A model generated the notes under the pieces. That model was not told where the DNA came from. It was given only the letters and a program-made list of their open reading frames with translations, and did no database searches. From Oleiharenicola lentus (GTDB lineage Bacteria > Verrucomicrobiota > Verrucomicrobiia > Opitutales > Opitutaceae): DNA of 64,000 bases. Of the stretch, positions 1 through 64,000 are shown in pieces. The stretch is from positions 1,367,693 through 1,431,692 of the forward strand of contig NZ_SDHX01000001.1 in the NCBI RefSeq assembly GCF_004118375.1, read 5' to 3'. How positions within the stretch are numbered: the stretch's first letter is position 1; the number at the start of each line of letters is the position of its first letter. A program made the translations under genes and the position numbers.

Positions 1-2
1 AC

Positions 3-1553
3 CTGACCAACGCCTACCCGCAGCTCACCGTGAGCGGCGGACGCGGCGCGAGCGTGACCCTGCGCTACGCCGAGGGACTCTTCGATGCGAAGGGCCAGAA
101 GGGTCACCGCGACGAGCACCAGGGCCGCGAGCTGCGCGGCCTGGGCGACCGCTTCCGGCCCGACGGCGGGACGCGCCGGCTTTTCGCGCCGATGGATTTC
201 CGCACCTACCGTTACCTGCAGCTCGACCTCGAGACCGGCACCGAACCGCTCACGATCGAGGATCTCAGCGGGGTGTTCACCGGTTATCCCTTCAAGGAGA
301 ACGCACGATTCACCAGCGACGATCCGGCGCTGGCCAAGATTTGGGAGGTCGGCTGGCGCACGGCGCGGCTGTGCGCGATCGACACCTACGTGGACTGCCC
401 CTACTACGAGCAGCTCCAATACGTCGGCGACACGCGCCTGCAGGCGCTCATCTCGCTCTACGTGTCGGGCGACGACCGGCTCGTGCGCAACGCCCTCGAA
501 CTCTACGACCGTTCGCGCCTCCCCGAGGGGCTCACGCAGAGCCGTTATCCGTCCTTCAGCCCGCAGCTTATCAACACGTTTTCGCTCTTCTGGGTGGACA
601 TGCTGCACGACTACTGGCGGCACCGCAGCGACGACGCCTTCCTGCGGGCGCGGCTCACCGGTGTGCAGTCCGTGCTCGCGTGGTTCGAGGCGAAGATCGA
701 TCCCGCCACCGGCCTGCTCGGGCCGCTGCCCTACTGGACCTTTGTGGACTGGGCCGACCAGTGGGGCTGGAACGAGGCGATGGGCATCGGCGGCGAGCCG
801 AGCGGAGCCCGCACCGGCGGGTCGAGCATCGTCACGCTCCACTACGCCGGCACCTTGCGGCGTGCGGCCGAACTCTGCCGCGCGCTCGGACAGGCCGAGC
901 TGGCCGCCCGCTATGGGCGAATCGCCGATGCGTTGCTCGCCGCGGTGAACCGCCATTGTTGGGATTCAGCCCGCCGGCTCTACGCCGACACGCCAGCCAA
1001 GGATATCTTCAGCCAGCACGCCAACGTCTTTGCCGTGCTCTCCGGTGCGGTCACCGGCGACGCCGCCCGCGATCTCATGCAGCGCGTGGAGGCCGACCGT
1101 TCGCTGATCCAGGCGACGACGTATTTCCGATTCTACCTGCTGCGGGCGAAAAAGGCGGCCGGTCTCGGCGACGAGTATCTCGCCGGTCTGGGCCAGTGGC
1201 ACGACATGCTCGCGCGCGGACTCACCACCTTTGCCGAGAAACCCGACCCGACCCGCTCCGACTGCCACGCGTGGAGCGCGACGCCGGTCTATGAATTCCT
1301 CGCGACCGTCTGCGGCATCGAGCCCGGCTCGCCCGGCTTCGCGACGGTGCGCATCACCCCGCACCTTGGCCATCTCCAGCAGGCATCCGCGAAGATGCCG
1401 CACCCGCGCGGCGAGATCGTCGTGGCGCTGCGGCGCGAAGGCGCCGGTCTGCACGCCGACGTCACGCTGCCCGAGGGTGTGACCGGCAGCTTGGAGTGGG
1501 GCGGCAAGAGCATCGCCTTGCGCGGCGGAGCGCAAAGCCTGCGCCTGCCCTGA
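3..1553 (+). CDS. alpha-L-rhamnosidase (GH78-like), C-terminal part, 5'-truncated by window edge
   Basis: The frame is open from the first complete codon, so the true start lies upstream; the GTG at 30 is internal. The visible 516 or so residues match the (alpha/alpha)6 barrel and C-terminal beta domain of GH78 rhamnosidases, which release L-rhamnose from plant and bacterial glycans. An aromatic FRTYRYLQL strand precedes the barrel. The acidic segment DCPYYEQLQYVGDTR corresponds to the family's DCPxRxExxxxxGD active-site region, where a Glu is the general acid; an Arg of the usual motif is replaced. The C-terminus has the beta-sandwich typical of the family. The N-terminal domains and any signal peptide are outside the window. 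Family assignment is good; substrate is inferred. Confidence 0.85.
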   Translation: MTNAYPQLTVSGGRGASVTLRYAEGLFDAKGQKGHRDEHQGRELRGLGDRFRPDGGTRRLFAPMDFRTYRYLQLDLETGTEPLTIEDLSGVFTGYPFKENARFTSDDPALAKIWEVGWRTARLCAIDTYVDCPYYEQLQYVGDTRLQALISLYVSGDDRLVRNALELYDRSRLPEGLTQSRYPSFSPQLINTFSLFWVDMLHDYWRHRSDDAFLRARLTGVQSVLAWFEAKIDPATGLLGPLPYWTFVDWADQWGWNEAMGIGGEPSGARTGGSSIVTLHYAGTLRRAAELCRALGQAELAARYGRIADALLAAVNRHCWDSARRLYADTPAKDIFSQHANVFAVLSGAVTGDAARDLMQRVEADRSLIQATTYFRFYLLRAKKAAGLGDEYLAGLGQWHDMLARGLTTFAEKPDPTRSDCHAWSATPVYEFLATVCGIEPGSPGFATVRITPHLGHLQQASAKMPHPRGEIVVALRREGAGLHADVTLPEGVTGSLEWGGKSIALRGGAQSLRLP

Positions 1554-1559
1554 GCCGCG

Positions 1560-2402
1560 TCAGCCGAGGGCTGTTTCGAGACGTTGAAAGGTTCGCTGCG
1601 CGCGCTCTGACGCGATCTGGTAGTCGCGCATTTCCAGGCCGGCTTTGCGGAAATTGTCGGCGCTCGGCTGCCAATAGCTCTCCTCCCCGGCGATGCCTTC
1701 AAACCGGTCGGAGGCGGAGGCCGCGGCCAGGGCGAGCAGGTGGATGATCGGGTTGTGCAGCTGGCCGGGGCGATAGTGGTGCCGGATGGCGATCACGGTT
1801 TCGTGGGGCAGGCGCCACTCCTTGAGGATGACCTGGGCGGCTTCGCAATTGTCCAGGCCCCAGTGGGCCTTTTCCCATTCGTCGATGGGTTGGCCGGCGG
1901 CGGGGTTGAAGGGCTGGATGGCCCCGCCGGTGCGCGGCACGAGTTCCAAGGCCATCATGCCGATGGAGCGGAGCAGGCCGACCGTGTAGCATCTGCGGCG
2001 ACTTTCGCCCGCCGGGACGGCCAGCTCCTCCATCAGGACGGCGGCAAACAGCGAGATGCGCCGCAGGCGGGCGGCGTCGATGCCGTGGAGCGGCAGTTTC
2101 TGTTCGGCCAGCTGCACGGAGGCCAGCGCGCCGACCAGGCGGTGCACCTCGGCAAAGCCGATGCAGCTGACGGCGTCCTCGGTCGAGGAAACGGGTTCCG
2201 CCCGCGCATAGACGGCGCTGTTGGCCATGCGGATCAGCCGCGAGGCGAGGGCGGGGTCCTGCTTGAGCAGTTCGGTCACCTCGCGGGCGTCGGTGCCCGG
2301 GTCGTTGATGAGCGTGCCCAGCTCGATGAGCAGGCGCGGCGCCCCCGGCAGCTCCTTGGCGGCGGCAATGAGTTCGGCGGGTGAAACAGGTGTCTGCAAC
2401 AT
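1560..2402 (-). CDS. HDOD domain signalling protein
   Basis: A 280-residue cytoplasmic protein built almost wholly of an HDOD domain, an HD-related output domain without the full metal-binding HD set. The N-terminal half has LPGAPRLLIEL followed by a helical DPALASRLIRMANSAVY segment, which is the hallmark of HDOD proteins. HDOD domains occur in regulators of motility, chemotaxis and second-messenger signalling, usually as protein-protein modules rather than enzymes. The gene converges with the rhamnosidase gene, its stop lying 6 bp beyond that stop. No receiver, GGDEF or EAL domain is attached, so its partner is unknown. Confidence 0.8.
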   Translation of the reverse strand: MLQTPVSPAELIAAAKELPGAPRLLIELGTLINDPGTDAREVTELLKQDPALASRLIRMANSAVYARAEPVSSTEDAVSCIGFAEVHRLVGALASVQLAEQKLPLHGIDAARLRRISLFAAVLMEELAVPAGESRRRCYTVGLLRSIGMMALELVPRTGGAIQPFNPAAGQPIDEWEKAHWGLDNCEAAQVILKEWRLPHETVIAIRHHYRPGQLHNPIIHLLALAAASASDRFEGIAGEESYWQPSADNFRKAGLEMRDYQIASERAQRTFQRLETALG

Positions 2403-2465
2403 GGACCCCTGACAACGGCACCAAGTCGGCCCGACTTGAGGGGGCCACGGGTGTGCTGGAACGGT

Positions 2466-2702
2466 TCACTGCCTTGGGCGCCGACGCACCCTCAGCGCCA
2501 GCCAGCCCAGCAGGAGGATGCCACCCGCGCCGGCCAGCCAGGATGGCCAGGCGGGCTCGGTGGCCGTCCCGCTGCCGCACAGCTCGACTCCGCCGGCGAG
2601 CAGGGCGAGACCGGGCAGCAGACAGAGTCCGCACTTGGGCAGCAAGGCCGCGCAGGCGAAGGGGATGAGGCCGCGGCGCAGCAGCTCAGCCGACCGGCGC
2701 AT
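2466..2702 (-). CDS. small Cys-containing two-helix membrane protein
   Basis: A 78-residue protein with two hydrophobic segments, around residues 10-36 and 54-70, a Cys-rich first segment (CAALLPKCGLCLLP) and a basic C-terminus (RVRRRPRQ). The start overlaps the end of the upstream DUF899 gene by 17 bp on the same strand, which suggests translational coupling and supports it being real. No family is recognised. The cysteines inside or next to the helix recall small heavy-metal or redox membrane proteins, but that is speculation. Confidence 0.5.
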   Translation of the reverse strand: MRRSAELLRRGLIPFACAALLPKCGLCLLPGLALLAGGVELCGSGTATEPAWPSWLAGAGGILLLGWLALRVRRRPRQ

Positions 2703-3408
2703 GATCGTAGCGATCGTGGTGGCGCACCCATTCCATGCCGTAGTCGAGGCCGGCTTCGTCGCGGCCCTTGGGCACGAGGTCGAGCAGGTGGTAGGTGCCC
2801 ATCACCACCTCGACGCCTCGGCCGTAGGTGGAGTAGGTGTGGTAAACCGTGCCGTCGTCTTCGCGCGCGAAGATGCTGATGCCGGGCGCCTCCTCGTGCG
2901 GGAACGGGCGCGGACCGTAGTTGTAGTAAACCCGGCCGGTGGCGACGTCCTCGGGCGTGAACGACACGTGGAAATCCTCGTTGAAGTCCGTCGCCGCGGC
3001 CGAAACCCAGGTCACGTTCCAGCCCATCCGCCGCTTGAAGGGCAGGATCTCCGCCAGCGGCGCGTGCGAGACGGCGGCGAAACTCACGTCGCGCGCGGCG
3101 AGGTGCATGGTCGTGGCGACGAAGTGGTCCATCATGAACGAGCAGCTCTTGCAGCCCTCGTCCCAGCCGGAGCCGAGCATGAAATGCTGGACCATGAGCT
3201 GGCTGCGGCCGGCGAACAGGTCGGCGAGCGACACACGGCCGCGCTCGGAGTCGAAATGGTAGGCTTTTTCAATCTTCACCCGGGGCAGGGCGCGGCGGCG
3301 GGCGGCGAGGGCGTCGCGCTGGCGGGTGAGTTCCTTCTCGGCGCCGAGCAGCTCGCGGCGGGCGGCGAGCCATTGGGCAGGAGTGACGGTGGGTGATGTG
3401 GTATTCAT
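2686..3408 (-). CDS. DUF899 thioredoxin-like protein
   Basis: A 240-residue protein of the DUF899 family, a thioredoxin-fold group of unknown function common in soil bacteria. Near residue 80 it has the pattern MLGSGWDEGCKSCSF, which contains the CxxC-like pair of the fold. Family-typical stretches follow (WNVTWVSAA, a strand rich in Phe and Tyr, and GMEWVRHHD near the C-terminus). The ATG at 3408 is preferred because it begins the conserved N-terminus (VTPAQWLAARRELL); an upstream ATG at 3438 adds ten non-conserved residues. It lies downstream of the ArsR/SRPBCC pair on the same strand with a gap of about 90 bp, so it may belong to the same regulon. Such proteins often sit beside SRPBCC genes. 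Confidence 0.85.
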   Translation of the reverse strand: MNTTSPTVTPAQWLAARRELLGAEKELTRQRDALAARRRALPRVKIEKAYHFDSERGRVSLADLFAGRSQLMVQHFMLGSGWDEGCKSCSFMMDHFVATTMHLAARDVSFAAVSHAPLAEILPFKRRMGWNVTWVSAAATDFNEDFHVSFTPEDVATGRVYYNYGPRPFPHEEAPGISIFAREDDGTVYHTYSTYGRGVEVVMGTYHLLDLVPKGRDEAGLDYGMEWVRHHDRYDHAPVG

Positions 3409-3501
3409 GGGTTGATGTTGAGGGAAAGAGCAAGGCATGGCTCCGCCCGGGAGACGCAGGACGTCTCGAATGGCAGTCGCGGAGGTTAGGCCGGCGGAGG
3501 G

Positions 3502-4059
3502 CTAGGCTTTCGCCGCGGCGCGGAGTTTTTCGTATTCGGGCAGCAGGCGGGAGTGGGTGGCCCAGAGCGGCGGACGCGCGCTGCCCGCCAACTCGGCGAT
3601 GAGCAGGGCACAGTGCGTATGCCAGCCGCTGGCGAAGTTGCAGAGATCCGGCAGATCCTCGCCCTTGGCGCGGTGCGTGAGCACGAGCAGCACCTGCGAA
3701 CCCTGCGGGGTCAGCTCGAAGGTCACCTCGGAGTCGTCGCCGCCGAAGGTGTGGACGAGCAGCCGGGGCGGTTCGCAGCGCAGCACGCGGCCGCCGAAGG
3801 TCACGCCGGGGTCGTGGATGTGCTTGAACTTCTCCGGCGGCGTCTCGCCCGGCGCGAGCTTGGCATGGTGCATGATGAATTCGATCTTGCCGCCCGGTTT
3901 CGCCTCGAAGATTCCGCCGGAGAGCCAGCGGATGCGCTTCTCGGGATTGATCAGGTAGTCCCAGACCCGCTCGATCGGGCCGGGGAGGAGGCGGACCATG
4001 CGCAGTTCGCCGGGCGAGCTGAACTGGGCGTGGGCCTGGTTGTCGGGCGTGGATTTCAT
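3502..4059 (-). CDS. SRPBCC (AHSA1-like) domain protein
   Basis: A 185-residue START-like/SRPBCC protein of the bacterial AHSA1 type, a helix-grip fold with a hydrophobic ligand cavity. Family features are the N-terminal strand ERVWDYLINPEKRIRWL, the central Gly-rich GGKIEFIM strand and the C-terminal amphipathic helix beginning with an ASGWHTH motif. The gene overlaps the upstream ArsR regulator by four bases (ATGA) and is certainly co-transcribed with it. ArsR-SRPBCC pairs of this form are common and the SRPBCC protein is presumed to bind a small hydrophobic ligand. The ligand is unknown. Confidence 0.88.
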   Translation of the reverse strand: MKSTPDNQAHAQFSSPGELRMVRLLPGPIERVWDYLINPEKRIRWLSGGIFEAKPGGKIEFIMHHAKLAPGETPPEKFKHIHDPGVTFGGRVLRCEPPRLLVHTFGGDDSEVTFELTPQGSQVLLVLTHRAKGEDLPDLCNFASGWHTHCALLIAELAGSARPPLWATHSRLLPEYEKLRAAAKA

Positions 4060-4385
4060 TTTTTGGAAGCTTTCTTGGCGGCGGCGTCCTCGCTGCGCAG
4101 CTCGCGCTCCAGGGCGTCGAGGCGGCGCGACCAGAAGGCGCGGGTTTTTTCCAGCCAGGCGCCGAGTTCGTCGAGGCCGGCGGGGTTGAGGGACTGGATG
4201 CGGGACTTGCCCTCGGCGCGGGTGACGACGAGACCGGCGTCGCGGAGCACGTTGAGGTGCTGGGAAATCGCGGGAGCGCTGACGTCAAACTCGTCAACCA
4301 GTTCGCCGGCGGTGCGGTCGCGCTGGGCGAGCAGCTCGACGATGCGACGGCGGGTGGGATCGGCGAGGGCTTCGAGACTGAGCAT
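4056..4385 (-). CDS. ArsR-family winged-helix repressor
   Basis: A 109-residue protein with the compact ArsR/SmtB winged helix. LADPTRRRIVELLA opens the domain, the recognition helix is in DVSAPAISQHLNVLRDAGLV and the wing includes VTRAEGKSRIQSL. No metal-binding ELCVCDL-type cysteine motif is present, so it is not a classic arsenic or zinc sensor. It belongs to the subclass paired with SRPBCC proteins. It is the first gene of a two-gene operon (ATGA overlap with the SRPBCC gene). A perfect inverted repeat starts ten bases upstream of its ATG, which suggests autorepression. The ATG at 4385 is chosen because it exactly begins the conserved domain. Confidence 0.92.
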   Translation of the reverse strand: MLSLEALADPTRRRIVELLAQRDRTAGELVDEFDVSAPAISQHLNVLRDAGLVVTRAEGKSRIQSLNPAGLDELGAWLEKTRAFWSRRLDALERELRSEDAAAKKASKK

Positions 4386-4394
4386 GGCGGAAAT

Positions 4395-4417
4395 ATTAAG
4401 CAAACGCTTAATTAAGC
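4395..4417. promoter_or_regulatory. probable ArsR operator (7-4-7 inverted repeat plus a third half-site)
   Basis: ATTAAGC at 4395-4401 and its exact reverse complement GCTTAAT at 4406-4412 flank the spacer AAAC. A further ATTAAGC lies at 4411-4417, overlapping the second arm by two bases. The site sits in the 90-bp gap between the ArsR gene (start 4385) and the divergent FKBP gene (start 4476), next to the ArsR start, where a bound dimer would block transcription or initiation. Symmetry is seen directly; binding by this ArsR is inferred. Confidence 0.6.
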
Positions 4418-4475
4418 AAGCACTAAAACGAAAATCCTGTCTTGGCGGAGTCCTTGTGCGCCCTAGTTTGGCGGC

Positions 4476-4961
4476 ATGTCGCGCTTGTTTACCCTTCTGG
4501 CCGTCCTGTTGCTCGCCGGTTGCACGCCCAAGGAACCGCCGCCCCCGCCCGCGCCGGTGAAGTCCGAGCTGGAGCTGAAGCGGGAGAAGTTCTTCGGTGC
4601 CGCGGCGGCGCAGGATAAAGCGATCGACTGGCGCAGCAGCGGTCTCGGCGTGAAGCTCATCACGGCGGGCGAGGGCGTTTCCCCGACCGCCTCCGACAAG
4701 GTGCGCGTCCACTACACGGGGACGCTGGCCGACGGCACGGTATTCGATGACACCCGTGCCAAGGGCAAGCCGGCGCAGTTTGCGCTGAGCCAGTTGCTGC
4801 GGGGGATGACCGAGGGCATTGGCTACCTCAAGCCCGGCGGTCGCGCGGTGCTCTACATTCCGCCGAGCCTGGGCTACGGCAGCATGCGCGCCGGCAGCAT
4901 CCCGCCGGTGTCGGGCCTGACGTTCGATGTGGAGCTGCTCGAGGTGCTGCCGCGGGAGTAG
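4476..4961 (+). CDS. FKBP-type peptidyl-prolyl cis-trans isomerase lipoprotein
   Basis: A 161-residue secreted isomerase. A short signal peptide ends in the lipobox LLAGC, so Cys16 should be lipidated and the protein membrane-anchored. A Pro-rich linker follows, then an FKBP domain from about residue 55 to the end with the family signatures VRVHYTGTLADGTVFDDT and GMTEGIGYLKPGG, and the C-terminal VELLEVLPRE strand. FKBPs accelerate X-Pro bond isomerisation during folding; this one would act in the periplasm. It is transcribed divergently from the ArsR gene and followed by an 84-bp palindromic repeat. Confidence 0.93.
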   Translation: MSRLFTLLAVLLLAGCTPKEPPPPPAPVKSELELKREKFFGAAAAQDKAIDWRSSGLGVKLITAGEGVSPTASDKVRVHYTGTLADGTVFDDTRAKGKPAQFALSQLLRGMTEGIGYLKPGGRAVLYIPPSLGYGSMRAGSIPPVSGLTFDVELLEVLPRE

Positions 4962-4978
4962 GGGGGCGAGTCCGGGAC

Positions 4979-5062
4979 GTAGCCGCGTTTGAGTCCCGCA
5001 TTTGCGGGATGAAAGCGTGGTCAGGGGACGACCACGTTGTCGCTTCGCTCCAACGCGGCTAC
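4979..5062. repeat. 84-bp intergenic palindrome, family A copy 1
   Basis: Outer arms GTAGCCGCGTT and AACGCGGCTAC (11 bp) are perfect reverse complements. Two smaller hairpins lie inside, a GTCCCGC/GCGGGA stem and a GCGTGGTC/GACCACG stem. Related copies are at 13504-13633 and 16759-16842. It lies between the convergent FKBP and DUF1272 genes and could act as a bidirectional transcription stop, but it has no T-tract. Confidence 0.75.
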
Positions 5063-5086
5063 GCCGGAACTTAACTCCGTTTCGTC

Positions 5087-5395
5087 TTACCGCCGCTCCG
5101 GTGCGATCAGCCGGATCTCCGCGGCGAACGCGGCATGCGCTGCCGCCTCCACGGGCCGGTGCTTCACGGTGGTCGAGGCCGGATCGGCACCGAGGTAGTT
5201 GTTGCCTTTCCAGTTCCGGGCCGGTCGCACGGGACGCGGGGTGAATCCGCCGCCGCAGTTGGGGCACACATTGAGGAGCACGCCCTCGACGCAGTCGGCG
5301 CAGAAGGTGCATTCGTAGGAGCAGATGCGCGCCTCGGTGGAGGCGGGCGGCAGCGCGCGGTGGCAGTTTTCGCAGCTGGGGCGGAGTTCGAGCAT
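5087..5395 (-). CDS. DUF1272 small zinc-finger-like protein
   Basis: A 102-residue protein matching the DUF1272 family. Cysteines are arranged as CENC near residue 8, then CSYECTFCADC and CPNCGGGF, enough for two zinc sites of a treble-clef or RING-like fold. The family's characteristic opening MLELRPSCENC and the Pro-Arg-rich segment after the last cysteines are present. The family has no assigned function. The C-terminal 40 residues extend beyond the core. It stands alone between convergent and divergent neighbours. Confidence 0.85.
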   Translation of the reverse strand: MLELRPSCENCHRALPPASTEARICSYECTFCADCVEGVLLNVCPNCGGGFTPRPVRPARNWKGNNYLGADPASTTVKHRPVEAAAHAAFAAEIRLIAPERR

Positions 5396-5622
5396 GGCCC
5401 GAGATTCGCGGAAAATCCGGATGGGTCGAGTCGCGAACCGGTGGCGCCGGCACAGCTGACCGCCGGGACGGCGGGTGCAGCATCGTTGCCCGTCACATTC
5501 AAGTCCGGGCCAGGCTGTGCCGATGAACAGCCTGTCACCTAAAACCCTTTCTGCTCCAGCTTCCCCCTCCGGCTGTGGTGCGTCCCTTTTTTCGGGCCAA
5601 CCCTGGTCGCGCTGGCGCTGCC

Positions 5623-7536
5623 ATGACCAAGATCCATCACAAGCTCCTCGTGCTCAGCCTGGCGGCACTGCTCTGCCTGGCTGTTTTTGCCGGGCTGGTC
5701 ATCCGTGCCGCCTGGCAGGAATACCACAGCCTGGCCAACTTCCAGCGCACCAGCCAAGTCTCCCGCACGGCCTACGAGCTGGCGAAAGACATCACCGATG
5801 AGCGGCAGGCCGCCTATTACGCGTCGGCGTTCCTCGGTGAGGGCGCCCCGGCGGAGCAGCTCGCGCGCTACTCCGCCCGGGTGGATGCCAGCCGGCAGCG
5901 GCTCGCGCGGCTGCGCGACCTGGCCGCGGAGAACCAGGCGGCGGCCTCCGCGCGTTTCAGCGGTGCGCTGCGCGCCGCGATCGCGGCCGAGGGCCGGCTC
6001 GACGCCCTTCGCGCCGAGATCCTCGCCCCCGGGCGTCCGCAGGTGCAGGACCTCGACTCCCCGCTCAAGAGCAAGGCGCTCTCGGCCTACGACACCTTTC
6101 TCGCCGCCCAAGCCGGCATTTTGCCCGCGCTCGCGCAGGAGACGCACGACGCCGAACTCGTGCGGCGCATCACCACGCAGGACAATGTCGCCCGTCTGCA
6201 GAAGGACCTCTGGAAAGTACGCGGCCTCGTCGCCACGGCGCTGCGCACCGACAAGTTGTCCGACACGGCCGTGACGGAGATGAAGCTCAAGCTGCTCGGC
6301 ATCGACGACCATCTGTCGCGGCTGCACACCCTGGCTGACGAGGAGACCGCGGGCGCGGTGGGCCGGCTCGCTGCCGATGCCGACTACCAGCTGGTCACCG
6401 GTCTGGCCGGCAAGCTCCGGGATCGCGGCGCCAAGGCCACGGGTTTCAAGGAATTCGGCACACTCGCCGACTACCAGGGCGGTCCCTCCGCCCGGCTGGA
6501 GCGCACGTTCACGGGCCTCGCCGCGCAGGTGAACGCCGCGACCGAGGCCTACACCGCCGCCCGGCTCGCCGAGGCGCGCACGCGGCTGGTGGGCTGGTCG
6601 GCCTTCTGCGCGGTTTCCGTGGTCGGCCTCTCCCTGCTCATGATTTCCATTTCGCGGGGCATCGCGCGCTCGTTGCGGGTGGTCAGCCACCAGCTGGACG
6701 AGTCCGGCACGCAGGTGCGCGATGCGGCCCAGGTCATCGCCGAGTCGGCCGGCCGGCTCAGCAACGATGCCTGTGCCCAGACGGCCTCGCTCGACGCCAT
6801 CGAGGGCGAGGTCCGGCGCCTGGCCGAAGCCTCGGCCGCGACGGTCACGCACATGCGGAAGCTGGCTGCCCTGGCGGAACGCTCCGCGACCGCCACCGAG
6901 GAGGGCAAGCGCGGTCTCGGTGAGTTGACCGCCGCCATGGCCGGTATCGAGAAGTCCACCGGCGAGGTGGCCGGCATTCTCAAGACCATCGACGACATCG
7001 CTTTTCAGACCAACGTTCTTGCGCTCAACGCCGCGGTTGAGGCCGCGCGGGCCGGCGAGGCCGGCGCGGGCTTCTCGGTCGTGGCCGAGGAAGTGCGCAA
7101 CCTCGCCCAGCGCAGCGCGCAGGCTGCCCGCGAGACCGCCGCCAAGATCGAGACTGCCGTCCACAACAGCCGGCAGGGCACCGAGCTTACGAAGCGCACG
7201 GAATCCAGCTTCCTCGAGATTTCCCGCATCACGGCCGACCATCACGCGATCGTCCGCGAGGTGGAGCAGGCCTCGCACCAGAGCACGGAGGGCGTGGCCC
7301 AGGTCAACCAGGCCATCGGTCACGTCGGCGAGATCACCCGCCGCACCGCCGCGATGGCCGAGGAAAACGCCGCCGCCGCCGCGGAAATGCGCGCGCAGAT
7401 CGAACGCCTCGCCGCCGCCGTCGCCCGGCTCGACGCCATGATCACAACTGCCCGTCGCGCGAAGATCGGCAGCGAGAAACCCTCTCATTCCGGTTCAAGA
7501 CGTCCTGCGCCCGGTCCGGTGTTGGCCGGAGTTTAA
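5623..7536 (+). CDS. methyl-accepting chemotaxis protein
   Basis: A 637-residue chemoreceptor. The first membrane helix spans about residues 7-28 and the second about residues 320-345; between them lies a helical periplasmic ligand-binding region of nearly 300 residues, large enough for a helical-bundle sensor. The cytoplasmic part is a long coiled coil whose hairpin tip is [20 protein letters not shown], the universally conserved CheA/CheW contact. No HAMP consensus is obvious after TM2. The ATG at 5623 is chosen because MTKIHHKLL immediately precedes TM1; an upstream in-frame start adds Arg-rich residues. No cheA, cheW or cheR gene is near, so it is an orphan receptor. The ligand is unknown. 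Confidence 0.9.
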
Positions 7537-7554
7537 GACGGAAAGCGAATGGAG

Positions 7555-7574
7555 CCGGGGTGCCCTCACCCCGG
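7555..7574. terminator. hairpin between convergent genes
   Basis: CCGGGGT and ACCCCGG (7 bp, loop gccctc) form a perfect stem between the chemoreceptor stop and the stop of the convergent secreted-protein gene. There is no strong T-run on either side, so it may be a weak or Rho-assisted terminator. Confidence 0.5.
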
Positions 7575-7585
7575 ATTTGCCGCTC

Positions 7586-8101
7586 TCAGCGCCGGCCGCC
7601 GCGCTCGCCGTTCACGAAGGGCATCGCCCGCATCGCCGGGAGGGCTTCGCTGACCGGTCCGACGCTGGGATAAAACAACGGGTAGCCATAGCCCGGGTAG
7701 TAACCGCCGAGGCCGTCACCCTTGTAGCTCGAGTACGAGAAGCTCACGCTGAGGCCAGTGACCGGGTCGTGAAAACCGACCCAGCCCGAGGTGCCGTAGA
7801 AACTGCCCTGGCTGCTGGCCCCGACGGTCACGCTCATGCCGCCGTGTACGCGCAGGCGGCCTTGCTCGCTGAGCACGTCGCCCTCCTTGAGTCGCGGACG
7901 CGGCTTGGGCGCGGGGCGGGACAATTCCTCGGCCGCGAGGGCCGCGAGTTGGTCGGTCTGCGCCGCACTCAGGGTCGGGCGCTCCGCCGGCTGGGTCACG
8001 GTCGAGGCGGGAACGGTATCATCGGCGTGGAGACCGGGCGCACCGGTCATCAGCCATCCCGACAAAAACCAGACCGGGCGAAGCATGCGGAGGATAACCA
8101 T
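7586..8101 (-). CDS. secreted protein of unknown function
   Basis: A 171-residue protein with a signal peptide (about residues 1-26, ending GLHA before DDTVPAS). A low-complexity Pro/Lys/Arg stretch and a C-terminal half rich in Gly, Tyr and Ser (GGYYPGYGYPLFYP) follow. No family is recognised. The Gly/Tyr pattern is common in outer-surface or cell-envelope proteins. The ATG at 8101 was chosen because it places the hydrophobic segment at the N-terminus; a second ATG at 8086 is possible. It converges with the chemoreceptor gene. Confidence 0.6.
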   Translation of the reverse strand: MVILRMLRPVWFLSGWLMTGAPGLHADDTVPASTVTQPAERPTLSAAQTDQLAALAAEELSRPAPKPRPRLKEGDVLSEQGRLRVHGGMSVTVGASSQGSFYGTSGWVGFHDPVTGLSVSFSYSSYKGDGLGGYYPGYGYPLFYPSVGPVSEALPAMRAMPFVNGERGGRR

Positions 8102-8508
8102 GGGGTGCTGTGACCCTTGGGTCGGACGGCGGTTCCGGCAACACATTAGGCCGTCGGAATCCAATTCCACGGAGGGATTGGCCACATCCTGTTGCGGCGC
8201 TCTCGCCGCCCAGGACCAGTCGCCCTGCCGACGCAGTGGCTGGAAGCACAAAAGACGCAAAACTGAGGAAGGTAGTCATTCTGCGAGCCAGGACCAAACC
8301 GAAGCCTGTTTGGGTGGGACCACCAATAAACATCCTTACCGTCATCCTGAGCCGTGCGGAGGATCCAGGAGCGCAACCGCCTGCGGCCATCATGCTGGAT
8401 CCTTCACTTCGTTCAGGATGACAATAGGGAGATTTTGGAGAGGACCTGGGAAGACAACCGGCGTGGTTCAGGTTGACCCGCTGGGGGCGGGCCGGCCTGC
8501 TTGGCGCC
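8102..8508. other. 407-bp gene-poor intergenic stretch
   Basis: This separates the divergent secreted-protein gene (start 8101) and the DTW-domain gene (start 8509). The only organised element seen is the 82-bp inverted repeat at 8341-8422. No convincing open frame or promoter consensus was identified in the rest. Confidence 0.5.
8341..8422. repeat. 82-bp GTCATCCTGAGC inverted repeat, copy 1
   Basis: Starts GTCATCCTGAGC and ends CAGGATGAC; inner arms AGGATCCAG and CTGGATCCT are perfect complements. The element is 82 bp, the same length as the copy at 35501-35582. The terminal sequence is that of a repeat type widely scattered in bacterial genomes and resembles a non-coding mobile element. 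No transposase is adjacent. Confidence 0.75.
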
Positions 8509-9177
8509 ATGGCCCGGAGCCTGATCACCAACCATACCTCGCGGTGCGAACGCTGCCGTTTCGCACCGCGCTGGTGCATCTGCGCGGCGCACACGGAGAT
8601 CGCGAGCCCGCTGGTGGTGGACGTGCTGATCCACCAGCGCGAGCTCTGGCGCCCCACCAGCACCGGGCGGCTGGTGAACCGCGTGCTGGCGGGTTCACGG
8701 CAGCATGTGTTCCACCGCGAAAAACCGCCCCCGCGCGAGGAGATCGCCCGGCCCGGCCGTGAGCTGTGGATCCTGCACCCGCGCGGCGAGGCCGTGCCGA
8801 CCGGGGCCGATCTTTCGCAGGTGCAGGTGCTGCTGCTCGACGGCAGCTGGGGCGAGGCCGCGCGCATGTCGTCGCACGTCGCGGGGTGGGGCCGGCTCAT
8901 CTGCCTGCCCGACGCCGGCGAGAGCCGCAGCAGCCTGCGTCGCCAGGAACAGTCGGGCAAATACGCCACCGCCGAGGCACTTTTGTTCCTCCTCGCCGCC
9001 CTTGGCCTGACCGAGGTCGAGCGCCAGCTGCGCCTGCAGTTTGAACTCCACGTCTATGCCGGCCTCCGCACCCGCGGCGCTGTGGTCCAGGCCGAGGAAT
9101 TTCTCGTTGCGTCGCCCATCAAGGAAGCCTTCCCCGACCTGCTCACCGAACTACATAGGCGGCGGCCGTTGGTTTGA
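8509..9177 (+). CDS. DTW-domain protein, probable tRNA-uridine aminocarboxypropyltransferase
   Basis: A 222-residue protein of the DTW family (TapT/YfiP, TuaA). These enzymes transfer the 3-amino-3-carboxypropyl group of SAM to a uridine in tRNA, giving acp3U. The N-terminal Cys cluster CERCRFAPRWCIC is the family's zinc-binding motif. VLLLDGSWGEAARM carries the DxTW-like signature, here as DGSW, and SGKYATAEA is also conserved. The ATG at 8509 is chosen although an in-frame TTG lies at 8473; neither has a strong ribosome site. The stop is followed at once by the attC-like region, so this gene is the last normal-composition gene before the array. Confidence 0.85.
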   Translation: MARSLITNHTSRCERCRFAPRWCICAAHTEIASPLVVDVLIHQRELWRPTSTGRLVNRVLAGSRQHVFHREKPPPREEIARPGRELWILHPRGEAVPTGADLSQVQVLLLDGSWGEAARMSSHVAGWGRLICLPDAGESRSSLRRQEQSGKYATAEALLFLLAALGLTEVERQLRLQFELHVYAGLRTRGAVVQAEEFLVASPIKEAFPDLLTELHRRRPLV

Positions 9178-9202
9178 GTTCCGCTTTGGTCCGGTAAAAT
9201 GC

Positions 9203-9209
9203 GTTGGGC
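9203..9209 (+). other. isolated GTTRRRY-type core box
   Basis: GTTGGGC fits the integron attC right-core consensus GTTRRRY. It follows 'gagttccgct' by about 18 bases, the same spacing and sequence seen before the stronger site at 9318-9324. Alone the 7-mer is expected by chance about once per kilobase, so this is only supportive. Confidence 0.3.
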
Positions 9210-9271
9210 AAAACCGGAATCCGTCAAAACCAAGCATTGCGCGGCAAGCCTTTGTGTCTTTGCTCGCGGAA

Positions 9272-9324
9272 AACCAACCCTGAATGTTATGCGGAACTGA
9301 GTTCCGCTGAATATACTGTTAGGC
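9272..9324 (+). other. attC-like recombination site 0 (upstream of P-loop cassette)
   Basis: A 53-bp imperfect palindrome. The left core is AACCAAC (one mismatch to RYYYAAC), the centre is a perfect hairpin GCGGAAC-tga-GTTCCGC, and the right core GTTAGGC at 9318-9324 matches the canonical GTTRRRY exactly. The next gene's ATG follows only five A residues later, the usual layout of an integron cassette start. Confidence 0.5.
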
Positions 9325-9329
9325 AAAAA

Positions 9330-9860
9330 ATGACGCGCATCGCAGTTATCGGTAATGCGGGTGGCGGAAAGTCGACGCTCTCTCGAAGACTTCGCGACGC
9401 GCTGCGGTTGCCGCTTCATCCGGTTGATCAGCTCCAGTGGCGTCCGGGATGGAAGCGCGTGGCGGCAGAAGAGTTCGCGACGGTGCATGCGAAGCTTGTT
9501 TCAGAGCCGCGTTGGATCATCGACGGCTGGGGCGAGTTCGACGCGATTGAAGCAAGGTTTCGTCGCTGCGATACCGTTGTGCTCATCGATTTTCCTCTTT
9601 GGCGGCATTATTGGTGGGCGCTGAAGCGTCAGTTCATGTGTCTGTTTCGCCCACGAATTGACGGACCGTCCGGTTGTCCGATGCTTCCGATGACTTGGCC
9701 GCTTATGAAGATGCTTTGGTTGATTGATCGAGATGCGATGCCGCGCTTGCGTGCCCTGGTTGATGCGCAGCGTGAATCGAGGCGAGTGATCGTGATTCGC
9801 TCACTTGCCGAGCTGCGGCAGTTTAACCGCGAAGTCGACGCCCATGCCAAAACAGCCTAA
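9330..9860 (+). CDS. P-loop NTPase, topology-modulation/adenylate-kinase-like, first cassette gene
   Basis: A 176-residue nucleotide-binding protein. The Walker A motif GNAGGGKST is at residues 8-16, HPVDQLQWRPGW is the substrate-side segment of FlaR/topology-modulation-type kinases, and VVLIDFPLW is the second strand. The family is related to adenylate and shikimate kinases but its natural substrate is not established. The ATG at 9330 sits five bases after the GTTAGGC core, and the stop codon TAA lies inside GCCTAAC at 9855-9861. Gene ends overlapping the left core of attC are typical of integron cassettes. Base composition is visibly less GC-rich than in the flanking genes. No obvious promoter or Shine-Dalgarno sequence precedes it. 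Confidence 0.8.
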   Translation: MTRIAVIGNAGGGKSTLSRRLRDALRLPLHPVDQLQWRPGWKRVAAEEFATVHAKLVSEPRWIIDGWGEFDAIEARFRRCDTVVLIDFPLWRHYWWALKRQFMCLFRPRIDGPSGCPMLPMTWPLMKMLWLIDRDAMPRLRALVDAQRESRRVIVIRSLAELRQFNREVDAHAKTA

Positions 9861-9953
9861 CCAGTCGCCAGAGCCAACGGCACTCGCTGTCACGCCTCGT
9901 GCTTGCGCACGAGTCGCGCCATCGAGCGCCGTGGCTCATCTTTAACGATCGGC
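9855..9953 (+). other. attC-like recombination site 1
   Basis: 99 bp from GCCTAAC (9855-9861, canonical RYYYAAC, containing the preceding stop codon) to GATCGGC (9947-9953). Inner arms AGCCAACGGC and GCCGTGGCT pair with one unpaired base, like the extrahelical bases of attC. The centre is a CTCGTG/CACGAG hairpin. The right core departs from GTTRRRY at two positions, so recognition by a standard IntI is uncertain. Confidence 0.5.
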
Positions 9954-9962
9954 GAAGAAAAG

Positions 9963-10394
9963 ATGAAGAAAAGCGCAGTCATCGGTCCCTCGGCAATCAT
10001 GGTGGCTACGACCGCTACTGCCATCGTCATCTCGACTATTACGCCGACCGATCCTCATTACGGTGTTTGGCCGAAGATCATGGCGGCTGCATTCTGGAGT
10101 GCTCTCGGACTCATCCCCGCTGCGATCTGGATTGGCATAGCGAATTTCAAACACCCGCTGGCAAAAGGATTATTGCTGCTTCAAGCAATCGCTCTTTTGG
10201 GATTCCTTACCCTCAACCTCGGTATAGGTGGATTTGGATTCCAGGCCCTTTCATTCGTCTTTCTCGCCGTATGCATGGTCGTCGGTCTTCCCTTCATTCT
10301 AGTCCTCCTCTACCGCGGACACTGTGGTTCGCACGGCGCTACTGCGAGAGAGCCGATCCAGTCGCCAGTGCCAACGCGCGGGAATGGAACGTGA
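9963..10394 (+). CDS. small four-helix membrane protein, second cassette gene
   Basis: A 143-residue protein with about four predicted membrane helices (residues near 10-28, 39-60, 68-88 and 92-117) and a short polar C-terminus. The helices are rich in Ile, Leu, Gly and Ala, and no catalytic motif is visible. No family is recognised. The ATG at 9963 follows the GATCGGC core by nine bases, and an AAGAAAAG stretch before it could serve as ribosome site. The last 14 or so codons (about 10352-10394) lie within the next attC-like palindrome, so the C-terminal tail EPIQSPVP is encoded by the recombination-site-like sequence. It may be a true tail or a late addition. Confidence 0.65.
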   Translation: MKKSAVIGPSAIMVATTATAIVISTITPTDPHYGVWPKIMAAAFWSALGLIPAAIWIGIANFKHPLAKGLLLLQAIALLGFLTLNLGIGGFGFQALSFVFLAVCMVVGLPFILVLLYRGHCGSHGATAREPIQSPVPTRGNGT

Positions 10395-10485
10395 TTCGCA
10401 TGGGCCTCCTCCGCTCCACATATGCAGTAATTCAGAAGGGTTCACTCTCCGCTCGCCCGCGCGCGGCACATCTCTAACGATCGGC
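10352..10485 (+). other. attC-like recombination site 2
   Basis: 134 bp bounded by GCCGATC (10352-10358) and its exact reverse complement GATCGGC (10479-10485). Inner arms TGCCAACGCGCGGG and CCCGCGCGCGGCA pair almost fully. The ten bases after the left core (cagtcgccag) are identical to those of site 1, and the right flank (taacgatcggcg) is likewise shared. Confidence 0.5.
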
Positions 10486-10494
10486 GGAAGAAAG

Positions 10495-10947
10495 ATGAAG
10501 CATGCGTTGATAGTCCTTGTTTCCGTTGTCGGGCTTTTCGCGGCACTATACTTGGGCGCGAAGGTGCTCGACCCCGATTACGACAAAGAGCGCGCTGAGA
10601 TTTTGCGGGTAGCTTACTCGCATTCGGAGATCACAACCCGTGTCGGAAGTGTCCGGACCGCGTCGTTTACCACTCAGAAGAAAGAGGGCCTGGCCGTGCT
10701 GGCTCGCTTTTTCCGTGACGACTGGACGCGCGTCCGCAGCCAAGGTGCCACGAAAGGCAGTGCCCGACTGTTCATCCTCGGTTCCAAAGAAGGCGGGTTC
10801 TTCGTGATTCACTATACCTACACCGAGAAGAATGGTCAGTTCACGCTGGATTCAGTGGACACATCGGCGTTCGATTCGCCTCAAGAACGCCGATCTCTGA
10901 GCCGGCACAGCCAACTCTGGGCAGCTGCCGCTGCCCTCCGTGGCTGA
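10495..10947 (+). CDS. small N-anchored protein, third cassette gene
   Basis: A 150-residue protein with a single N-terminal hydrophobic helix (about residues 4-23, a signal anchor or uncleaved signal peptide) and a mixed alpha/beta soluble region with alternating strands (SARLFILG, GFFVIHYTY). It is likely to face the periplasm. No family is recognised. The ATG at 10495 lies nine bases after the GATCGGC core in the same AAGAAAG context as the previous gene. The 3' end from about 10889 is superimposed on attC-like site 3: the segment for SLSRHSQLWAAAAALRG comes from that palindrome. In another frame the same DNA reads GCC GAT CTC TGA, exactly the end of the fourth cassette gene, so a frameshift may have extended this protein. 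Confidence 0.6.
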   Translation: MKHALIVLVSVVGLFAALYLGAKVLDPDYDKERAEILRVAYSHSEITTRVGSVRTASFTTQKKEGLAVLARFFRDDWTRVRSQGATKGSARLFILGSKEGGFFVIHYTYTEKNGQFTLDSVDTSAFDSPQERRSLSRHSQLWAAAAALRG

Positions 10948-10962
10948 CCTCAATCAATCGGC
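10889..10962 (+). other. attC-like recombination site 3, embedded in the third gene's 3' end
   Basis: 74 bp from GCCGATC (10889-10895) to AATCGGC (10956-10962). The centre is a perfect GGGCAGC-tgcc-GCTGCCC hairpin, flanked by AGCCAAC and GTGGCT with one unpaired base, the same asymmetry as in site 1. The first 14 bases, GCCGATCTCTGAGC, recur exactly at site 4. Confidence 0.5.
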
Positions 10963-10970
10963 CAAGAACC

Positions 10971-11318
10971 ATGAGCGATAGCGACTACATCGGCGAGGGT
11001 GAGATTGACTACGCGAAAGTCATGGCCCGCGGAGGGGCCAACTGCGGTGACGAAGATTTTGCTGTGTTTGCGTGCCCGTTTTGTCGCCATGTCTACCTGC
11101 TGGAGTATGAAGTCGACACAGCCTACCTGGATGCGAGCGACCTGAAGAAGAGAGTGTCGGTGTTCAATACGTGCTTTTCCTGCGTATCGTGCGGCATAGA
11201 GATTCCTAGCGACACGGCATGGGTTGGCCCTCGCGCCCCAGAAAAGTTCAAAGTTCTTCGAGAAGAAATGTCGCGATCAGGTTGGCGATGGATTCTTAAG
11301 GAGGAGGCCGATCTCTGA
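10971..11318 (+). CDS. small zinc-ribbon-like protein, fourth cassette gene
   Basis: A 115-residue soluble protein with two Cys pairs, CPFC near residue 34 and CFSCVSC near residue 71, spaced as in a zinc ribbon. An acidic N-terminus precedes them, and a C-terminal Trp/Lys-rich helix carries the WRWILKE pattern. No catalytic motif or named family is recognised. The ATG is eight bases after the AATCGGC core. The stop codon TGA lies in GCCGATCTCTGAGC, immediately overlapping the left core of site 4, in the way integron cassette genes typically end. Composition is less GC-rich than the OPT gene downstream. Confidence 0.7.
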   Translation: MSDSDYIGEGEIDYAKVMARGGANCGDEDFAVFACPFCRHVYLLEYEVDTAYLDASDLKKRVSVFNTCFSCVSCGIEIPSDTAWVGPRAPEKFKVLREEMSRSGWRWILKEEADL

Positions 11319-11361
11319 GCGTTCTGCTGCGCCGTAGCGCGCAGCAGAACGCCGGTTGAAC
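11307..11361 (+). other. attC-like recombination site 4
   Basis: 55 bp from GCCGATC (11307-11313) to GTTGAAC (11355-11361). The right core matches GTTRRRY exactly. Between them lies a perfect 14-bp stem, GCGTTCTGCTGCGC with its complement, loop cgtagc. Length and geometry match short attC sites well. Confidence 0.55.
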
Positions 11362-11638
11362 AAGCCCCGCCTTCTCTGAAGCTACGGCGCGGCGAGCCGT
11401 AGTAGGTTTGGGAACACTGATACGCTTTGTGTTGGGCACGCGGTGGCGGCGGACGGAACGAGTAGGATGGATGACGACTGCCGCGGGAGATCGTGCAGCC
11501 CGCCTTTACGCAGTTCAGGATCCAGTGCCCTGGGGCGCTGTTCGCTGAAACTTTTATGACTGGCGGCATCTAAGGCTTGTTCACCGGAGCGCTGTGTCAT
11601 AACGGTTGGGTGGCACCGTCCTTCTTCATCCCCATCGC
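11362..11638. other. non-coding tail of the cassette-like region
   Basis: Contains a CTACGGC-gcggcga-GCCGTAG hairpin and two further boxes fitting GTTRRRY: GTTGGGC at 11431-11437 and GTTGGGT at 11605-11611. The latter is 28 bp before the OPT transporter ATG and may be the distal end of the array. No credible gene was found here. Confidence 0.4.
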
Positions 11639-13483
11639 ATGTCCGCCCCCTCCGTTCCTCCCGCTGTGTCCAACCCGACAGTTCCTGCTCACGAGCGCGA
11701 GGCCGACTGGCTGAAGAACATCTACCGGCCCCACGAGGCCAACCTCACGGTGCGCGCGGTGGTCGTCGGCATGCTCATCGGGGCGGCGATGTGCCTCTCG
11801 AACATCTACGTCTTCTTCAAGACGGGCTGGAGTCTCGGCGTGACGCTGACGGCGTGCATCCTCGCCTTCGGCTCGTTCCAGTTCCTGCAGGCGCTGCGGA
11901 TCGTGAAGAAGCCGCTCGGCGTGCTGGAGAACAACGCGCTGACCACGGTAGCCTCGGGCGCGGGTTTCATGACGGGCGGAGGCAACATGGCGGCCTTTGG
12001 CGCGCTGTTCATGATCACCACGGTGCGGCCCGATTCCACAGCGATGATCGTGTGGTTCGGCGTCATCGCGGCGCTGGGTGTGTTTGCGGCCATCCCGATC
12101 AAGCGCCAGCTCATCAACCATGAGGGCCTCGCGTTCCCCACGGGCACGGCGACGGCGGAGACCATCCGCTCGATCCACGACGCCGCGGCGGGCGGCGGCA
12201 AGGGCAAGGCTGCGTGGCTCGCCGGGTCGGCGGGCGTGGCGGCGGTGCTGACGTGGCTGCGTGACGCATGGCACTGGATTCCCGGCACCTTCGGCCTGCC
12301 GGTCAGCCTGGCCGGGCACACGCTGGCGCAATGGACGCTCTCGCTGAAGGCCGAGGTCGTGTTGCTTGGCGGCGGCGCGCTCATGAGTTTCCGCACGGGC
12401 TGGTCTTTGCTGCTCGGCGGCATCCTGACCTACGCCGTGCTGGCGCCCGCGCTCGTGGCGCAGGGGATCGTCACCACCGTCAGCTACAAGGCCATCGTGG
12501 CGTGGACGCTCTGGCCGGGCGCGGCGATTTTGGTCGCGTCGGGGCTCACGTCGTTCGCGCTGGATTACAAGAGCATCGCCCGCTCGTTCTCCGGGCTCGG
12601 TCGGATTTTTGGTCGCAAGGGCGCGCAACCCGCCGAGAGCGGGATCGAGGCGGTGGAGTGTCCGGAGTGGTGGTTCCCCGTCGGCTTTCTCGTGCTCGCG
12701 CCGGTGGTCACCGGCCTGATGGTCTGGCTGTTTCAGATTCCTCTCTGGGCCGGATTGGTCGCCGTGCCGCTGGCGGTCGTGATGGGTTTCGTGGCCGCGC
12801 GCGTGACCGGCGAGACCGATGTCACGCCGACCAAGGCGCTGGGCCCGGTTACGCAGATGATCTACGGTATCATCACGCCCGGCAACGTAGCCGGAAACAT
12901 CATGTCCGCCAACGTCACGGGTGGCGTCGGCCTGCATGCCGCAGACCTGCTGACGACGCTCAAGACCGGCTGGCTGCTCGGCGCCAAGCCCCGGCACCAG
13001 CTTTACGCGCAGCTCTTCGGCGTGATGGCCGGAGCGGCGATCGTGGTGCCGGCCTTCAACATCATTTTGCCCGATCCCAGCGTGCTGGGTGGCGAGGCCT
13101 GGCCGGCGCCATCGTGCGTGGTGTGGGCCGGCGTGTCGCAGGCTTTCTCAGGCGGCATCGCGGCGCTGCATCCGTCGTCCAAGACCGCCATCGTGGTCGG
13201 GCTCATTCTCGGCGTGGCGCTCTCGCTGTTCGAGAAGTTCGCGCCGCGCAAACTCCGTCCCCTGCTGCCCTCGGCCTCGGGCCTCGGCATCGCCATGGTC
13301 ATCCCGGGCAGCAACTGCATCGCCATGTTCCTCGGGTCGGCCGTTGCGGAATGGATGCGCCGGAAGTGGCCCGCGGTTGCGGACAAACTGGTCGTGCCCG
13401 TGGCTTCGGGCCTCATCGCCGGCGAGAGCCTGATGGGCATCCTCATCGCGTTTTTGATCGTGTCCGGGGTGATCGCGGGTTGA
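11639..13483 (+). CDS. OPT-family oligopeptide transporter
   Basis: A 614-residue integral membrane protein of the OPT family, with about 14-16 hydrophobic segments. These proton-coupled carriers take up small peptides or metal chelates. Family features include the first helices (VGMLIGAAMCLSNIYVFFKTGW), an ENNALTTVASGAGF segment and the conserved loop GLAFPTGTATAETI. The ATG at 11639 is chosen because it begins the short polar N-terminus before NIYRPHEANLTVRA, which is conserved; an upstream in-frame start has no support. The gene begins just after the cassette-like region and returns to the high GC content of the genome. No partner gene is adjacent. Confidence 0.92.
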   Translation: MSAPSVPPAVSNPTVPAHEREADWLKNIYRPHEANLTVRAVVVGMLIGAAMCLSNIYVFFKTGWSLGVTLTACILAFGSFQFLQALRIVKKPLGVLENNALTTVASGAGFMTGGGNMAAFGALFMITTVRPDSTAMIVWFGVIAALGVFAAIPIKRQLINHEGLAFPTGTATAETIRSIHDAAAGGGKGKAAWLAGSAGVAAVLTWLRDAWHWIPGTFGLPVSLAGHTLAQWTLSLKAEVVLLGGGALMSFRTGWSLLLGGILTYAVLAPALVAQGIVTTVSYKAIVAWTLWPGAAILVASGLTSFALDYKSIARSFSGLGRIFGRKGAQPAESGIEAVECPEWWFPVGFLVLAPVVTGLMVWLFQIPLWAGLVAVPLAVVMGFVAARVTGETDVTPTKALGPVTQMIYGIITPGNVAGNIMSANVTGGVGLHAADLLTTLKTGWLLGAKPRHQLYAQLFGVMAGAAIVVPAFNIILPDPSVLGGEAWPAPSCVVWAGVSQAFSGGIAALHPSSKTAIVVGLILGVALSLFEKFAPRKLRPLLPSASGLGIAMVIPGSNCIAMFLGSAVAEWMRRKWPAVADKLVVPVASGLIAGESLMGILIAFLIVSGVIAG

Positions 13484-13503
13484 GGCGGAACGGTGCGAGA
13501 AAC

Positions 13504-13633
13504 TAGCCGCACTTGAGTCCAGCGGACGCAGGACGAAAGCGTGGCCGCGCAAGCGGGAAACGGGTGTGATGACGCGCGGGGAAGACCACATTGTCTCCCG
13601 CGTCCGCGGGATCCAATGCGTCTACATGGCTAC
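13504..13633. repeat. intergenic palindrome, family A copy 2 (diverged)
   Basis: Begins TAGCCGCACTTGAGTCC and ends TGGCTAC, in the same order as the 84-bp copies, with the internal GAAAGCGTGG segment preserved and about 45 extra bases. It lies between the OPT transporter and fucosidase genes. Confidence 0.55.
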
Positions 13634-13705
13634 CCGGCTCCGGCCGTGTCCGGTGTTTTGGGGACTTGAGCAAAGTCTGCGGTCCGGGCATGCTGCAGCC
13701 ACCCC

Positions 13706-15175
13706 ATGAAGATTAAGACGCTGGTTGCCCTGTCCCTGTTGCTGACCGCTGGTGCAAACGTTCCGGCCGCGCCCTACGAACCCAAGTGGGAATCGCTCGA
13801 CCGGCGGCCGACGCCGGCGTGGTTCGGCGAGGCGAAGTTCGGCATCTTCATCCATTGGGGCGTGTATTCCGTGCCGGCCTGGGCGCCGGTGGGGCAGTAT
13901 GCGGAATGGTATTGGCAGTGCGTGCTGAGCAAGGACCCCAAGAAGGCGGCGTGGCGGCCGTATCACGAGGCGACCTTTGGCGCGGGTTTCGACTACCGGG
14001 ATTTCGCGCCGCAGTTCCGGGCGGAGCTGTTCAAGCCCGAGCAGTGGGCGGACGTCTTCGCGCGCTCCGGCGCGAAATACGTCGTGCTCACCTCGAAGCA
14101 CCACGACGGCTTTGCCCTCTGGCCGAGCACCGAGGCGAGCCGCACCTGGGGCCGGCCGTGGAACGCCGTCGAGACCGGCCCGAAGCGCGACCTGCTGGGC
14201 GACCTCGCCGACGCCACCCGCGCGCGCGGGCTGACCTTCGGCATCTACTTTTCCTACTACGAGTGGTTCAACCCGCTCTGGCTGTCCGACAGGAAGCGCT
14301 TCGTGGACGAGCACATGATCCCGCAGTTCAAGGACGTCGTCACCCGCTACCGGCCCTCGCTGATCTTCAACGATGGCGAGTGGGAGATGCCCTCGGCCGG
14401 GTGGCGCAGCGAGGAACTGCTGGCATGGCTGTTCAACGAATCACCCGTGCGCGATGAAGTCGTGGTCAACGACCGCTGGGGCGGAGAAACGCGCCACAAG
14501 CATGGCGGCTACTGGACCACGGAATACGCCGCCGGCCTCGCCGACGGGTCGCACCCGTGGGAGGAGAACCGCGGTATGGGTCATTCCTACGGTCTCAACC
14601 GCGCCGAGCGCGCGGAGGATTATCGCAGCACACGCGAACTCGTGCTCCTGCTGATCGACACCGTCAGTCGCGGTGGCAACCTGCTGCTCGACATCGGGCC
14701 GGCGGCCGACGGCACCATCCCGCCGCTCATGGAGCAGCGCCTGCTCGAGATCGGCGACTGGCTGCGCGTGAACGGCGAAGCCATCCACGGCACGCGGCCG
14801 GCCGCGCGCGCCGCCCAGTGGACCGAGGGCAAACGCCCCGAACAGGCCTATGGTGACTACCAGGTGCGCTACGAACTGCTCGAGCAGGTCGGCCAGCAAC
14901 CGCGCGACGGCCGGGCCGTTAAGCAGGTTTTCTTCACGCAGAAGCCCGGCACGCTCTACGCCATTACTGCCGGCTGGCCGGGCCGCACACTCACTCTGCA
15001 CGACGTGGATCTGCCCGCCGGGGCCAGCGTGACTCTGCTCGGTGTGTCTGGTGAACTGAAAGTCGAGCGTCGCGGCGCAGCGCTGGTCGTGACGCTGCCC
15101 GACCTGGGCCCCGACGAGGCGCCGAGCCGCTACGCGCACGTGCTGAAGCTCCCGGGTGCGACGGTGAAACGATAG
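13706..15175 (+). CDS. alpha-L-fucosidase (GH29), secreted
   Basis: A 489-residue retaining glycosidase that removes alpha-L-fucose from glycans. A signal peptide covers about residues 1-22, ending in VPAA. The barrel has the family's opening KFGIFIHWGVYSVPAWAP, the conserved SKHHDGFALW and the nucleophile Asp in LIFNDGEW. A C-terminal beta-sandwich follows from about residue 370. Length agrees with bacterial GH29 enzymes. The gene is monocistronic by appearance, preceded by a repeat-filled spacer and a good signal-peptide ATG. With the rhamnosidase it fits a fucan- or plant-glycan-degrading lifestyle. No sulfatase is nearby. Confidence 0.95.
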   Translation: MKIKTLVALSLLLTAGANVPAAPYEPKWESLDRRPTPAWFGEAKFGIFIHWGVYSVPAWAPVGQYAEWYWQCVLSKDPKKAAWRPYHEATFGAGFDYRDFAPQFRAELFKPEQWADVFARSGAKYVVLTSKHHDGFALWPSTEASRTWGRPWNAVETGPKRDLLGDLADATRARGLTFGIYFSYYEWFNPLWLSDRKRFVDEHMIPQFKDVVTRYRPSLIFNDGEWEMPSAGWRSEELLAWLFNESPVRDEVVVNDRWGGETRHKHGGYWTTEYAAGLADGSHPWEENRGMGHSYGLNRAERAEDYRSTRELVLLLIDTVSRGGNLLLDIGPAADGTIPPLMEQRLLEIGDWLRVNGEAIHGTRPAARAAQWTEGKRPEQAYGDYQVRYELLEQVGQQPRDGRAVKQVFFTQKPGTLYAITAGWPGRTLTLHDVDLPAGASVTLLGVSGELKVERRGAALVVTLPDLGPDEAPSRYAHVLKLPGATVKR

Positions 15176-15345
15176 AGGTTCGCTGGAGGGCCCGGCTCCC
15201 GCGGGGCCGAAGTAGGTCGGGCTTTACGCCCGACGCCGTGTGCGGGCCAGTCGGAGCCCCCCCCCGATCTATAGTTTTCGATCCGGCCGGTGCGGAGACC
15301 GGCCCCAGTTTCGCGGACACGCTCCGGCTTCACTATTGCGAGCCT
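15176..15345. repeat. short GC-rich intergenic palindromes
   Basis: Contains hairpins GGGCCCGGCTCCCGCGGGGCC and GTCGGGC-tttac-GCCCGAC, in the style of the family C repeats, between the convergent fucosidase and GAF genes. The second stem could terminate transcription, but there is no T-tract. Confidence 0.45.
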
Positions 15346-16101
15346 CTACGCCTTGGTGAGCGGGCGGGGGACGCCCATGACGCTGTCGATCTCCTGCTTG
15401 AAGCGGGCGAGGGCGTCGTCGGACATGCCGTGCGTGACCGTGACGCCGTAGCGGGAGCGGAGGTAGGCCTCGATGGACATCCATTGGCCGTCGTGGAAGA
15501 GTCGCTTGGTCCAGGCGCACATGCGCACCATCTCGCGCGGACCGTCGGCGAACGGTGCACTCGAGGCACTGCGCCGGAGCTCGGCCACCTCGTCGGCGGC
15601 ACGCACCGCCTCGATGCCGGCGCTGGTGGCATCGGCGAGCGCTTGCAGCCAGTGCACGGCCTCAGCCGAGACATGATGGGTGGATGCCCAGTAGGCCCCG
15701 ATCGCCCCGAGAGGATCCTGGCTGCGGATCGGCACCATCACGAGGCTGCGCACGAAGGTCGCACGGTAGGCGTTCTGGGGTATCCGTAAATCCAGGGTGA
15801 TGTCAGGAATCGCCACCGCCTGTCGATGCAGCATGGCCCAGCCGCTGACACATTCGCTCATCGGGAAGCGGCGACCCTTCCAGAGCGGCGCGATGCTGTC
15901 CTCGTCCACGTAGAAGCACTGGTGGCCGTCGCGGAGGACGAAGGACACGCCATCGGCCCCGGTGCCGGTGCGCGCGGCGTGAGTCACGATGGTGATGATC
16001 GCGTCGAGTGATTCGGCGGTGGAGACATCCTGCACGGCCCGGATGAGCAGTGCGGGCGAAAGTGCGGCTACCGGTGGAGGTGACGATGAAAGCTTAGACA
16101 T
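15346..16101 (-). CDS. GAF-domain sensor protein
   Basis: A 251-residue soluble protein with one GAF domain at about residues 18-165 (STAESLDAIITIVTHAARTGTGADGVSFVLRD at its start, with FPMSECVSGWAMLHRQ as the family's central helix) and an alpha-helical C-terminus of unknown fold containing HHVSAEAVHWLQAL. GAF domains bind cyclic nucleotides, haem, bilins or small molecules. No output domain (kinase, GGDEF, EAL) is present, so it is probably a partner protein. The gene is divergent from the cyclic-nucleotide-binding gene, 175 bp away, and the two may be functionally linked. Confidence 0.8.
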   Translation of the reverse strand: MSKLSSSPPPVAALSPALLIRAVQDVSTAESLDAIITIVTHAARTGTGADGVSFVLRDGHQCFYVDEDSIAPLWKGRRFPMSECVSGWAMLHRQAVAIPDITLDLRIPQNAYRATFVRSLVMVPIRSQDPLGAIGAYWASTHHVSAEAVHWLQALADATSAGIEAVRAADEVAELRRSASSAPFADGPREMVRMCAWTKRLFHDGQWMSIEAYLRSRYGVTVTHGMSDDALARFKQEIDSVMGVPRPLTKA

Positions 16102-16276
16102 GACGGGTTGGGGAAACCCGGGCCCTTGACGTGCAGACTATACCGCGGCGGTTCCCTTCAAACAATGGGTTCCTGCCGCCGAATCGGGTTTAGTTACTTT
16201 GCTTATTCGCCACCGTTTGACGGGAACGGCCGCGCTTCGGCCCGGAATCTGCTCAACCGGAGCAACCCCTTTCCCC

Positions 16277-16741
16277 ATGGATTTGAGCCTGCTGAAGCAT
16301 CTTCCTGCCGTGGCCTTCGCACCCGGCCAAGTGGTCATCACCGAGGGCCAGCCGCTGGCCGGCCTGTATTTTCTCGAGAGTGGTGAAGTCGAGGTCCTGA
16401 AGGAGGGCGAGTTGATCGCCGAAGTTTACGAACCGGGCGCGGTGTTCGGCGACATGGCGTTCCTGCTCGGGACCACCCCGACCGCCACGGTGAAGGCGCT
16501 GACCGAGACCGTTTTCCGGCATGTGTCCGATCCGGCGGTGTTTTTTGCGACCACGCCGGGCGTCGCCCTGCATACCGCGACGATCCTCGCCCGGCGGCTC
16601 GACTCGCTCAACCGCTACCTTGTGGACATCAAGCACCAGTTCCGCGACCGGTCGGACCACCTCGGCATGATCGACGAGATGCTCGACGCGCTGATGCACA
16701 AGCACCCGCGCAACATCCCGCGTCGGCCGCAGGATGATTAG
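16277..16741 (+). CDS. cyclic nucleotide-binding domain protein
   Basis: A 154-residue protein consisting of a Crp-type cNMP-binding beta-roll, about residues 1-115 (FAPGQVVITEGQPLAGLYFLESG and the phosphate-cassette region GAVFGDMAFLLGTTPTAT), and a C-terminal helix. There is no DNA-binding HTH, so it is not a transcription factor; it probably reports cAMP or cGMP to another protein. The ATG at 16277 begins MDLSLLKHLPAVAF; upstream in-frame codons are not conserved. It is divergent from the GAF gene. Confidence 0.85.
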   Translation: MDLSLLKHLPAVAFAPGQVVITEGQPLAGLYFLESGEVEVLKEGELIAEVYEPGAVFGDMAFLLGTTPTATVKALTETVFRHVSDPAVFFATTPGVALHTATILARRLDSLNRYLVDIKHQFRDRSDHLGMIDEMLDALMHKHPRNIPRRPQDD

Positions 16742-16758
16742 GGCGGAAAAATCAGAGT

Positions 16759-16842
16759 GTAGCCGCGCTGGAGCGCAGCGACAGCGTGGTTCTGTGTGCG
16801 GCCACGCTTTCATCCCGCCTTGGCGGGACTCACCGTGGTTAC
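16759..16842. repeat. 84-bp intergenic palindrome, family A copy 3
   Basis: Exactly the same length as copy 1 but with the order of internal hairpins inverted: GTAGCCGCGCTGGAGCGC at the left, GCGTGGT/GGCCACGC in the middle and CCCGCC/GGCGGG at the right, ending GTGGTTAC. This suggests independent insertion in opposite orientation. It lies between the convergent cNMP and metallophosphoesterase genes. Confidence 0.7.
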
Positions 16843-16876
16843 CTGTTTCCGGGATCAGGGTTCGAATGGAACCTGA

Positions 16877-17626
16877 CTAGGAGCCAGTTGATTGCGGGGC
16901 TTCGGCGGCATCGAGCGAGACTTCCTCGTCACCCGCCTGTGAAACCCAGCGGGCGGTTCGCCGCTCAAGGTCGAGCTCGATGAAGGCCGGGGGCGCGCCG
17001 GACTGGCGGCCGGGATTGAAAACCCAGGTGCGCCCGACGCGCGCCGCCCAAGCACCACCGCTGCGGAAGGGCGAGTTATGGATATGGCCGGAGAACACAA
17101 AGTCGGGCGCCAACTCGGCGATGGTTTCCACCAGGAAGGCGTCACCCGCGTGGGCCTTGCCGGTCCAGCTGACGCCGACGCCGTCGGGCGGGGCGTGATG
17201 TACCCACAGCCAGGCGCCGGTTGCAGCGGCGCGCTCCGTGCGCAGGAAGGCGCGCATCTTCTCCCGCGTGGCCGGGCCGTCCCACCACGGGCAGACCGAA
17301 AGGCGCAGGCCGTTCAGGTCAACGCCGGCGCCGTCCACGGTGAGACCGGCGGCCCGCACGCGCTGCAGCCAGCGGGCGACATACTCCTGCGACTCGTTCT
17401 TCTCGTCGCCGTCGTGGTTGCCCGAGCAGGCCAGCAGCCGGGTCTTCGCGCTGATGGTGCGAAGGTATTTCACCACGACGGTAATCTGGGAATCCAGGTC
17501 GAGGTGCCCCGCGACATCCAGCAGGTCGCCCGCGATGATCACCACGTCGAAACGCTCCGCCTGCTGCGCAATCCAGTCGAATTGGGGCAGGCTGAAGTGC
17601 AGGTCCGACACGACGAGCAGTTTCAT
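16877..17626 (-). CDS. metallophosphoesterase
   Basis: A 249-residue calcineurin-like phosphoesterase. All metal-binding blocks are present: VVSDLHF at the N-terminus, VIIAGDLLD, CSGNHDGDE, VHHAPP and a C-terminal GHIHNSPF. Two metal ions would be coordinated for phosphoester hydrolysis; the substrate is not evident. The ATG at 17626 directly precedes the beta strand KLLVVSDLH, so the longer in-frame N-terminal reading is rejected. It is divergent from the inositol-monophosphatase-like gene, 131 bp away. Confidence 0.9.
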   Translation of the reverse strand: MKLLVVSDLHFSLPQFDWIAQQAERFDVVIIAGDLLDVAGHLDLDSQITVVVKYLRTISAKTRLLACSGNHDGDEKNESQEYVARWLQRVRAAGLTVDGAGVDLNGLRLSVCPWWDGPATREKMRAFLRTERAAATGAWLWVHHAPPDGVGVSWTGKAHAGDAFLVETIAELAPDFVFSGHIHNSPFRSGGAWAARVGRTWVFNPGRQSGAPPAFIELDLERRTARWVSQAGDEEVSLDAAEAPQSTGS

Positions 17627-17757
17627 GGGGTAGGTGGACCGGACAGAGCCTGTCCCGTGCCAGCGACGCCCGCAATTCCGCCCAGAGGCTTGGGTCGCGC
17701 GGGCAGCGGGGTGTTTCGGAAGTTGATTCGCACGTGCTGATCCCGCAGACCAGCGGC

Positions 17758-18573
17758 ATGCTCCAGCCGGGTTCAATCCTTCCTGCAGTCGCCGCCATCG
17801 CGCGGGGCGCCGGGGACATCATCCTGCGGCATTTCGCCGCGCCGATCCCGATTTCCGGGCGCAAGAGCAGCCGGTCCGATGTCGTGACGGCGGCCGACAC
17901 CGAGGCGGAGGCCTTCATCGTGCGCGAGCTGCTCGCGCGGTTTCCGGATCATCATATCGTGGGCGAAGAGGGCGGCGGACAAGGCGCGTCGGCCGCGTCG
18001 GCGCCGTATCACTGGTTTGTGGACCCGGTGGACGGCACGGTGAACTTTGCGGCGAAGCTCCCTCATTTCTGCACGAGCATCGCGCTCGCCACGGCGGAGC
18101 GCGAACCGCTGCTCGGCGTCGTTTATGATCCCGTGCGCGGAGAGCTCTTCACCGCGGTGGCGGGGCAGGGGGCACAGTTGAACGGACAGCGCATCGGGGT
18201 CACGCTCACGGACAAGTTGAGCGACGCGGTGGTCTCCAGCGGATTCCCCTACGACAAGCATACCAATCCCGACAACAACCTGCGGGAATGGGCGGCTTTC
18301 CTGCAGCACATCCGCGGCGAGCGCCGACTGGGGAGCGCGGCTTTGGACCTGTGCTGGCTCGGCGCCGGCCGGCTCGACGGTTATTGGGAAAAGGATCTCA
18401 AGCCATGGGACGCGATGGCGGGGATGCTCATCGCCCGCGAGGCCGGCGGCATGGTGACGGACTACGCCGGCGGGTCGCATCCGCAGCGGCAGGATCGCGG
18501 GCGCTACGTGGCCAGCAACGGCCGCCTCCACGCGGAGATGCGGGCGGTGCTGGCCTCGGTTGCGGGCGGCTGA
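17758..18573 (+). CDS. inositol monophosphatase family protein
   Basis: A 271-residue member of the Mg-dependent IMPase/SuhB/CysQ phosphatase family. The metal-binding signatures are present: GEEGGGQ, WFVDPVDGTVNF (the catalytic Asp and the main family motif) and WDAMAGMLIAREAGG near the C-terminus. It dephosphorylates a small sugar, inositol or nucleotide phosphate; family alone does not say which. The ATG at 17758 is preferred to an in-frame GTG at 17734 because the fold starts at its LQPGSILPAVAAIARGAG. Confidence 0.9.
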   Translation: MLQPGSILPAVAAIARGAGDIILRHFAAPIPISGRKSSRSDVVTAADTEAEAFIVRELLARFPDHHIVGEEGGGQGASAASAPYHWFVDPVDGTVNFAAKLPHFCTSIALATAEREPLLGVVYDPVRGELFTAVAGQGAQLNGQRIGVTLTDKLSDAVVSSGFPYDKHTNPDNNLREWAAFLQHIRGERRLGSAALDLCWLGAGRLDGYWEKDLKPWDAMAGMLIAREAGGMVTDYAGGSHPQRQDRGRYVASNGRLHAEMRAVLASVAGG

Positions 18574-18708
18574 CAGCAGCGCACCAGACTCAAAGCGGAG
18601 GGTCCGCATCTCTGCGGACCGGGTTAGGCTCGCAGGGACGCGAGCCCTCCCGAAGTGCCATGCCTCCAATCAGGCCAAACTTCGGGCAGTCCCGGAGAGG
18701 CGAGACGT

Positions 18709-19572
18709 TCAACGCGAGCGCGGGGCGCCGCCCTTGCGTTTCATCAACTCGGCGCTGGAACGATCGAGCTGGGCGCGCTCCTCGGGGGTGAGGCTGTGGA
18801 TGCCCGACCGGGCGATTTTGTCGAGGAGGGCATCCACATCGGCCATGCCCTGGGCGGTGATCGGCGCAGCGGTGCGGGGTTTCTCCGGGGCTTGGCCGGG
18901 CAGAACCTTGAACTTCGGGCCACGGAGGCGGGCAAAGGGGTTGGGGATTTTGGGCAGCGTGAAGCGGCCCTGCTCGTAGCGCACGTAGCCGTGCGCGAAG
19001 CCGGCTCCTGCCCAGAGCGAGAGCAGGCTCGGCAGATCACGGTTGGCCAGGTGGATCAGGGAGTAGATGGCGACCAGAACCCAGGCCAGCCACTTGGCCA
19101 GGATGTTGAAGAAGAAGGGCGCGGAAGGATACAGCGTGGCGAAGGCGATGAAGACGCCGAACGATCCGGTCTGCCCGCTGATGCTCTGTTTCCAGCCGAA
19201 CAGACCGAGAACCGTGAACAGCACCGGCGTCAGCAGGTAGAGTCCGGCGTAGAGCTGGAGAAAGATGCGGCGTCCGAAGAATTTCTCCACCTCGCGCCCG
19301 AACCACACGAGCATGAACATATCGATCACGAACCAGAGGCTCGGGGCGTTCACCAGGCCGTAGGTGAACACCCGCCACACCTGGCCGCGCAGGACTTCCG
19401 TGGCGGTGAACGGCAACCACTCGAACGGGGCGCTCACCCGGAGCGCGAGACAGGTGGTCGTCACCAGCATCGACAAGACATAGCCGAGCACGATGACATG
19501 CGGCGAATACAGCGGGTATTCGCCGATATGGAGCACGGGGCGGGTCTGGTCGCTGGGATCGAAGCGGATCAT
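18709..19572 (-). CDS. rhomboid-family membrane protein, probably inactive (pseudo-rhomboid)
   Basis: A 287-residue protein with six or so membrane helices at residues 25-180 and a soluble C-terminal tail with a helical region from about residue 240. It keeps the rhomboid features WR..T (VWRVFTYGLVN) and a late His (FAHGYV). The catalytic GxSG serine is replaced by GQTG, so the catalytic Ser/His pair appears broken. Such rhomboid pseudoproteases bind membrane clients without cleaving them. The ATG at 19572 is chosen; an in-frame TTG lies upstream at 19617. If Ser137 (one residue after GQTG) served instead, activity would need testing. Confidence 0.75.
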   Translation of the reverse strand: MIRFDPSDQTRPVLHIGEYPLYSPHVIVLGYVLSMLVTTTCLALRVSAPFEWLPFTATEVLRGQVWRVFTYGLVNAPSLWFVIDMFMLVWFGREVEKFFGRRIFLQLYAGLYLLTPVLFTVLGLFGWKQSISGQTGSFGVFIAFATLYPSAPFFFNILAKWLAWVLVAIYSLIHLANRDLPSLLSLWAGAGFAHGYVRYEQGRFTLPKIPNPFARLRGPKFKVLPGQAPEKPRTAAPITAQGMADVDALLDKIARSGIHSLTPEERAQLDRSSAELMKRKGGAPRSR

Positions 19573-19659
19573 GCGAGTAATCTGAATCAGGATGCGGCCG
19601 CGGGTTGATTTCCGCAAGCGCGGGATGCCTCCGGGGAGGACTGGGCGGCCAAGTTGGCC

Positions 19660-20088
19660 TCAGCCGAGCTCGGCGCGGATCTTGGCGCCCAAGGCGGCAT
19701 ACTCCTCGACGGAGAGCAGGACCTTCGGGTCGGGCATCATCGTGAAGGTCGTGCCCCAGGCCGGACCGTCCACGTATTTGGGCACGAGATGAACGTGCAG
19801 GTGGGGAAGCTTGTCGGAATAGGCGCCGTAGTTGATCTTGGCCGCGCCCATCGCGGTGCGGATGGCCTTGGCGGCGCGGGCGACATCCGCCGTGAACTTC
19901 GCCAGCTCGACCTCGGGCAGTTCGTAGAGTTCGTTGACGTGGCCGTGAAAGGCGACGATGCAGCGACCACGGTAGGTTTGTTCCTTGAACAGGTAGAGCG
20001 TCGAGACCGAGAGCGGCGCCAGCTCGATCATGAGGTCGTGCAGCCGCTGATCTTTGCGGCAATAGAAACAGTCGGGGAGGGTGCTCAT
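19660..20088 (-). CDS. HIT-family nucleotide-binding protein
   Basis: A 142-residue histidine-triad protein. The signature HxHxHxx is seen in LPHLHVHLVPKY; the middle His is the nucleophile. A CFYC pair near the N-terminus may bind zinc, as in many family members. HIT proteins hydrolyse or transfer nucleotidyl groups, for example from dinucleoside polyphosphates or AMP-lysine-like adducts. It lies downstream of sucD but beyond a clear terminator, so it probably has its own promoter. Confidence 0.9.
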   Translation of the reverse strand: MSTLPDCFYCRKDQRLHDLMIELAPLSVSTLYLFKEQTYRGRCIVAFHGHVNELYELPEVELAKFTADVARAAKAIRTAMGAAKINYGAYSDKLPHLHVHLVPKYVDGPAWGTTFTMMPDPKVLLSVEEYAALGAKIRAELG

Positions 20089-20115
20089 GGGGTATTGTCA
20101 GACGGGGTGAGGCGG

Positions 20116-20143
20116 AAAAAAGGCCGGACATGGTTGTCCGGCC
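20116..20143 (-). terminator. Rho-independent terminator after sucCD
   Basis: Perfect stem GGCCGGAC/GTCCGGCC (20122-20143, loop of six) with a run of A residues at 20116-20121 on the + strand, which is a U-run in the minus-strand transcript. It lies 25 bases past the sucD stop and is a strong end for the sucC-sucD transcript. Confidence 0.85.
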
Positions 20144-20167
20144 CAGAATATAGAATTACGAAATGGC

Positions 20168-21091
20168 TTACGCCAGCTTCGCGCCACGGGCTTGGGCGGC
20201 GCGGATCAGGGCGTCGGCCATGTCGGACGGGGTGACGGCGCACTCGATGCCGCACTCCTTGAAGACGGCGATCTTGGCGGCGGCGGTGTCCTCGGCTCCG
20301 CCAACGACGGCGCCGGCGTGGCCCATGCGGCGGCCCGCGGGGGCGGTGGCGCCGGCGATGAAGCCCGCGACGGGCTTCTTGCAGTTGGCCTTGATCCAGC
20401 GCGCGGCCTCGACCTCGGCGTTGCCGCCGATCTCGCCGATCATGATGATGCCCCAGGTCTCGGGGTCGTCGTTGAACATCTTGATGACGTCGAGGTGCGA
20501 CGTGCCGTTGACCGGGTCGCCGCCGATGCCGACGGAGGTGGTCTGGCCTAGGCCTTTGGACGTGAGCTGGAACACGGCTTCGTAGGTGAGGGTGCCGGAG
20601 CGGGAGACGACGCCGACGTGGCCCTTCTTGTGAATGTAGCCGGGGGCGATGCCGATGCGGCAGCCGCCGGTGGAGTCCTTGCCGGTGCCGGGCGTGACGA
20701 GGCCGGGGCAGTTGGGCCCGATGAGACGGGTCTTCTTGCCGGCCATGGCGCGCTTGGCGGCGATCATGTCGCGGATCGGAATGCCCTCGGTGATTGCTAC
20801 CACGAGGTCGAGACCGGCGTCGGCGCCCTCGAGGATGGCGTCGGCCGCGAAGGGCGGCGGTACAAACACGGCGGAGACGGTGGCGCCGGTGGCGGCGACG
20901 GCGTCGGCGACGGTGTTGAAGATCGGGACCTTGTGGCCGTTGTGCTCGAAGAACTGGCCACCCTTGCCGGGCGTGACGCCGGCGGCGATCGTGGTGCCGT
21001 AGTCGAGGGAGAGCTTGGTGTGGCGTCCGCCGAACTCGCCGGTGATGCCCTGGACGAGGACCTTGGTTTCAGGAGTGATGAGAATGGACAT
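20168..21091 (-). CDS. sucD: succinate-CoA ligase alpha subunit
   Basis: A 307-residue alpha subunit of the TCA-cycle enzyme that makes ATP or GTP from succinyl-CoA. It has the N-terminal CoA-binding domain ([13 protein letters not shown] and a [15 protein letters not shown] segment) and the phosphohistidine loop [17 protein letters not shown]. Length is normal. It follows sucC on the minus strand; between the two genes lies a 73-bp inverted repeat with 24-bp perfect arms. A terminator follows. Confidence 0.97.
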
Positions 21092-21110
21092 TTTAGGAAA
21101 GGAGTTTTGG

Positions 21111-21183
21111 GCCCACGGAACACACGGAATACACAGAAGAAATTCAGGGTTTGGTTTCGGTGTATTCCGTGTGTTCCGTGGGC
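21111..21183. repeat. 24-bp perfect inverted repeat between sucC and sucD
   Basis: Arms at 21111-21134 and 21160-21183 are perfect 24-base reverse complements (opening GCCCACGGAACACACGGAAT); the loop is 25 bases. It would form a very stable mRNA hairpin between cistrons of the same operon. Similar CCACGAA-CACACGAA-type strings occur at 29727-29760 and 45272-45312, so it belongs to a dispersed family. Confidence 0.85.
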
Positions 21184-21190
21184 AAATTAT

Positions 21191-22375
21191 TTAGGCGACG
21201 AGTTTGACGATCTTCTGGGCGGCGTCGGCCATGGTGTCGGCGGAGTCGATCTTCAGGCCGGACTCGGCGAGGGTCTTCTTGCCGGCGGCGACGTTGTTGC
21301 CCTCGAGGCGGACGACGAGCGGGATCTTGAGCGTGAGCTCGCGGGCCGCGGCGACGACGCCGGTGGCGATCGTGTTGCAGTCCATGATGCCGCCGAAGAT
21401 GTTCACGAGGATGCCCTTCACGTTGGGGTCGGTGAGGATGATCTTGAAGGCCGCGGTGACCTGGTCCTTGGAGGCGCCGCCGCCGACGTCGAGGAAGTTG
21501 GCCGGGCTGCCGCCAAAGTGCTTGATGATGTCCATCGTGCTCATGGCGAGGCCGGCGCCGTTGACGAGGCAGGCGATGTTGCCGTCGAGGGCGATGTAGG
21601 AGAGCGAGTATTTCGAGGCCTCGATTTCCTTGGGGTCTTCCTCGTTGAGGTCGCGGAGGGCGACGATCTCGGGGTGGCGGAAGAGTGCGTTGTCGTCGAA
21701 GGAGACCTTGGCGTCGAGGGCTAGCACCTGGCCGGTGGGGGTGGTGATGAGGGGGTTGACCTCGACCATGGCGGCGTCGGTTTCCCAGAACATCCTGTAG
21801 AGGGCCGGGATGAGCTTCACCGCGTTCTTGAAATAATCACCGGTGAGGCCGAGACGGAAGGCCAGCTCGCGGGCCTGGTAGCCCTGGAGACCGACGGCGG
21901 GATCGACGACGATCTTGAAGATCTTCTCCGGGGTCTCGTGGGCGACCTTCTCGATCTCGACGCCGCCCTCGGTGGAGGCGACGATGACCGGGCGGGATGT
22001 CACGCGGTCGAGGAGGATGGCGAGGTAGTATTCCTTCTGGATGTCGCAGGCCTGGGTGAAATAGACGGTCTGGACCTTGCGGCCGGCGGGGCCGGTCTGG
22101 GCGGTGACGAGGGTGTTGTTGAACATCCGGTTCGCCAGCTCAAGGGCCTCGGCCTTGGTCTTGGCGAACTTCACGCCGCCCTTGAAGCCGTCGGTGAAGG
22201 TGCCCTTGCCGCGGCCGCCCGCGTGGATCTGGGACTTGACGATGATGGGGCCTTCGTGGCCGAGGGTGGCGAGCGCCGACTCGAACTCGGCGGGGGTGCG
22301 GGCAGCGACGCCCCGGGGGACGGCGACGCCGTATTTTTCAAAGAGGGCCTTGGCCTGATACTCGTGAATGTTCAT
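21191..22375 (-). CDS. sucC: succinate-CoA ligase beta subunit
   Basis: A 394-residue beta subunit with an N-terminal ATP-grasp domain ([17 protein letters not shown] and [10 protein letters not shown], the nucleotide-binding loops) and a C-terminal CoA-ligase flavodoxin-like domain ([17 protein letters not shown]). It pairs with SucD encoded 99 bases downstream. The start ATG at 22375 is the highly conserved MNIHEY; upstream in-frame codons ([10 protein letters not shown]) are not. Confidence 0.97.
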
Positions 22376-22579
22376 GGGAAAGAGGACCTGACTTTTAGCC
22401 ACAAAGGCCGGGCAATTGACACAAAAAAGCGCGGCCCGCGGCGGAGTCGCCAAGCGGGGCCCGGCGGGTGGGGCGGCAGGGGGTGGTCGGACAGTTCATC
22501 TATGCCCGGAGTGACGGCCATGACACGCGGCGCGGCAAGGGAGGATTGCCATCGGAGGGCCAAAGGCCAAGATCCGCGC

Positions 22580-23077
22580 ATGCAATCGCATGAGCTGCTC
22601 AAGGAGGTCCTGAAGAAAACCAGCGCGAAGCAGATTTCGGCCGACATGGGCCTGTCGCTTTCGCTCATTTACAAGTGGGCCGAGCCGCCGCAGGACGAGA
22701 CCGGCAGCGGCGCCAACAACCCGCTCGACCGCATCGAGCAGCTGCTGCGCATCACCAACGATACGCGCATCGCCCAGTGGGTGTGCGAGCGTGCCGGCGG
22801 CTTCTTCATCACGAACCCCAAGGCCAAGCCGCATCCCTACCAATTGATTCCGCTCACGAACAGCATCGTGCAGGAATTTGCCGACATGCTGGGTGTGATC
22901 GCGGTCGCGGCGGCCGACAATGCGATCTCCAAGGACGAGGCGAAAGCGATCCGTCGCCGCTGGGAAGACCTGAAATCCGTGACCGAGGGTTTCGTGCACA
23001 GCTGCGAGGAGGGGAATTTCGGTGCGCTGCAGGCCGCGGCCATTACGAAGCCTGATGCGGCCAAGCCGCGCGATTAG
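22580..23077 (+). CDS. small HTH protein resembling phage CII-type regulators
   Basis: A 165-residue protein with an N-terminal helix-turn-helix (LKEVLKKTSAKQISADMG followed by LSLIYKWAE) and an all-helical remainder with NPLDRIEQLLRITND. The HTH, short helices and an acidic C-terminal region resemble the CII-like regulators seen in phages and chromosomes; family identity is tentative. No phage genes are nearby, so it seems to be a chromosomal regulator. It is divergent from sucC, and the sigma-54-type promoter of the urea cluster lies just downstream. Confidence 0.6.
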   Translation: MQSHELLKEVLKKTSAKQISADMGLSLSLIYKWAEPPQDETGSGANNPLDRIEQLLRITNDTRIAQWVCERAGGFFITNPKAKPHPYQLIPLTNSIVQEFADMLGVIAVAAADNAISKDEAKAIRRRWEDLKSVTEGFVHSCEEGNFGALQAAAITKPDAAKPRD

Positions 23078-23166
23078 TTCGTGTTGAGTTTGGCGGCGCG
23101 GAGGCGCGTCGGGCAAGCGGTTGAACCCGAAAGCGGCCGGGTGTTTTCACTCGGAGAATCACCAGG

Positions 23167-23183
23167 GATGAAAACATTTCATC
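23167..23183. promoter_or_regulatory. palindrome upstream of sigma-54-type promoter (candidate activator site)
   Basis: GATGAAAACATTTCATC is a perfect 7-3-7 inverted repeat. It ends about 59 bp before the -24/-12 element at 23242, in the usual range of enhancer sites for sigma-54 activators. Another repeat, GAGCCC (23211-23216) with GGGCTC (23228-23233), lies between. It does not match the enteric NtrC consensus, so the protein that binds it is unknown. Confidence 0.4.
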
Positions 23184-23241
23184 ACCCGCTGGGGTTTCAA
23201 TGAATCGTTTGAGCCCGTTATGACAATGGGCTCGTTTCGGG

Positions 23242-23258
23242 CTGGCAGGGGAGTTGCT
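23242..23258 (+). promoter_or_regulatory. sigma-54 (-24/-12) promoter of the urea cluster
   Basis: CTGGCAGGGGAGTTGCT matches YTGGCACGrNNNTTGCW at every defined position except one (C to G in the -24 element), with the invariant GG and GC correctly spaced. It is 77 bp upstream of the porin ATG and on the coding strand of the urt/ure genes. Sigma-54 promoters are typical of nitrogen-limitation regulons. The match is strong, but function is inferred. Confidence 0.65.
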
Positions 23259-23334
23259 GAATCAGCGGCGGACGCAACGGGCGGCATTTGCCCGGCGGTC
23301 CGCAACACAAACCCAGCAAAAACCTACTGCACTC

Positions 23335-24327
23335 ATGACCAAGCAATCCTTCCGTCTCGCGGGATGGGCCTCCGCCCTCCTGGCTCTCGCCGCCACGGCC
23401 CAGGCCGAGGTGAAGTTGAACGAAAACTTCTCCGTCTCCGGCTACATCAGCGGTTCGGCCGCCTACACCGAGTGGGACAACGGCACCGCCGGTGACACCG
23501 ACGACTCCTTCATGGATGTGGATTCGGTCAAGCTGCAGTCCACCGCCACCTTTGAGAAGACCACCGGCACGATCAGCCTGCACACCTTCACGAGCCACGA
23601 CCCCGTCGTGCTCGATGCGTATGCCACCTACACGATCGATTCCGGCACCACGGTCACCGTCGGCAAGTTCCTCAGCTGGCTCGGCTATGAGGCCTTCGAT
23701 TATCCGAACATGCTGCAGATCTCCTACGCCAACGACTTCTCCGGCTTCATCCCCGCCTATCACTCCGGCGTGAAGATGGAGTACACGGCCGAGGGCGTGA
23801 CCGGCGGCTTCGCCGTGCTCGATTCCGTCTATGGCCCGACCTACTACAAGGGTGACGGCGACCTCGACAACGGCGCCGGCTTCGAAGGCTACCTGAAGTT
23901 CACCCAGGGTGACTCCAGCCTCTTCGCGGCCATCGCCTATGACGGCGGTGTCGCCGGCAGCGAGGACAACCGCACGACCTTCGACATCTGGGGCCAGACC
24001 AAGGTCGGCAGCACCACGCTCGCCGCGGAATACTGCTACTCGAAGCTCGATTCCGCCGCCGGCGACGCCGACGGCTACTTCTGGCTGCTCCTCGCCATGG
24101 CCCCGCTGAACGACAAGTGGACCCTCACCGGCCGTCTCTCCGGCGGCGAGAACGAGGCCGTCGCCGTGACCACCTCGACCCCGACCTTCTTCAAGGCCAC
24201 CATCTCCCCGGCCGTGACCGTGACGCCGAACCTCGGCGTGCTGTTCGAATACAGCTACACGAAATACGACGACTTCTCCACCGAGAGCGCCTCGTTCTTC
24301 GGCGCGCAGGTCATCTTCAAGTTCTAA
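23335..24327 (+). CDS. outer-membrane beta-barrel porin associated with urea uptake
   Basis: A 330-residue secreted protein. A signal peptide (residues 1-24, ending ATAQA) is followed by alternating amphipathic strands (NFSVSGYISGSAAYTEW, TTVTVGKFLSW) and an aromatic C-terminal strand ending VIFKF, the usual outer-membrane insertion signature. It resembles the beta-barrel porin-2/OmpL-like group often found beside nitrogen-uptake genes. The ATG at 23335 is preferred to an in-frame upstream start because it gives a clean signal peptide. It would let urea cross the outer membrane for UrtA. The sigma-54-type promoter is 77 bp upstream. Confidence 0.85.
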   Translation: MTKQSFRLAGWASALLALAATAQAEVKLNENFSVSGYISGSAAYTEWDNGTAGDTDDSFMDVDSVKLQSTATFEKTTGTISLHTFTSHDPVVLDAYATYTIDSGTTVTVGKFLSWLGYEAFDYPNMLQISYANDFSGFIPAYHSGVKMEYTAEGVTGGFAVLDSVYGPTYYKGDGDLDNGAGFEGYLKFTQGDSSLFAAIAYDGGVAGSEDNRTTFDIWGQTKVGSTTLAAEYCYSKLDSAAGDADGYFWLLLAMAPLNDKWTLTGRLSGGENEAVAVTTSTPTFFKATISPAVTVTPNLGVLFEYSYTKYDDFSTESASFFGAQVIFKF

Positions 24328-24359
24328 TCCGGTCCGCTGACGCGGCCGTCCTCCCTCCC

Positions 24360-24382
24360 GCGGCGATCTTGAAAATCGCCGC
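24360..24382. terminator. stem-loop after the porin gene
   Basis: GCGGCGAT and ATCGCCGC pair perfectly around a 7-base loop, 33 bases past the porin stop. No T-run follows, so it is more likely to stabilise the porin mRNA 3' end than to terminate fully; urtA follows 98 bases later. Confidence 0.45.
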
Positions 24383-24480
24383 GCCGGAGCGGGCCGCTGT
24401 TTGAATCCCCGCCGCCGGCGCGCGCTGATCCGCCGCGCCGTCCGGCCCACGCCTCAAAAACATTTTTTCCGTCACACACC

Positions 24481-25728
24481 ATGTTCAAGTCATCCCGTTA
24501 CCTCATTGCCGCGGGCGCGCTTCTCGCCTCCGCTTACGCCCAGGCCGCCGATACCGTCAAGGTCGGCGTGCTTCACTCCCTCTCCGGCACGATGGCGATC
24601 AGCGAAACCTCGCTGCGCGACGTGCTCCTGTTCACCTTCGACGAGATCAACGCCAAGGGCGGCGTGCTCGGCAAAAAGATCGAGCCCGTCGTCGTGGACG
24701 GCGCCTCGAACTGGCCGCTCTTCGCCGAGAAGGCCACCCAGCTCCTCGAGCAGGACAAGGTCGCCGTGACCTTCGGTTGCTGGACCTCCGTGTCCCGCAA
24801 GTCCGTGCTGCCCGTGTTCGAGAAGAACAACGGCCTGCTCTTCTACCCGGTGCAATACGAGGGTGAAGAAGAGTCCCAGAACGTCGCGTACACCGCCGAG
24901 GCCGTCAACCAGCAGGCCACGCCCGCCGTCGACTACTACCTCGCCGAGGGCAAGAAGAAGTTCTACCTGCTCGGCTCCGACTACGTCTATCCGCAGACCA
25001 CGAACCTCGTGCTCCTCGAGTATCTCCTCTCGAAGGGCGTGCCGCTCGACAACATCGGCGGCGGTTTCCGTCGCGACGGTTCCGGCAAGATCATCTCCGC
25101 CGGCAAATACACGCCGTTCGGCCACACCGACTACCAGCAGATCGTCGCCGAGATCAAACAGTTCGCCGCCTCCGGCGACGCCTGCGTGATCTCGACCCTC
25201 AACGGCGACACCAACGTTCCCTTCTTCAAGGAATACGCCGCCTCCGGCCTCACTGCCGAGACCTGCCCGGTCGTCTCCTTCTCGATCTCCGAGGATGAGT
25301 TCCGCGGCCTGCCCGCCGACCAGCTCGTCGGCCAGCTCGGCTGCTGGACCTACTTCCAGTCGATCGACTCTCCGGCCAACAAGAAGTTCGTCGCTGATTT
25401 CCAGGCCTGGCTCAAGAAGACCACCGTCCCCGGCGTCGTGAAGGAAGGCCGCGTGACCTGCTCGCCGATGGTGCTTTCCTATGTGGGCGTTTACCTGTGG
25501 AAGGCCGCGGTCGAGAAGGCCGGCTCCTTCGACGTGGACAAGGTCCGCGCCGCCTTCAAGAGCGGGATCTCCTTCGACGGTCCCGGCGGCAGGGTCACCT
25601 CGCAGCCCAACATGCACGTCACGAAGAACGTCTTCATCGGCGAGACCAAGGCCGACGGCCAGTTCAAGATCGTGAAGTCCTTCGACAACGTTTACGGCGA
25701 GCCCTGGCTCAAGGGTAAGTTCAAGTAA
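24481..25728 (+). CDS. urtA: urea ABC transporter, substrate-binding protein
   Basis: A 415-residue periplasmic binding protein of the UrtA/AmiC type. The signal peptide ends at AYAQA-ADT, and the mature protein starts with [17 protein letters not shown], the family's opening strand and ligand-contact segment. The bilobed fold continues through [17 protein letters not shown] and the [13 protein letters not shown] region, all strongly conserved in UrtA. It captures urea for UrtBCDE. A perfect terminator-like hairpin lies between it and urtB, so it may be made in excess over the membrane parts. Confidence 0.96.
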
Positions 25729-25747
25729 GGCGCGGCCGAAACCGCCT

Positions 25748-25838
25748 TGTCATCGCGAGTCCGGCATGGCCGGGCGGGGTGTGATCCAGCCAGTTGGATT
25801 GCTTCGTCCGTCCGGAGACGGGCCTGCTCGTAATGACA
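25748..25838. repeat. TGTCATNGCGAG-type inverted repeat
   Basis: Begins TGTCATCGCGAG and ends CTCGTAATGACA; the inside carries GATCCAG near TTGGATTGCTTCGTC. Such TGTCATTGCGAGC...GCTCGCAATGACA repeats are widely dispersed in bacteria. A partial copy lies near 41900-41955. Here it occupies the urtA-urtB spacer, just before the hairpin terminator. Confidence 0.7.
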
Positions 25839-25881
25839 GGCGCAGGGCGAGTGCCTCACACTTTGTTTGTAGGTATTGGAC

Positions 25882-25916
25882 GCGGGGCGGGTTTAACAGC
25901 CCGCCCCGCTTTTTTT
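25882..25916 (+). terminator. strong intrinsic terminator between urtA and urtB
   Basis: GCGGGGCGGG and CCCGCCCCGC form a 10-bp perfect GC stem (loop of eight) followed by TTTTTTT at 25910-25916. It should end most transcripts after urtA and so act as an attenuator for urtB-E unless a promoter lies in the remaining 34 bases. Confidence 0.85.
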
Positions 25917-25950
25917 GGCATGAATCCAGCATCTGTCAGTTCCCGTTAGC

Positions 25951-27723
25951 ATGAAATATATTCAGCGTTTGCTTCTGATCACCCTGCTACCCCTCGGCGT
26001 GATCGCGCCGGCCGCCGAGTCGGCCCGCGCCACCATCGTCCAGGCCATCCTCGCGCCGGATGCCGCCCAGACGCGCACGCTCATCACCTCGCTCACCGGC
26101 AATCCCGACGAGGTCATCCCGCCACTCCTGGAGGCCTGGCGCACCGACCAGCTTTTCATTTACCGCCACGGTGAAACCCCCGTGCCAGTCCAGCTCACCG
26201 GCGAAAAAGATGCCGACGGAGCGCGCGCCGCCCTGCGGGTGGACTCCGGCGAGCCGCTGCTGGACGCCGCGGGACAGCCATTGCGCCTCGCGTCCAGCGG
26301 GCTCAAGGCCGTGGACCACACGACCAGCCTGCGCCGCGCCATGAAGGGCGTGCTCGACGTGTTCGACATCGTTTCGCCTGATCCCAACCGCCGCAGCAAG
26401 GCGATCCAGTCCTTCGGCCTCGCCCAGGACACCACCAAGCTCGCCATCCTCCTGGAACGCCTGCCGCGCGAAACCGACCCGCGCGTCCACCGGGCCTTGC
26501 GCGAGGCCGTTGCTCTCATCCAACTCAAGGATGCGAAGGACGAGGTGAAACTCGCCGCGCTCGCCGAGCTCAAGGCGTTGCACACGCTCTCGAGCACCGA
26601 CTTTCTCCAGCGGGCCCTCAAGGAGGCTGAGGAAAAGAAGAACGAGCCGGTGGCCACCGCCGCCAAGTCGGCGATGTATGCGGTCGAATCGCACCGTTCG
26701 ACCGTGGATTTTCTCGGCACGCTCTTCCGCGGCTTCAGCCTCGGCAGCATCCTGCTCGTCGCCGCGCTCGGCCTTGCCATCACGTTCGGCCTCATGCGCG
26801 TCATCAATATGGCGCACGGCGAGATGATCGCGGTGGGCGCCTACACGACCTACCTCGTGCAGAATATTTTTGGCGCGGGGGTGACGATCCCGTTCTTCGG
26901 TTTCAGCCTGCCGATTCCGGGCATGGGGCTCACGGGTTCGGCCTATCAGTGGTATTTCATTGCCGCCCTCCCGCTCAGTTTTCTCGCGGCGGCCATCGTT
27001 GGCATCGGGCTCGAGCGCAGCGTCATTCAATGGCTTTACCGGCGCCCGCTCGAAAGCCTGCTGGCGACCTGGGGCGTGTCGCTGATTTTGCAGCAGGTGT
27101 TCCGCCTGATGTTCGGCGCGAACAACGTGCAGGTCTCCAGTCCGGTCTATCTCAGCGGGAACTGGACGGTGAACGACGTGCTGCTCGGCTGGAATCGTGT
27201 CTTCGTGATCGGGTTCGCGATTCTCATCGTGTTCGGCATGTGGCTGGTGCTGTCCAAGACCTCCCTCGGCCTGCTCATCCGCGCTTCGATGCAGAACCGG
27301 CAGATGGCCGCCTGCATGGGCGTGCGCACGGAGCGCGTGAACATGCTGACCTTCGGCCTTGGCAGCGGCCTCGCGGGGCTCGCGGGCGCCTTCCTCAGTC
27401 AGATTGGCAATGTCGGTCCCTCACTCGGACAGAGTTATATCATCGATTCGTTCATGGTTGTGGTTGTCGGCGGGGTGGGGAGCATCGCCGGCACGATCAT
27501 CAGTGCCTTCGGCATCGGTGGCATCGACCAGGTGCTGCAACAATATCTGCCCTACTGGGCGCCCGGCCTCGCGTGGGTGCCGGGCATCGGCGGCTTCCTC
27601 CAGAACCTCGCGCAGGATGCCGCCGTGTTCGGCAAGATTCTCGTGCTCGGCGGCATCATCCTCTTCCTCCAGTGGAAACCCGCCGGCCTCTTTGTCACCC
27701 GCAGCCGCAGCCTCGATGAGTAA
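25951..27723 (+). CDS. urtB: urea ABC transporter, permease with N-terminal periplasmic extension
   Basis: A 590-residue LivH-type permease. Residues 1-25 are a signal peptide and residues 25-250 a periplasmic helical region, the HEAT-like extension typical of UrtB. The membrane domain starts near residue 255 ([27 protein letters not shown], the LIV permease signature) and has about eight helices. It forms the channel with UrtC. Its last codons overlap the start of urtC by eight bases, so the two are translationally coupled. Confidence 0.96.
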
Positions 27724-28870
27724 TTCCACCCCCGCTCCTGACAACTGGCTGGCGCGCCACCGGGTCGAACTCGGCATCGTGGCGGTCGTGGCCTTCGCCA
27801 TGATCGTGGTGTTTCCGCTGCTGCATGCCAGCGGCGTGGTCAGCGACTTCACGATCCGGCTTTGGGGCAAATACCTCTGTTATGCGCTGCTCGCCCTTTC
27901 GGTGAATCTGCTCTGGGGGTCCACCGGCCTGCTCAGCCTCGGCCAGGCGCTGTTCTTCACCTTGGGCGGCTACATGCACGGCATGTATCTGATGCGCATG
28001 ATCGGCGAACTCGGCCAATACAAGAAGCCGATTCCCGACTTTCTCGTGTTTCTGGGTTGGGACCGGTTGCCGGCCTTTTGGGAACCCTTCGACAGCTTCC
28101 CCTTCGCGATGATGATGGTGCTGCTGCTGCCCGGATTGGTGGCCTACCTGTTTGGGTTTCTGGCGTTCCGGTCGCGCATCAAGGGTGTCTATTTCTCGAT
28201 CCTCACGCAGGCGCTGACCTACGCGGCCTCGATCATGTTTTTCCGCAACAACCTGCTCCTTGGCGGCAACAATGGGTTCACGGATTTCAAGTTCATCCTC
28301 GGGCACGACATCCAGGCTTCCGGCACGCAGCGCGGACTCTATGTCGCCGCGGCCGTCACGCTCCTGCTGGTCTATCTCTTCTGCCGCTGGCTGGGGCGGA
28401 CAAAGTTCGGCCTCGTGCAGCAGGCGATCCGCGACGGCGAGAACCGCGTGCTCTTCAGCGGCTACGCCACGGCGCACTACAAGCTCTTCGTCTTCGTGCT
28501 GGCCGCGCTTATCGCCGCCATCGGCGGTGCGCTCTACGTGCCGCTGGTCGGCATCATCAACCCGGGCGAGATGCAGGCGGAAAAATCACTGGAGGCTGTC
28601 GTGTGGGTGGCCGTGGGCGGACGCGGCACGCTGCTCGGTCCCATCCTCGGCGCGGTCAGCATCAACTTCCTCAAAAGCTGGGCCACGCGCGCCTATCCCG
28701 ACCTCTGGCTCATCATCCTCGGCGGCCTCTTCATCCTCGTCGTGCTCTTCCTGCCCGGCGGACTCGTCAGCCTGCCCGCCCGCCTGAAGGCGCTGGGGCG
28801 GAAGTTCACCAAACCCAAGGCGGAGACCGCCTCCCCCGAGACACCGGCCTCGGCTCCGACCAAATCGTAA
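27716..28870 (+). CDS. urtC: urea ABC transporter, permease
   Basis: A 384-residue LivM-type permease. The gene begins inside the urtB stop region (ATG at 27716). The N-terminus is cytoplasmic, with about ten helices following ([32 protein letters not shown] is the family's core region). The EAA-like loop that contacts the ATPases is near residues 250-280, and a Pro/Lys-rich tail ends the protein. It pairs with UrtB and the two ATPases encoded next. Confidence 0.95.
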
Positions 28871-28893
28871 TTCGTCCTTTGTAACTTCTCCCG

Positions 28894-29670
28894 ATGCCGC
28901 GCGCGATTCTCACCGTCGAGGATGTCTCCAAGACCTACGATGGCTTCAAGGCCATCACGAACCTCAACTTCTACCTCTACGAGGGCGAGCTGCGCACCGT
29001 CATCGGTCCGAACGGCGCGGGCAAGTCCACCTTCTTCGACCTCATCACCGGCCGCGCCCAGCCCGACAAGGGCAAGATCGAGTTCGGCGCCGACCCCGCC
29101 ACGGATCACGACCTGACCACGCTCAACGAATACGAAATCAACCGCCTCGGCATCAGCCGGAAGTTCCAGACCCCGAGCGTCTATACCGAGCACACCGTCT
29201 TCGACAACCTCGTCCTCTCGCTGAACGGCCCGCGCGGGGTCTTCGCGTCACTGTTCCGTCGCCTCTCCTCCACCGACCGCGACCGCATTGACGAGCTGCT
29301 CAAGCTCGTGCGCCTCGACGGCAAGCGCGACTGGAAGGCCGGCTTGCTCGCCCACGGCGAGAAGCAGTGGCTCGAGATCGGCATGTTGCTTGCGCAGCAA
29401 CCCAAGCTGCTCCTCGTGGACGAACCCGCCGCGGGCATGACCGACGAGGAGACCCACCGCACCGGCGAGCTGCTCATCAGCCTCTCGGGCAAGCACAGCA
29501 TCGTCGTCGTCGAGCACGACATGGCGTTCGTGAAGCAGATCGCCCGCGATGGGACGGTCACGGTGCTGCACCAGGGCACGGTGCTCTGCGAGGGCAAGTT
29601 CGACGAGGTCCAGTCCAACCAAAAAGTCCGCGAGGTCTATCTCGGCCGCGGCAAACACGGCACGCGATGA
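28894..29670 (+). CDS. urtD: urea ABC transporter, ATPase (LivG-type)
   Basis: A 258-residue ABC ATPase with Walker A GPNGAGKST, Walker B LLLVDEPAAGM and the H-loop VVEHDMAFV. The signature loop is degenerate, with HGEKQWLEIG in place of LSGGQ; this is the normal form in UrtD. Together with UrtE it drives urea import. The spacer to urtE holds the half copy of a dispersed CACGAA repeat. Confidence 0.96.
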   Translation: MPRAILTVEDVSKTYDGFKAITNLNFYLYEGELRTVIGPNGAGKSTFFDLITGRAQPDKGKIEFGADPATDHDLTTLNEYEINRLGISRKFQTPSVYTEHTVFDNLVLSLNGPRGVFASLFRRLSSTDRDRIDELLKLVRLDGKRDWKAGLLAHGEKQWLEIGMLLAQQPKLLLVDEPAAGMTDEETHRTGELLISLSGKHSIVVVEHDMAFVKQIARDGTVTVLHQGTVLCEGKFDEVQSNQKVREVYLGRGKHGTR

Positions 29671-29726
29671 AGATGCTGCGCCCCGTCTTCCACGGCAACG
29701 GCACCAAGGCCCGGCGGGTCTTGGTT

Positions 29727-29760
29727 CGGTTCTTTGTGCCTCTGTGTCTTCGTGGTTCAA
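29727..29760. repeat. half copy of a dispersed CACGAAGACACAGAGG repeat
   Basis: Reverse-complement form of TTTGAACCACGAAGACACAG lies just before urtE; related strings are seen at 21111-21183 and 45272-45312. It fills the urtD-urtE spacer, so it forms the untranslated leader of urtE. Confidence 0.5.
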
Positions 29761-29761
29761 A

Positions 29762-30556
29762 ATGACTGCCCTGCTTAAAATTACAGCACTCGAAACCTAT
29801 ATCGGTGGTTCGCGCATCCTGCGCGGCGTTGAGTTCGAGATGCATCCCGGCGAGGTCGTTGCCCTCATGGGCCGCAACGGCGTGGGCAAGACCACCACGC
29901 TCCGCTCGATCACCGGGGTGCTCCCGGTGCGGGCCGGCTCGATCCTGTTTGACGGCAAGCCGATTGAGAAGCTGCCCATGGACGTGCGCGCCCGGGCGGG
30001 CATCGGCTACGTGCCGCAGGGCCGCGACATTTTTCCGCACATGACCGTGGAGGAAAATCTCCAGATCGGCCTCGTGGTCCACGGTCGCAAGGGCGCCGAC
30101 GCCAAGTCCGCGCTCGAGCGCGTCTATGAGCTTTTCCCCATCCTGAAGGACTTTCTGAAGCGCAAGGGCGGTGTACTTTCCGGCGGCCAGCAACAGCAGC
30201 TCGCCATCGCCCGCGCCCTGCTGACCAACCCCAAGCTTCTCATCCTCGATGAACCCACCGAGGGCATCCAGCCGTCGATCATTGATCAGATCGGCGACAC
30301 CCTGAAGAAGCTCAAGGCCCCGGCCGCCCCGCCCGAGGCCATCGATCAGGCGGCGAAGGACGTCGAAGAGATCAAGGGCGCCGTCAAAAAGCTCAAGCAG
30401 ACCCACGCCCTCGCCATCCTCCTCGTTGAGCAATATGTGGATTTCTGCCGAGAGGTCGCCGACCGTTTCTACGCCATGGACCGCGGCGTCGTGGTCGTCT
30501 CCGGTCCCATCGCCAGCTTGACCGACGAGGTTGTTAAGGAACACTTGCAGGTCTGA
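29762..30556 (+). CDS. urtE: urea ABC transporter, ATPase (LivF-type) with an internal insertion
   Basis: A 264-residue ABC ATPase: Walker [10 protein letters not shown], signature [16 protein letters not shown], Walker [14 protein letters not shown] and H-loop LLVEQYVDF. UrtE is usually about 230 residues; here roughly 30 residues rich in Ala, Pro, Lys and Glu are inserted between the Walker B/D-loop helix and the strand before the H-loop ([20 protein letters not shown]). The insert looks helical and may contact UrtD or a regulator. The ATG at 29762 is chosen since conserved sequence begins at [16 protein letters not shown]. Confidence 0.95.
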
Positions 30557-30566
30557 TCCGCCGCCC

Positions 30567-30869
30567 ATGCACCTGACCCCCCGCGAACGTGAGAAACTGC
30601 TGGTCGTCACCGCCGCCGACCTCGCCCGCCGCCGCCAGGCCCGCGGTCTCAAGCTCAACTATCCCGAGACTGTCGCCATCATCACCTACGAGATCATGGA
30701 AGGCGCCCGTGACGGCAAGTCGGTGGCCGAGCTCATGAGCTTCGGCACCACCATCCTCAAGCGAAGCGACGTCATGGAGGGCATCCCCGAGATGATCCAC
30801 GACGTGCAGGTCGAGGCCACGTTCCCCGATGGCACGAAGCTGGTGACGGTGCATAATCCGATCAGATGA
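30567..30869 (+). CDS. ureA: urease gamma subunit
   Basis: A 100-residue subunit of normal length, opening [13 protein letters not shown] with the family segments [15 protein letters not shown] and [11 protein letters not shown]. With UreB and UreC it forms the (alpha-beta-gamma)3 enzyme hydrolysing urea to ammonia and carbamate. The ATG at 30567 lies ten bases after the urtE stop, showing tight coupling of uptake and hydrolysis. Confidence 0.97.
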
Positions 30870-30980
30870 ATTTTCGATTTTTGATTCTCGATTTTGGATT
30901 AAGGCGGAAACCGCTGCCTGCCATGGCCGCCACGCAGTCCTTTGGCCAATCGAGAATCGAGAATCCAAAATCAAAAATTA
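30869..30980. repeat. AT-rich AATCCAAAATC repeat with imperfect 32-bp arms
   Basis: Left arm 30869-30900 and right arm 30949-30980 are imperfect reverse complements (for example TTGATTCTCGATTTTGGATT against AATCGAGAATCCAAAATC). The element fills the ureA-ureB spacer and begins at the ureA stop. Further pieces lie before ureC (31314-31343), before ureG (34803-34834) and in sucB (about 48695-48725). Confidence 0.75.
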
Positions 30981-30981
30981 C

Positions 30982-31343
30982 ATGATTCCCGGCGAAATCA
31001 TCCCCGCGCCCGACGCGACCGCGCTCGATGCCAACCTCGGGCTCAAGACGCTCACGCTCGACATCACCAACACCGGGGATCGTCCCATCCAGGTGGGATC
31101 GCATTACCATTTCTTCGAGACCAACGAGGCGCTGGAGTTCGACCGTGCCGCCGCTCGCGGCTTCCGGCTCAACATTCCCGCCGGCACCGCCGTGCGCTTT
31201 GAGGCCGGCGACACCAAGCGCGTCGAACTCGTCGCCCTCGCCGGCCTGCGTGAGGTCTATGGCCTCCAGGCCAAGATCAACGGCAAGCTGGACGCCAAGC
31301 CCAAGGCCTCGGCCAATCCAAAATCAAAAATCAAAACCCGAAA

Positions 31344-31347
<4 letters not shown>
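30982..31347 (+). CDS. ureB: urease beta subunit with a repeat-derived C-terminal tail
   Basis: A 121-residue beta subunit. The core ([19 protein letters not shown], a [16 protein letters not shown] strand pair and [12 protein letters not shown]) is typical, and normal family length is about 105. The extra 15 or so residues ([16 protein letters not shown]) are encoded by the AT-rich repeat at 31314-31343, so the tail was probably added by element insertion. The start ATG follows an A-rich leader that is also repeat sequence and has no Shine-Dalgarno. Its stop overlaps ureC's ATG (ATGA). Confidence 0.95.
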
Positions 31348-33113
<1,766 letters not shown>

Positions 33114-33120
33114 TCTGTAT

Positions 33121-33181
33121 TGTAGAGACGGTGCTTGCGCCGACCTCATGCGCGAGGTCGCCGAAAGCGGCGACTCTATAA
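33121..33181. repeat. 60-bp TGTAGGGTCGG-type palindrome, family B copy 1 (diverged)
   Basis: TGTAGAGACGG at the left and a CGACTCTATAA-like end form outer arms, with two inner hairpins (GTGCTTGCGCC and GTCGCCG-aaa-GCGGCGAC). The same layout is found at 41114-41173 and 43471-43530. It sits between ureC and gdx and could stop transcription from both sides. Confidence 0.65.
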
Positions 33182-33189
33182 GGAGACGA

Positions 33190-33519
33190 TTAAGCTGCCG
33201 TAATCGTGGTCATCTTCAAACCCACGATCGAAAAGATTAGCAGGCTCAGGAACACGCCCCTCGCGACGGTCATAGCTTCCCCGTGAAAGAGCATGGCGAA
33301 GATCGCCGTGCCGGCGGCGCCGATTCCGACCCAGACGGCGTAGGCCGTGCCCACAGGCAAGGTTTTCACCGCCACGCTTAGCAGATACATGCTGCCAATC
33401 AGCGTGACGCCGAAAAAGAGAGTTGGCCACAGGCGGGTGAATCCGGCCGTGGACTTGAGGGCGCTGGCCCAGCAAACTTCGAGCAGGCCGGCGACAATGA
33501 GAATGAACCAGGAATTCAT
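33190..33519 (-). CDS. gdx: SMR-family exporter of the Gdx (SugE) type, probable guanidinium exporter
   Basis: A 109-residue four-helix protein. The Gdx-type segment LLEVCWASALKSTAGFT carries the essential Glu at residue 13, and the Trp and Lys pattern matches SugE/Gdx rather than EmrE, as does LPVGTAYAVWVGIGAAGTA. Gdx proteins export guanidinium in exchange for protons. It is on the opposite strand, inside the urease gene set between ureC and ureE, and diverges from ureE (134-bp spacer). The context links guanidine, urea and urease. Substrate is inferred; a Qac-type exporter cannot be excluded by sequence alone. Confidence 0.85.
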   Translation of the reverse strand: MNSWFILIVAGLLEVCWASALKSTAGFTRLWPTLFFGVTLIGSMYLLSVAVKTLPVGTAYAVWVGIGAAGTAIFAMLFHGEAMTVARGVFLSLLIFSIVGLKMTTITAA

Positions 33520-33653
33520 ATGGACTTGGGTGGTGATGGCCGTGGGTGGTGTCACCTGATTGGACGCGAGGCGGGAAGCAGCAAACCAATTTCGGTCCAG
33601 AGCATGCCCGGGCTTGCCTCACTGGCACGCGGGGCGCTTAGCTGCCGGTTTCC

Positions 33654-34118
33654 ATGCTCCAGTTGATCACCGCCCCTGTTGGAACTCCGGACGCGAGTCT
33701 GCCGGAAGTGGTGTTGGCGGTGGAGCGCCTCACGCTGGCCAAGCGCATCTGGCGCGGAACCGCAGAGGACGGAGCGGAGTTTGGCTTCGAGTTGGAGAAA
33801 CGCCTGCAGCCCGGCGAAGCATTTTGGCAGACGGGCACGAAGCGCTATGTCGTCCGTCAAATGCCGGAAGCGGTCTTGGAGGTTTCGCTGGAGCTGGCGC
33901 CGTCCGCCGCGGCGGGCATCGGCTGGGCGGTCGGCAACTTGCACTTGGAACTGCAGAGCGAGCCGACGCGCCTGCTGGCGCCCGACGAACCGGCGGTTCG
34001 TCAACTTTTCGGGCGGTTGGGTCTGCCATTCAAGCCCACGACTGCGGTTTTCCGTCCGGGACGCTTCGCTCGCGGCAACCTGTCCATCCATGAACTCGGA
34101 CCAAGTCACCAACACTGA
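33654..34118 (+). CDS. ureE: urease accessory protein UreE (nickel metallochaperone)
   Basis: A 154-residue protein in two domains: an N-terminal peptide-binding domain, and a C-terminal metal-binding domain carrying IGWAVGNLHLELQ (equivalent to the GNRHxxxQ nickel site) and a terminal [11 protein letters not shown]. It delivers nickel to the UreDFG-apo-urease complex. The His-rich tail is short compared with some enterobacterial forms. Its end overlaps the start of ureF by 29 bp. Confidence 0.9.
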   Translation: MLQLITAPVGTPDASLPEVVLAVERLTLAKRIWRGTAEDGAEFGFELEKRLQPGEAFWQTGTKRYVVRQMPEAVLEVSLELAPSAAAGIGWAVGNLHLELQSEPTRLLAPDEPAVRQLFGRLGLPFKPTTAVFRPGRFARGNLSIHELGPSHQH

Positions 34119-34803
34119 GGCCGCGTGGATTGCGGGTCTGTTGCAGGCCGGCGATTCGTTTTATCCGACGGGGAGCTACGCTCATTCCTTTGGCTTGGAG
34201 GGCTTGGTGCAGGAAGGCGTGGTGCATGATCGCGCGACGCTGCGGGACTTCATGCTGCTGTCGGTGGTGCCGGCGTTGCGGCAGGCGGAACTGCCCCTTG
34301 CGGCGCAGGCGTGGCGCGCGCTCGGCGAGGAGAACTGGTCGCAGGTCGGAGAACTCTGCCGGTTGTCGTCCGCCCTGAAGACTGCGAAGGAGGCCCGGCT
34401 CGCGGCGGACAACATCGGTCGGCAGCGCACCGAGCTGATCGCGACGCTGCGGCCGCATCCGCTGGCCTCGGAATATCTCAAACGCTCGAATGCCGGGGGC
34501 TGGCCCTTTTCCGCGGCCATCGCCGCGGCGCTGGAGGGGCGGGTGCTGGGCGCACCTGTGCCGGCCGTGTTGGCGGGGGTGTATTATGCGGCGGTCGCGG
34601 CTCAGCTGTCGGCGGCGATGAAGCTTCTGCGGCTGGGTCAGAATGCCAGTCAGTCGCTGCTGACCGAACTGCTCCAGCAGGCACCGGTGGTCGTCGCCGC
34701 GGCCGAGCAGGTGCCGGTGGCGGAGATCGGCTGGTTCAACCCCTGGCTGGATATCGCGGCGGCCCGGCACGAGCACGCGGACAGTCGCATGTTCATTTCC
34801 TAA
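34090..34803 (+). CDS. ureF: urease accessory protein UreF
   Basis: A 237-residue helical protein. The N-terminal [29 protein letters not shown] is the strongly conserved family segment, and a C-terminal helix bundle follows. UreF links UreD and UreG in the maturation complex and tunes GTPase activity. The ATG at 34090 lies inside ureE. Following the stop, a short AT-rich repeat leads into ureG. Confidence 0.92.
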
Positions 34804-34834
34804 ATCGAAAATCGAGAATCCAAAATCGAAAATC
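34803..34834. repeat. AT-rich AATCGAAAATC repeat before ureG
   Basis: AAATCGAAAATCGAGAATCC and a following AAAATC continue to within one codon of the ureG ATG. It shares the motif AATCCAAAATC with the repeat between ureA and ureB. No Shine-Dalgarno is present, so the A-rich repeat seems to serve as the leader. Confidence 0.65.
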
Positions 34835-35455
34835 ATGAAGCGCGCTCCACGCATCGGCATCGGCGGCCCGGTTGGTTCGGGCAAGACCATGCTTTGTCTC
34901 CGGCTCTCGCAGAAGCTGCGGGACCGCTATTCGATGGCGGTCGTCACGAATGACATCTATTGCTCCGAGGACGCGCAGTTCCTGATCAAGCACAGCGCGC
35001 TGCCGGCCGAGCGCATCGCGGGCGTGGAAACGGGCGGTTGCCCGCACACGGCCATCCGCGACGACACGACGATGAACGAACAGGCCTGCCGCGCGCTGGA
35101 GGCGAAGTTTCCCGACCTGCAGCTGCTGCTCGTGGAGAGCGGCGGCGACAACCTGACCGCGACCTTCTCACCGGAACTGGTGGACGCGTTCATCTACGTG
35201 ATCGACGTCGCCGAGGGGGACAAGATTCCGCGCAAGGGCGGCCCCGCGATCCGGTTCAGCGATCTGCTCGTGATCAACAAGATCGACCTGGCCCCACTGG
35301 TCGGCGCCGATCTGGGCGTGATGGAGCGCGACGCCAAGGTGCAGCGCGGGGCTCGGCCGTTCCTGTTCTGCGATCTCAAGCGCGAACACAACCTCGACCA
35401 GGTGATCGCCTGGATCGAACACGAGGTGCTGTTCGGCAAGAAGGCCAAGGCATGA
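34835..35455 (+). CDS. ureG: urease accessory GTPase UreG
   Basis: A 206-residue SIMIBI-class GTPase. The P-loop GPVGSGKT is at residues 11-18, the metal motif GCPHTAIR carries the conserved Cys-Pro-His, and VESGGDNL and NKIDLAPL (nucleotide specificity) follow. It hydrolyses GTP to drive nickel insertion. The sequence is full length and highly conserved. Confidence 0.97.
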
Positions 35456-35500
35456 TGGGTGACAAACAGGCACGAGGAGAAGCAATGACGGCCCGCAATT

Positions 35501-35582
35501 GTCATTCTGAGCCAAGCGAAGAATCCAGATGGATGTGCGCTTGCGGTCGTGCCGCTGGATCCTTCGCTGCGCTCAGGATGAC
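35501..35582. repeat. 82-bp GTCATCCTGAGC inverted repeat, copy 2
   Basis: Begins GTCATTCTGAGC and ends CAGGATGAC; same 82-bp length and inner GAATCCAG/CTGGATCC arms as copy 1 at 8341-8422. The central 26 bp differ in detail but share a GCG-rich loop. It separates ureG from ureD, within the same-strand gene set. Confidence 0.75.
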
Positions 35583-35612
35583 AGGCAGGGGCGATTGTGA
35601 TGGGTTTCGCGC

Positions 35613-36431
35613 ATGACAAAGTTCTCCGGACATATGCGACTCAAAGCCACCGCCGGTGCGAACGGGCGCACGGCGCTGACGGGGCAGTCTTTCCGGGCGC
35701 CGTATCATGTGAGCAAGCCCTACTGGGATGCGGATTCCGGCACGCTGCTCGTGCAGGTCGTCAATCCCACGGCCGGCATCCTTGAAGGAGATTTCCTCGA
35801 GTCGGACATCGCCGTGGCCAAGGGTGCAGCACTGCTCGTCACAACTCCGAGCGCAAGCCGCGTCTTCAAGATGAAGGACGGCTCGGCGGAGTGCCGGCAG
35901 CATTTCGCCGTGGCCAAGGACGGGTGGCTGGAAGTGCTGCCGGAGCCCCTCGTGCCGCATCGCGGCAGCCGCTACCGGCAGACGACGACGGTGGAAGTGG
36001 AGTCAGGCGGCGGGTTGTTTTTCGTGGATTTGCTCATGCCCGGCCGCATCGCGCACAAAGGCGAGGCCTGGTTGTGGGACCGCCTGTGCCTCGAGACCGA
36101 GGTCCGCGTGGGCGGAGAGTTGGTTTTGCGTGAACGCTTCGACCAAAGTGGAGCCGGACTGAAAGCGCTGGCCGCGTTCACCGGTTCCGGCGCTAAGGCC
36201 TGCTTTGGCAACGCGGTGCTGATCGCGGAAGGCGAAGCACCGTGGGTGGAAGCTGCCCGGATGCTACATGGCGACGGCGTATGGGTGGGCGTTTCTACGC
36301 TGCGCCGCGGCGGATGGAGCATCAAGTTTGTGGCGGCGGACAGCATCCGGCTGCGCAGGACCCTGAAGGCGCTTCGGGAGATTCTGGCGGCGAACTACCC
36401 GCGGATGGCGTGTGATCCGCGGAAGCTGTAG
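35613..36431 (+). CDS. ureD: urease accessory protein UreD/UreH
   Basis: A 272-residue UreD. Family segments visible are MRLKATAGANGRT with TALTGQSFRAPYHVSKPYWD, NPTAGILEGDFLESDI, TPSASRVFKM and LEVLPEPLVPHRGSRY. It is the scaffold that docks on apo-urease to receive nickel from UreG. It lies 157 bp beyond ureG, separated by the 82-bp repeat, so transcription may be partly independent. Confidence 0.93.
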   Translation: MTKFSGHMRLKATAGANGRTALTGQSFRAPYHVSKPYWDADSGTLLVQVVNPTAGILEGDFLESDIAVAKGAALLVTTPSASRVFKMKDGSAECRQHFAVAKDGWLEVLPEPLVPHRGSRYRQTTTVEVESGGGLFFVDLLMPGRIAHKGEAWLWDRLCLETEVRVGGELVLRERFDQSGAGLKALAAFTGSGAKACFGNAVLIAEGEAPWVEAARMLHGDGVWVGVSTLRRGGWSIKFVAADSIRLRRTLKALREILAANYPRMACDPRKL

Positions 36432-36438
36432 GAATATT

Positions 36439-36489
36439 GGAGGACCCCTTTCCCGATGGGCCGCGGCTCAGCTGGAGCCGAGCCCTCCA
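36439..36489. repeat. GGAGGGCTCAGC palindrome, family C copy 1
   Basis: TGGAGGACCCC at the left pairs with an AGCCCTCCA end around a GGCTCAGC-tgga-GCCGAGCC hairpin. A second copy at 44519-44575 has the same order. It lies at the convergent end of ureD and the small His-rich gene. Confidence 0.65.
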
Positions 36490-36493
36490 CACC

Positions 36494-36730
36494 TCACTCG
36501 CGCTTGGCGCGCTCGGTCTTGGCGGCGTTGCGCGATATCACGAGTTTCCGGACGCCCCAGACGGCCGCGACGAGCACGGACAGGCAGGCGATGGTCGCCA
36601 AGGGATGGTTGACCAGATGCTCGAAGTCCCAACCAAAGTCGTGGTCACCGTCGTGGCCGGGGTGGGCGTGCGCCAGCACGGGCAGGGCTAAGGAGACGAG
36701 GGCGAGCGAAAGGCGACGGGGCGATTTCAT
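36494..36730 (-). CDS. small His-rich membrane protein resembling the N-terminus of HupE/UreJ nickel permeases
   Basis: A 78-residue protein. The signal peptide ends at LAHA, followed by a cluster HPGHDGDHD, then FEHLVNHPLATIACLSVLVAAV as the single membrane helix and a basic C-terminus. The HPGH and HP...LA pattern resembles the start of HupE/UreJ, which carry nickel for hydrogenase or urease, but all later helices are missing. It is adjacent to and convergent with ureD. A role in periplasmic nickel binding is inferred. It may instead be an unrelated short envelope protein. Confidence 0.55.
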   Translation of the reverse strand: MKSPRRLSLALVSLALPVLAHAHPGHDGDHDFGWDFEHLVNHPLATIACLSVLVAAVWGVRKLVISRNAAKTERAKRE

Positions 36731-36762
36731 AGGTCAGAAAAGCAGTTTGCGGGCCAAACGGG

Positions 36763-37515
36763 TCAGGAGGCTCCGGCCAGCAGGTGCTTGGCCAGAAAGG
36801 CGTTTTGGATGCCGGCCAGCTCCTGCAGGCCGGACTTGGCGAGGCCGAGGAGGGCGTCGAGCTGCTCCTGCGAGAAAGTGGATTCCTCGCCGCTGCTTTG
36901 CACTTCCACGAACTGGCCGCGGCCGGTCATCACGACGTTGGCGTCCACTTCGGCGTCTTTGTCCTCGACGTAATTGAGGTCGAGGAGGGCCTCGCCTTTG
37001 AACAGGCCGACGCTGACGGCGGCGACGGAGTCCACGAGCGGGCTCTCGGCAATTTTCTTCGCGTCGAGGAGCTTTTGGATGGCGAGGCGCGCGGCGAGGT
37101 AGGCCCCGGTGATGGAGGCGGTGCGGGTGCCGCCGTCGGCCTGGAGCACATCGCAGTCAATCCACAGGGTGTTTTCGCCGAGTTTCTGGAGGTCGAGCAC
37201 GGCGCGCAGGGAGCGGCCGATGAGGCGCTGGATTTCGATCGTGCGGCCGTCGATCTTGCCCTTGCTGATGTCGCGGGGCTTCCGGTCGAGCGTGCTGTAG
37301 GGCAGCATCGAATACTCGGCGGTGAGCCAGCCGCCCTTGACGCCCTGCTGTTTCATCCAGGACGGGACCTTGGGCTCGATCGTGGCGGCGCAGATGACGC
37401 GCGTGTTGCCGAACCCGATGAGAACGGAACCCGAGGCGTAGGGGGCGATGCCGGCCTCGAGTGTGATGGGGCGCAATTGGGCGGGTAGGCGGGAGTCGGA
37501 GCGGGGGGCGGGCAT
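36763..37515 (-). CDS. rph: ribonuclease PH
   Basis: A 250-residue phosphorolytic exoribonuclease trimming tRNA 3' ends. Family signatures are RPITLEAGIAPYASGSVLIGFGNTRVICAA, EYSMLPYSTLDRKPRD and CDVLQADGGTRTASITGAYLA; catalytic Asp and phosphate-binding Arg residues are in these blocks. The ATG at 37515 is taken because it gives normal family length; an upstream in-frame ATG adds a Thr/Pro-rich lead. It lies four bases after the hprK stop and is probably in the same operon. Confidence 0.95.
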   Translation of the reverse strand: MPAPRSDSRLPAQLRPITLEAGIAPYASGSVLIGFGNTRVICAATIEPKVPSWMKQQGVKGGWLTAEYSMLPYSTLDRKPRDISKGKIDGRTIEIQRLIGRSLRAVLDLQKLGENTLWIDCDVLQADGGTRTASITGAYLAARLAIQKLLDAKKIAESPLVDSVAAVSVGLFKGEALLDLNYVEDKDAEVDANVVMTGRGQFVEVQSSGEESTFSQEQLDALLGLAKSGLQELAGIQNAFLAKHLLAGAS

Positions 37516-37519
37516 GAAT

Positions 37520-38563
37520 TCAGGAGCGGGCGTCTTCCGCGATACCGGGGTCTTCATCCTGATCGGGCGGGAAGGGTACGGTGGAGTCCACGCGGTGGCT
37601 GGTGGTGGCGGCCGACTGCTGCTCGGCCATGTGGGCGATGAGACGCTCGTTGAAGGTGCGGGCCGGGTCGTGGCCCATGAGCTTGAGGGCCTGCACGAGC
37701 GCGGCCACCTCGATGAGGCGGGCGATGTCGCGGCCGGGGCGGACGTAGAACTCGATGTGCGGCACCTTCACGCCGAGGATGTTGTAGTAATTCTCTTCGA
37801 GACCGGTGCGCTCCTCGATGACATCGGGCGACCACTCGCGGAGGGAAACGACGAGGTCGATGCGCTTGTCGAGGCGGATGCTCTTCACGCCGAACATCTC
37901 GGCGATGTTGATGATGCCGATGCCGCGGCACTCCATGTAGCCGCGGTTGAGCGGACGGGAGCTGGCGGAGAGCTCGCGTTCGTCCATGAGCCGGATGCAG
38001 GTGAGGTCGTCGGCCACGAGGGAGTGGCCGCGCTCGATCAGGGCCAGGGCGCACTCGGATTTGCCGATGCCGCTGTCGCCGCGGATCATCACGCCGATGC
38101 CCTTCACATCGAGGGTGGTGGCGTGCTCGGTGGTGGTCGGCGCGAACTCGTTGTCGATGCACAGCGTCGCGGCGTTCACGAAGTTCATCGTGATGAGCGG
38201 CGTACGGAAGATGGGCAGGTTCATCTCCTCCGAGACCGCGAGCATCGGGTGCGTGGCGGTGTAATTGCGGGTGAGGACCATCGCGGGAATTCCGCGTTTG
38301 GCCATTTCGCCGAAGATCTCGACCTGCTGCTTCTGGGTGAGGGTCTTGAGGTAGGTCATCTCGGCGGCACCGAGAACCTGAATGCGCTTGTTCGCGAAAT
38401 ACTTGAAGAAACCGGTCAGCGCGAGGGCGGGGCGGTTGATGGAGCCCTCCCGGATGAGGCGATGCAGGCCGTTGCTGCCGTGCAGGAGCTGGAGCTGGAG
38501 TTTGGCGCCGTAGGTCTCGAAGAAGTGCGAGACAGTGATGCCGTGAAGGGCTTTGGCGGGCAT
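37520..38563 (-). CDS. hprK: HPr kinase/phosphorylase
   Basis: A 347-residue protein. The N-terminal domain is mixed, and the C-terminal kinase has the P-loop GDSGIGKS, the ADDLTCIRL segment and the family signature ECRGIGIINIAEMFG. It phosphorylates and dephosphorylates Ser of HPr-like proteins and is mostly known from Firmicutes, though also present in Verrucomicrobia and some Proteobacteria. No ptsH or crh gene is visible here, so the partner must lie elsewhere. It is downstream of lptB, spaced by 176 bp holding GC-rich palindromic sequence. Confidence 0.95.
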   Translation of the reverse strand: MPAKALHGITVSHFFETYGAKLQLQLLHGSNGLHRLIREGSINRPALALTGFFKYFANKRIQVLGAAEMTYLKTLTQKQQVEIFGEMAKRGIPAMVLTRNYTATHPMLAVSEEMNLPIFRTPLITMNFVNAATLCIDNEFAPTTTEHATTLDVKGIGVMIRGDSGIGKSECALALIERGHSLVADDLTCIRLMDERELSASSRPLNRGYMECRGIGIINIAEMFGVKSIRLDKRIDLVVSLREWSPDVIEERTGLEENYYNILGVKVPHIEFYVRPGRDIARLIEVAALVQALKLMGHDPARTFNERLIAHMAEQQSAATTSHRVDSTVPFPPDQDEDPGIAEDARS

Positions 38564-38739
38564 GGTTGGACCGATGTGGTGAGGGGCGGGCGGCGGGTAG
38601 TGAGTAGGGGAAGAATGACCGGACAACAAGCTCCTACTCGCTGTTGGGCGGCCGGTGCGGCGTGTCAGCCATAGGCTTGGCGCCGACAGGAGGCCGGCTC
38701 TGCACCACCCCGGCTCGCCGGGACGCGAGCCCGCCCGGG
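38564..38739. other. GC-rich spacer between lptB and hprK
   Basis: Contains palindromic sequence such as CCGGCTCGCCGGGACGCGAG with a nearby GCCCGCCCGGGC, similar in style to the intergenic repeat at 18595-18656. No gene is seen. Confidence 0.4.
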
Positions 38740-39480
38740 CTACAGGTCGAAGTCCTTGCCGAGGTAGATTTCGCGGGCCTGGGGGTCGTTGATGAGGAAG
38801 TCGCCGTCGCCCTCGGTGAGGACCTTGCCCTTGTTGATGATATAGCCGCGGTCCACGATGCGCAGGGTCTCGCGGACGTTGTGGTCGGTGATGAGCACGC
38901 CGATGCCGCGTTGCTTCAGCTCGAGGATGATTTTCTGCACCTCGGCCACGGAGATGGGGTCCACGCCGGCAAAGGGTTCATCCATCAGCAGGAACTTCGG
39001 ACGGGTGACCAGCGCGCGGGCAATTTCGAGACGGCGGCGCTCGCCGCCCGAAAGGGTGTAGGCCTTCTGCTTGGCGAGGTGGCCGAGGCTGAGTTCGTCG
39101 AGGTGGTGCTTCACCAGCGCCGGGCGGTCGGCGGACGACACGCGCAGCGTCTCGACGATGGCGAGGACGTTTTCCTCGACGGTGAGCTTGCGAAAGATGG
39201 AGGCCTCCTGCGGCAGGTAGCCCACGCCGAGGCGGGCGCGGCGGTGCATACGGAGGTCGGTGGCGTCCTTGTCGCCGATGAACACGCGGCCGGAGGACGA
39301 GGGCACGAGGCCGACCACCATGTAGAACGTGGTGGTCTTGCCCGCGCCGTTGGGGCCGAGCAGGCCGACGACCTCGCCGGCGCGGACGCGGATGTTCACG
39401 CCGTTCACGACGGAGCGCGGGCCGTAGGTCTTGACCAGGGCCTCGGTGCGGATCTCGGTGGCGTCGAAGGGGGCGACCAT
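38740..39480 (-). CDS. lptB: LPS export ABC transporter ATPase LptB
   Basis: A 246-residue ABC ATPase with Walker A GPNGAGKTT, signature LSGGERRRLEIARAL, Walker B FLLMDEPFAGVDP and an H-loop in ITDHNVRETL. The EPFAGVDP and FRKLTVEENVLA forms are diagnostic of LptB. It powers LPS extraction by LptFG, which are not in the window. It lies two bases after the lptA-like stop. Confidence 0.96.
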   Translation of the reverse strand: MVAPFDATEIRTEALVKTYGPRSVVNGVNIRVRAGEVVGLLGPNGAGKTTTFYMVVGLVPSSSGRVFIGDKDATDLRMHRRARLGVGYLPQEASIFRKLTVEENVLAIVETLRVSSADRPALVKHHLDELSLGHLAKQKAYTLSGGERRRLEIARALVTRPKFLLMDEPFAGVDPISVAEVQKIILELKQRGIGVLITDHNVRETLRIVDRGYIINKGKVLTEGDGDFLINDPQAREIYLGKDFDL

Positions 39481-39482
39481 GC

Positions 39483-40046
39483 TCAGGGTTGCTTGGGCGT
39501 TTCCGGAGCCGGGGCGGGGGCGGCCTCGGGCTTCTTGCCGAGGTCCACGCCGAGGTCCTGGATCTCGGGGCCAGTGAAGCGCGGGTTGGTTCCGGTGATG
39601 CGGCGTTCGCCGCGAAGCATGTGGAGCTCGTCGCCGGTCCAGGTCCAGTTGACGGAATGGTCCACAATAACGGGCGAGCCAGTGAGGATGATTTTGTCGT
39701 CGCCGGGCAGCACCTCCGCCTTGCCGCACGCGGCCTCGCGGTCGCCCTGGATGATACGGACGTTGCCGGTGGCGACGAGGGACTTGAAGGCCTCGATCTT
39801 GCCGATGGTGGCCTTGGGATCGCCGGAGCGCAGGGCGACGATCTCGAGGCGGTCGCAGGTGAGCTTCATGTTGGTCGCGGTCACGACCACGCGGCCGGTG
39901 AAGACGGAAGTGGTTTCCTTGTCGGTGCTGCGCCAGTCGAAGGACTCGCTCTCGATGACGGTGTTCTGCGGCTCGACATTCTGCGCCCGGAGGAGGGCGC
40001 CGGCGAGGGCGAGGCTGGCGATCAGGCCAAGGCGAAGAAGCTTCAT
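39483..40046 (-). CDS. lptA: LptA-like periplasmic LPS bridge protein (OstA-like)
   Basis: A 187-residue secreted protein. A signal peptide (residues 1-20) is followed by the OstA/LptA beta-jellyroll (VFTGRVVVTATNMKLTCDRLEI and VATGNVRIIQGDREAACGKAEV are typical strand repeats). The C-terminus has an Ala/Pro-rich tail (PEAAPAPAPETPKQ). It carries LPS across the periplasm. It overlaps the preceding gene by four bases and is followed closely by lptB, as in E. coli. Confidence 0.85.
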   Translation of the reverse strand: MKLLRLGLIASLALAGALLRAQNVEPQNTVIESESFDWRSTDKETTSVFTGRVVVTATNMKLTCDRLEIVALRSGDPKATIGKIEAFKSLVATGNVRIIQGDREAACGKAEVLPGDDKIILTGSPVIVDHSVNWTWTGDELHMLRGERRITGTNPRFTGPEIQDLGVDLGKKPEAAPAPAPETPKQP

Positions 40047-40480
40047 TTCAGGATGTCGTTCAGCTGGGTGTGCAGGATTACGCGCACGTTTTTGGCGATG
40101 GAAATCTTATTCGCCTCATGGTCGTAGCTCCATTGCGAGCCGGAGGCCTCGAAGCGGTCGTTGATGATGCGGATGGACTCGGGCCCGCTGACCTGGCGGT
40201 CGGTAAGGCGCAGTTGGGCCGCCGGACTCAGGATCATGGTCTCGACTTTCTCGTCGGCTTGCCGGTTGAACCGGGTCAGGTTGAGCTCCTTGATCTCGAC
40301 CAGGTCCTCGTTGACGTAACGTGCCTCGGTGCCGCGCACCAGCCAGGAGCGGTAGCCCTCGGGCGTGAAGTGCGGCAGGCGGAAATTCACGATTGGCTTG
40401 TCGGTGGCGATGCGGGTGGTCGCGGCGAACGCCAAGGTGGCAGCCGACAGCAGCGAAAGGAGGCTCAGGATGAGACGCAT
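40043..40480 (-). CDS. LptC-like or second OstA-like LPS export protein
   Basis: A 145-residue protein with a signal peptide (residues 1-19) and strand-rich sequence with a polar middle (TRFNRQADEKVETMILSPAAQLR). Its place between kdsC and lptA is the position of lptC in many genomes, and its C-terminal strands (RFEASGSQWSYDHEANKISI) resemble the LptC fold. Direct sequence similarity is weak, so the assignment rests on context. Its stop overlaps lptA's ATG by four bases. Confidence 0.65.
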   Translation of the reverse strand: MRLILSLLSLLSAATLAFAATTRIATDKPIVNFRLPHFTPEGYRSWLVRGTEARYVNEDLVEIKELNLTRFNRQADEKVETMILSPAAQLRLTDRQVSGPESIRIINDRFEASGSQWSYDHEANKISIAKNVRVILHTQLNDILK

Positions 40481-40486
40481 GCGGCG

Positions 40487-41011
40487 TTACTGACCCCGGT
40501 TGGCCAGGATTTGTTCACACACTTCGCGCACGGCGCCGCGTCCGGCCTCGCGGGTGGCCACCAGGTCGGCGACCTTGAGGGCGGCGGGCATGGAAGTCGC
40601 GGGCGCCACGCCGATGCCGGCCCAGTTGATGGCCGGGGCGTCGATGTCGTCGTCACCCATGTAGCAAACCTGCGCGGAGGCGAGGCCGAGCTGGCTGGCC
40701 AACTCCTGCAGGGCCATGAGCTTGTCGGTGCGGCCCTGGATGAGGTGGGGGACGCGGAGCTCGGTCGCGCGGGCCGTGGTGGCGCCGGAGGCCCGGCCGG
40801 AGATCCAGGCGACGGCGATGCCGGCCTTGTGGAGGCGCACGATGCCCATGCCGTCGAGGATGGAGAACTGTTTTGATTCCGTGCCGTCGGAGTGAATCTC
40901 GACCGTGCCGTCGGTCAGCACGCCGTCCACATCCATGGCGAACAGCCGGATGGCGGCCCAACGGGCGCGGCTGATTTTGGATTTCGAGGTGCGGGAGGAG
41001 GACTTGGCCAC
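40487..41011 (-). CDS. kdsC: 3-deoxy-D-manno-octulosonate 8-phosphate phosphatase
   Basis: A 174-residue HAD phosphatase of subclass C0. It has DVDGVLTDG (nucleophile Asp), ISGRASGATTARA (Thr/Ser region) and MGDDDIDAPA (metal Asp). It makes free Kdo for LPS inner core. The predicted start is a GTG codon (41009-41011) with only a weak Shine-Dalgarno; a later ATG (MDVDGV) would remove the first strand. It heads the lpt operon, the usual E. coli-like order kdsC-lptC-lptA-lptB. Confidence 0.93.
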   Translation of the reverse strand: MAKSSSRTSKSKISRARWAAIRLFAMDVDGVLTDGTVEIHSDGTESKQFSILDGMGIVRLHKAGIAVAWISGRASGATTARATELRVPHLIQGRTDKLMALQELASQLGLASAQVCYMGDDDIDAPAINWAGIGVAPATSMPAALKVADLVATREAGRGAVREVCEQILANRGQ

Positions 41012-41113
41012 GGGAGGGAAGTGGCGGCAGGTTGCCGGGTATTCCCCCCCGCGGGAATCAAAATCTCAGAGCAAGGTGGGCAACCCGCTCGTGGGCGCAT
41101 GATGGCTCGGATG

Positions 41114-41173
41114 TAGGGTCGGACCTTGCTCCGACCTCGCGGAGGAGGTCGGCGCAAGCGCCGACCCTACACG
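41114..41173. repeat. 60-bp TGTAGGGTCGG palindrome, family B copy 2 (most symmetric)
   Basis: TGTAGGGTCGG at the left and CCGACCCTACA at the right are exact reverse complements; inner hairpins are ACCTTGCTCCGAC and GTCGGCGCAAGCGCCGAC. It separates kdsC from the esterase gene (both minus strand). Other copies are at 33121-33181 and 43471-43530. Confidence 0.8.
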
Positions 41174-41210
41174 GAAAATCCGACCACAAACCAATCCGAC
41201 CGTTATGCGT

Positions 41211-41831
41211 TTAGCGTATCCCTTGCAGGAACCGGGCGGCATGGGCGAGGTCGGCTTCGGTGAGCTGATGCCCGGTGTCGATCCACTGGAGGGTGATGTT
41301 GGCGCCGGCGGCGCGGAACTGCGAGGCGAGGCGCTCCGGGTGGTCCACCGGCACGATCGGGTCGCGTCGGCCGGAGAGCAGCAGGATGCGCTTGCCGGTC
41401 AGGTCGGGCACCTGGGCCGGTTCGAGCACAACCATCGGGCGCAGCAGCACCGCGCCGGCGAGCGCCTCGGCCCGGAGTAGGAACATCGAGGCCGCGATGT
41501 TGGCGCCGTTGGAGTAGCCGAGCGCGGTCAGCTTGGCGGCGTTGAAGCTGTATTGCGTCGCGGCAGCCGCGATGAAATCGGCCAGCGCGTGGGTGCGCTT
41601 TGCGACATCGTCGAGGTCGAAAACGCCTTCGGCAAAGCGCCGGAAGAAGCGCGGCATGCCGTGTTCGCTGACGTCGCCACGCGGGCTCAGCAGCGCCGAA
41701 CCCGGGGCGAGTTGCTGGCCGAGCGGGATGAGATCATGCTCGTTGCCGCCTGTGCCGTGGAGAAGCAGCAGGGGAGATGCGCCGGCGGCGGTGGCGGGTT
41801 CGAAGCGGTGGGTGTAGGAGAGGGTGCTCAT
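41211..41831 (-). CDS. alpha/beta-hydrolase (carboxylesterase), MhqD-like
   Basis: A 206-residue serine hydrolase: LLLLHGTGGNE (oxyanion region), nucleophile in GYSNGANIAAS, catalytic Asp in SGRRDPIVP and catalytic His in DTGHQLTE. In other bacteria such hydrolases are clustered with a ring-cleaving dioxygenase and a MarR regulator, as here, in the MhqRDO-type quinone and electrophile response. Substrate is not shown. The ATG at 41831 begins the short N-terminal strand; upstream in-frame sequence is not conserved. Confidence 0.85.
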   Translation of the reverse strand: MSTLSYTHRFEPATAAGASPLLLLHGTGGNEHDLIPLGQQLAPGSALLSPRGDVSEHGMPRFFRRFAEGVFDLDDVAKRTHALADFIAAAATQYSFNAAKLTALGYSNGANIAASMFLLRAEALAGAVLLRPMVVLEPAQVPDLTGKRILLLSGRRDPIVPVDHPERLASQFRAAGANITLQWIDTGHQLTEADLAHAARFLQGIR

Positions 41832-41964
41832 GGAAAGGAGTGTCAGCGCGAGGAGCGCAGCGACGAAGCGGTCCAGCCGTTTCGACAAGTTCAAGGTCCC
41901 GGGCCTGTCGAGGGACTGGAATGCCACGTCCTGCTGAGCAGGGCTCGCAATGACAGAATTAGGT

Positions 41965-42909
41965 TCAGCTGAGCTTCGGCAGGGAGGCTTCGATCTCGGC
42001 GCGGTGGGGTTCGAGATGCGGCGGCAGTGAGAGTTTCGTGCCGAGCGTCTCGACGGGTTCGTCGATGGCGAAGCCGGGCTGGTCCGTGGCGATCTCGAAA
42101 AGCACGCCGGCGGGCTCGCGATAGTAGATCGACTTGAAGTAAGCACGGTCGATGACCGGGCTGACCATCAGGGCGTTCTCCTGGAGCACGGAGCGGGCGG
42201 CGACCTGCGCATCGTCGTCGGGTACGCGGAAGGCCACGTGGTGGACGGTGCCCGCGCCGTTGAGGCCACGCGGGATGGCGGGATCAACGAGCAGGTCCAC
42301 GTAGGTGCCGGGACCGCCGTCGCCCGCGGTGAAGCGCGCGCGGTAGCCACCCTCTTCTACTTGGCGGTAACCCATCTGCTCCGTGAGCACGGCCGCGGTG
42401 GCGGACGCGTCGTTCAGTGCGAGCGTTGTGCTGTGGAAGCCACGGATGGCGTGCTCGGCCGGGATTTCCTTGGAAGGCGTCGGCGGACGCGGATCGTTTT
42501 CCGCCGTGGCGACTAGCTCGAGGCGCAGGCCGTCATGATCCATGAAGGGCAGGACTTGGTCGCCGTAGCGTTCCTCGACCGGGAAGGTCGCGACCTTCAG
42601 GCGCGCGAGCCGTTCCTGCCAGAAAGGGAGTGAACCGGCGGGCACGGAGAAGGCGGTGGCGTAGGCCTGACCGCGGCCCGGACGACCGCGCGGCAGACCG
42701 GCCCACGGGAAGAACGTGAGCGCGGTGCCGGGGGCGCCGGTGTAGTTGCCGTAGTAGAGGTGGTAGGTCCCGGTGTCGTCCTGGTTGACGGACTTCTTCA
42801 CGAAGCGCAGGCCGAGGACCTGGGTGTAGAACTGGACGTTGCGCTTAACGTCCGAAGAGATGGCCGTGATGTGGTGGAGGCCGGTGACGTGGGATGTTTG
42901 GGTTTTCAT
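41965..42909 (-). CDS. VOC-family ring-cleaving dioxygenase, MhqO-like
   Basis: A 314-residue protein with two vicinal oxygen chelate (VOC) modules. The first begins GLHHITAISSDVKRNVQFYTQVLGLRFVKKSV, which carries the first metal His, with FMDHDGLRLELV behind. The second has FHSTTLALN and VHHVAFRVPDDD and ends at VLFEIATDQPGF. Family members cleave aromatic (hydroquinone-like) rings with Fe(II) and O2. Flanked by a MarR regulator and an esterase gene, it fits an mhqR-mhqO-mhqD-type stress operon. The ATG at 42909 starts the conserved domain. Confidence 0.88.
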   Translation of the reverse strand: MKTQTSHVTGLHHITAISSDVKRNVQFYTQVLGLRFVKKSVNQDDTGTYHLYYGNYTGAPGTALTFFPWAGLPRGRPGRGQAYATAFSVPAGSLPFWQERLARLKVATFPVEERYGDQVLPFMDHDGLRLELVATAENDPRPPTPSKEIPAEHAIRGFHSTTLALNDASATAAVLTEQMGYRQVEEGGYRARFTAGDGGPGTYVDLLVDPAIPRGLNGAGTVHHVAFRVPDDDAQVAARSVLQENALMVSPVIDRAYFKSIYYREPAGVLFEIATDQPGFAIDEPVETLGTKLSLPPHLEPHRAEIEASLPKLS

Positions 42910-42943
42910 AAACTTTGATGTTGAAGTAATGGGCATGAAGAAC

Positions 42944-43387
42944 TCAGGCCTGGCGGCCGATCTTCTTGCACAGGCGGCCGAGGTCGAAGAGCTCGGTGGA
43001 AGAGAGGGTGGCCATCTCGCGGGTGACGTTGGCAACGACCTTCGGGAAAAGCGCGGCGATGAAGGTCTGCCCCTTGGGGGTCAGCTTCACGACCACGAAG
43101 CGCCGGTCGGCGGGATCGCGTTCGCGCAAGACGAGGCCGGCCTTCTCGAGGTTGTCCACGACGAGGGTGAGATTGCCCCCGCTCTTGAGGAGTTTTTCGG
43201 CCAACTCGCTCTGGCACAGCGGCCCGATGTGGTGCAGGGCTTCCAGGACGCCGAACTGAGTGATCGTGAGATCGTCCGGCAACACACTGTGAACCCGGGC
43301 TGATACCGACTCCGCCGCCCGCTGAAGCTTGATGAAGGCATTCAGGGCGTTGATTTCTTCGATGGAGCCGCGGTGTCTTGTTCCCAT
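42944..43387 (-). CDS. MarR-family regulator, MhqR-like
   Basis: A 147-residue MarR repressor. Its winged helix is at about residues 38-110 (VLEALHHIGPLCQSELAEKLLKSGGNLTLVVDNLEKAGLV, with DRRFVVVKLTPKG as wing). No Cys-based redox sensor is evident. It is first in the minus-strand module with the dioxygenase and esterase genes. The upstream AT-rich region (43400-43430, with TGTCAA reverse of TTGACA) is a likely operator and promoter, though no clear palindrome was found. Confidence 0.85.
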   Translation of the reverse strand: MGTRHRGSIEEINALNAFIKLQRAAESVSARVHSVLPDDLTITQFGVLEALHHIGPLCQSELAEKLLKSGGNLTLVVDNLEKAGLVLRERDPADRRFVVVKLTPKGQTFIAALFPKVVANVTREMATLSSTELFDLGRLCKKIGRQA

Positions 43388-43470
43388 GACGCGAGAGGAT
43401 CCAGAATAATGCTACAATGTCAAATCATTTATATAAGACACTGATGGGAAAATGTTTCCGTTATCAGCGT

Positions 43471-43530
43471 TGTAGGGTCGCCGCTTGCGGCGACCTAGAG
43501 CGCGAGGGCGGCGCAAGCGCCGCCCCTAAA
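43471..43530. repeat. 60-bp TGTAGGGTCG palindrome, family B copy 3
   Basis: TGTAGGGTCGCCGCTTGCGGCG at the left and a GGCGGCGCAAGCGCCGCCCCTA end mirror each other; inner hairpins as in the other copies. It lies between rpiB (minus) and the upstream region of the MarR regulator. Confidence 0.7.
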
Positions 43531-43564
43531 ACGATCCAAGGAAGACCCAACGGTGCTTGTCCGC

Positions 43565-44002
43565 TCAGGCGTCGATCTTGTTGATGCGGCCGAGGTGGCG
43601 ACCGCCTTCGAACTCGGTGGCGAGCCAGATCTTAACGATCTTGAGTGCTTCATCCTCGGTCACGGTGCGCTGGCCGAGGGAGAGGACATTGCCATCGTTG
43701 TGTGAGCGGTTCCAGATGGCGACCTGTTCGGTCCAGCAGAGGCCGCAGCGAACGCCTTTCACCCGGTTGGCCACGATGGCCTCGCCGTTGCCCGATCCGC
43801 CGAGCACGATGCCGCGCTCATATTCACCGCGGGCGACGGCCTCGGCCACGGGGCGAATGAAATCGGGATAATCGCAGGGCGCGTCGGAGCTGGTGCCGTA
43901 GTCGCGGACCGTGTGGCCCTCGGCGAGGAGCATGGCTTTGATCTTCTCCTTGTAGGCGAAGCCGGCGTGGTCGGAACCGATGGCGATGGTGAATTTTTTC
44001 AT
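43565..44002 (-). CDS. rpiB: ribose-5-phosphate isomerase B
   Basis: A 145-residue RpiB/LacAB-type isomerase interconverting ribose 5-phosphate and ribulose 5-phosphate. It has GSDHAGF, CDYPDF and GIVLGGSGNGEAIVANRV, and WLATEFEGGRH. The position of the catalytic Cys of E. coli RpiB is Gly (GGSG), and the following Glu (GNGE) is the base, as in the mycobacterial type. The ATG at 44002 begins the first beta strand. Confidence 0.94.
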   Translation of the reverse strand: MKKFTIAIGSDHAGFAYKEKIKAMLLAEGHTVRDYGTSSDAPCDYPDFIRPVAEAVARGEYERGIVLGGSGNGEAIVANRVKGVRCGLCWTEQVAIWNRSHNDGNVLSLGQRTVTEDEALKIVKIWLATEFEGGRHLGRINKIDA

Positions 44003-44089
44003 GGGTCGTGGCGCTGGAAAATGAACCCGTTTCCGGGCAGGCTGTCCATAATTCGCCCGCCGCCTTGCGCGGCAAACCAAAATCCCGCC

Positions 44090-44515
44090 ATGCGCGTCTT
44101 ATCCGCCTTCCTCCTGCTGCTCGTCACCGCTTTCACGGCCGGTTGTGCGACGTCCACGCCGCAAAGCCGCATCGACGCCAACCGCGGTGCCTTCTCGGAA
44201 TATCCGTCCGATGTGCGCCGCAACATCCGCGAAGGCCGCGTCGAGGTGGGCTACACGGCGGAGATGGCCGAGATGGCGCTGGGCAAGCCGGGACGGAAAC
44301 TCTCCCGCCGCGACGAGACCAACGAGGAGAGCGAGGTCTGGGTTTATTACCGCAACCGTCCGCGCCTGAGCATCGGCCTGGCCATCGGCAGCGGTGGCTA
44401 TCGCAGCACCAGCACGGGCATCAGCATGAGTTCCACGCCCGATGCCGACATGGAGACGATGCGCTTGATCCTGCGCGACGGCCACGTGGTGGCGGTGGAG
44501 ACGGTGACGCGGTAG
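44090..44515 (+). CDS. small lipoprotein of unknown function
   Basis: A 141-residue protein with a lipobox FTAGC at residue 19, hence membrane-anchored. Its remainder is rich in Arg, Glu and Ser (SRRDETNEESEVWVYYRNRPR) and ends with a strand-like VVAVETVTR. The pattern resembles small SmpA/BamE-type outer-membrane assembly lipoproteins in which GKPxR...WxYY is a shared strand, but similarity is faint. It is divergent from rpiB and followed by a family C repeat. Confidence 0.65.
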   Translation: MRVLSAFLLLLVTAFTAGCATSTPQSRIDANRGAFSEYPSDVRRNIREGRVEVGYTAEMAEMALGKPGRKLSRRDETNEESEVWVYYRNRPRLSIGLAIGSGGYRSTSTGISMSSTPDADMETMRLILRDGHVVAVETVTR

Positions 44516-44518
44516 CCG

Positions 44519-44575
44519 TGGAGGGCCCATCTCCCGATGGGCCGGGCCGCGGCTCAGCTGGAGCTGAGCCCTCCA
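44519..44575. repeat. GGAGGGCTCAGC palindrome, family C copy 2
   Basis: TGGAGGGCCCATCTCCCGATGGGCC and GGCTCAGC-tgga-GCTGAGCC hairpins, ending CCTCCA. Matches the 36439-36489 copy in order. It separates the lipoprotein gene and the convergent HAD gene. Confidence 0.7.
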
Positions 44576-44581
44576 AAAATT

Positions 44582-45268
44582 TCACCCCGCGTCGATCACC
44601 CGCAAAAACGCCGCGGTGTCGCTGAAATCTTTGAACACCGCTGTAGGTTGGTGCGCGGCCAGTTCCTCGACGTGGTAGCGGCCGGTGGCGACGCCGATGG
44701 TTTTCGCGCCGATGACCTTGCCGCATTCGATGTCGTGCGGAGTGTCGCCGAGGATAAAAGTGTTCGCCGGATCGAATTCCACGGCATGCCGTTCCTTCGC
44801 GCGGCGCAGGGCGTGCGGGCCTAGGTCATTGCGGCGCGGGCTGTCGTCGGCGAAGGCGCCGAACTCGAAGTAGTGCCAGACCTTGTAGTGGGTGAGCTTG
44901 AACTCCGCGCCACGCTTCAGGTTGCCCGTGAGCAGGCCCTGGGCGACGTCGGCACGACGGTGCAGTTGCTCAAGCAGTTCGAACACGCCCGGCAACACGT
45001 GGCCCTGCGGGCCGGCCGCCAGTTCCTGCGGCAGCAGCTCAAGGTAGGCCTCGAGGTAGTCGTGGGCGTTTTGCGGCGTGTCGGGCAGGCCGACATGGCG
45101 GAAGATTTCGCCCGTGAGCCAGGTGTCGGTGCGGCCGGCCCAGTCGATCGTGTCGAGGCTCACCTTGACGCCGAAGCGTTTGGTCAGCGCCTTCTCCATG
45201 GCGCGAATGCCCGCGCCGTGCGAGACGATGAGCGTGCCGTCGATGTCCCAGAGAATGAGTTTTTTCAC
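44582..45268 (-). CDS. HAD-superfamily phosphatase (phosphoglycolate phosphatase-like)
   Basis: A 228-residue HAD hydrolase: nucleophile motif LILWDIDGTLIVSHG, a helical cap (about residues 20-90), LLTGN (Ser/Thr), a Lys in the LRRAKERH region and acidic ILGDTPHDIECGK (metal). Substrate probably a small phosphoester; Gph-like by cap type. A GTG start at 45268 is taken because upstream in-frame codons come from a dispersed repeat (AGACCACGAAACACACG). It converges with the lipoprotein gene. Confidence 0.8.
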   Translation of the reverse strand: MKKLILWDIDGTLIVSHGAGIRAMEKALTKRFGVKVSLDTIDWAGRTDTWLTGEIFRHVGLPDTPQNAHDYLEAYLELLPQELAAGPQGHVLPGVFELLEQLHRRADVAQGLLTGNLKRGAEFKLTHYKVWHYFEFGAFADDSPRRNDLGPHALRRAKERHAVEFDPANTFILGDTPHDIECGKVIGAKTIGVATGRYHVEELAAHQPTAVFKDFSDTAAFLRVIDAG

Positions 45269-45271
45269 GGA

Positions 45272-45312
45272 AAGCAGGAGACCACGAAACACACGAAAGA
45301 CACGAAAAATGA
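45272..45312. repeat. half copy of dispersed CACGAAACACACGAAAGACACG repeat
   Basis: Short tandem CACGAAA units (ACCACGAAACACACGAAAG) directly upstream of the HAD gene; related to the inverted repeat between sucC and sucD and to 29727-29760. Confidence 0.5.
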
Positions 45313-45391
45313 GCCGTGTAGTAGGCGCGTGGCTTGACCGCGCCCGGATTGAGGCAAGGGCGCGCACAAGGCACGCCCCTGCAGAAATAAC

Positions 45392-46273
45392 TCATTCCGC
45401 CTCGGCGTTCGCGCGGATGGGCTGGCGGAGGGCGATGAAGGTCGTGCCGCCGAGGATCAGGGCGGCGCCGATGAGTTCGTGCGTGGTGAACCGCTCGTGG
45501 AAGAACACCACTCCGCCGACCGCGATGCCCACGGGCACGAGCATCTGGAGCAGCGAACCCTCGGCCACGCTGAGGTCGCGGAAGGCACGCGTCATGGCCA
45601 GCTGGCCGACAGCGGCGGTGACGCTGGCGATGGCCGTCACGGCGAGGCCGAGTCCGCTGATGGGTTGCAGCTGCAGCAGCGCCGGGATGCCGCAGATCAG
45701 CAGGCCGTAGAAGCACTGCGCGGCGAAGATCGTGGAGGAATGCTCACTGGCATGCAGTTGGCGGATCGTGACCACCACCCACGCGGACACGAGGGCCGAG
45801 AGCACCGCAAGTCCGTCGTAGGGTCCGGGTGCGTTGCCACCGCCGAGCACGTTGGTGAGCAGCGCCAGCCCCGTGAGTGCGCCCACGCCGCCCACGAGCA
45901 GGGAGGGTCGCAGTTTTTCCCGCAGCACCCACGCGGCGAGCAGCGCGCCCCAGATGACGTAGGTGTTGTTGATGAAGGTGGCGCGACCCGCGCCGAGTTT
46001 CACCACGCAGAGATAGGTCAGGTAAACGCCAATCCCGCCGAGCAGGCCGCGCTCAATCAGCCGGGGATTGCGCACGAGGTGCAGCGGCTGCCATTCGCGG
46101 CGATAGACCACGGCGACGACCCCCAGGCCGACGAGGAAGCGTGCGCAGGACACGAGCCAGATGTTCGCAAAGTGCAGGTTGTCGAGCGCGCGCACCAGCA
46201 GCACGTTGGCCGTGAAAGACGCGGCGGAAAGCAGCATCAGGGCGAGGGCACGGCGATGGGCGGAAGCGGACAT
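45392..46273 (-). CDS. EamA/DMT-family exporter
   Basis: A 293-residue integral membrane protein with ten helices in two EamA repeats (first about residues 10-140, second 150-285). The WGALLAAWVLREKLRPSLLVGG loop and the HERFTTHELIGAALILGGTTFI segment are the duplicated signature. It exports small metabolites such as amino acids or nucleosides; substrate not evident. It is downstream of the lpd terminator and separately transcribed. Confidence 0.85.
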   Translation of the reverse strand: MSASAHRRALALMLLSAASFTANVLLVRALDNLHFANIWLVSCARFLVGLGVVAVVYRREWQPLHLVRNPRLIERGLLGGIGVYLTYLCVVKLGAGRATFINNTYVIWGALLAAWVLREKLRPSLLVGGVGALTGLALLTNVLGGGNAPGPYDGLAVLSALVSAWVVVTIRQLHASEHSSTIFAAQCFYGLLICGIPALLQLQPISGLGLAVTAIASVTAAVGQLAMTRAFRDLSVAEGSLLQMLVPVGIAVGGVVFFHERFTTHELIGAALILGGTTFIALRQPIRANAEAE

Positions 46274-46308
46274 GAAAAGAAAAAGACCGCGCCAAGGCCG
46301 GCGCGGTC
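46274..46308 (-). terminator. Rho-independent terminator after lpd (end of sucA-sucB-lpd)
   Basis: Stem GACCGCGCC/GGCGCGGTC (46285-46308, six-base loop) with an A-rich run at 46274-46284 on the + strand, which reads as a U-rich tail in the minus-strand transcript. It lies 28 bases after the lpd stop. Confidence 0.9.
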
Positions 46309-46336
46309 AAGGGAGGTCAGGCTGTATGGGCCGCGA

Positions 46337-47716
<1,380 letters not shown>

Positions 47717-47782
47717 TTTACAGGAGGAAACGGAGAGAACGGAGCGAGGGATTCTCTGCTACCTCCGTTATCTCCTGTGAAA
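47717..47782. repeat. inverted repeat between lpd and sucB
   Basis: TTTACAGGAGGAAACGGAG (47717-47735) and CTCCGTTATCTCCTGTGAAA (47763-47782) pair over about 17 of 19 bases. It lies in the sucB-lpd spacer, overlapping the lpd leader, and could tune lpd translation. Confidence 0.65.
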
Positions 47783-47793
47783 GGTTGGATGGC

Positions 47794-48993
47794 TTAGGCT
47801 CCGATCAGGAGGCGGGCGGGGTCCTCGATGGCCTGCTTCACCTTCACGAGGAAGGTGACGGCTTCCTTGCCGTCCACGAGGCGGTGGTCGTAGCTGAGGG
47901 CGAGATACATCATCGGACGGATGACAACCTGGCCGTTGAGCGCGATCGGGCGCTCGTTGATGGCGTGGAGCCCGAGGATGGCGCTCTGCGGGGCGTTGAG
48001 GATCGGCGTGGAGAGCATCGAGCCAAAGATCCCGCCGTTGGTGATGGTGAAGACACCGCCGCTGAGGTCGTCGAGGCCGATCTTGCCCTCGCGGGCCTTC
48101 TTGGCGGTCTCGGCGATGGCCTTTTCGATACCGGCCATGTCGAGCGTATCGCACCCGCGGATGACGGGGACCATGAGGCCCTTGTCCGTCGAGACGGCCA
48201 TGCTGATGTCGTAATAGTGATTTTGGACGACGGTGTCGCCGTCGATGGTGGCGTTGACGCCGGGCACCTCGCGGAGGGCGTGAACGACGGCCTTGGTGAA
48301 GAAGCTCATGAAGCCGAGCTTCACGCCGTGCTTCTTGACGAAGTCGTCCTGGTATTTTTTGCGCAGCTCCATCACGGCGGACATGTCCACCTCGTTGAAC
48401 GTGGTGAGCATGGCGGCCTCGTGCTGGGCGGAGACCAGGCGCTTGGCGATGGTCTGGCGCAGCTTGCTCATCTTGGTGCGCGTCTGCCTCTCCTTAGCTG
48501 AAGCTACGGAGGGTGCCGCCACTGGAGCGGTGGCAGCGGGTGCCGGTGCGGCGAAGGGCGGTTTGCTGACCGAGGCGGCGAGCATGTCGCCCTTGGTGAC
48601 GCGTCCGGCCTTGCCGGTGCCGGTGACCGTCGCGGGATCAATCCCCGTTTCCGCGGCGAGGCGGCGGACGGCGGGGGAGGCGACAACGTCGCCAGATTTT
48701 TGATTTTCGACTTCCAATTTTTGGCTGGAGGCCGCGGGCACTGACGCGCCAGCCGTCGCCGTTTCGTCAATGGTGGCGACGACTTCGCCGATCTTCACGT
48801 CGGTGCCGGCGGCGACCTTGATGGTGAGCTTGCCGTCAGCTTCGGCGGTGCCCTCGGAGGTGATCTTGTCGGTCTCCAGTTCGAAGAGAGGCTGGTCTTT
48901 CTTGACGATGGTGCCATCAGCGACGTGCCACTTGGCGAGCACGCCGGAGGTGATGGATTCGCCCATCGGGGGGATTTTGACGTCAATGGCCAT
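47794..48993 (-). CDS. sucB: dihydrolipoamide succinyltransferase (E2 of 2-oxoglutarate dehydrogenase)
   Basis: A 399-residue E2. The lipoyl domain covers residues 1-75, with the lipoylated Lys in [12 protein letters not shown] linker contains the repeat-derived [13 protein letters not shown]. The E3/E1-binding domain is at about residues 110-145 ([28 protein letters not shown]), and the acyltransferase core has HisxxxAspGly in [11 protein letters not shown]. It transfers succinyl to CoA. The linker lies over an AT-rich repeat related to the urease-region copies. Confidence 0.97.
48695..48725. repeat. AT-rich AAAATCAAAAATC repeat inside the sucB linker
   Basis: On the minus strand AATTGGAAGTCGAAAATC, continuing with AAAAATCTGG, closely resembles the repeat between ureA and ureB and is in frame with the sucB linker, encoding [11 protein letters not shown]. 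Confidence 0.5.
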
Positions 48994-49041
48994 GAGAGTT
49001 GGGTCTAGGGTCTGGGTTCTTGGATCTGGGGAGGTGCCAGA

Positions 49042-51822
49042 TCAGAGCGTGAAGGCGTTGCGGAGGAAGGTGGCGAGCTGCATGCGGTGCAAGGCGAGGA
49101 GGCCGACGGCAGGCGAGGAGGCGGCATCGCGGCCGGCGTAGGCGGGCTTGCGGCCGAAGATTTCCTCGAGCTGCGGAGCGATGAAGGACCACGCGCCCAT
49201 GTTCTGCGGCTCCTCCTGGCACCAGACGAGGCGGGCGTCGCGGCCGTAGGCGTCGGCGAGCTCGGCGAGGCGGTCGCGGTGCAGCGGGTAGAGCTGCTCG
49301 ACGCGGATGATGGCGGTGTTGGCCACCTTGTTCTTCTCCCGGTAGTCGATGAGGTCGTAATAGACCTTGCCCGAGCAAAGGATCACGCGGTCGCACTTCT
49401 CCGACTCGATGGGATCGTCGATGATCTCCTGGAACGAGCCGGTGGTGAAATCCTCCAATTTGGAAACAGCGCCCGGGTGGCGAAGGAGGGATTTGGGCGA
49501 CATCACGACGAGCGGCTTCTTGAAGTCGCGCTTCATCTGGCGGCGCAGGCCGTGGAAGAGCTGGGCGGGCGTGGTGAGATTGACCACCTGGATGTTGTTC
49601 TCGGCGCAGAGCTGGAGGAAGCGCTCGAGGCGGGCGGAGGAGTGCTCGGGGCCCTGCCCCTCGTAGCCATGCGGGAGGAGGAGCGTGATGCCGCTGCAAC
49701 GCTGCCACTTCGACTCGCCGCTGGTGATGAACTGGTCGATGACGACCTGCGCGCCGTTGGCGAAGTCGCCGAACTGGGCCTCCCAGATGCAGAGCATCTC
49801 CGGGTAATCGAGCGAGTAGCCGTAGTCGAAGCCGAGCACGGCGGCCTCGGAGAGAAGGGAGTTATAGACGCAGAGCTTGCCCTGCTTGTCCGGCGCGATG
49901 GCGTTCAACGGCGTGTATTTCTCACCGGTCTCGGTGTCGTTGAACACCGCGTGGCGGTGGGTGAAGGTGCCGCGCTCGCAGTCCTGGCCGCTGAGGCGGA
50001 CGGGCGTGCCGTCGAGCAGGAGCGTGCCGAAGGCGAGGGCCTCGCCCATGCCCCAGTCGTAGGGACCGCCGTGCTTGTGGGCCTCGGCGCGGGCCTCGGT
50101 GAAGCGCTTGATCTTGGAGTGGACCTTGAAGTTCTCCGGCACGGTGGTGAGCGCGCGCACGACCTGGTCGAGCGTGGCGGCGTCGACAGCGGTGTTCACC
50201 GGCGTGTGCTTGAAGGCCGGCTGGAAGACCGCGTTGGAACCCTTGAAGGCGGCGGCGCCGGGGTTCTCGATGGTCGCAGCGGCGGCCTTTCGCTTCTCGG
50301 CCTTGGCGGCCTCGCGGGTCTTGGCCTTGGCCAGGTTCTCGTCGAGCGCGGCGGAATACTCGGCCTTGATCTCCTCGCCCTCGGCCTCGGAGATGGTGCC
50401 GGCTTCGACGAGCTGGCGCGTGTAGAGTGCGGACACCTGCTTGTGGGCCGCGATCTTGCGGTAGAGCATCGGCTGGGTGAACGACGGCTCGTCGGTCTCG
50501 TTGTGGCCGTGCTTGCGGTAGCAATACATGTCCACGAACACGTCGCGCTTGAACTGCACGCGGAAATCCACGGCGAGCTGCGCGATCATGCAGACGGCCT
50601 CGGGGTCGTCGCCGTTGACGTGGAAGATCGGCGCCTCGACGAGCTTGGCGATGTCGGTGCAATAGCGGGTCGAGCGCGAGTCGCGCGGATCGGTGGTGAA
50701 GCCGATCTGGTTGTTGATGACGAAGTGCACGGTGCCGCCCGTGCGGTAGCCGGGGAGTTGCGAGAAATTGAGTGTCTCGGCCACGATGCCCTGGCCGGCC
50801 ACGGCGGCGTCGCCGTGGATGAGCAGCGGCATGACCTTGCGGCGTTCCTTGGCGTCGCCGCGGATGCGCTGGCGGGCGCGGGCCTTGCCCTCGACCACGG
50901 GGTTGACGATCTCGAGGTGCGACGGATTGGCGGCGAGGCGGACCTCGACCTTCTTGCCCGAGGTGGTGGTGAGAATGGACTCGTAGCCGAGGTGATACTT
51001 CACGTCTCCGTCGCCGGCCACGGTGTCGGGGATGTAATTCTCGGAGAACTGCTCGAAGAGCTGGTCGAAGGACTTGCGCATCACGCTGCACAGGACGTTG
51101 AGGCGGCCGCGGTGGGCCATGCCCATGACGATCTCCTCGACGCCGGCGCCGGGACAGTGGTCGATCACGGCGTCGAGCGCGGCAATGATGGTCTCGCCAC
51201 CCTCCAGGGAGAAGCGCTTCTGGCCGACGTATTTCGTATGGAGAAATTTTTCGAAGAGCTCGGCCTTGTGGACGCGGCGGAGGATGCGGACTTTCTGCGG
51301 CTTGGTGAACTTCGGCTGGAGGCGAGTGGACTCGATGCGTTCCTGGAGCCAGCGGCGGGCCTCGGTGTCCTGGATATGGGCGTATTCAACGCCGACGTGG
51401 CCGCAGTAGGTTTTCTCGAGGGTGGCGACGATGTCGCGGAGCTTCATCTGGCCGCCGCCGAGGTAGGTGCCGGTGTCAAAGGAGGTGTCGAGATCGGCCG
51501 CGGAGAGGTTGAACTGATCCAGCTGGAGGCGCGGTTGCGGGGCAGGGGTGCCGCTGAGCGGGTCGAGGTGAGCCTGGGTGTGGCCGATGGCGCGGTAGGC
51601 GTTGATGAGGTAGTGGACGCTGGCCTGTTTCAGGCTGTCCACAATGGCTACACTCCCGGCGGCCGGCGCGGCCGAAGGAGCGAGTTGGCCGCCACCGAGC
51701 GTGAAGCCCTGGAAGAACGCGCGCCAGGTCGGATCGACCGAGTCGGGATTGTCGAGCCAGCGCTGATGATACTCCTCGATGAGGGCAGCATTGGCGCTGG
51801 GGGAAACGGTGACGGAATTCAT
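49042..51822 (-). CDS. sucA: 2-oxoglutarate dehydrogenase E1 component
   Basis: A 926-residue thiamine-diphosphate enzyme that decarboxylates 2-oxoglutarate and passes succinyl to SucB. An N-terminal E2-binding helix is followed by HRGRLNVL, GDVKYHLGYES and the ThDP motif region GDAAVAGQGIVAETLNFS with later NNQIGFTTDPR. The TPP-binding GDxxG...N region is at about residues 340-380. No acetyltransferase domain is fused, so it is not the actinobacterial fused KGD type. First gene of the sucA-sucB-lpd operon. It is full length. Confidence 0.97.
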   Translation of the reverse strand: MNSVTVSPSANAALIEEYHQRWLDNPDSVDPTWRAFFQGFTLGGGQLAPSAAPAAGSVAIVDSLKQASVHYLINAYRAIGHTQAHLDPLSGTPAPQPRLQLDQFNLSAADLDTSFDTGTYLGGGQMKLRDIVATLEKTYCGHVGVEYAHIQDTEARRWLQERIESTRLQPKFTKPQKVRILRRVHKAELFEKFLHTKYVGQKRFSLEGGETIIAALDAVIDHCPGAGVEEIVMGMAHRGRLNVLCSVMRKSFDQLFEQFSENYIPDTVAGDGDVKYHLGYESILTTTSGKKVEVRLAANPSHLEIVNPVVEGKARARQRIRGDAKERRKVMPLLIHGDAAVAGQGIVAETLNFSQLPGYRTGGTVHFVINNQIGFTTDPRDSRSTRYCTDIAKLVEAPIFHVNGDDPEAVCMIAQLAVDFRVQFKRDVFVDMYCYRKHGHNETDEPSFTQPMLYRKIAAHKQVSALYTRQLVEAGTISEAEGEEIKAEYSAALDENLAKAKTREAAKAEKRKAAAATIENPGAAAFKGSNAVFQPAFKHTPVNTAVDAATLDQVVRALTTVPENFKVHSKIKRFTEARAEAHKHGGPYDWGMGEALAFGTLLLDGTPVRLSGQDCERGTFTHRHAVFNDTETGEKYTPLNAIAPDKQGKLCVYNSLLSEAAVLGFDYGYSLDYPEMLCIWEAQFGDFANGAQVVIDQFITSGESKWQRCSGITLLLPHGYEGQGPEHSSARLERFLQLCAENNIQVVNLTTPAQLFHGLRRQMKRDFKKPLVVMSPKSLLRHPGAVSKLEDFTTGSFQEIIDDPIESEKCDRVILCSGKVYYDLIDYREKNKVANTAIIRVEQLYPLHRDRLAELADAYGRDARLVWCQEEPQNMGAWSFIAPQLEEIFGRKPAYAGRDAASSPAVGLLALHRMQLATFLRNAFTL

Positions 51823-52001
51823 GGAAGGAAAAAGAGGTGTCCCCGCTTGCTACCGCGGAGGCGGTTAGTAAACGGGGGAGGTGCATCAATGCATCACGCC
51901 GAAAACGAGACAAGTGGATTCCCGGGCGCTTCCCGCCGCGCCGATTGGATTGGCAGCGATTTAAACCATTGGTTTAGATAACTTAATAAAGTCATAACGC
52001 C
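51823..52001. other. divergent promoter region of sucA and the small 52002 gene
   Basis: 179 bp containing an AT-rich stretch near 51963-51990 (GATAACTTAATAAAG), where a promoter for the rightward gene is likely. No clear palindromic operator was seen. Confidence 0.4.
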
Positions 52002-52259
52002 ATGGCCGAAACCAAAATCAAAGCCGCGCTTATCCGTTTCAATGGCGCGATAAAGAGTTCTGATGGGGTGGCGCTCTCCAGCGCGTTGAACGAGGTCGAG
52101 GCCCTGCTGAGCACGCATCGGCAGGAACTGCACCCGCAGCTCCGGCACTTTCTGGAAGGTCGCAGTTACGCCAAGGCGCTGGCCTGGCTGGGCGCGGCCG
52201 ACGAACTCGGCGCGCGGCCTTCCTCTCCGCCGGGCGGATGCGGAGGAGGGCACGCATGA
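52002..52259 (+). CDS. small conserved-style protein of unknown function, coupled to SUI1
   Basis: An 85-residue soluble helical protein (AALIRFNGAIKSSDGVALSSALNEVEALL as the first long helix; FLEGRSYAKALAWLG as the second) with a Gly-rich tail. No family is recognised. It overlaps the SUI1 gene by four bases (ATGA), so it is co-translated and probably expressed together. A role near translation initiation can be guessed only from this link. Confidence 0.55.
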   Translation: MAETKIKAALIRFNGAIKSSDGVALSSALNEVEALLSTHRQELHPQLRHFLEGRSYAKALAWLGAADELGARPSSPPGGCGGGHA

Positions 52260-52660
52260 CCCCGCCCGATAAAATTCCCACCGACGGCGGCCAATCGCTC
52301 GGTGCCAATCCGTTCGCATCCCTGAGTGCAGCGGGTTTGCCACAGGCCCCGGCCGGGCGTGGTGCACCCGGTAAACCGGGATCACCGACCCCAATTACAC
52401 CTCCGCCTGCCAAGAACCGCGGCCGGGTGGACATCAAACGCACAACCGCCGGGCGCGGCGGCAAGACCGTGACGCTGGTCACCGGCTTCGTGGGCATCGG
52501 TCTGCCGGAGAAAGAATCGCTTGCGAAAAAAATGCGCAATGCCTGCGGCTGCGGCGGCACGGTGAAGGACGGCGACATTGAGATCCAGGGCGACCAGCGC
52601 GAGAAGATCGCGCAGATCCTGAGTGCCGCCGGCTTCCGGCCGGTATTTGCGGGCGGATAA
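52256..52660 (+). CDS. SUI1/YciH-type translation factor
   Basis: A 134-residue protein with an N-terminal Pro/Gly-rich disordered half (residues 1-55) and a C-terminal SUI1/eIF1-like domain: VDIKRTTAGRGGKTVTLVTGF, then KKMRNACGCGGTVKDGDIEIQGDQREKIAQIL. Bacterial YciH discriminates against aberrant initiation complexes. Start ATG at 52256 overlaps the upstream stop. The CGCGG motif and the spacing match the family. Confidence 0.9.
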   Translation: MTPPDKIPTDGGQSLGANPFASLSAAGLPQAPAGRGAPGKPGSPTPITPPPAKNRGRVDIKRTTAGRGGKTVTLVTGFVGIGLPEKESLAKKMRNACGCGGTVKDGDIEIQGDQREKIAQILSAAGFRPVFAGG

Positions 52661-52875
52661 GCCGCGGGTAACAGGGCCGAGCTCGCCGCCTCGCGGCCGT
52701 GTTCACTGGTCGAAAGCCTGTTGGCCGCGCATTTGCTGAGGTGCCGCACATCGGCCGCCCAAGCTCCCGGGTAACGACAGCAGCCCGACGCGCAACGTCA
52801 GCCACACAACGATGAGGCGGGTTGCAAAAACAGGTTTGAGCTGGGCGGTGCACCGTCGTGAACCTCTCCGGTCAT
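52661..52875. other. 215-bp spacer, nothing recognised
   Basis: Between the SUI1 gene and the methyltransferase-like gene. Contains no convincing gene; small open frames here are antisense or Arg-rich artefacts. Confidence 0.4.
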
Positions 52876-53487
52876 ATGGCACGGTTCCATACCTCCACGG
52901 GGACATTTGTCGGCTGGCGACAGCTGCCCAACGGGGTGCGCGCGATCGGGCAGGCCGTGATCCGAAAGGCCTTCGGACGCATCCCGCGACAGCCTTGGAT
53001 ACCGTTTGCGGCCCAGAAGGAACTGGCGGCGATTCTGACCCGGGATGCCGTGGTGTGGGAGGTCGGGGCCGGCTATTCGACGCTTTGGCTTTCGGCCCGC
53101 GCCAGCTGCGTGGTCAGCATCGAGGCTTCGAGGGAGTGGCATGACCGTCTCGCCGCGATCATCCGTCAGGAAAGGATCGGAAACGTCGATTTGCGCCATG
53201 AATGGCAGGCCGACCGGATGGCCGATTTTGCCGGCGTGGAGGATGGCAGTCTCGACCTGTTGTTCATTGATGGAGGCCCGCGTGGGCGTTGTCTGGCAAA
53301 CGGCTTCCGCAAGGTGAGGAGCGGCGGCCATGTGTATCTCGACAACTGGGATGATCGGAATTTTTGGGAGGGGGAAACCGACTTTCCGGAAAGACACGCC
53401 ACGGAGATCAGGCGTCGGGTATCCTGCGTGGATTACGTGCCGGCCCAATTTGGCGTTTACGAGGGGCTCTTGCTGCAGAAGGCCTGA
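52876..53487 (+). CDS. SAM-dependent methyltransferase-like protein
   Basis: A 203-residue Rossmann-type protein. Motif I is VVWEVGAGYSTLWLS, followed by an acidic strand end (VVSIEAS), a DLLFIDGGPRG segment and YLDNWDD as the later strand; this layout fits class I methyltransferases, including the FkbM-like and caffeoyl-CoA-like types in polysaccharide clusters. Substrate is unknown. The ATG at 52876 was chosen; a GTG six codons upstream (52858) is possible. It lies next to the glycosyltransferase cluster and may modify a surface glycan. Confidence 0.7.
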   Translation: MARFHTSTGTFVGWRQLPNGVRAIGQAVIRKAFGRIPRQPWIPFAAQKELAAILTRDAVVWEVGAGYSTLWLSARASCVVSIEASREWHDRLAAIIRQERIGNVDLRHEWQADRMADFAGVEDGSLDLLFIDGGPRGRCLANGFRKVRSGGHVYLDNWDDRNFWEGETDFPERHATEIRRRVSCVDYVPAQFGVYEGLLLQKA

Positions 53488-53535
53488 GGAGCGGGCCCAG
53501 GGCAGCCCGCTGCGGTCCGGGAGTGGAGCGGCCGC

Positions 53536-55737
53536 TCAGATCGGGGCCAGTTCGCGGGCGAGGGCGAGGTGGCGGGGCAGCACGCGGGCAAGGTCAAACT
53601 CTCCCACCCGGGCCAAGGCGGAGGCCGCAAGGGAGCGTCCGGGCTCGGGAGCGGCGAGCAAGCGATGCAATCCCTCCGCGAGCGCGGCGGTGTCACCGGG
53701 CGGGACCAGGAGGGCTTCGCGGTCCGGTCGCGCCATTTCGGGTATGCCGTGCACGTTGGTGCTGAGGATCGGCAGCGCAAAGGCCATCGCTTCGAGCACT
53801 ACGCGCGGGAACGATTCCTCGTAGCTGGAGCAAACGAATAGGTCGGCCGCACCGTAATACCGGTAAACGCCCGCGTTTTCGGGCACGATCCGCAGATTGG
53901 GCCTGCCGAGCCCGGCGAGAAAGTGCGCGAGGTCCTCGTCGTAGGTTGTGTTGCGTCCCCCGACCATGAGGAAGTCGGCGGAAGCCGCCAGCGCCGGCGC
54001 CCGGCGCCAGAGCAGGTCCACGGCGCGGGCGAAGACATGCTGGCCCTTGCGCTCGCACACGCTGCCAACGTTGATCACGAGGCGGCGCTCGGGCGCGACG
54101 CCCAGTTCCGCGCGAAGCATCCCGCGCGGATGCTGGCGGCGAAAGGCCTCGATTGCTTCACGTTCGATCCAACCCGGATTGAGCCGGTAGTTGGACCCGT
54201 CGGACAACGCCTGGTAGTAGTGCCGGGTAGTCGCGGTGAGGAAGGAGACCCGATCGGCCAGGCGAAAGGTTTCCTCCACTTCGGCGAGAGCCGGGGCCGG
54301 CAGCAGTCCGCGGAAAAATCCGTTGGGCGAGGTGCTTTCGTGGATGTAGAACAAGGACGGTACGCTGGCGGCCCGGGCCAGATGCACGCCCCACCAGGCG
54401 GAGAGCGTGTTCGCGACCACGAGGCCCGCGCCGGTCAGATCCACCTGGCGCGCGAGTTCACCGATCTGGGCCCGAACCTGGCCGGCGGTCCGGCCGCGGA
54501 GCAGCGGGGTCGCGTCAACCACCTGCACCTTTGCGCCGAGTTGCTCGAAATCCTGGCGCAAACGGCCCTCGGCTCCGCTGGTGACCGTGATCGGGCCGGC
54601 GGACTGCTGGCGCAACTGGCGGGCGTATTCCAAGAGGAAAAGCGGAGCACCCTCGCGGTTGAGGTTGTGCGTGAACAAATGAATTCCCGGGCGCGGCACG
54701 CCCGTAACCGGACGACGCGGGGCTGGTCCGTGGCCGCGGGGGGCCTGCTCACCATATTCCTGCCAGACCTGCCGGACCACTGCACCGCGTCCCTCGGGCA
54801 GATGCCAACCGGCGGATGTCGCCTTGCGGGAGAGGGCGCGCCAGGTGCGCCAGAAGGTGAACGGGGAGAAGCGTCCGTAAGCCTGCTTGAGGAACTCGTG
54901 GTCGGTTTGCGTGAAGCGCGCCACGGAGCCGAGGTGCCAGCTGCCGTCGGCGAGCTCGGCGTAGATGCGGACGGTGACCGGCAGCGGCAGCTGGGAGGGA
55001 AGGTCAAGAAAGCCGTCGTAGCCGCAGTGCGTGGCCAGCGGGGAATTCCCTGAGCGCTCCTTCAGAAACTCGGTGGCGCGGCCGAGCTTCAGCACCTGCA
55101 CGGCCTGCAGGTCCACCGTGGCGAGCACGCGCTTGATCGGTTGGGACTCGTGGTAAATCCAACCGGAAATGGGCAGACGCCCGAAGAGTGAACGCTCCCA
55201 GGTGCGCGGTTGGTCGAGATGCCCGTGGAAGGGGCGGGGCGGGTGCTGGAGGTGGTGGCGGAGCGGGGTTTCCGCAATCACATCGCGGACGGTTTCCTCG
55301 ATGGTGGCTGAAGGCTGAGCCAGCCGGCGCAGAGCCACGCGCAGGGCTTCGCCAAAGGCGTCGGCGTTGAGCGGCGTGAGTCCCTCGGGGTCGGGCCGGG
55401 CCTCGGCAGCGTTCACGTTCCAGTCGAGCGCTCCGAGTTCCTCCCAGCGGCCGGTGATCGCCAGCGCCTCGAAGCGCAGGCGGTGCCGGCCTTCCGGCAG
55501 CGTCATGGTGATGGAGAAGCCGGCGAGCAGGAAGGGCTGGGGCGCCTTGAAGAATTCCGCGAGGTCGCGCCGCGGGTTGCCATGGACGCCGGGAAAGACC
55601 GCGTTGCCGCACACCGTGCGCACATCCGTGTAGTCGTGGCCCGGTTTTCCCACCAGCCAGCCCTGCAGGATCGTGCCGCCGACCAGGCCGGGGAGCGGCG
55701 GGTCGAAGTGCAGGAATGCGGAGGGGGTCTCGTGCAT
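53536..55737 (-). CDS. GT4 glycosyltransferase with two N-terminal beta-sandwich modules (paralog 1)
   Basis: A 733-residue protein. Residues 1-130 and about 165-260 form two beta-sandwich modules; the first has the motif FPGVHGNPRRDL, the second GWIYHESQPIKRVLATVDLQ. A linker leads to a GT-B glycosyltransferase (about residues 345-733) with LNREGAPLFLLEYARQL, NVGSVCERKGQHVFARAVD and EESFPRVVLEAM (E-x7-E). It would transfer sugar from a nucleotide donor to a surface glycan. The ATG at 55737 follows the conserved order; upstream in-frame codons are not shared with its paralogs. It is convergent with the methyltransferase-like gene. Confidence 0.85.
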   Translation of the reverse strand: MHETPSAFLHFDPPLPGLVGGTILQGWLVGKPGHDYTDVRTVCGNAVFPGVHGNPRRDLAEFFKAPQPFLLAGFSITMTLPEGRHRLRFEALAITGRWEELGALDWNVNAAEARPDPEGLTPLNADAFGEALRVALRRLAQPSATIEETVRDVIAETPLRHHLQHPPRPFHGHLDQPRTWERSLFGRLPISGWIYHESQPIKRVLATVDLQAVQVLKLGRATEFLKERSGNSPLATHCGYDGFLDLPSQLPLPVTVRIYAELADGSWHLGSVARFTQTDHEFLKQAYGRFSPFTFWRTWRALSRKATSAGWHLPEGRGAVVRQVWQEYGEQAPRGHGPAPRRPVTGVPRPGIHLFTHNLNREGAPLFLLEYARQLRQQSAGPITVTSGAEGRLRQDFEQLGAKVQVVDATPLLRGRTAGQVRAQIGELARQVDLTGAGLVVANTLSAWWGVHLARAASVPSLFYIHESTSPNGFFRGLLPAPALAEVEETFRLADRVSFLTATTRHYYQALSDGSNYRLNPGWIEREAIEAFRRQHPRGMLRAELGVAPERRLVINVGSVCERKGQHVFARAVDLLWRRAPALAASADFLMVGGRNTTYDEDLAHFLAGLGRPNLRIVPENAGVYRYYGAADLFVCSSYEESFPRVVLEAMAFALPILSTNVHGIPEMARPDREALLVPPGDTAALAEGLHRLLAAPEPGRSLAASALARVGEFDLARVLPRHLALARELAPI

Positions 55738-55924
55738 GAAAATGAGGCGGGACGGTGCGAAACTATCCGGGCCGGCACAACTCAGGAAATGCGCCGGATG
55801 TTCGGTGTGACCGGATGGCGGGTTGTATGCGTTCACCGGTCATGAGGCGAATCTGGCTCCGCGGTCGTCGACCCTCTCCAAAAAATCGTTGCCGCTCCGT
55901 TGAGTCCCTAGTTTTCAGACCTTG

Positions 55925-58012
55925 ATGCCAGAGCAACCTCCAGCCCGCCGCGAAGGCCAGATCCTGGTCGGGATCTTCTGCGTCCTGCTGCTGGGGCATT
56001 TCTGGTTGGTCACCCGCAGCTGGAGTTCGGGTTTTCTGGCGGGACATGAGTTCCGGCAGACGCAGACCGGGTTGATCACCCACTTCATCGACCGGCAGAA
56101 TGATTTTTCGCTGCTGTATGAGGCGCCGATCGTCGGAAAACCTTGGGTTTCGGTCCTCCTGGAGGTGCCGATTTACCAGTGGTCGGTCGTCGGCCTGAGC
56201 CGGTTGCTGGATCTGCCCCATCATGTGGCCGCGCGGGCGATATCGCTCGGCTGTTTCTATCTCACGTTGCCCGCGGCGTTCCTTCTGCTGGGGCGGATGG
56301 GACTGGTTTCGCGGACCCGCCGGCTGTTCGTGGTCGGCCTGATCCTGCCGTGTCCGCTCTATATCTTTTATTCGCGGGCCTTTCTGATCGATGCGATGGC
56401 CCTGATGGGCAGCGCGTGGTGGCTGTATGCGTTCGTGCGGATGATGGAGCGGCGGCGCTGGACCTGGTTTCTGTTTGCCACTTTCGCCGGCACGCTGGCG
56501 GCGCTGGTGAAGAGCGCGGTCTATGCGGTCTGGCTGATCCCCGGGGCGGCCTACGGGGCCTGGCTCCTGTGGAGCGACCTGCGCACGCGGCAGTGGGGGC
56601 GGTCGGCGGATACGGTGTTCTGGGGGCTGGCCGGGGTGTTGGTGCCGCTCGGAACCTTGCGCTGGTGGATCACGGTGACGGACCCGATCAAGGAGGCGCA
56701 TGCCTCGGCCTGGATCTTCACCTCGAAAAACCTGGTGCAGGGCAACTGGGGTTTCAGCGACCTTGCGGCCGGACTGGCGCCGAAAACCTGGGGCATTTTG
56801 TCGAACCGCTGGGCCGAGGGTATCATGGCGCCGTGGTTGCTGCTGACGCTCCTGGTGGCGGGCCTGGTGGCACTGCCGCGGGTGCGATGGCCGGCCCTCG
56901 GCCTGGCGGGGGTGTTCTTTGTTTCGCAATTTCTCTTCCCGTGGGCCTACGCCTATCAGGACTACTATTTCTACTCGTGCGCGCTGTTTCTGTGCGCCGC
57001 GTTCGGCTGGATGTTCCTCGGTGCGCTGGATTCCCGCCTGCCACGGTGGGTGTGCTGGCCGCTGCTGATCGTGCCGGTGGCGGCGAACCTGCACACCTAC
57101 TTCCGCAGCTATTATCCCCAACAGGTCGCGCCGACGGACGGCGGTTTTTCCTACACGCTGGCGATCCGGGACTACCTGCCGCAGGACACGGTGATCATCA
57201 TTTCCGGCGCCGATTGGTCCGCGATCATTCCCTACTACGCGCAGCGCAAGGCGCTCATGATCCGGGCTGGCTTGGAGAATGATGCCGCCTACCTGGACCG
57301 GGCGTTCGGTGAGCTCATGGACGAGGATGTCGCGGCCCTGGTGCTCGTGGGGGCGCAGCGCGGCAACAAGGCCATCGCAGCCCGGGCGGCGGCCGCCTTC
57401 AATCTCGAGCGCGAGCCGACGGCCATCCATCCCTTGGCGGAGATCTATTGCAGTCTGCGCTACCGCGACCGTTTTAAGGAAAGCCTCCGCAAGGTGAACA
57501 ATTACGGCGACATCATCAACCCACCGCTGCCGCCGGTCACTCCTGGTCCGCAGAAGCCCCAGGCGGTGCTGGCAGCCTATGCGATGTCGGATTATCCGAA
57601 GATTTCTCCCGCGCCGCTGCGGGCGTATTTCGAGCAGGGGTTGGGCTATGTCTGGCCGGAGCCAGAGAAGGAGAAGGCGATCTTTGCGCACCCGGCGTGC
57701 GATCTCTGGATCAAGCCGCCCCGCGGCGCCACCCACATTGAGTGGGACGCTGGACTGGTGGAGGAGGCCTACACCCGTGAGGGCGCCAAGACCGACGGGG
57801 TCGAGCTCACGATCACGGCCATCATGGGTGGTGCCGAACGGGAGATTTTCCGGCGTGAGCTGGATCCGGCCAATCAACCCGGGGACCGCGGAAAGTTGAA
57901 ACTAGTGATCCCCCATGAGCCGGTGCCCGGTGAGATACTGCGTTTCTCCGCGCGCCCGCGCCAGGGCTCGGCCTTTGACTGGCTTTATTGGGCGAGGATC
58001 GAGGTGAAATAA
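55925..58012 (+). CDS. multi-pass membrane glycosyltransferase of GT-C (GT39/ArnT-like) type
   Basis: A 695-residue membrane protein. Residues 15-400 contain about eleven helices; an early GHEFRQTQTGLI with an acidic residue near the first loop resembles the GT-C catalytic loop. The C-terminal 270 residues are soluble, mainly strands (VELTITAIMGGAEREIF, DWLYWARIEV). GT-C enzymes use polyprenyl-phosphate sugars outside the inner membrane. A family number cannot be set from sequence reading. It converges with the next GT4 gene, ending two bases before that gene's end. Confidence 0.75.
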   Translation: MPEQPPARREGQILVGIFCVLLLGHFWLVTRSWSSGFLAGHEFRQTQTGLITHFIDRQNDFSLLYEAPIVGKPWVSVLLEVPIYQWSVVGLSRLLDLPHHVAARAISLGCFYLTLPAAFLLLGRMGLVSRTRRLFVVGLILPCPLYIFYSRAFLIDAMALMGSAWWLYAFVRMMERRRWTWFLFATFAGTLAALVKSAVYAVWLIPGAAYGAWLLWSDLRTRQWGRSADTVFWGLAGVLVPLGTLRWWITVTDPIKEAHASAWIFTSKNLVQGNWGFSDLAAGLAPKTWGILSNRWAEGIMAPWLLLTLLVAGLVALPRVRWPALGLAGVFFVSQFLFPWAYAYQDYYFYSCALFLCAAFGWMFLGALDSRLPRWVCWPLLIVPVAANLHTYFRSYYPQQVAPTDGGFSYTLAIRDYLPQDTVIIISGADWSAIIPYYAQRKALMIRAGLENDAAYLDRAFGELMDEDVAALVLVGAQRGNKAIAARAAAAFNLEREPTAIHPLAEIYCSLRYRDRFKESLRKVNNYGDIINPPLPPVTPGPQKPQAVLAAYAMSDYPKISPAPLRAYFEQGLGYVWPEPEKEKAIFAHPACDLWIKPPRGATHIEWDAGLVEEAYTREGAKTDGVELTITAIMGGAEREIFRRELDPANQPGDRGKLKLVIPHEPVPGEILRFSARPRQGSAFDWLYWARIEVK

Positions 58013-58014
58013 AT

Positions 58015-60261
58015 TCAGGCTGTCCGAGGTCCGGCGGCCACCAGGGCGGCGAGCGCGAGATGGCGCGGCATGACTGCCGGAACGGCGAAAAGGTTTTCCG
58101 CCCGGGCGCGGGCCCGGGCGGCCAGTTCGCGGCCGAGGGCGGGAGTCGCAAGCAAACGAGCGAGGCCATGGCTCCATGCGACGGTGTCACCGGGCGGCAG
58201 CAACACGGCTTCCAGACCGTCGCGCACAAGCTCGGGAATCCCATGCACCGCGGAGGCAAGGATCGGCGTGCGGCAGGCCATCGCCTCGAACACGACGCGC
58301 GGGGACGATTCCTCGTAGCTGGAGCAGACGAACAGATCCGCCGCGAGGTAGTAGCGCAGGTAGTCGGTGGTCTCCTCATGCACGACGAGATTGGCGCGGC
58401 CGAGGTTGGCGAGCGCATCGCCCAACATCGTGTCGAAGGGCGTGTCGCGTCCACCGAGCAGTATGAAGCGCGTGCGGCTCGCGAGCTCAGGGTGACGGCG
58501 CCAGAGCAGGTCAACGGCGCGCGCGAAGGTGTGCTGGCCTTTGCGGTCGGAGACGGTGCCGATGTTGCAGACGAGCTGTTCGCCCGGCTGCACGCCGAGC
58601 GCCTGACGCAGGGCGTCGCGGTTCTGGGCTGCGATCCAGTGGTCGAGTCCGGCGATGTCCACCCAGCCGGGAGTGAAATGGTGCCGCTCGGGCCGCCCGT
58701 AGGCGAGGTGGCAGCGGCGGGTCGAGGCGGTGGTGAAGGACACGGCGTCGGCGAGGGCGAAGGCCTGCTCGGCGAGCGTGACGACCGCGGGAGGAACCCG
58801 CGTCCCGTAGAAGACTGCCGGCGTGGTGCTCTCGTGAACGTAGAAGAGCACGGGACGCTGCGCGGCCTTGGCCGCATGCACCGCCCAGAAGGTCGTGAAG
58901 CTGTTCGCGATCACGAGGTCGGCGGAAGCCCAGCCGCCGGCGCGGGCGAGGGCGGCCACGGCGGTTGCGCCGGCTTCGGCGGTGTCGGCGCTCATGACCG
59001 CGGCGCAGTCGAGAACCTGCACGCGCGCGCCGAGCTGTTCGAACTCCGCCCGCAGCGGGCCGTCCTCGGCGCTGACGACATCGAGGCTCGCGCCCGCGGC
59101 GGCGAGGGCCCGGCCGAGTTCGAGCAGGAACCGCGGGGCGCCCTGCAGGCTCAGGCCGTGGGTGGCGAGAAGCACGCGCTGCGGGATCGGCTGGGTCGGG
59201 CGCGGCGGTGATTCCTGCAGGCGCGCGGTGGCGGCGGGACGCGGGCGGGAGGTGGACTCGTGCTCGACGCGCAGCGTGGAGAGATAGCGCTCCAATTCTG
59301 CATCACGGGTCACGGGCAGTCCGAGTTCTGCCAAGGCTGCGTCCCACGCCGCAAGCGCCTCGTCGAAGGAAAACGCCCGGGTCGTCGGGAGGGGTTTCTC
59401 GTCTTCCTGCGTGTGCAGGCGGGTGCGCACCACCGGTCCGAGGTGCAGACTGCCGTCCTCCAACTCGGCGTAGAGGCGGAGACTGACCGGATTCGGCAGC
59501 TGCGCCGGCACGTCCACGAGACCGGTGAAGCCACAGGCCTGGGCGTTGGGGAACTGGGCGTAGTGGGCCGCGGGCCCGGGTGAGGGACGATGAATCTCGA
59601 GCGGCTGCCACGACTGGAGATCCACCGTGGCGAGGATGCGACGGGTGGGGATCTGCGGATGGAAGAGATGACCGAAAGCCGGGATGCGACCGAAGCGGCA
59701 GCAGCAGGCGGACGCGGGTTCGTCCACAAAACCCAGCAGCGGCGCGGGCGCGTCGCGCAGCACGCGCGGCCACGAAATTTCGCCGGCGAGCTGCCGCGCG
59801 AGCGCGGGCAAGGGTTGCTCCGGCTGCCGGGCGGCTGCGTGCAGCAGCCGGCGGAGCCCGTGGCCGTGATCGATCCACCGCAACGGACCGGCGGGCACGG
59901 CGAAATCCACCGGAGGCTGGGCCGGACCCACGGTGTAGATGACCGACTGGAAAGCGCGCCAGCGTCCGTCAATCTCGAGGGCTTCTAGGACAATCTCGAC
60001 CGGGCCCGGTTCGAGCCACACGTTCACGTAGAACTCGGCGAGGGCGACGGGGCGGCCGGTGTTGAAATGCGTCGCTAGATCCTGCCGCGGCAAACCGTGC
60101 ACGCCGGCGAACAAGCGGGCGCCGATGCGTGCGCGGACGTCACAAAACACACCGCCGGTTTTCGGCCAGACCCAACCGCGCAGCGTGTGCCGCCCCTGCG
60201 GCAGGCGGGCGCCCGGGGCGGGGGATTCGAGATGGGAGTAAGCGTGGGTGGTCTCGCTCAT
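58015..60261 (-). CDS. GT4 glycosyltransferase with two N-terminal beta-sandwich modules (paralog 2)
   Basis: A 748-residue protein with the same architecture as the 53536 gene. The first module carries FAGVHGLPRQDL, the second GHLFHPQIPTRRILATVDLQSW. The GT-B part (about residues 360-748) carries LSLQGAPRFLLELGRAL, NIGTVSDRKGQHTFARAVD and EESSPRVVFEAM. Module order and spacing are conserved, so this is a paralogous enzyme rather than a random fusion. It follows the gene at 60269 with a seven-base gap. Confidence 0.85.
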   Translation of the reverse strand: MSETTHAYSHLESPAPGARLPQGRHTLRGWVWPKTGGVFCDVRARIGARLFAGVHGLPRQDLATHFNTGRPVALAEFYVNVWLEPGPVEIVLEALEIDGRWRAFQSVIYTVGPAQPPVDFAVPAGPLRWIDHGHGLRRLLHAAARQPEQPLPALARQLAGEISWPRVLRDAPAPLLGFVDEPASACCCRFGRIPAFGHLFHPQIPTRRILATVDLQSWQPLEIHRPSPGPAAHYAQFPNAQACGFTGLVDVPAQLPNPVSLRLYAELEDGSLHLGPVVRTRLHTQEDEKPLPTTRAFSFDEALAAWDAALAELGLPVTRDAELERYLSTLRVEHESTSRPRPAATARLQESPPRPTQPIPQRVLLATHGLSLQGAPRFLLELGRALAAAGASLDVVSAEDGPLRAEFEQLGARVQVLDCAAVMSADTAEAGATAVAALARAGGWASADLVIANSFTTFWAVHAAKAAQRPVLFYVHESTTPAVFYGTRVPPAVVTLAEQAFALADAVSFTTASTRRCHLAYGRPERHHFTPGWVDIAGLDHWIAAQNRDALRQALGVQPGEQLVCNIGTVSDRKGQHTFARAVDLLWRRHPELASRTRFILLGGRDTPFDTMLGDALANLGRANLVVHEETTDYLRYYLAADLFVCSSYEESSPRVVFEAMACRTPILASAVHGIPELVRDGLEAVLLPPGDTVAWSHGLARLLATPALGRELAARARARAENLFAVPAVMPRHLALAALVAAGPRTA

Positions 60262-60268
60262 CGGTGGC

Positions 60269-62419
60269 TTAGGAGGACGGAACCGCCGCCACGGTGCGAA
60301 TCAGATCGGCGTGCCGGGGCAGGAGGCCAGCGCTGTCAAAGTGCGGTGCGACAGCGGCGCGTGCGCGCTGGCCACGGGAGAAGTCGCCGCGCTGCTGCGC
60401 GGCGAGGGCGGCGAGCATGGCGTCGGCGAGCCGGCCGGCGTCGTCGGGCGGGGCAAACCACGCGTCTTCCGGCCCGAGCAGTTCCGGGATGCCGTTCACG
60501 TGGGTGGTCACGATGAGCCGGCCAAACGCCGCGGCTTCCATCACGACGCGCGGCAGGGCCTCCTCAAGGCTGGCGCACACGAAGACATCGGCCGTGAGGA
60601 AGAAGCGGTAGGGATCCGCCGAGTGTCCGATGAAGCGGATGTCCGCGCCGGGCAGACCGGCGGCCTGGGCGCGCAGCAGGTCGGCATAGGGATCGATGGG
60701 CGCCTGGCCGCCGACGAGGAGGAACACGAGCGGGGCGCCGGCCGGGGCTAGCGAGCGCAGGCGGGCGACGGTGGAGAGGAAAACATGCTGGCCCTTGCGG
60801 GGCATGAGTGAACCGATGGCTGCGAACACGACGGCGTCGTCGGTCAGGCCGAGTTCCCGGCGCAGGGCGGCGCGGTCGTGCGCGGCGGCGTAGGCGTCGA
60901 TGCGGGCGATGTCGATCCAACCGGGTATGACGCGGAAGTTGGCGGAGCGTTCCAGCGCCGCGTGCACGCGGCGGGCGGCATCGGCGATGAAGACCACGCG
61001 GCTGGCGAGGGCGAAGGCCTGCTCGACGCGCTCGATCGCGGGCCGGTCGAGTTGGAGGGCGAAAAAGCGGCGCGCATTGACGCTCTCGTGAACGTAGAGA
61101 ATGGCCGGTTTCCCGATGCGGTGCGCGAGATGCACGGCCCAAGTGGCGACCAGGGTATTGGCCACGATCACGTCGGCTTGCTGCCATTCGGGGGAGGCGT
61201 CGGAAGATTCCGAGGGGTCAGCCAACGTCACCGCCACGCCGAGGGCGGCGAAAGCCGCGCGCAGCGGGCCCTCGCTCGGCGAAACCACGCGCACCTGCCA
61301 GCCGGGCAAGGTCGCAAGGTAGCGCGCATATTCGAGCAGGAAGAGCGGCGCGCCCTCGAAGTTGAGGTTGTGCGACACGAGCGTGACGCGCAGCGGGCGT
61401 GACGCAGTGGCGGCGGGCTCGGTTGTGGTCGGCGGGAGTGCGTCCGCAACCGGTGCGGCGTGGCGCCAGGCGGTCCAGGCTTCGCGCAGGGTGCGACGGG
61501 CGTCCGAAGCCGGCCAGCCGGCCTGTTTCAGCGCCCAGGAGGCCCGCGCGAATTTCCAGCGCGAGAAAGGCGGCAGGTCGGTGCCGGCGCCGCTCACGAG
61601 CACTGGCCGGAAGCGTTTCAGGAAGACGAGTTCGCGCCGCCCGTCGGCCAGATCGGCAAAGATCCGCAGCGCCAGCGGACGCGGCGCGGCGGGCGGAATT
61701 CGCAGGTAGCCGGCGAAGCGGGACCGCGCGCCGTCCACGAGGCCGGGAAACAGCGAGCCGACATCGGGGCGAGACAGGCCGTGCAGCAGCGGCCGCGGCG
61801 CGGAGGTGTCGAGAAAGGCGGTGAGCGCGGTGATGCGCTGTTCGCGGTGGGCGATCCAACCGGTGACAAGCAGATGATCGTAGGAGATCGCGGTGCGCGG
61901 GCCCATCTCCTCCAGTGCGCCTTGGAAGGGCGGGCTCGGCATCACGTCGAAATTCTCGGCGACGGCAGCCGTCAGGATTTCCTGGGCGAGGGTGCTCCAG
62001 CTTTCGCCGGGCCGCGTCTGGTGCGCGCGCAGCAGATCGAGCAGCGGCTCGGGACCGGAGGGCGCCGGCGGAGCCGGGAGTGGGGTTCCGGCGGAGGTGA
62101 CCGGTTGCCGGAAGATTTCCGTCCACCGGCCGTGCTGGTCACGCACCTCGATGCGGAGGTTGTTCGCACCGGGGACTGGTTTCAGGAGAAAGGAAAATCC
62201 TGCCTGCGGCGGGCCGGCGCGTCCGCGGGTCGCGATTTCCTTGTCCGGACGCGGCAGGCCGGAGAGACCGAGAAATGGCATCGGCCCGAGCCACGCGCGC
62301 ACGTCCACGGGAACGAGAGCAGGAGACGCCACCCAGCCGGCGACCCAGAACGGTTCCGACGGGCAAACCCACCCGGTCGGATGGATCTCGATCGCGGACT
62401 GCCAGTCGGGCGGGGTCAT
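60269..62419 (-). CDS. GT4 glycosyltransferase with two N-terminal beta-sandwich modules (paralog 3)
   Basis: A 716-residue paralog. The first module has FLGLSGLPRPDK; the second is GWIAHREQRITALTAFLD with a later FADLADGRRELV. The GT-B part (about residues 340-716) has LNFEGAPLFLLEYARYL, AIGSLMPRKGQHVFLSTVA and EEALPRVVMEAA. Residues in the beta modules are less conserved than in paralogs 1 and 2. It is separated by six bases from the stop of the next upstream gene, so the two are surely one operon. Confidence 0.85.
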   Translation of the reverse strand: MTPPDWQSAIEIHPTGWVCPSEPFWVAGWVASPALVPVDVRAWLGPMPFLGLSGLPRPDKEIATRGRAGPPQAGFSFLLKPVPGANNLRIEVRDQHGRWTEIFRQPVTSAGTPLPAPPAPSGPEPLLDLLRAHQTRPGESWSTLAQEILTAAVAENFDVMPSPPFQGALEEMGPRTAISYDHLLVTGWIAHREQRITALTAFLDTSAPRPLLHGLSRPDVGSLFPGLVDGARSRFAGYLRIPPAAPRPLALRIFADLADGRRELVFLKRFRPVLVSGAGTDLPPFSRWKFARASWALKQAGWPASDARRTLREAWTAWRHAAPVADALPPTTTEPAATASRPLRVTLVSHNLNFEGAPLFLLEYARYLATLPGWQVRVVSPSEGPLRAAFAALGVAVTLADPSESSDASPEWQQADVIVANTLVATWAVHLAHRIGKPAILYVHESVNARRFFALQLDRPAIERVEQAFALASRVVFIADAARRVHAALERSANFRVIPGWIDIARIDAYAAAHDRAALRRELGLTDDAVVFAAIGSLMPRKGQHVFLSTVARLRSLAPAGAPLVFLLVGGQAPIDPYADLLRAQAAGLPGADIRFIGHSADPYRFFLTADVFVCASLEEALPRVVMEAAAFGRLIVTTHVNGIPELLGPEDAWFAPPDDAGRLADAMLAALAAQQRGDFSRGQRARAAVAPHFDSAGLLPRHADLIRTVAAVPSS

Positions 62420-62425
62420 GGAGGA

Positions 62426-64000
62426 TCAGCCGAGCCACGCCTCGCGGATCACCTGCAGGTGCCGGGGCAGGGTGCGGCTGTGGTGGTAGTGGCGGGCGGC
62501 GCGAGCGCGGGCCATCGAGAGCATCTTGGTGCTGCCGGCGAAGTGGTCGGCGAGCGCGCGTTTAAGCGCGGCCGCGAGCTTGTGCTGGTCGCCGGCGGGC
62601 ACGAGGTAGGCCTCGTCGGTGTTGGTGAGCATCTCGGCGATGCCGTTCACATCGGTGCTGACGATACGGTTGCCGAAGACCATGGCCTCGAGGATCACGC
62701 GCGGGAATGATTCCTCGAAGCTCGTGCAGACGAGCAGGTCGGCCAGGCGGTAGAAGTCGTAGATGTCGGGCGTCTCGGCGAAGATCTTGACCGTGTCCTG
62801 CAGGCCCATGAGCGCGATGTCCTCGCGCAGCGTCTCCATGTAGAGTCCGTCGCGCGCACCAACGATGACCCACTGGATTTTCTTTCCGGGGAAGAGATCG
62901 GGCAGTTCCTTGCGCAGGAGGTCGATGCCGCGGATGTAGATGTGCTGGCCCTTGCGCTCGCAGACGGAGCCGACGTTGACGACGATGGCGGCGTCGGGGT
63001 CGAGGCCGTGCTTGCGACGGAGTTCGGCCGGCGCGTGGGCGGCGGCGAAGGCGTCGATGCGGGCGAAATCCACCCAGCTGGGCAGCAGGCGGAAATTGTC
63101 GTTGAGGTTTAGTTCCTCGTGGATGTCGCGCGTGGACTGCGCGGTGAACACCACGCGGGTGGCGAGCCGCAGCGCCTCCTCGGCCACCGGGTGCATGAGC
63201 ACGGGCAGCGAGGCGTGGAAGAAGCGTTTCACCGCGCTGCTTTCGTGGAGGTAAAGCGCCGACGGCCGGCCGAGATGCGCCGCGAGATGCACGGCCCAGA
63301 AGCTGAGCAGCGTGTTGCCGATGATGACCTCGGCGGCGTCCCAGTTCCGGGTGGCGGCAAACTGTTTCAGCGCCGCGGCGAAGGCTTCCGGGTTTTGCGC
63401 GCCCGTGAGCGCGGACACATCCCAGCGCTCGACCTTGAGGCCGGCGCCCTCGAAGCGCGCGCGGAGCGGGCCGTCCTCGGCGGTGGCGACCGTTAGACTC
63501 ACCCCGGGCTGCGCGGCGAGGAAGCGCGCGAGCTCGAACAGGAAGATGGGCGCGCCCTCGAACTTGAGATTGGGCGTGATAAGCAGCGCGCGGAAGGGGC
63601 GCGGGGTCTCGGCGCAGCGCTGGTGGTAGGGATTGAGCGGGAGGTTGCGCGGCGGAAACGCGAGCGTCTCACTGATGTAGGGGTCGCGCCGTGTGCCGTG
63701 GCGGGCGATGTAGGCGACGTGCTCGCGCTCGGCATAAACCCGGCCGCGCGAGGCGCTGCCGACGTGGCGGAGCACGGCCTGCGGGCTGACGACCGTGCGG
63801 AAACCGGCGTCGCCCGCGCGAAGGCAGAAGTCCACGTCGTTGTAGGCGACTTGAAGGCTCGGTTCGTCGAAACCGTCGAGCCGGCGGTAGAGATCGGTGC
63901 GGGTGAGCAGGCACGCGCCGGTGACAGCGGCGACGTTGCGTGCGGCGTGCGGCAGAAACATGTAGCCGAGCTCCTCAGCGGGTTCACGTTCGAAAAGCAC
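62426..64000 (-). CDS. GT2-GT4 fusion glycosyltransferase, 5' end beyond window
   Basis: At least 524 residues; the N-terminus lies outside the window. The visible first 100 residues are the C-terminal part of a GT2 domain (AVTGACLLTRTDLYRRLDGFDE, then NDVDFCLRAGDAGFR). A GT4 GT-B domain follows (about residue 135 on, LKFEGAPIFLFELARFL, NVGSVCERKGQHIYIRGID and EESFPRVILEAM). Bifunctional GT2-GT4 proteins add two consecutive sugars. It seems to be first in a three-gene minus-strand run. Confidence 0.85.
   Translation of the reverse strand: MLFEREPAEELGYMFLPHAARNVAAVTGACLLTRTDLYRRLDGFDEPSLQVAYNDVDFCLRAGDAGFRTVVSPQAVLRHVGSASRGRVYAEREHVAYIARHGTRRDPYISETLAFPPRNLPLNPYHQRCAETPRPFRALLITPNLKFEGAPIFLFELARFLAAQPGVSLTVATAEDGPLRARFEGAGLKVERWDVSALTGAQNPEAFAAALKQFAATRNWDAAEVIIGNTLLSFWAVHLAAHLGRPSALYLHESSAVKRFFHASLPVLMHPVAEEALRLATRVVFTAQSTRDIHEELNLNDNFRLLPSWVDFARIDAFAAAHAPAELRRKHGLDPDAAIVVNVGSVCERKGQHIYIRGIDLLRKELPDLFPGKKIQWVIVGARDGLYMETLREDIALMGLQDTVKIFAETPDIYDFYRLADLLVCTSFEESFPRVILEAMVFGNRIVSTDVNGIAEMLTNTDEAYLVPAGDQHKLAAALKRALADHFAGSTKMLSMARARAARHYHHSRTLPRHLQVIREAWLG

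Follow-up and report, generated by a model that had tools for sequence, protein, structure and literature searches.

A probable integron remnant with variant GAT cores and a terminal IS91-family end in Oleiharenicola lentus

Organisation of the locus

Four small genes lie on the same strand (open reading frames at 9330-9860, 9963-10394, 10495-10947 and 10971-11318) within the 64-kb stretch of DNA analysed here, which we call the window. As originally predicted, they occupy a low-GC block (57% at 9170-11556, against 66-69% in the surroundings), and a sequence resembling a ribosome-binding site precedes each of the four ATGs. The block separates a gene for a DTW-domain protein, whose orthologues within the genus share 53-65% identity, from an oligopeptide transporter (OPT) gene. 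The features are as follows:

8473..9177, + strand, DTW-domain protein gene (Pfam DTW, E 1.5e-23); its 3' end holds the inserted array
9166..11561, no strand, entire insert, with GGCGGC at each end; boundaries known to +/- about 6 bp
9291..9318, + strand, attI-like site, a hairpin GCGGAACtgaGTTCCGC with TGAATATACT^G behind it; agrees with the attI consensus of the family
9319..9947, + strand, cassette 1, P-loop NTPase of 176 aa; core GTTAGGC, R'' GCCTAAC; follows the own-core rule
9855..9953, + strand, attC1; R'' GCCTAAC, R' GATCGGC; 58.1 bits, E 1e-14; fold z -6.1
9948..10479, + strand, cassette 2, hydrophobic membrane protein of 143 aa; core GATCGGC, R'' GCCGATC
10352..10485, + strand, attC2; R'' GCCGATC, R' GATCGGC; 134-nt body with a long variable terminal structure; only 12.1 bits with the covariance model
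10480..10956, + strand, cassette 3, N-terminally anchored protein of 150 aa; core GATCGGC, R'' GCCGATC
10889..10962, + strand, attC3; R'' GCCGATC, R' AATCGGC (first base mutated); 29.0 bits, E 5e-6; fold z -3.65
10957..11313, + strand, cassette 4, zinc-ribbon-like protein of 115 aa; core ATCGGC, R'' GCCGATC (11307-11313)
11314..11368, - strand, left (ori-side) IS91-family end after the R'' of cassette 4: TCTGAG, 14-bp hairpin and GTTGAACAAGCCC; truncated, without a transposase
11639..13483, + strand, OPT oligopeptide transporter, right flank (Pfam OPT, E 5.8e-76)

The product of cassette 1 is weakly similar to PRK08118, a FlaR-like 'DNA topology modulation protein', its 110 bits falling below the cut-off. 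The boundaries of the insert come from alignment to the empty site GGCGGGCGGCCATCTAAGGCTTG (G063, L079). The DTW-OPT site is empty in G063, the OPT gene lies directly 3' of the DTW gene in L079, and the two genes are also adjacent in G070 and G077. Neither the array nor an intI is present at this locus in relatives, and the four genes are not syntenic there. Known relatives of the ~150 bp left of the attI-like site and of the ~190 bp right of the IS end were sought, and none was found. An ORF-less candidate 'cassette 0' may lie at the left end, where GTTGGTT at 9168 matches AACCAAC near 9280 at seven of seven bases; it has no attC body.

Cassette content also varies among relatives. The gene of cassette 4 occurs in only two of 120 genomes of the host family, and the cassette is found in another genus (g15, locus L217) at 95.5% DNA identity over 10957-11313. 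Homology starts at the crossover base and stops at R''. The single strand, the short spacers and the sequences resembling ribosome-binding sites would also suit a conserved, immobile small operon with REP-like intergenic palindromes. This is extremely improbable, as the cassette 4 gene is missing from 118 of the 120 family genomes and the cores covary with their own cassettes (see below), and the empty locus in relatives refutes it.

attC sites and cassette cores

The genes were predicted to be bounded by imperfect palindromes with repeated seven-base cores. Such cores are present: GTTAGGC (9318-9324) 5' of gene 1, GCCTAAC (9855-9861) overlapping its stop codon, GATCGGC at 9947 and 10479, GCCGATC at 10352, 10889 and 11307, AATCGGC at 10956 and GTTGAAC at about 11355. 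The palindromes also exist, three of them being attC sites, but they are of three kinds: that 5' of gene 1 is an attI-like hairpin and not an attC, and the last belongs to an IS91-type end.

attC sites were sought with a covariance model instead of the pattern YTAACGATCGGCG, because internal cores and spacers vary; exact copies of the pattern in the genome are the two in the window only. The model, built from 45 seed attCs of the host family (two of them window sites), clearly recovers attC1 and attC3 and scores attC2 weakly. It finds four clusters only in the whole genome, the next best match having E = 2, so similar sites recur outside the window. An Rfam search of the region matched no family. 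Folding of the bottom strand likewise supports attC1 and attC3 (z -6.1 and -3.7) but not attC2 (z -0.4, not significant). The boxes flanking attC2 nevertheless resemble those of attC1 over 26 and 39 nt (88% and 85%), and attC2 matches its own core.

The sites fold as imperfect hairpins with R and L boxes and share a body (CAGTCG..GAGCC-A..GGCTC..) in which an extra A after the L'' box is invariant. On the bottom strand the L box has an extrahelical T. The L-box and R-box pairs covary (0 of 500 shuffles were as high, and sliding controls were far lower).

In recombination the exchange point would lie directly behind base 1 (G) of the seven-base core, and each cassette would then carry bases 2-7 of its own core at the 5' end and a matching R'' at the 3' end. 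Hence neighbouring half-sites in the linear array are often unmatched, as where GCCTAAC faces GATCGGC. All four window cassettes obey this own-core rule (cassette 4 from base 2 on). Across 139 host-family cassettes, R'' equals the 5' core exactly in 84%; matches within one linear site reach 17.5%, and shuffling within arrays gives 28% (maximum 39%). The difference between 84% and 17.5% is the hallmark of circular cassettes that cross over after the G. As it needs no fixed core, the own-core rule offers an easy and powerful test for integron cassettes, whatever their core.

The integrase and GAT cores in the host family

No integrase had been noticed near the array. This holds for the 64-kb window, where tblastn with IntI gave no match and no intI adjoins the attI-like site, but a complete intI lies ~570 kb away (C1:1948916-1949830). 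It encodes the genome's sole IntI above the cut-off (TIGR02249: 368 bits, cut-off 265), which matches structure 2A3V of the V. cholerae IntI (E 4e-73) and has its catalytic RHRY residues in invariant alignment columns. In most IntI proteins of the host family the N-terminus is extended by about 115-210 aa.

Cassette 1 fits the strict consensus (GTTRRRY / RYYYAAC) exactly, and cassettes 2-4, with GATCGGC, fit the GNT form. Compared with GTTRRRY the cores differ at bases 2 and 4, and the array has no adjoining intI, which could indicate a new cassette system, separate from the integron, whose own recombinase uses GATCGGC cores. The earlier suggestion of a new cassette system with divergent cores finds no support in the genome's own integron. 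The array next to intI (L030) has the cores GATCGGC/GCCGATC twice, then GTTAGGC/GCCTAAC, GTTCGGC/GCCGAAC and GATCGGC/GCCGATC, each R'' pairing with its own 5' core. Since GATCGGC is mixed with GTT cores beside intI, the window cassettes are of the ordinary integron type, their core being a variant that is tolerated.

The same is seen in the wider family. In several other genomes, too, arrays next to a true IntI have GAT cores interspersed with GTT cores, the attC body is shared, and GATCGGC cassettes directly follow the attI of IntI-bearing integrons in five genomes (G000, G040, G043, G046 and G049). GAT makes up 21 of 166 R' cores (about 13%), base 2 is A in both halves in 16 of the 139 cassettes, and the family core reads G^[T/A]T[A/C/G]GG[C/T], in which A is allowed at base 2 and C at base 4. 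GAT use does not track the IntI tree, on which it needs three changes and is unclustered; four IntI columns differ between small groups, which is too little to be meaningful. A separate recombinase is therefore very improbable. A chained own-core scan of 80 IntI loci of many phyla gave 15 GTT cassettes and one each of GAT, GCT and GGT, and in a looser scan the background swamped the signal; hence we make no claim that the host family alone uses GAT.

An IS91-family end behind the last cassette

The last palindrome (11319-11352) is a perfect 14-bp hairpin. Its GTTGAAC had been read as a final attC core; this was a misreading, the sequence being an IS91-family end inserted exactly after R''. Ends 80-95% identical to it lie at R'' boxes in G049, G043, G001, G027, G037 and on contig 2 of the source genome, and among the IS91-type ends listed in the host family all 20 follow an R'' box (20/20, in six or more genomes). 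IS91-family elements insert next to GAAC or CAAG, without target duplication. The bases before the present ends are GAAC, CAAC, TAAC, AAAC or GATC, always within the R'' box.

Full copies (~2.57 kb) carry an IS91 transposase gene, with the remainder of the interrupted attC following the far end. In G049 they match NF033538 (360 bits), PF04986 and PF14319, that is, a Y2 transposase with the IS91 zinc-binding domain. The full element also has a gene for a Xer-like recombinase. No transposase copy of the element was found in the source genome. Cassette 4 lost a working attC when the element inserted right after R'', leaving the element end alone.

The palindrome might instead be a genuine second family of attC sites, as it follows R'' boxes and its GTTGAAC box is complementary to GTTCAAC at the far end of the full elements. 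This is unlikely, because at the loci read it always adjoins the same IS91 sequence or what is left of it, with no case of another cassette attached, because of the full transposase-bearing copies with attC sequence beyond them, and because cassette 4 carries a normal attC in G131.

We therefore retain the IS91-type end, and the group to which it belongs, which appears to target attC sites, is apparently undescribed. A tentative and rather doubtful extension is that this group recognises the folded attC, inserts between R'' and spacer and carries half-sites (GTTGAAC left, GTTCAAC right), which would turn one attC into two attC-like sites and the IS into a cassette that IntI could move; with it, host-family integrons would break the GTT rule by allowing GAT x GAT recombination. 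A search for elements moved in this way found no copy with GTTGAAC after another attC or attI.

Origin of the array

The attI consensus of the host family, a hairpin followed by AATAACACT^G, lies next to intI in more than 12 genomes. The window site reads AATATACTG, against AATAACACTG. In G049 three near-identical attI sites each have a different core after the G.

Three same-strand attC sites cluster in the window (at 9855, 10352 and 10889). Together with the attI-like site, the lack of intI, the exchange of a cassette between genera and the empty site in relatives, all observed directly as are the core covariation and the IS end, they bear out the predicted CALIN-type cluster. The array is very probably a remnant of a sedentary integron, comprising an attI-like site and four cassettes in one orientation without intI, in the 3' end of the DTW gene. 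The integron integrase of the host family most likely mobilised the cassettes, with IntI acting in trans, and the array may still be active.

The attI could have arrived without intI through deletion of intI or rearrangement. It is possible, though not quite probable, that intI was deleted in place, as opposed to a trans insertion at a secondary site or a rearranged piece. The left end retains an attI-like site, which trans insertion at a random site would not bring, but only ~150 bp, with no intI relic, separate it from the DTW gene, relatives have neither intI nor array here, and the genome has a second attI without intI (L123).

Comparison with known systems

Integron cassettes are exchangeable units of genes, by which antibiotic resistance is spread as well. 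To our knowledge, the integron crossover triplet is treated as nearly invariant. Some of the host-family sites would escape detectors that require GTTRRRY. The attC-targeting IS91 group, if confirmed, would be a third kind of mobile element feeding on integrons; it may help to build or break cassettes, and bears on how cassettes obtain their attC.

Overall, the locus belongs to an established type (integron/CALIN); its core is a variant, and to this is added an apparently undescribed attC-targeting IS91 group. CALINs are attC clusters that have no integrase (Cury et al., as described in PMC8618304). Like them, the window has attC sites clustered with no intI and small genes whose functions are mostly unknown, and the integrase is encoded elsewhere in the genome; unlike them, it keeps an attI-like site at its left end and its cores partly have GAT for GTT. 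Sedentary chromosomal integrons of the Vibrio and Xanthomonas type share with those of the host family IntI, attI, a one-way array, attC bodies similar within a genome and an R'' matching the own core; those of the host family differ in having short arrays (3-5 attC), an attI consensus of AATAACACT^G, a core of G[T/A]T[A/C/G]GG[C/T] and, in most cases, an extended IntI N-terminus.

The GTT/AAC triplet has been called universal to attI sites (PMC4792948), while elsewhere the conserved motif is given as GNT, with GAT cleavage mainly at secondary sites (PMC10127599). Here base 1 (G), base 3 (T) and crossover after G are kept, but GAT is a normal, heritable cassette core. As it is inherited in both attI-proximal and internal cassettes, the relaxed rule known from secondary sites also holds in natural arrays.

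IS1111-attC elements and group IIC-attC introns also aim at integron attC sites (PMC9229058, PMC7923331). The present element differs in being of the IS91 family (Y2/HUH transposase with a Xer-like recombinase gene) and in lying exactly between R'' and spacer. An IS91-like element adjoining an attC, ISShvi3, is described in Shewanella (PMC9229058); that is a single case, whereas here every listed end sits on an R'' box.

The array and its genomic setting

In the two-contig, 4.71-Mb host genome (contigs C1 and C2) the window corresponds to C1:1367693-1431692. The sequence suggests that the host is a verrucomicrobium of Opitutaceae type. The four ORFs, the reduced GC content and the cores quoted in the original prediction are all present, but the palindromes do not form the single series that it described. 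They instead comprise an attI-like left end, three attC sites and an insertion-sequence end:

Hairpin structures of the array (window positions)
9291-9318, attI-like hairpin
9855-9953, attC1
10352-10485, attC2
10889-10962, attC3
11319-11352, perfect hairpin, part of the insertion-sequence end

Our attC model was built from 45 family attCs, in which the R and L boxes covary and the extra base behind L'' is invariant. The model gives only 12 bits to attC2, whose terminal structure is long. Between the DTW-domain gene and the attI hairpin lie ~125 bp (9166-9290) that contain GTTGGTT (at 9168) and, near 9280, AACCAAC, which complements it exactly; this stretch could be an ORF-less relic cassette.

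In congeneric relatives the site is empty, and the DTW and OPT oligopeptide transporter genes are adjacent; the junction in G063 aligns with the window flanks on both sides. The cassette 4 gene occurs in only 2 of the 120 family genomes and has been exchanged between genera: the copy in G131, from another genus, has 95.5% DNA identity, and homology runs from the base after the crossover G to the final R'' base. There (locus L217, 1420-1900) cassette 4 stands first behind an attI-like GGGCTAATTAAACT^GATCGGC and is followed by a normal attC; no IntI was found within the 9.9 kb of L217. The G131 gene closest to cassette 1 lacks an attC.

Cassette cores

Integron crossover takes place after the core G, and a cassette carries bases 2-7 of its core at the 5' end, with the R'' that complements them at the 3' end; only in the circular form are the two joined. 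This is why the window cores look mismatched:

Cassette ends in the window
Cassette 1, start GTTAGGC, end GCCTAAC
Cassettes 2 and 3, start GATCGGC, end GCCGATC
Cassette 4, start (A)ATCGGC, end GCCGATC

In 84% of 139 family cassettes the 5' core and the R'' of that cassette are complementary, against 28% (maximum 39%) after within-array shuffling; for the 5' core and the neighbouring R'' within one linear site the figure is only 17.5%. At core base 2, A is paired with A in 16 cassettes. GAT is found in 21/166 R' cores of the family, and GATCGGC immediately follows attI in five genomes. In G049 the near-identical attI of three integrons (L039, L040 and L041) are followed by three different cores (GTTGGGC, GATCGGC and GTTCGGC), so the attI itself contributes G alone. 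L039 and L040 have a 3.4-kb segment in common (99%).

The integrase and other attC clusters

The search of the whole genome for intI, suggested originally, returned exactly one integron integrase above the curated cut-off (C1:1948916-1949830, 368 bits). It resembles IntI from V. cholerae (2A3V, E 4e-73) and has the conserved catalytic columns. A five-attC array adjoins it on the minus strand (L030) with mixed cores (GATCGGC, GTTAGGC, GTTCGGC), hence the window's variant cores also occur beside a normal integrase. The host IntI (L030 3350-4867) has an N-terminal extension of 189 aa. Most IntI of the family are likewise extended, by 115-210 aa, and these extensions have a pattern in common (F..W...L..., ALRWFF); Pfam gave no match.

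The attC model also places sites outside the window, in three further clusters, the best hit beyond the four having E = 2:

attC clusters of the host genome
Beside intI
Window
C1:1696.4-1697.9 kb, CALIN, 4 attC, within L123 (C1:1693500-1700500)
C1:1002.5-1003.5 kb, CALIN, 3 attC, within L122 (C1:1000000-1006500)

The L123 CALIN has an attI (GAATAACACT^GTTAGCC) and lacks intI; L122 contains a weak recombinase-like match at 364-606. In L102 (C2 ~609 kb) a solitary gene at 1110-1565 resembles a cassette; its left end is attI-like, and an end of IS91 type lies at the R''-like box.

The IS91-type right end

The last palindrome had been read as an attC, but its hairpin belongs to the IS91-type end. 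Behind the R'' of cassette 4 the window continues with TCTGAGCGTTCTGCTGCGCCGTAGCGCGCAGCAGAACGCCGGTTGAACAAGCCC. An R'' box precedes such a block in 20/20 ends listed from the family loci examined, which were collected by a pattern including GTTGAAC[A/C]AGCCC, come in more than half of cases from G049 alone and include one pair that may be the same insertion in two overlapping loci. A more distant relative of the block in G013 likewise lies behind an R'' box. In G049 the block terminates ~2.57-kb elements. They encode a Xer-like recombinase as well as a transposase of the IS91 family (360 bits against a cut-off of 125), and their repeated insertions lie exactly behind attC R'' boxes:

IS91-family elements
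L041 1004-3569; also L039, L040 and L058 (G049:C1 ~0.33, 2.47 and 2.68 Mb)

Their far end is GGCTTGGTTCAAC, followed in most copies by CAGTCG... and the remaining attC, and the element therefore sits between R'' and spacer of attC sites. The window retains only an element end, and no copy of the transposase was found in the host genome. The ~190 bp behind this end (11369-11561) have no clear relative and include GCTTTGTGTTGGGC, partly common to other copies of the element.

Origin and relation to known systems

The IntI of the family most likely moved the window cassettes and would accept GAT cores in each of the two partners; the attI would have come with an integron fragment that had lost intI. 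CALINs are known to arise by off-target insertion, intI loss or rearrangement (PMC8618304); here the attI remnant favours intI loss or rearrangement over off-target insertion.

Because integrons are already known in Verrucomicrobiota (PMC8618304), the array is of a known type. The GTTRRRY rule is described as universal in attI (PMC4792948) and GAT has been noted mainly at secondary sites (PMC10127599); in a literature whose triplet studies were incompletely covered, we found no account of cassettes that regularly have a GAT core. The GAT core of the family cassettes is a variant of that rule. IS1111 elements and group IIC introns are mentioned as attC invaders, and one IS91-like element is mentioned as adjoining an attC (PMC9229058, PMC7923331); the window end differs from the former two in being of the IS91 family.
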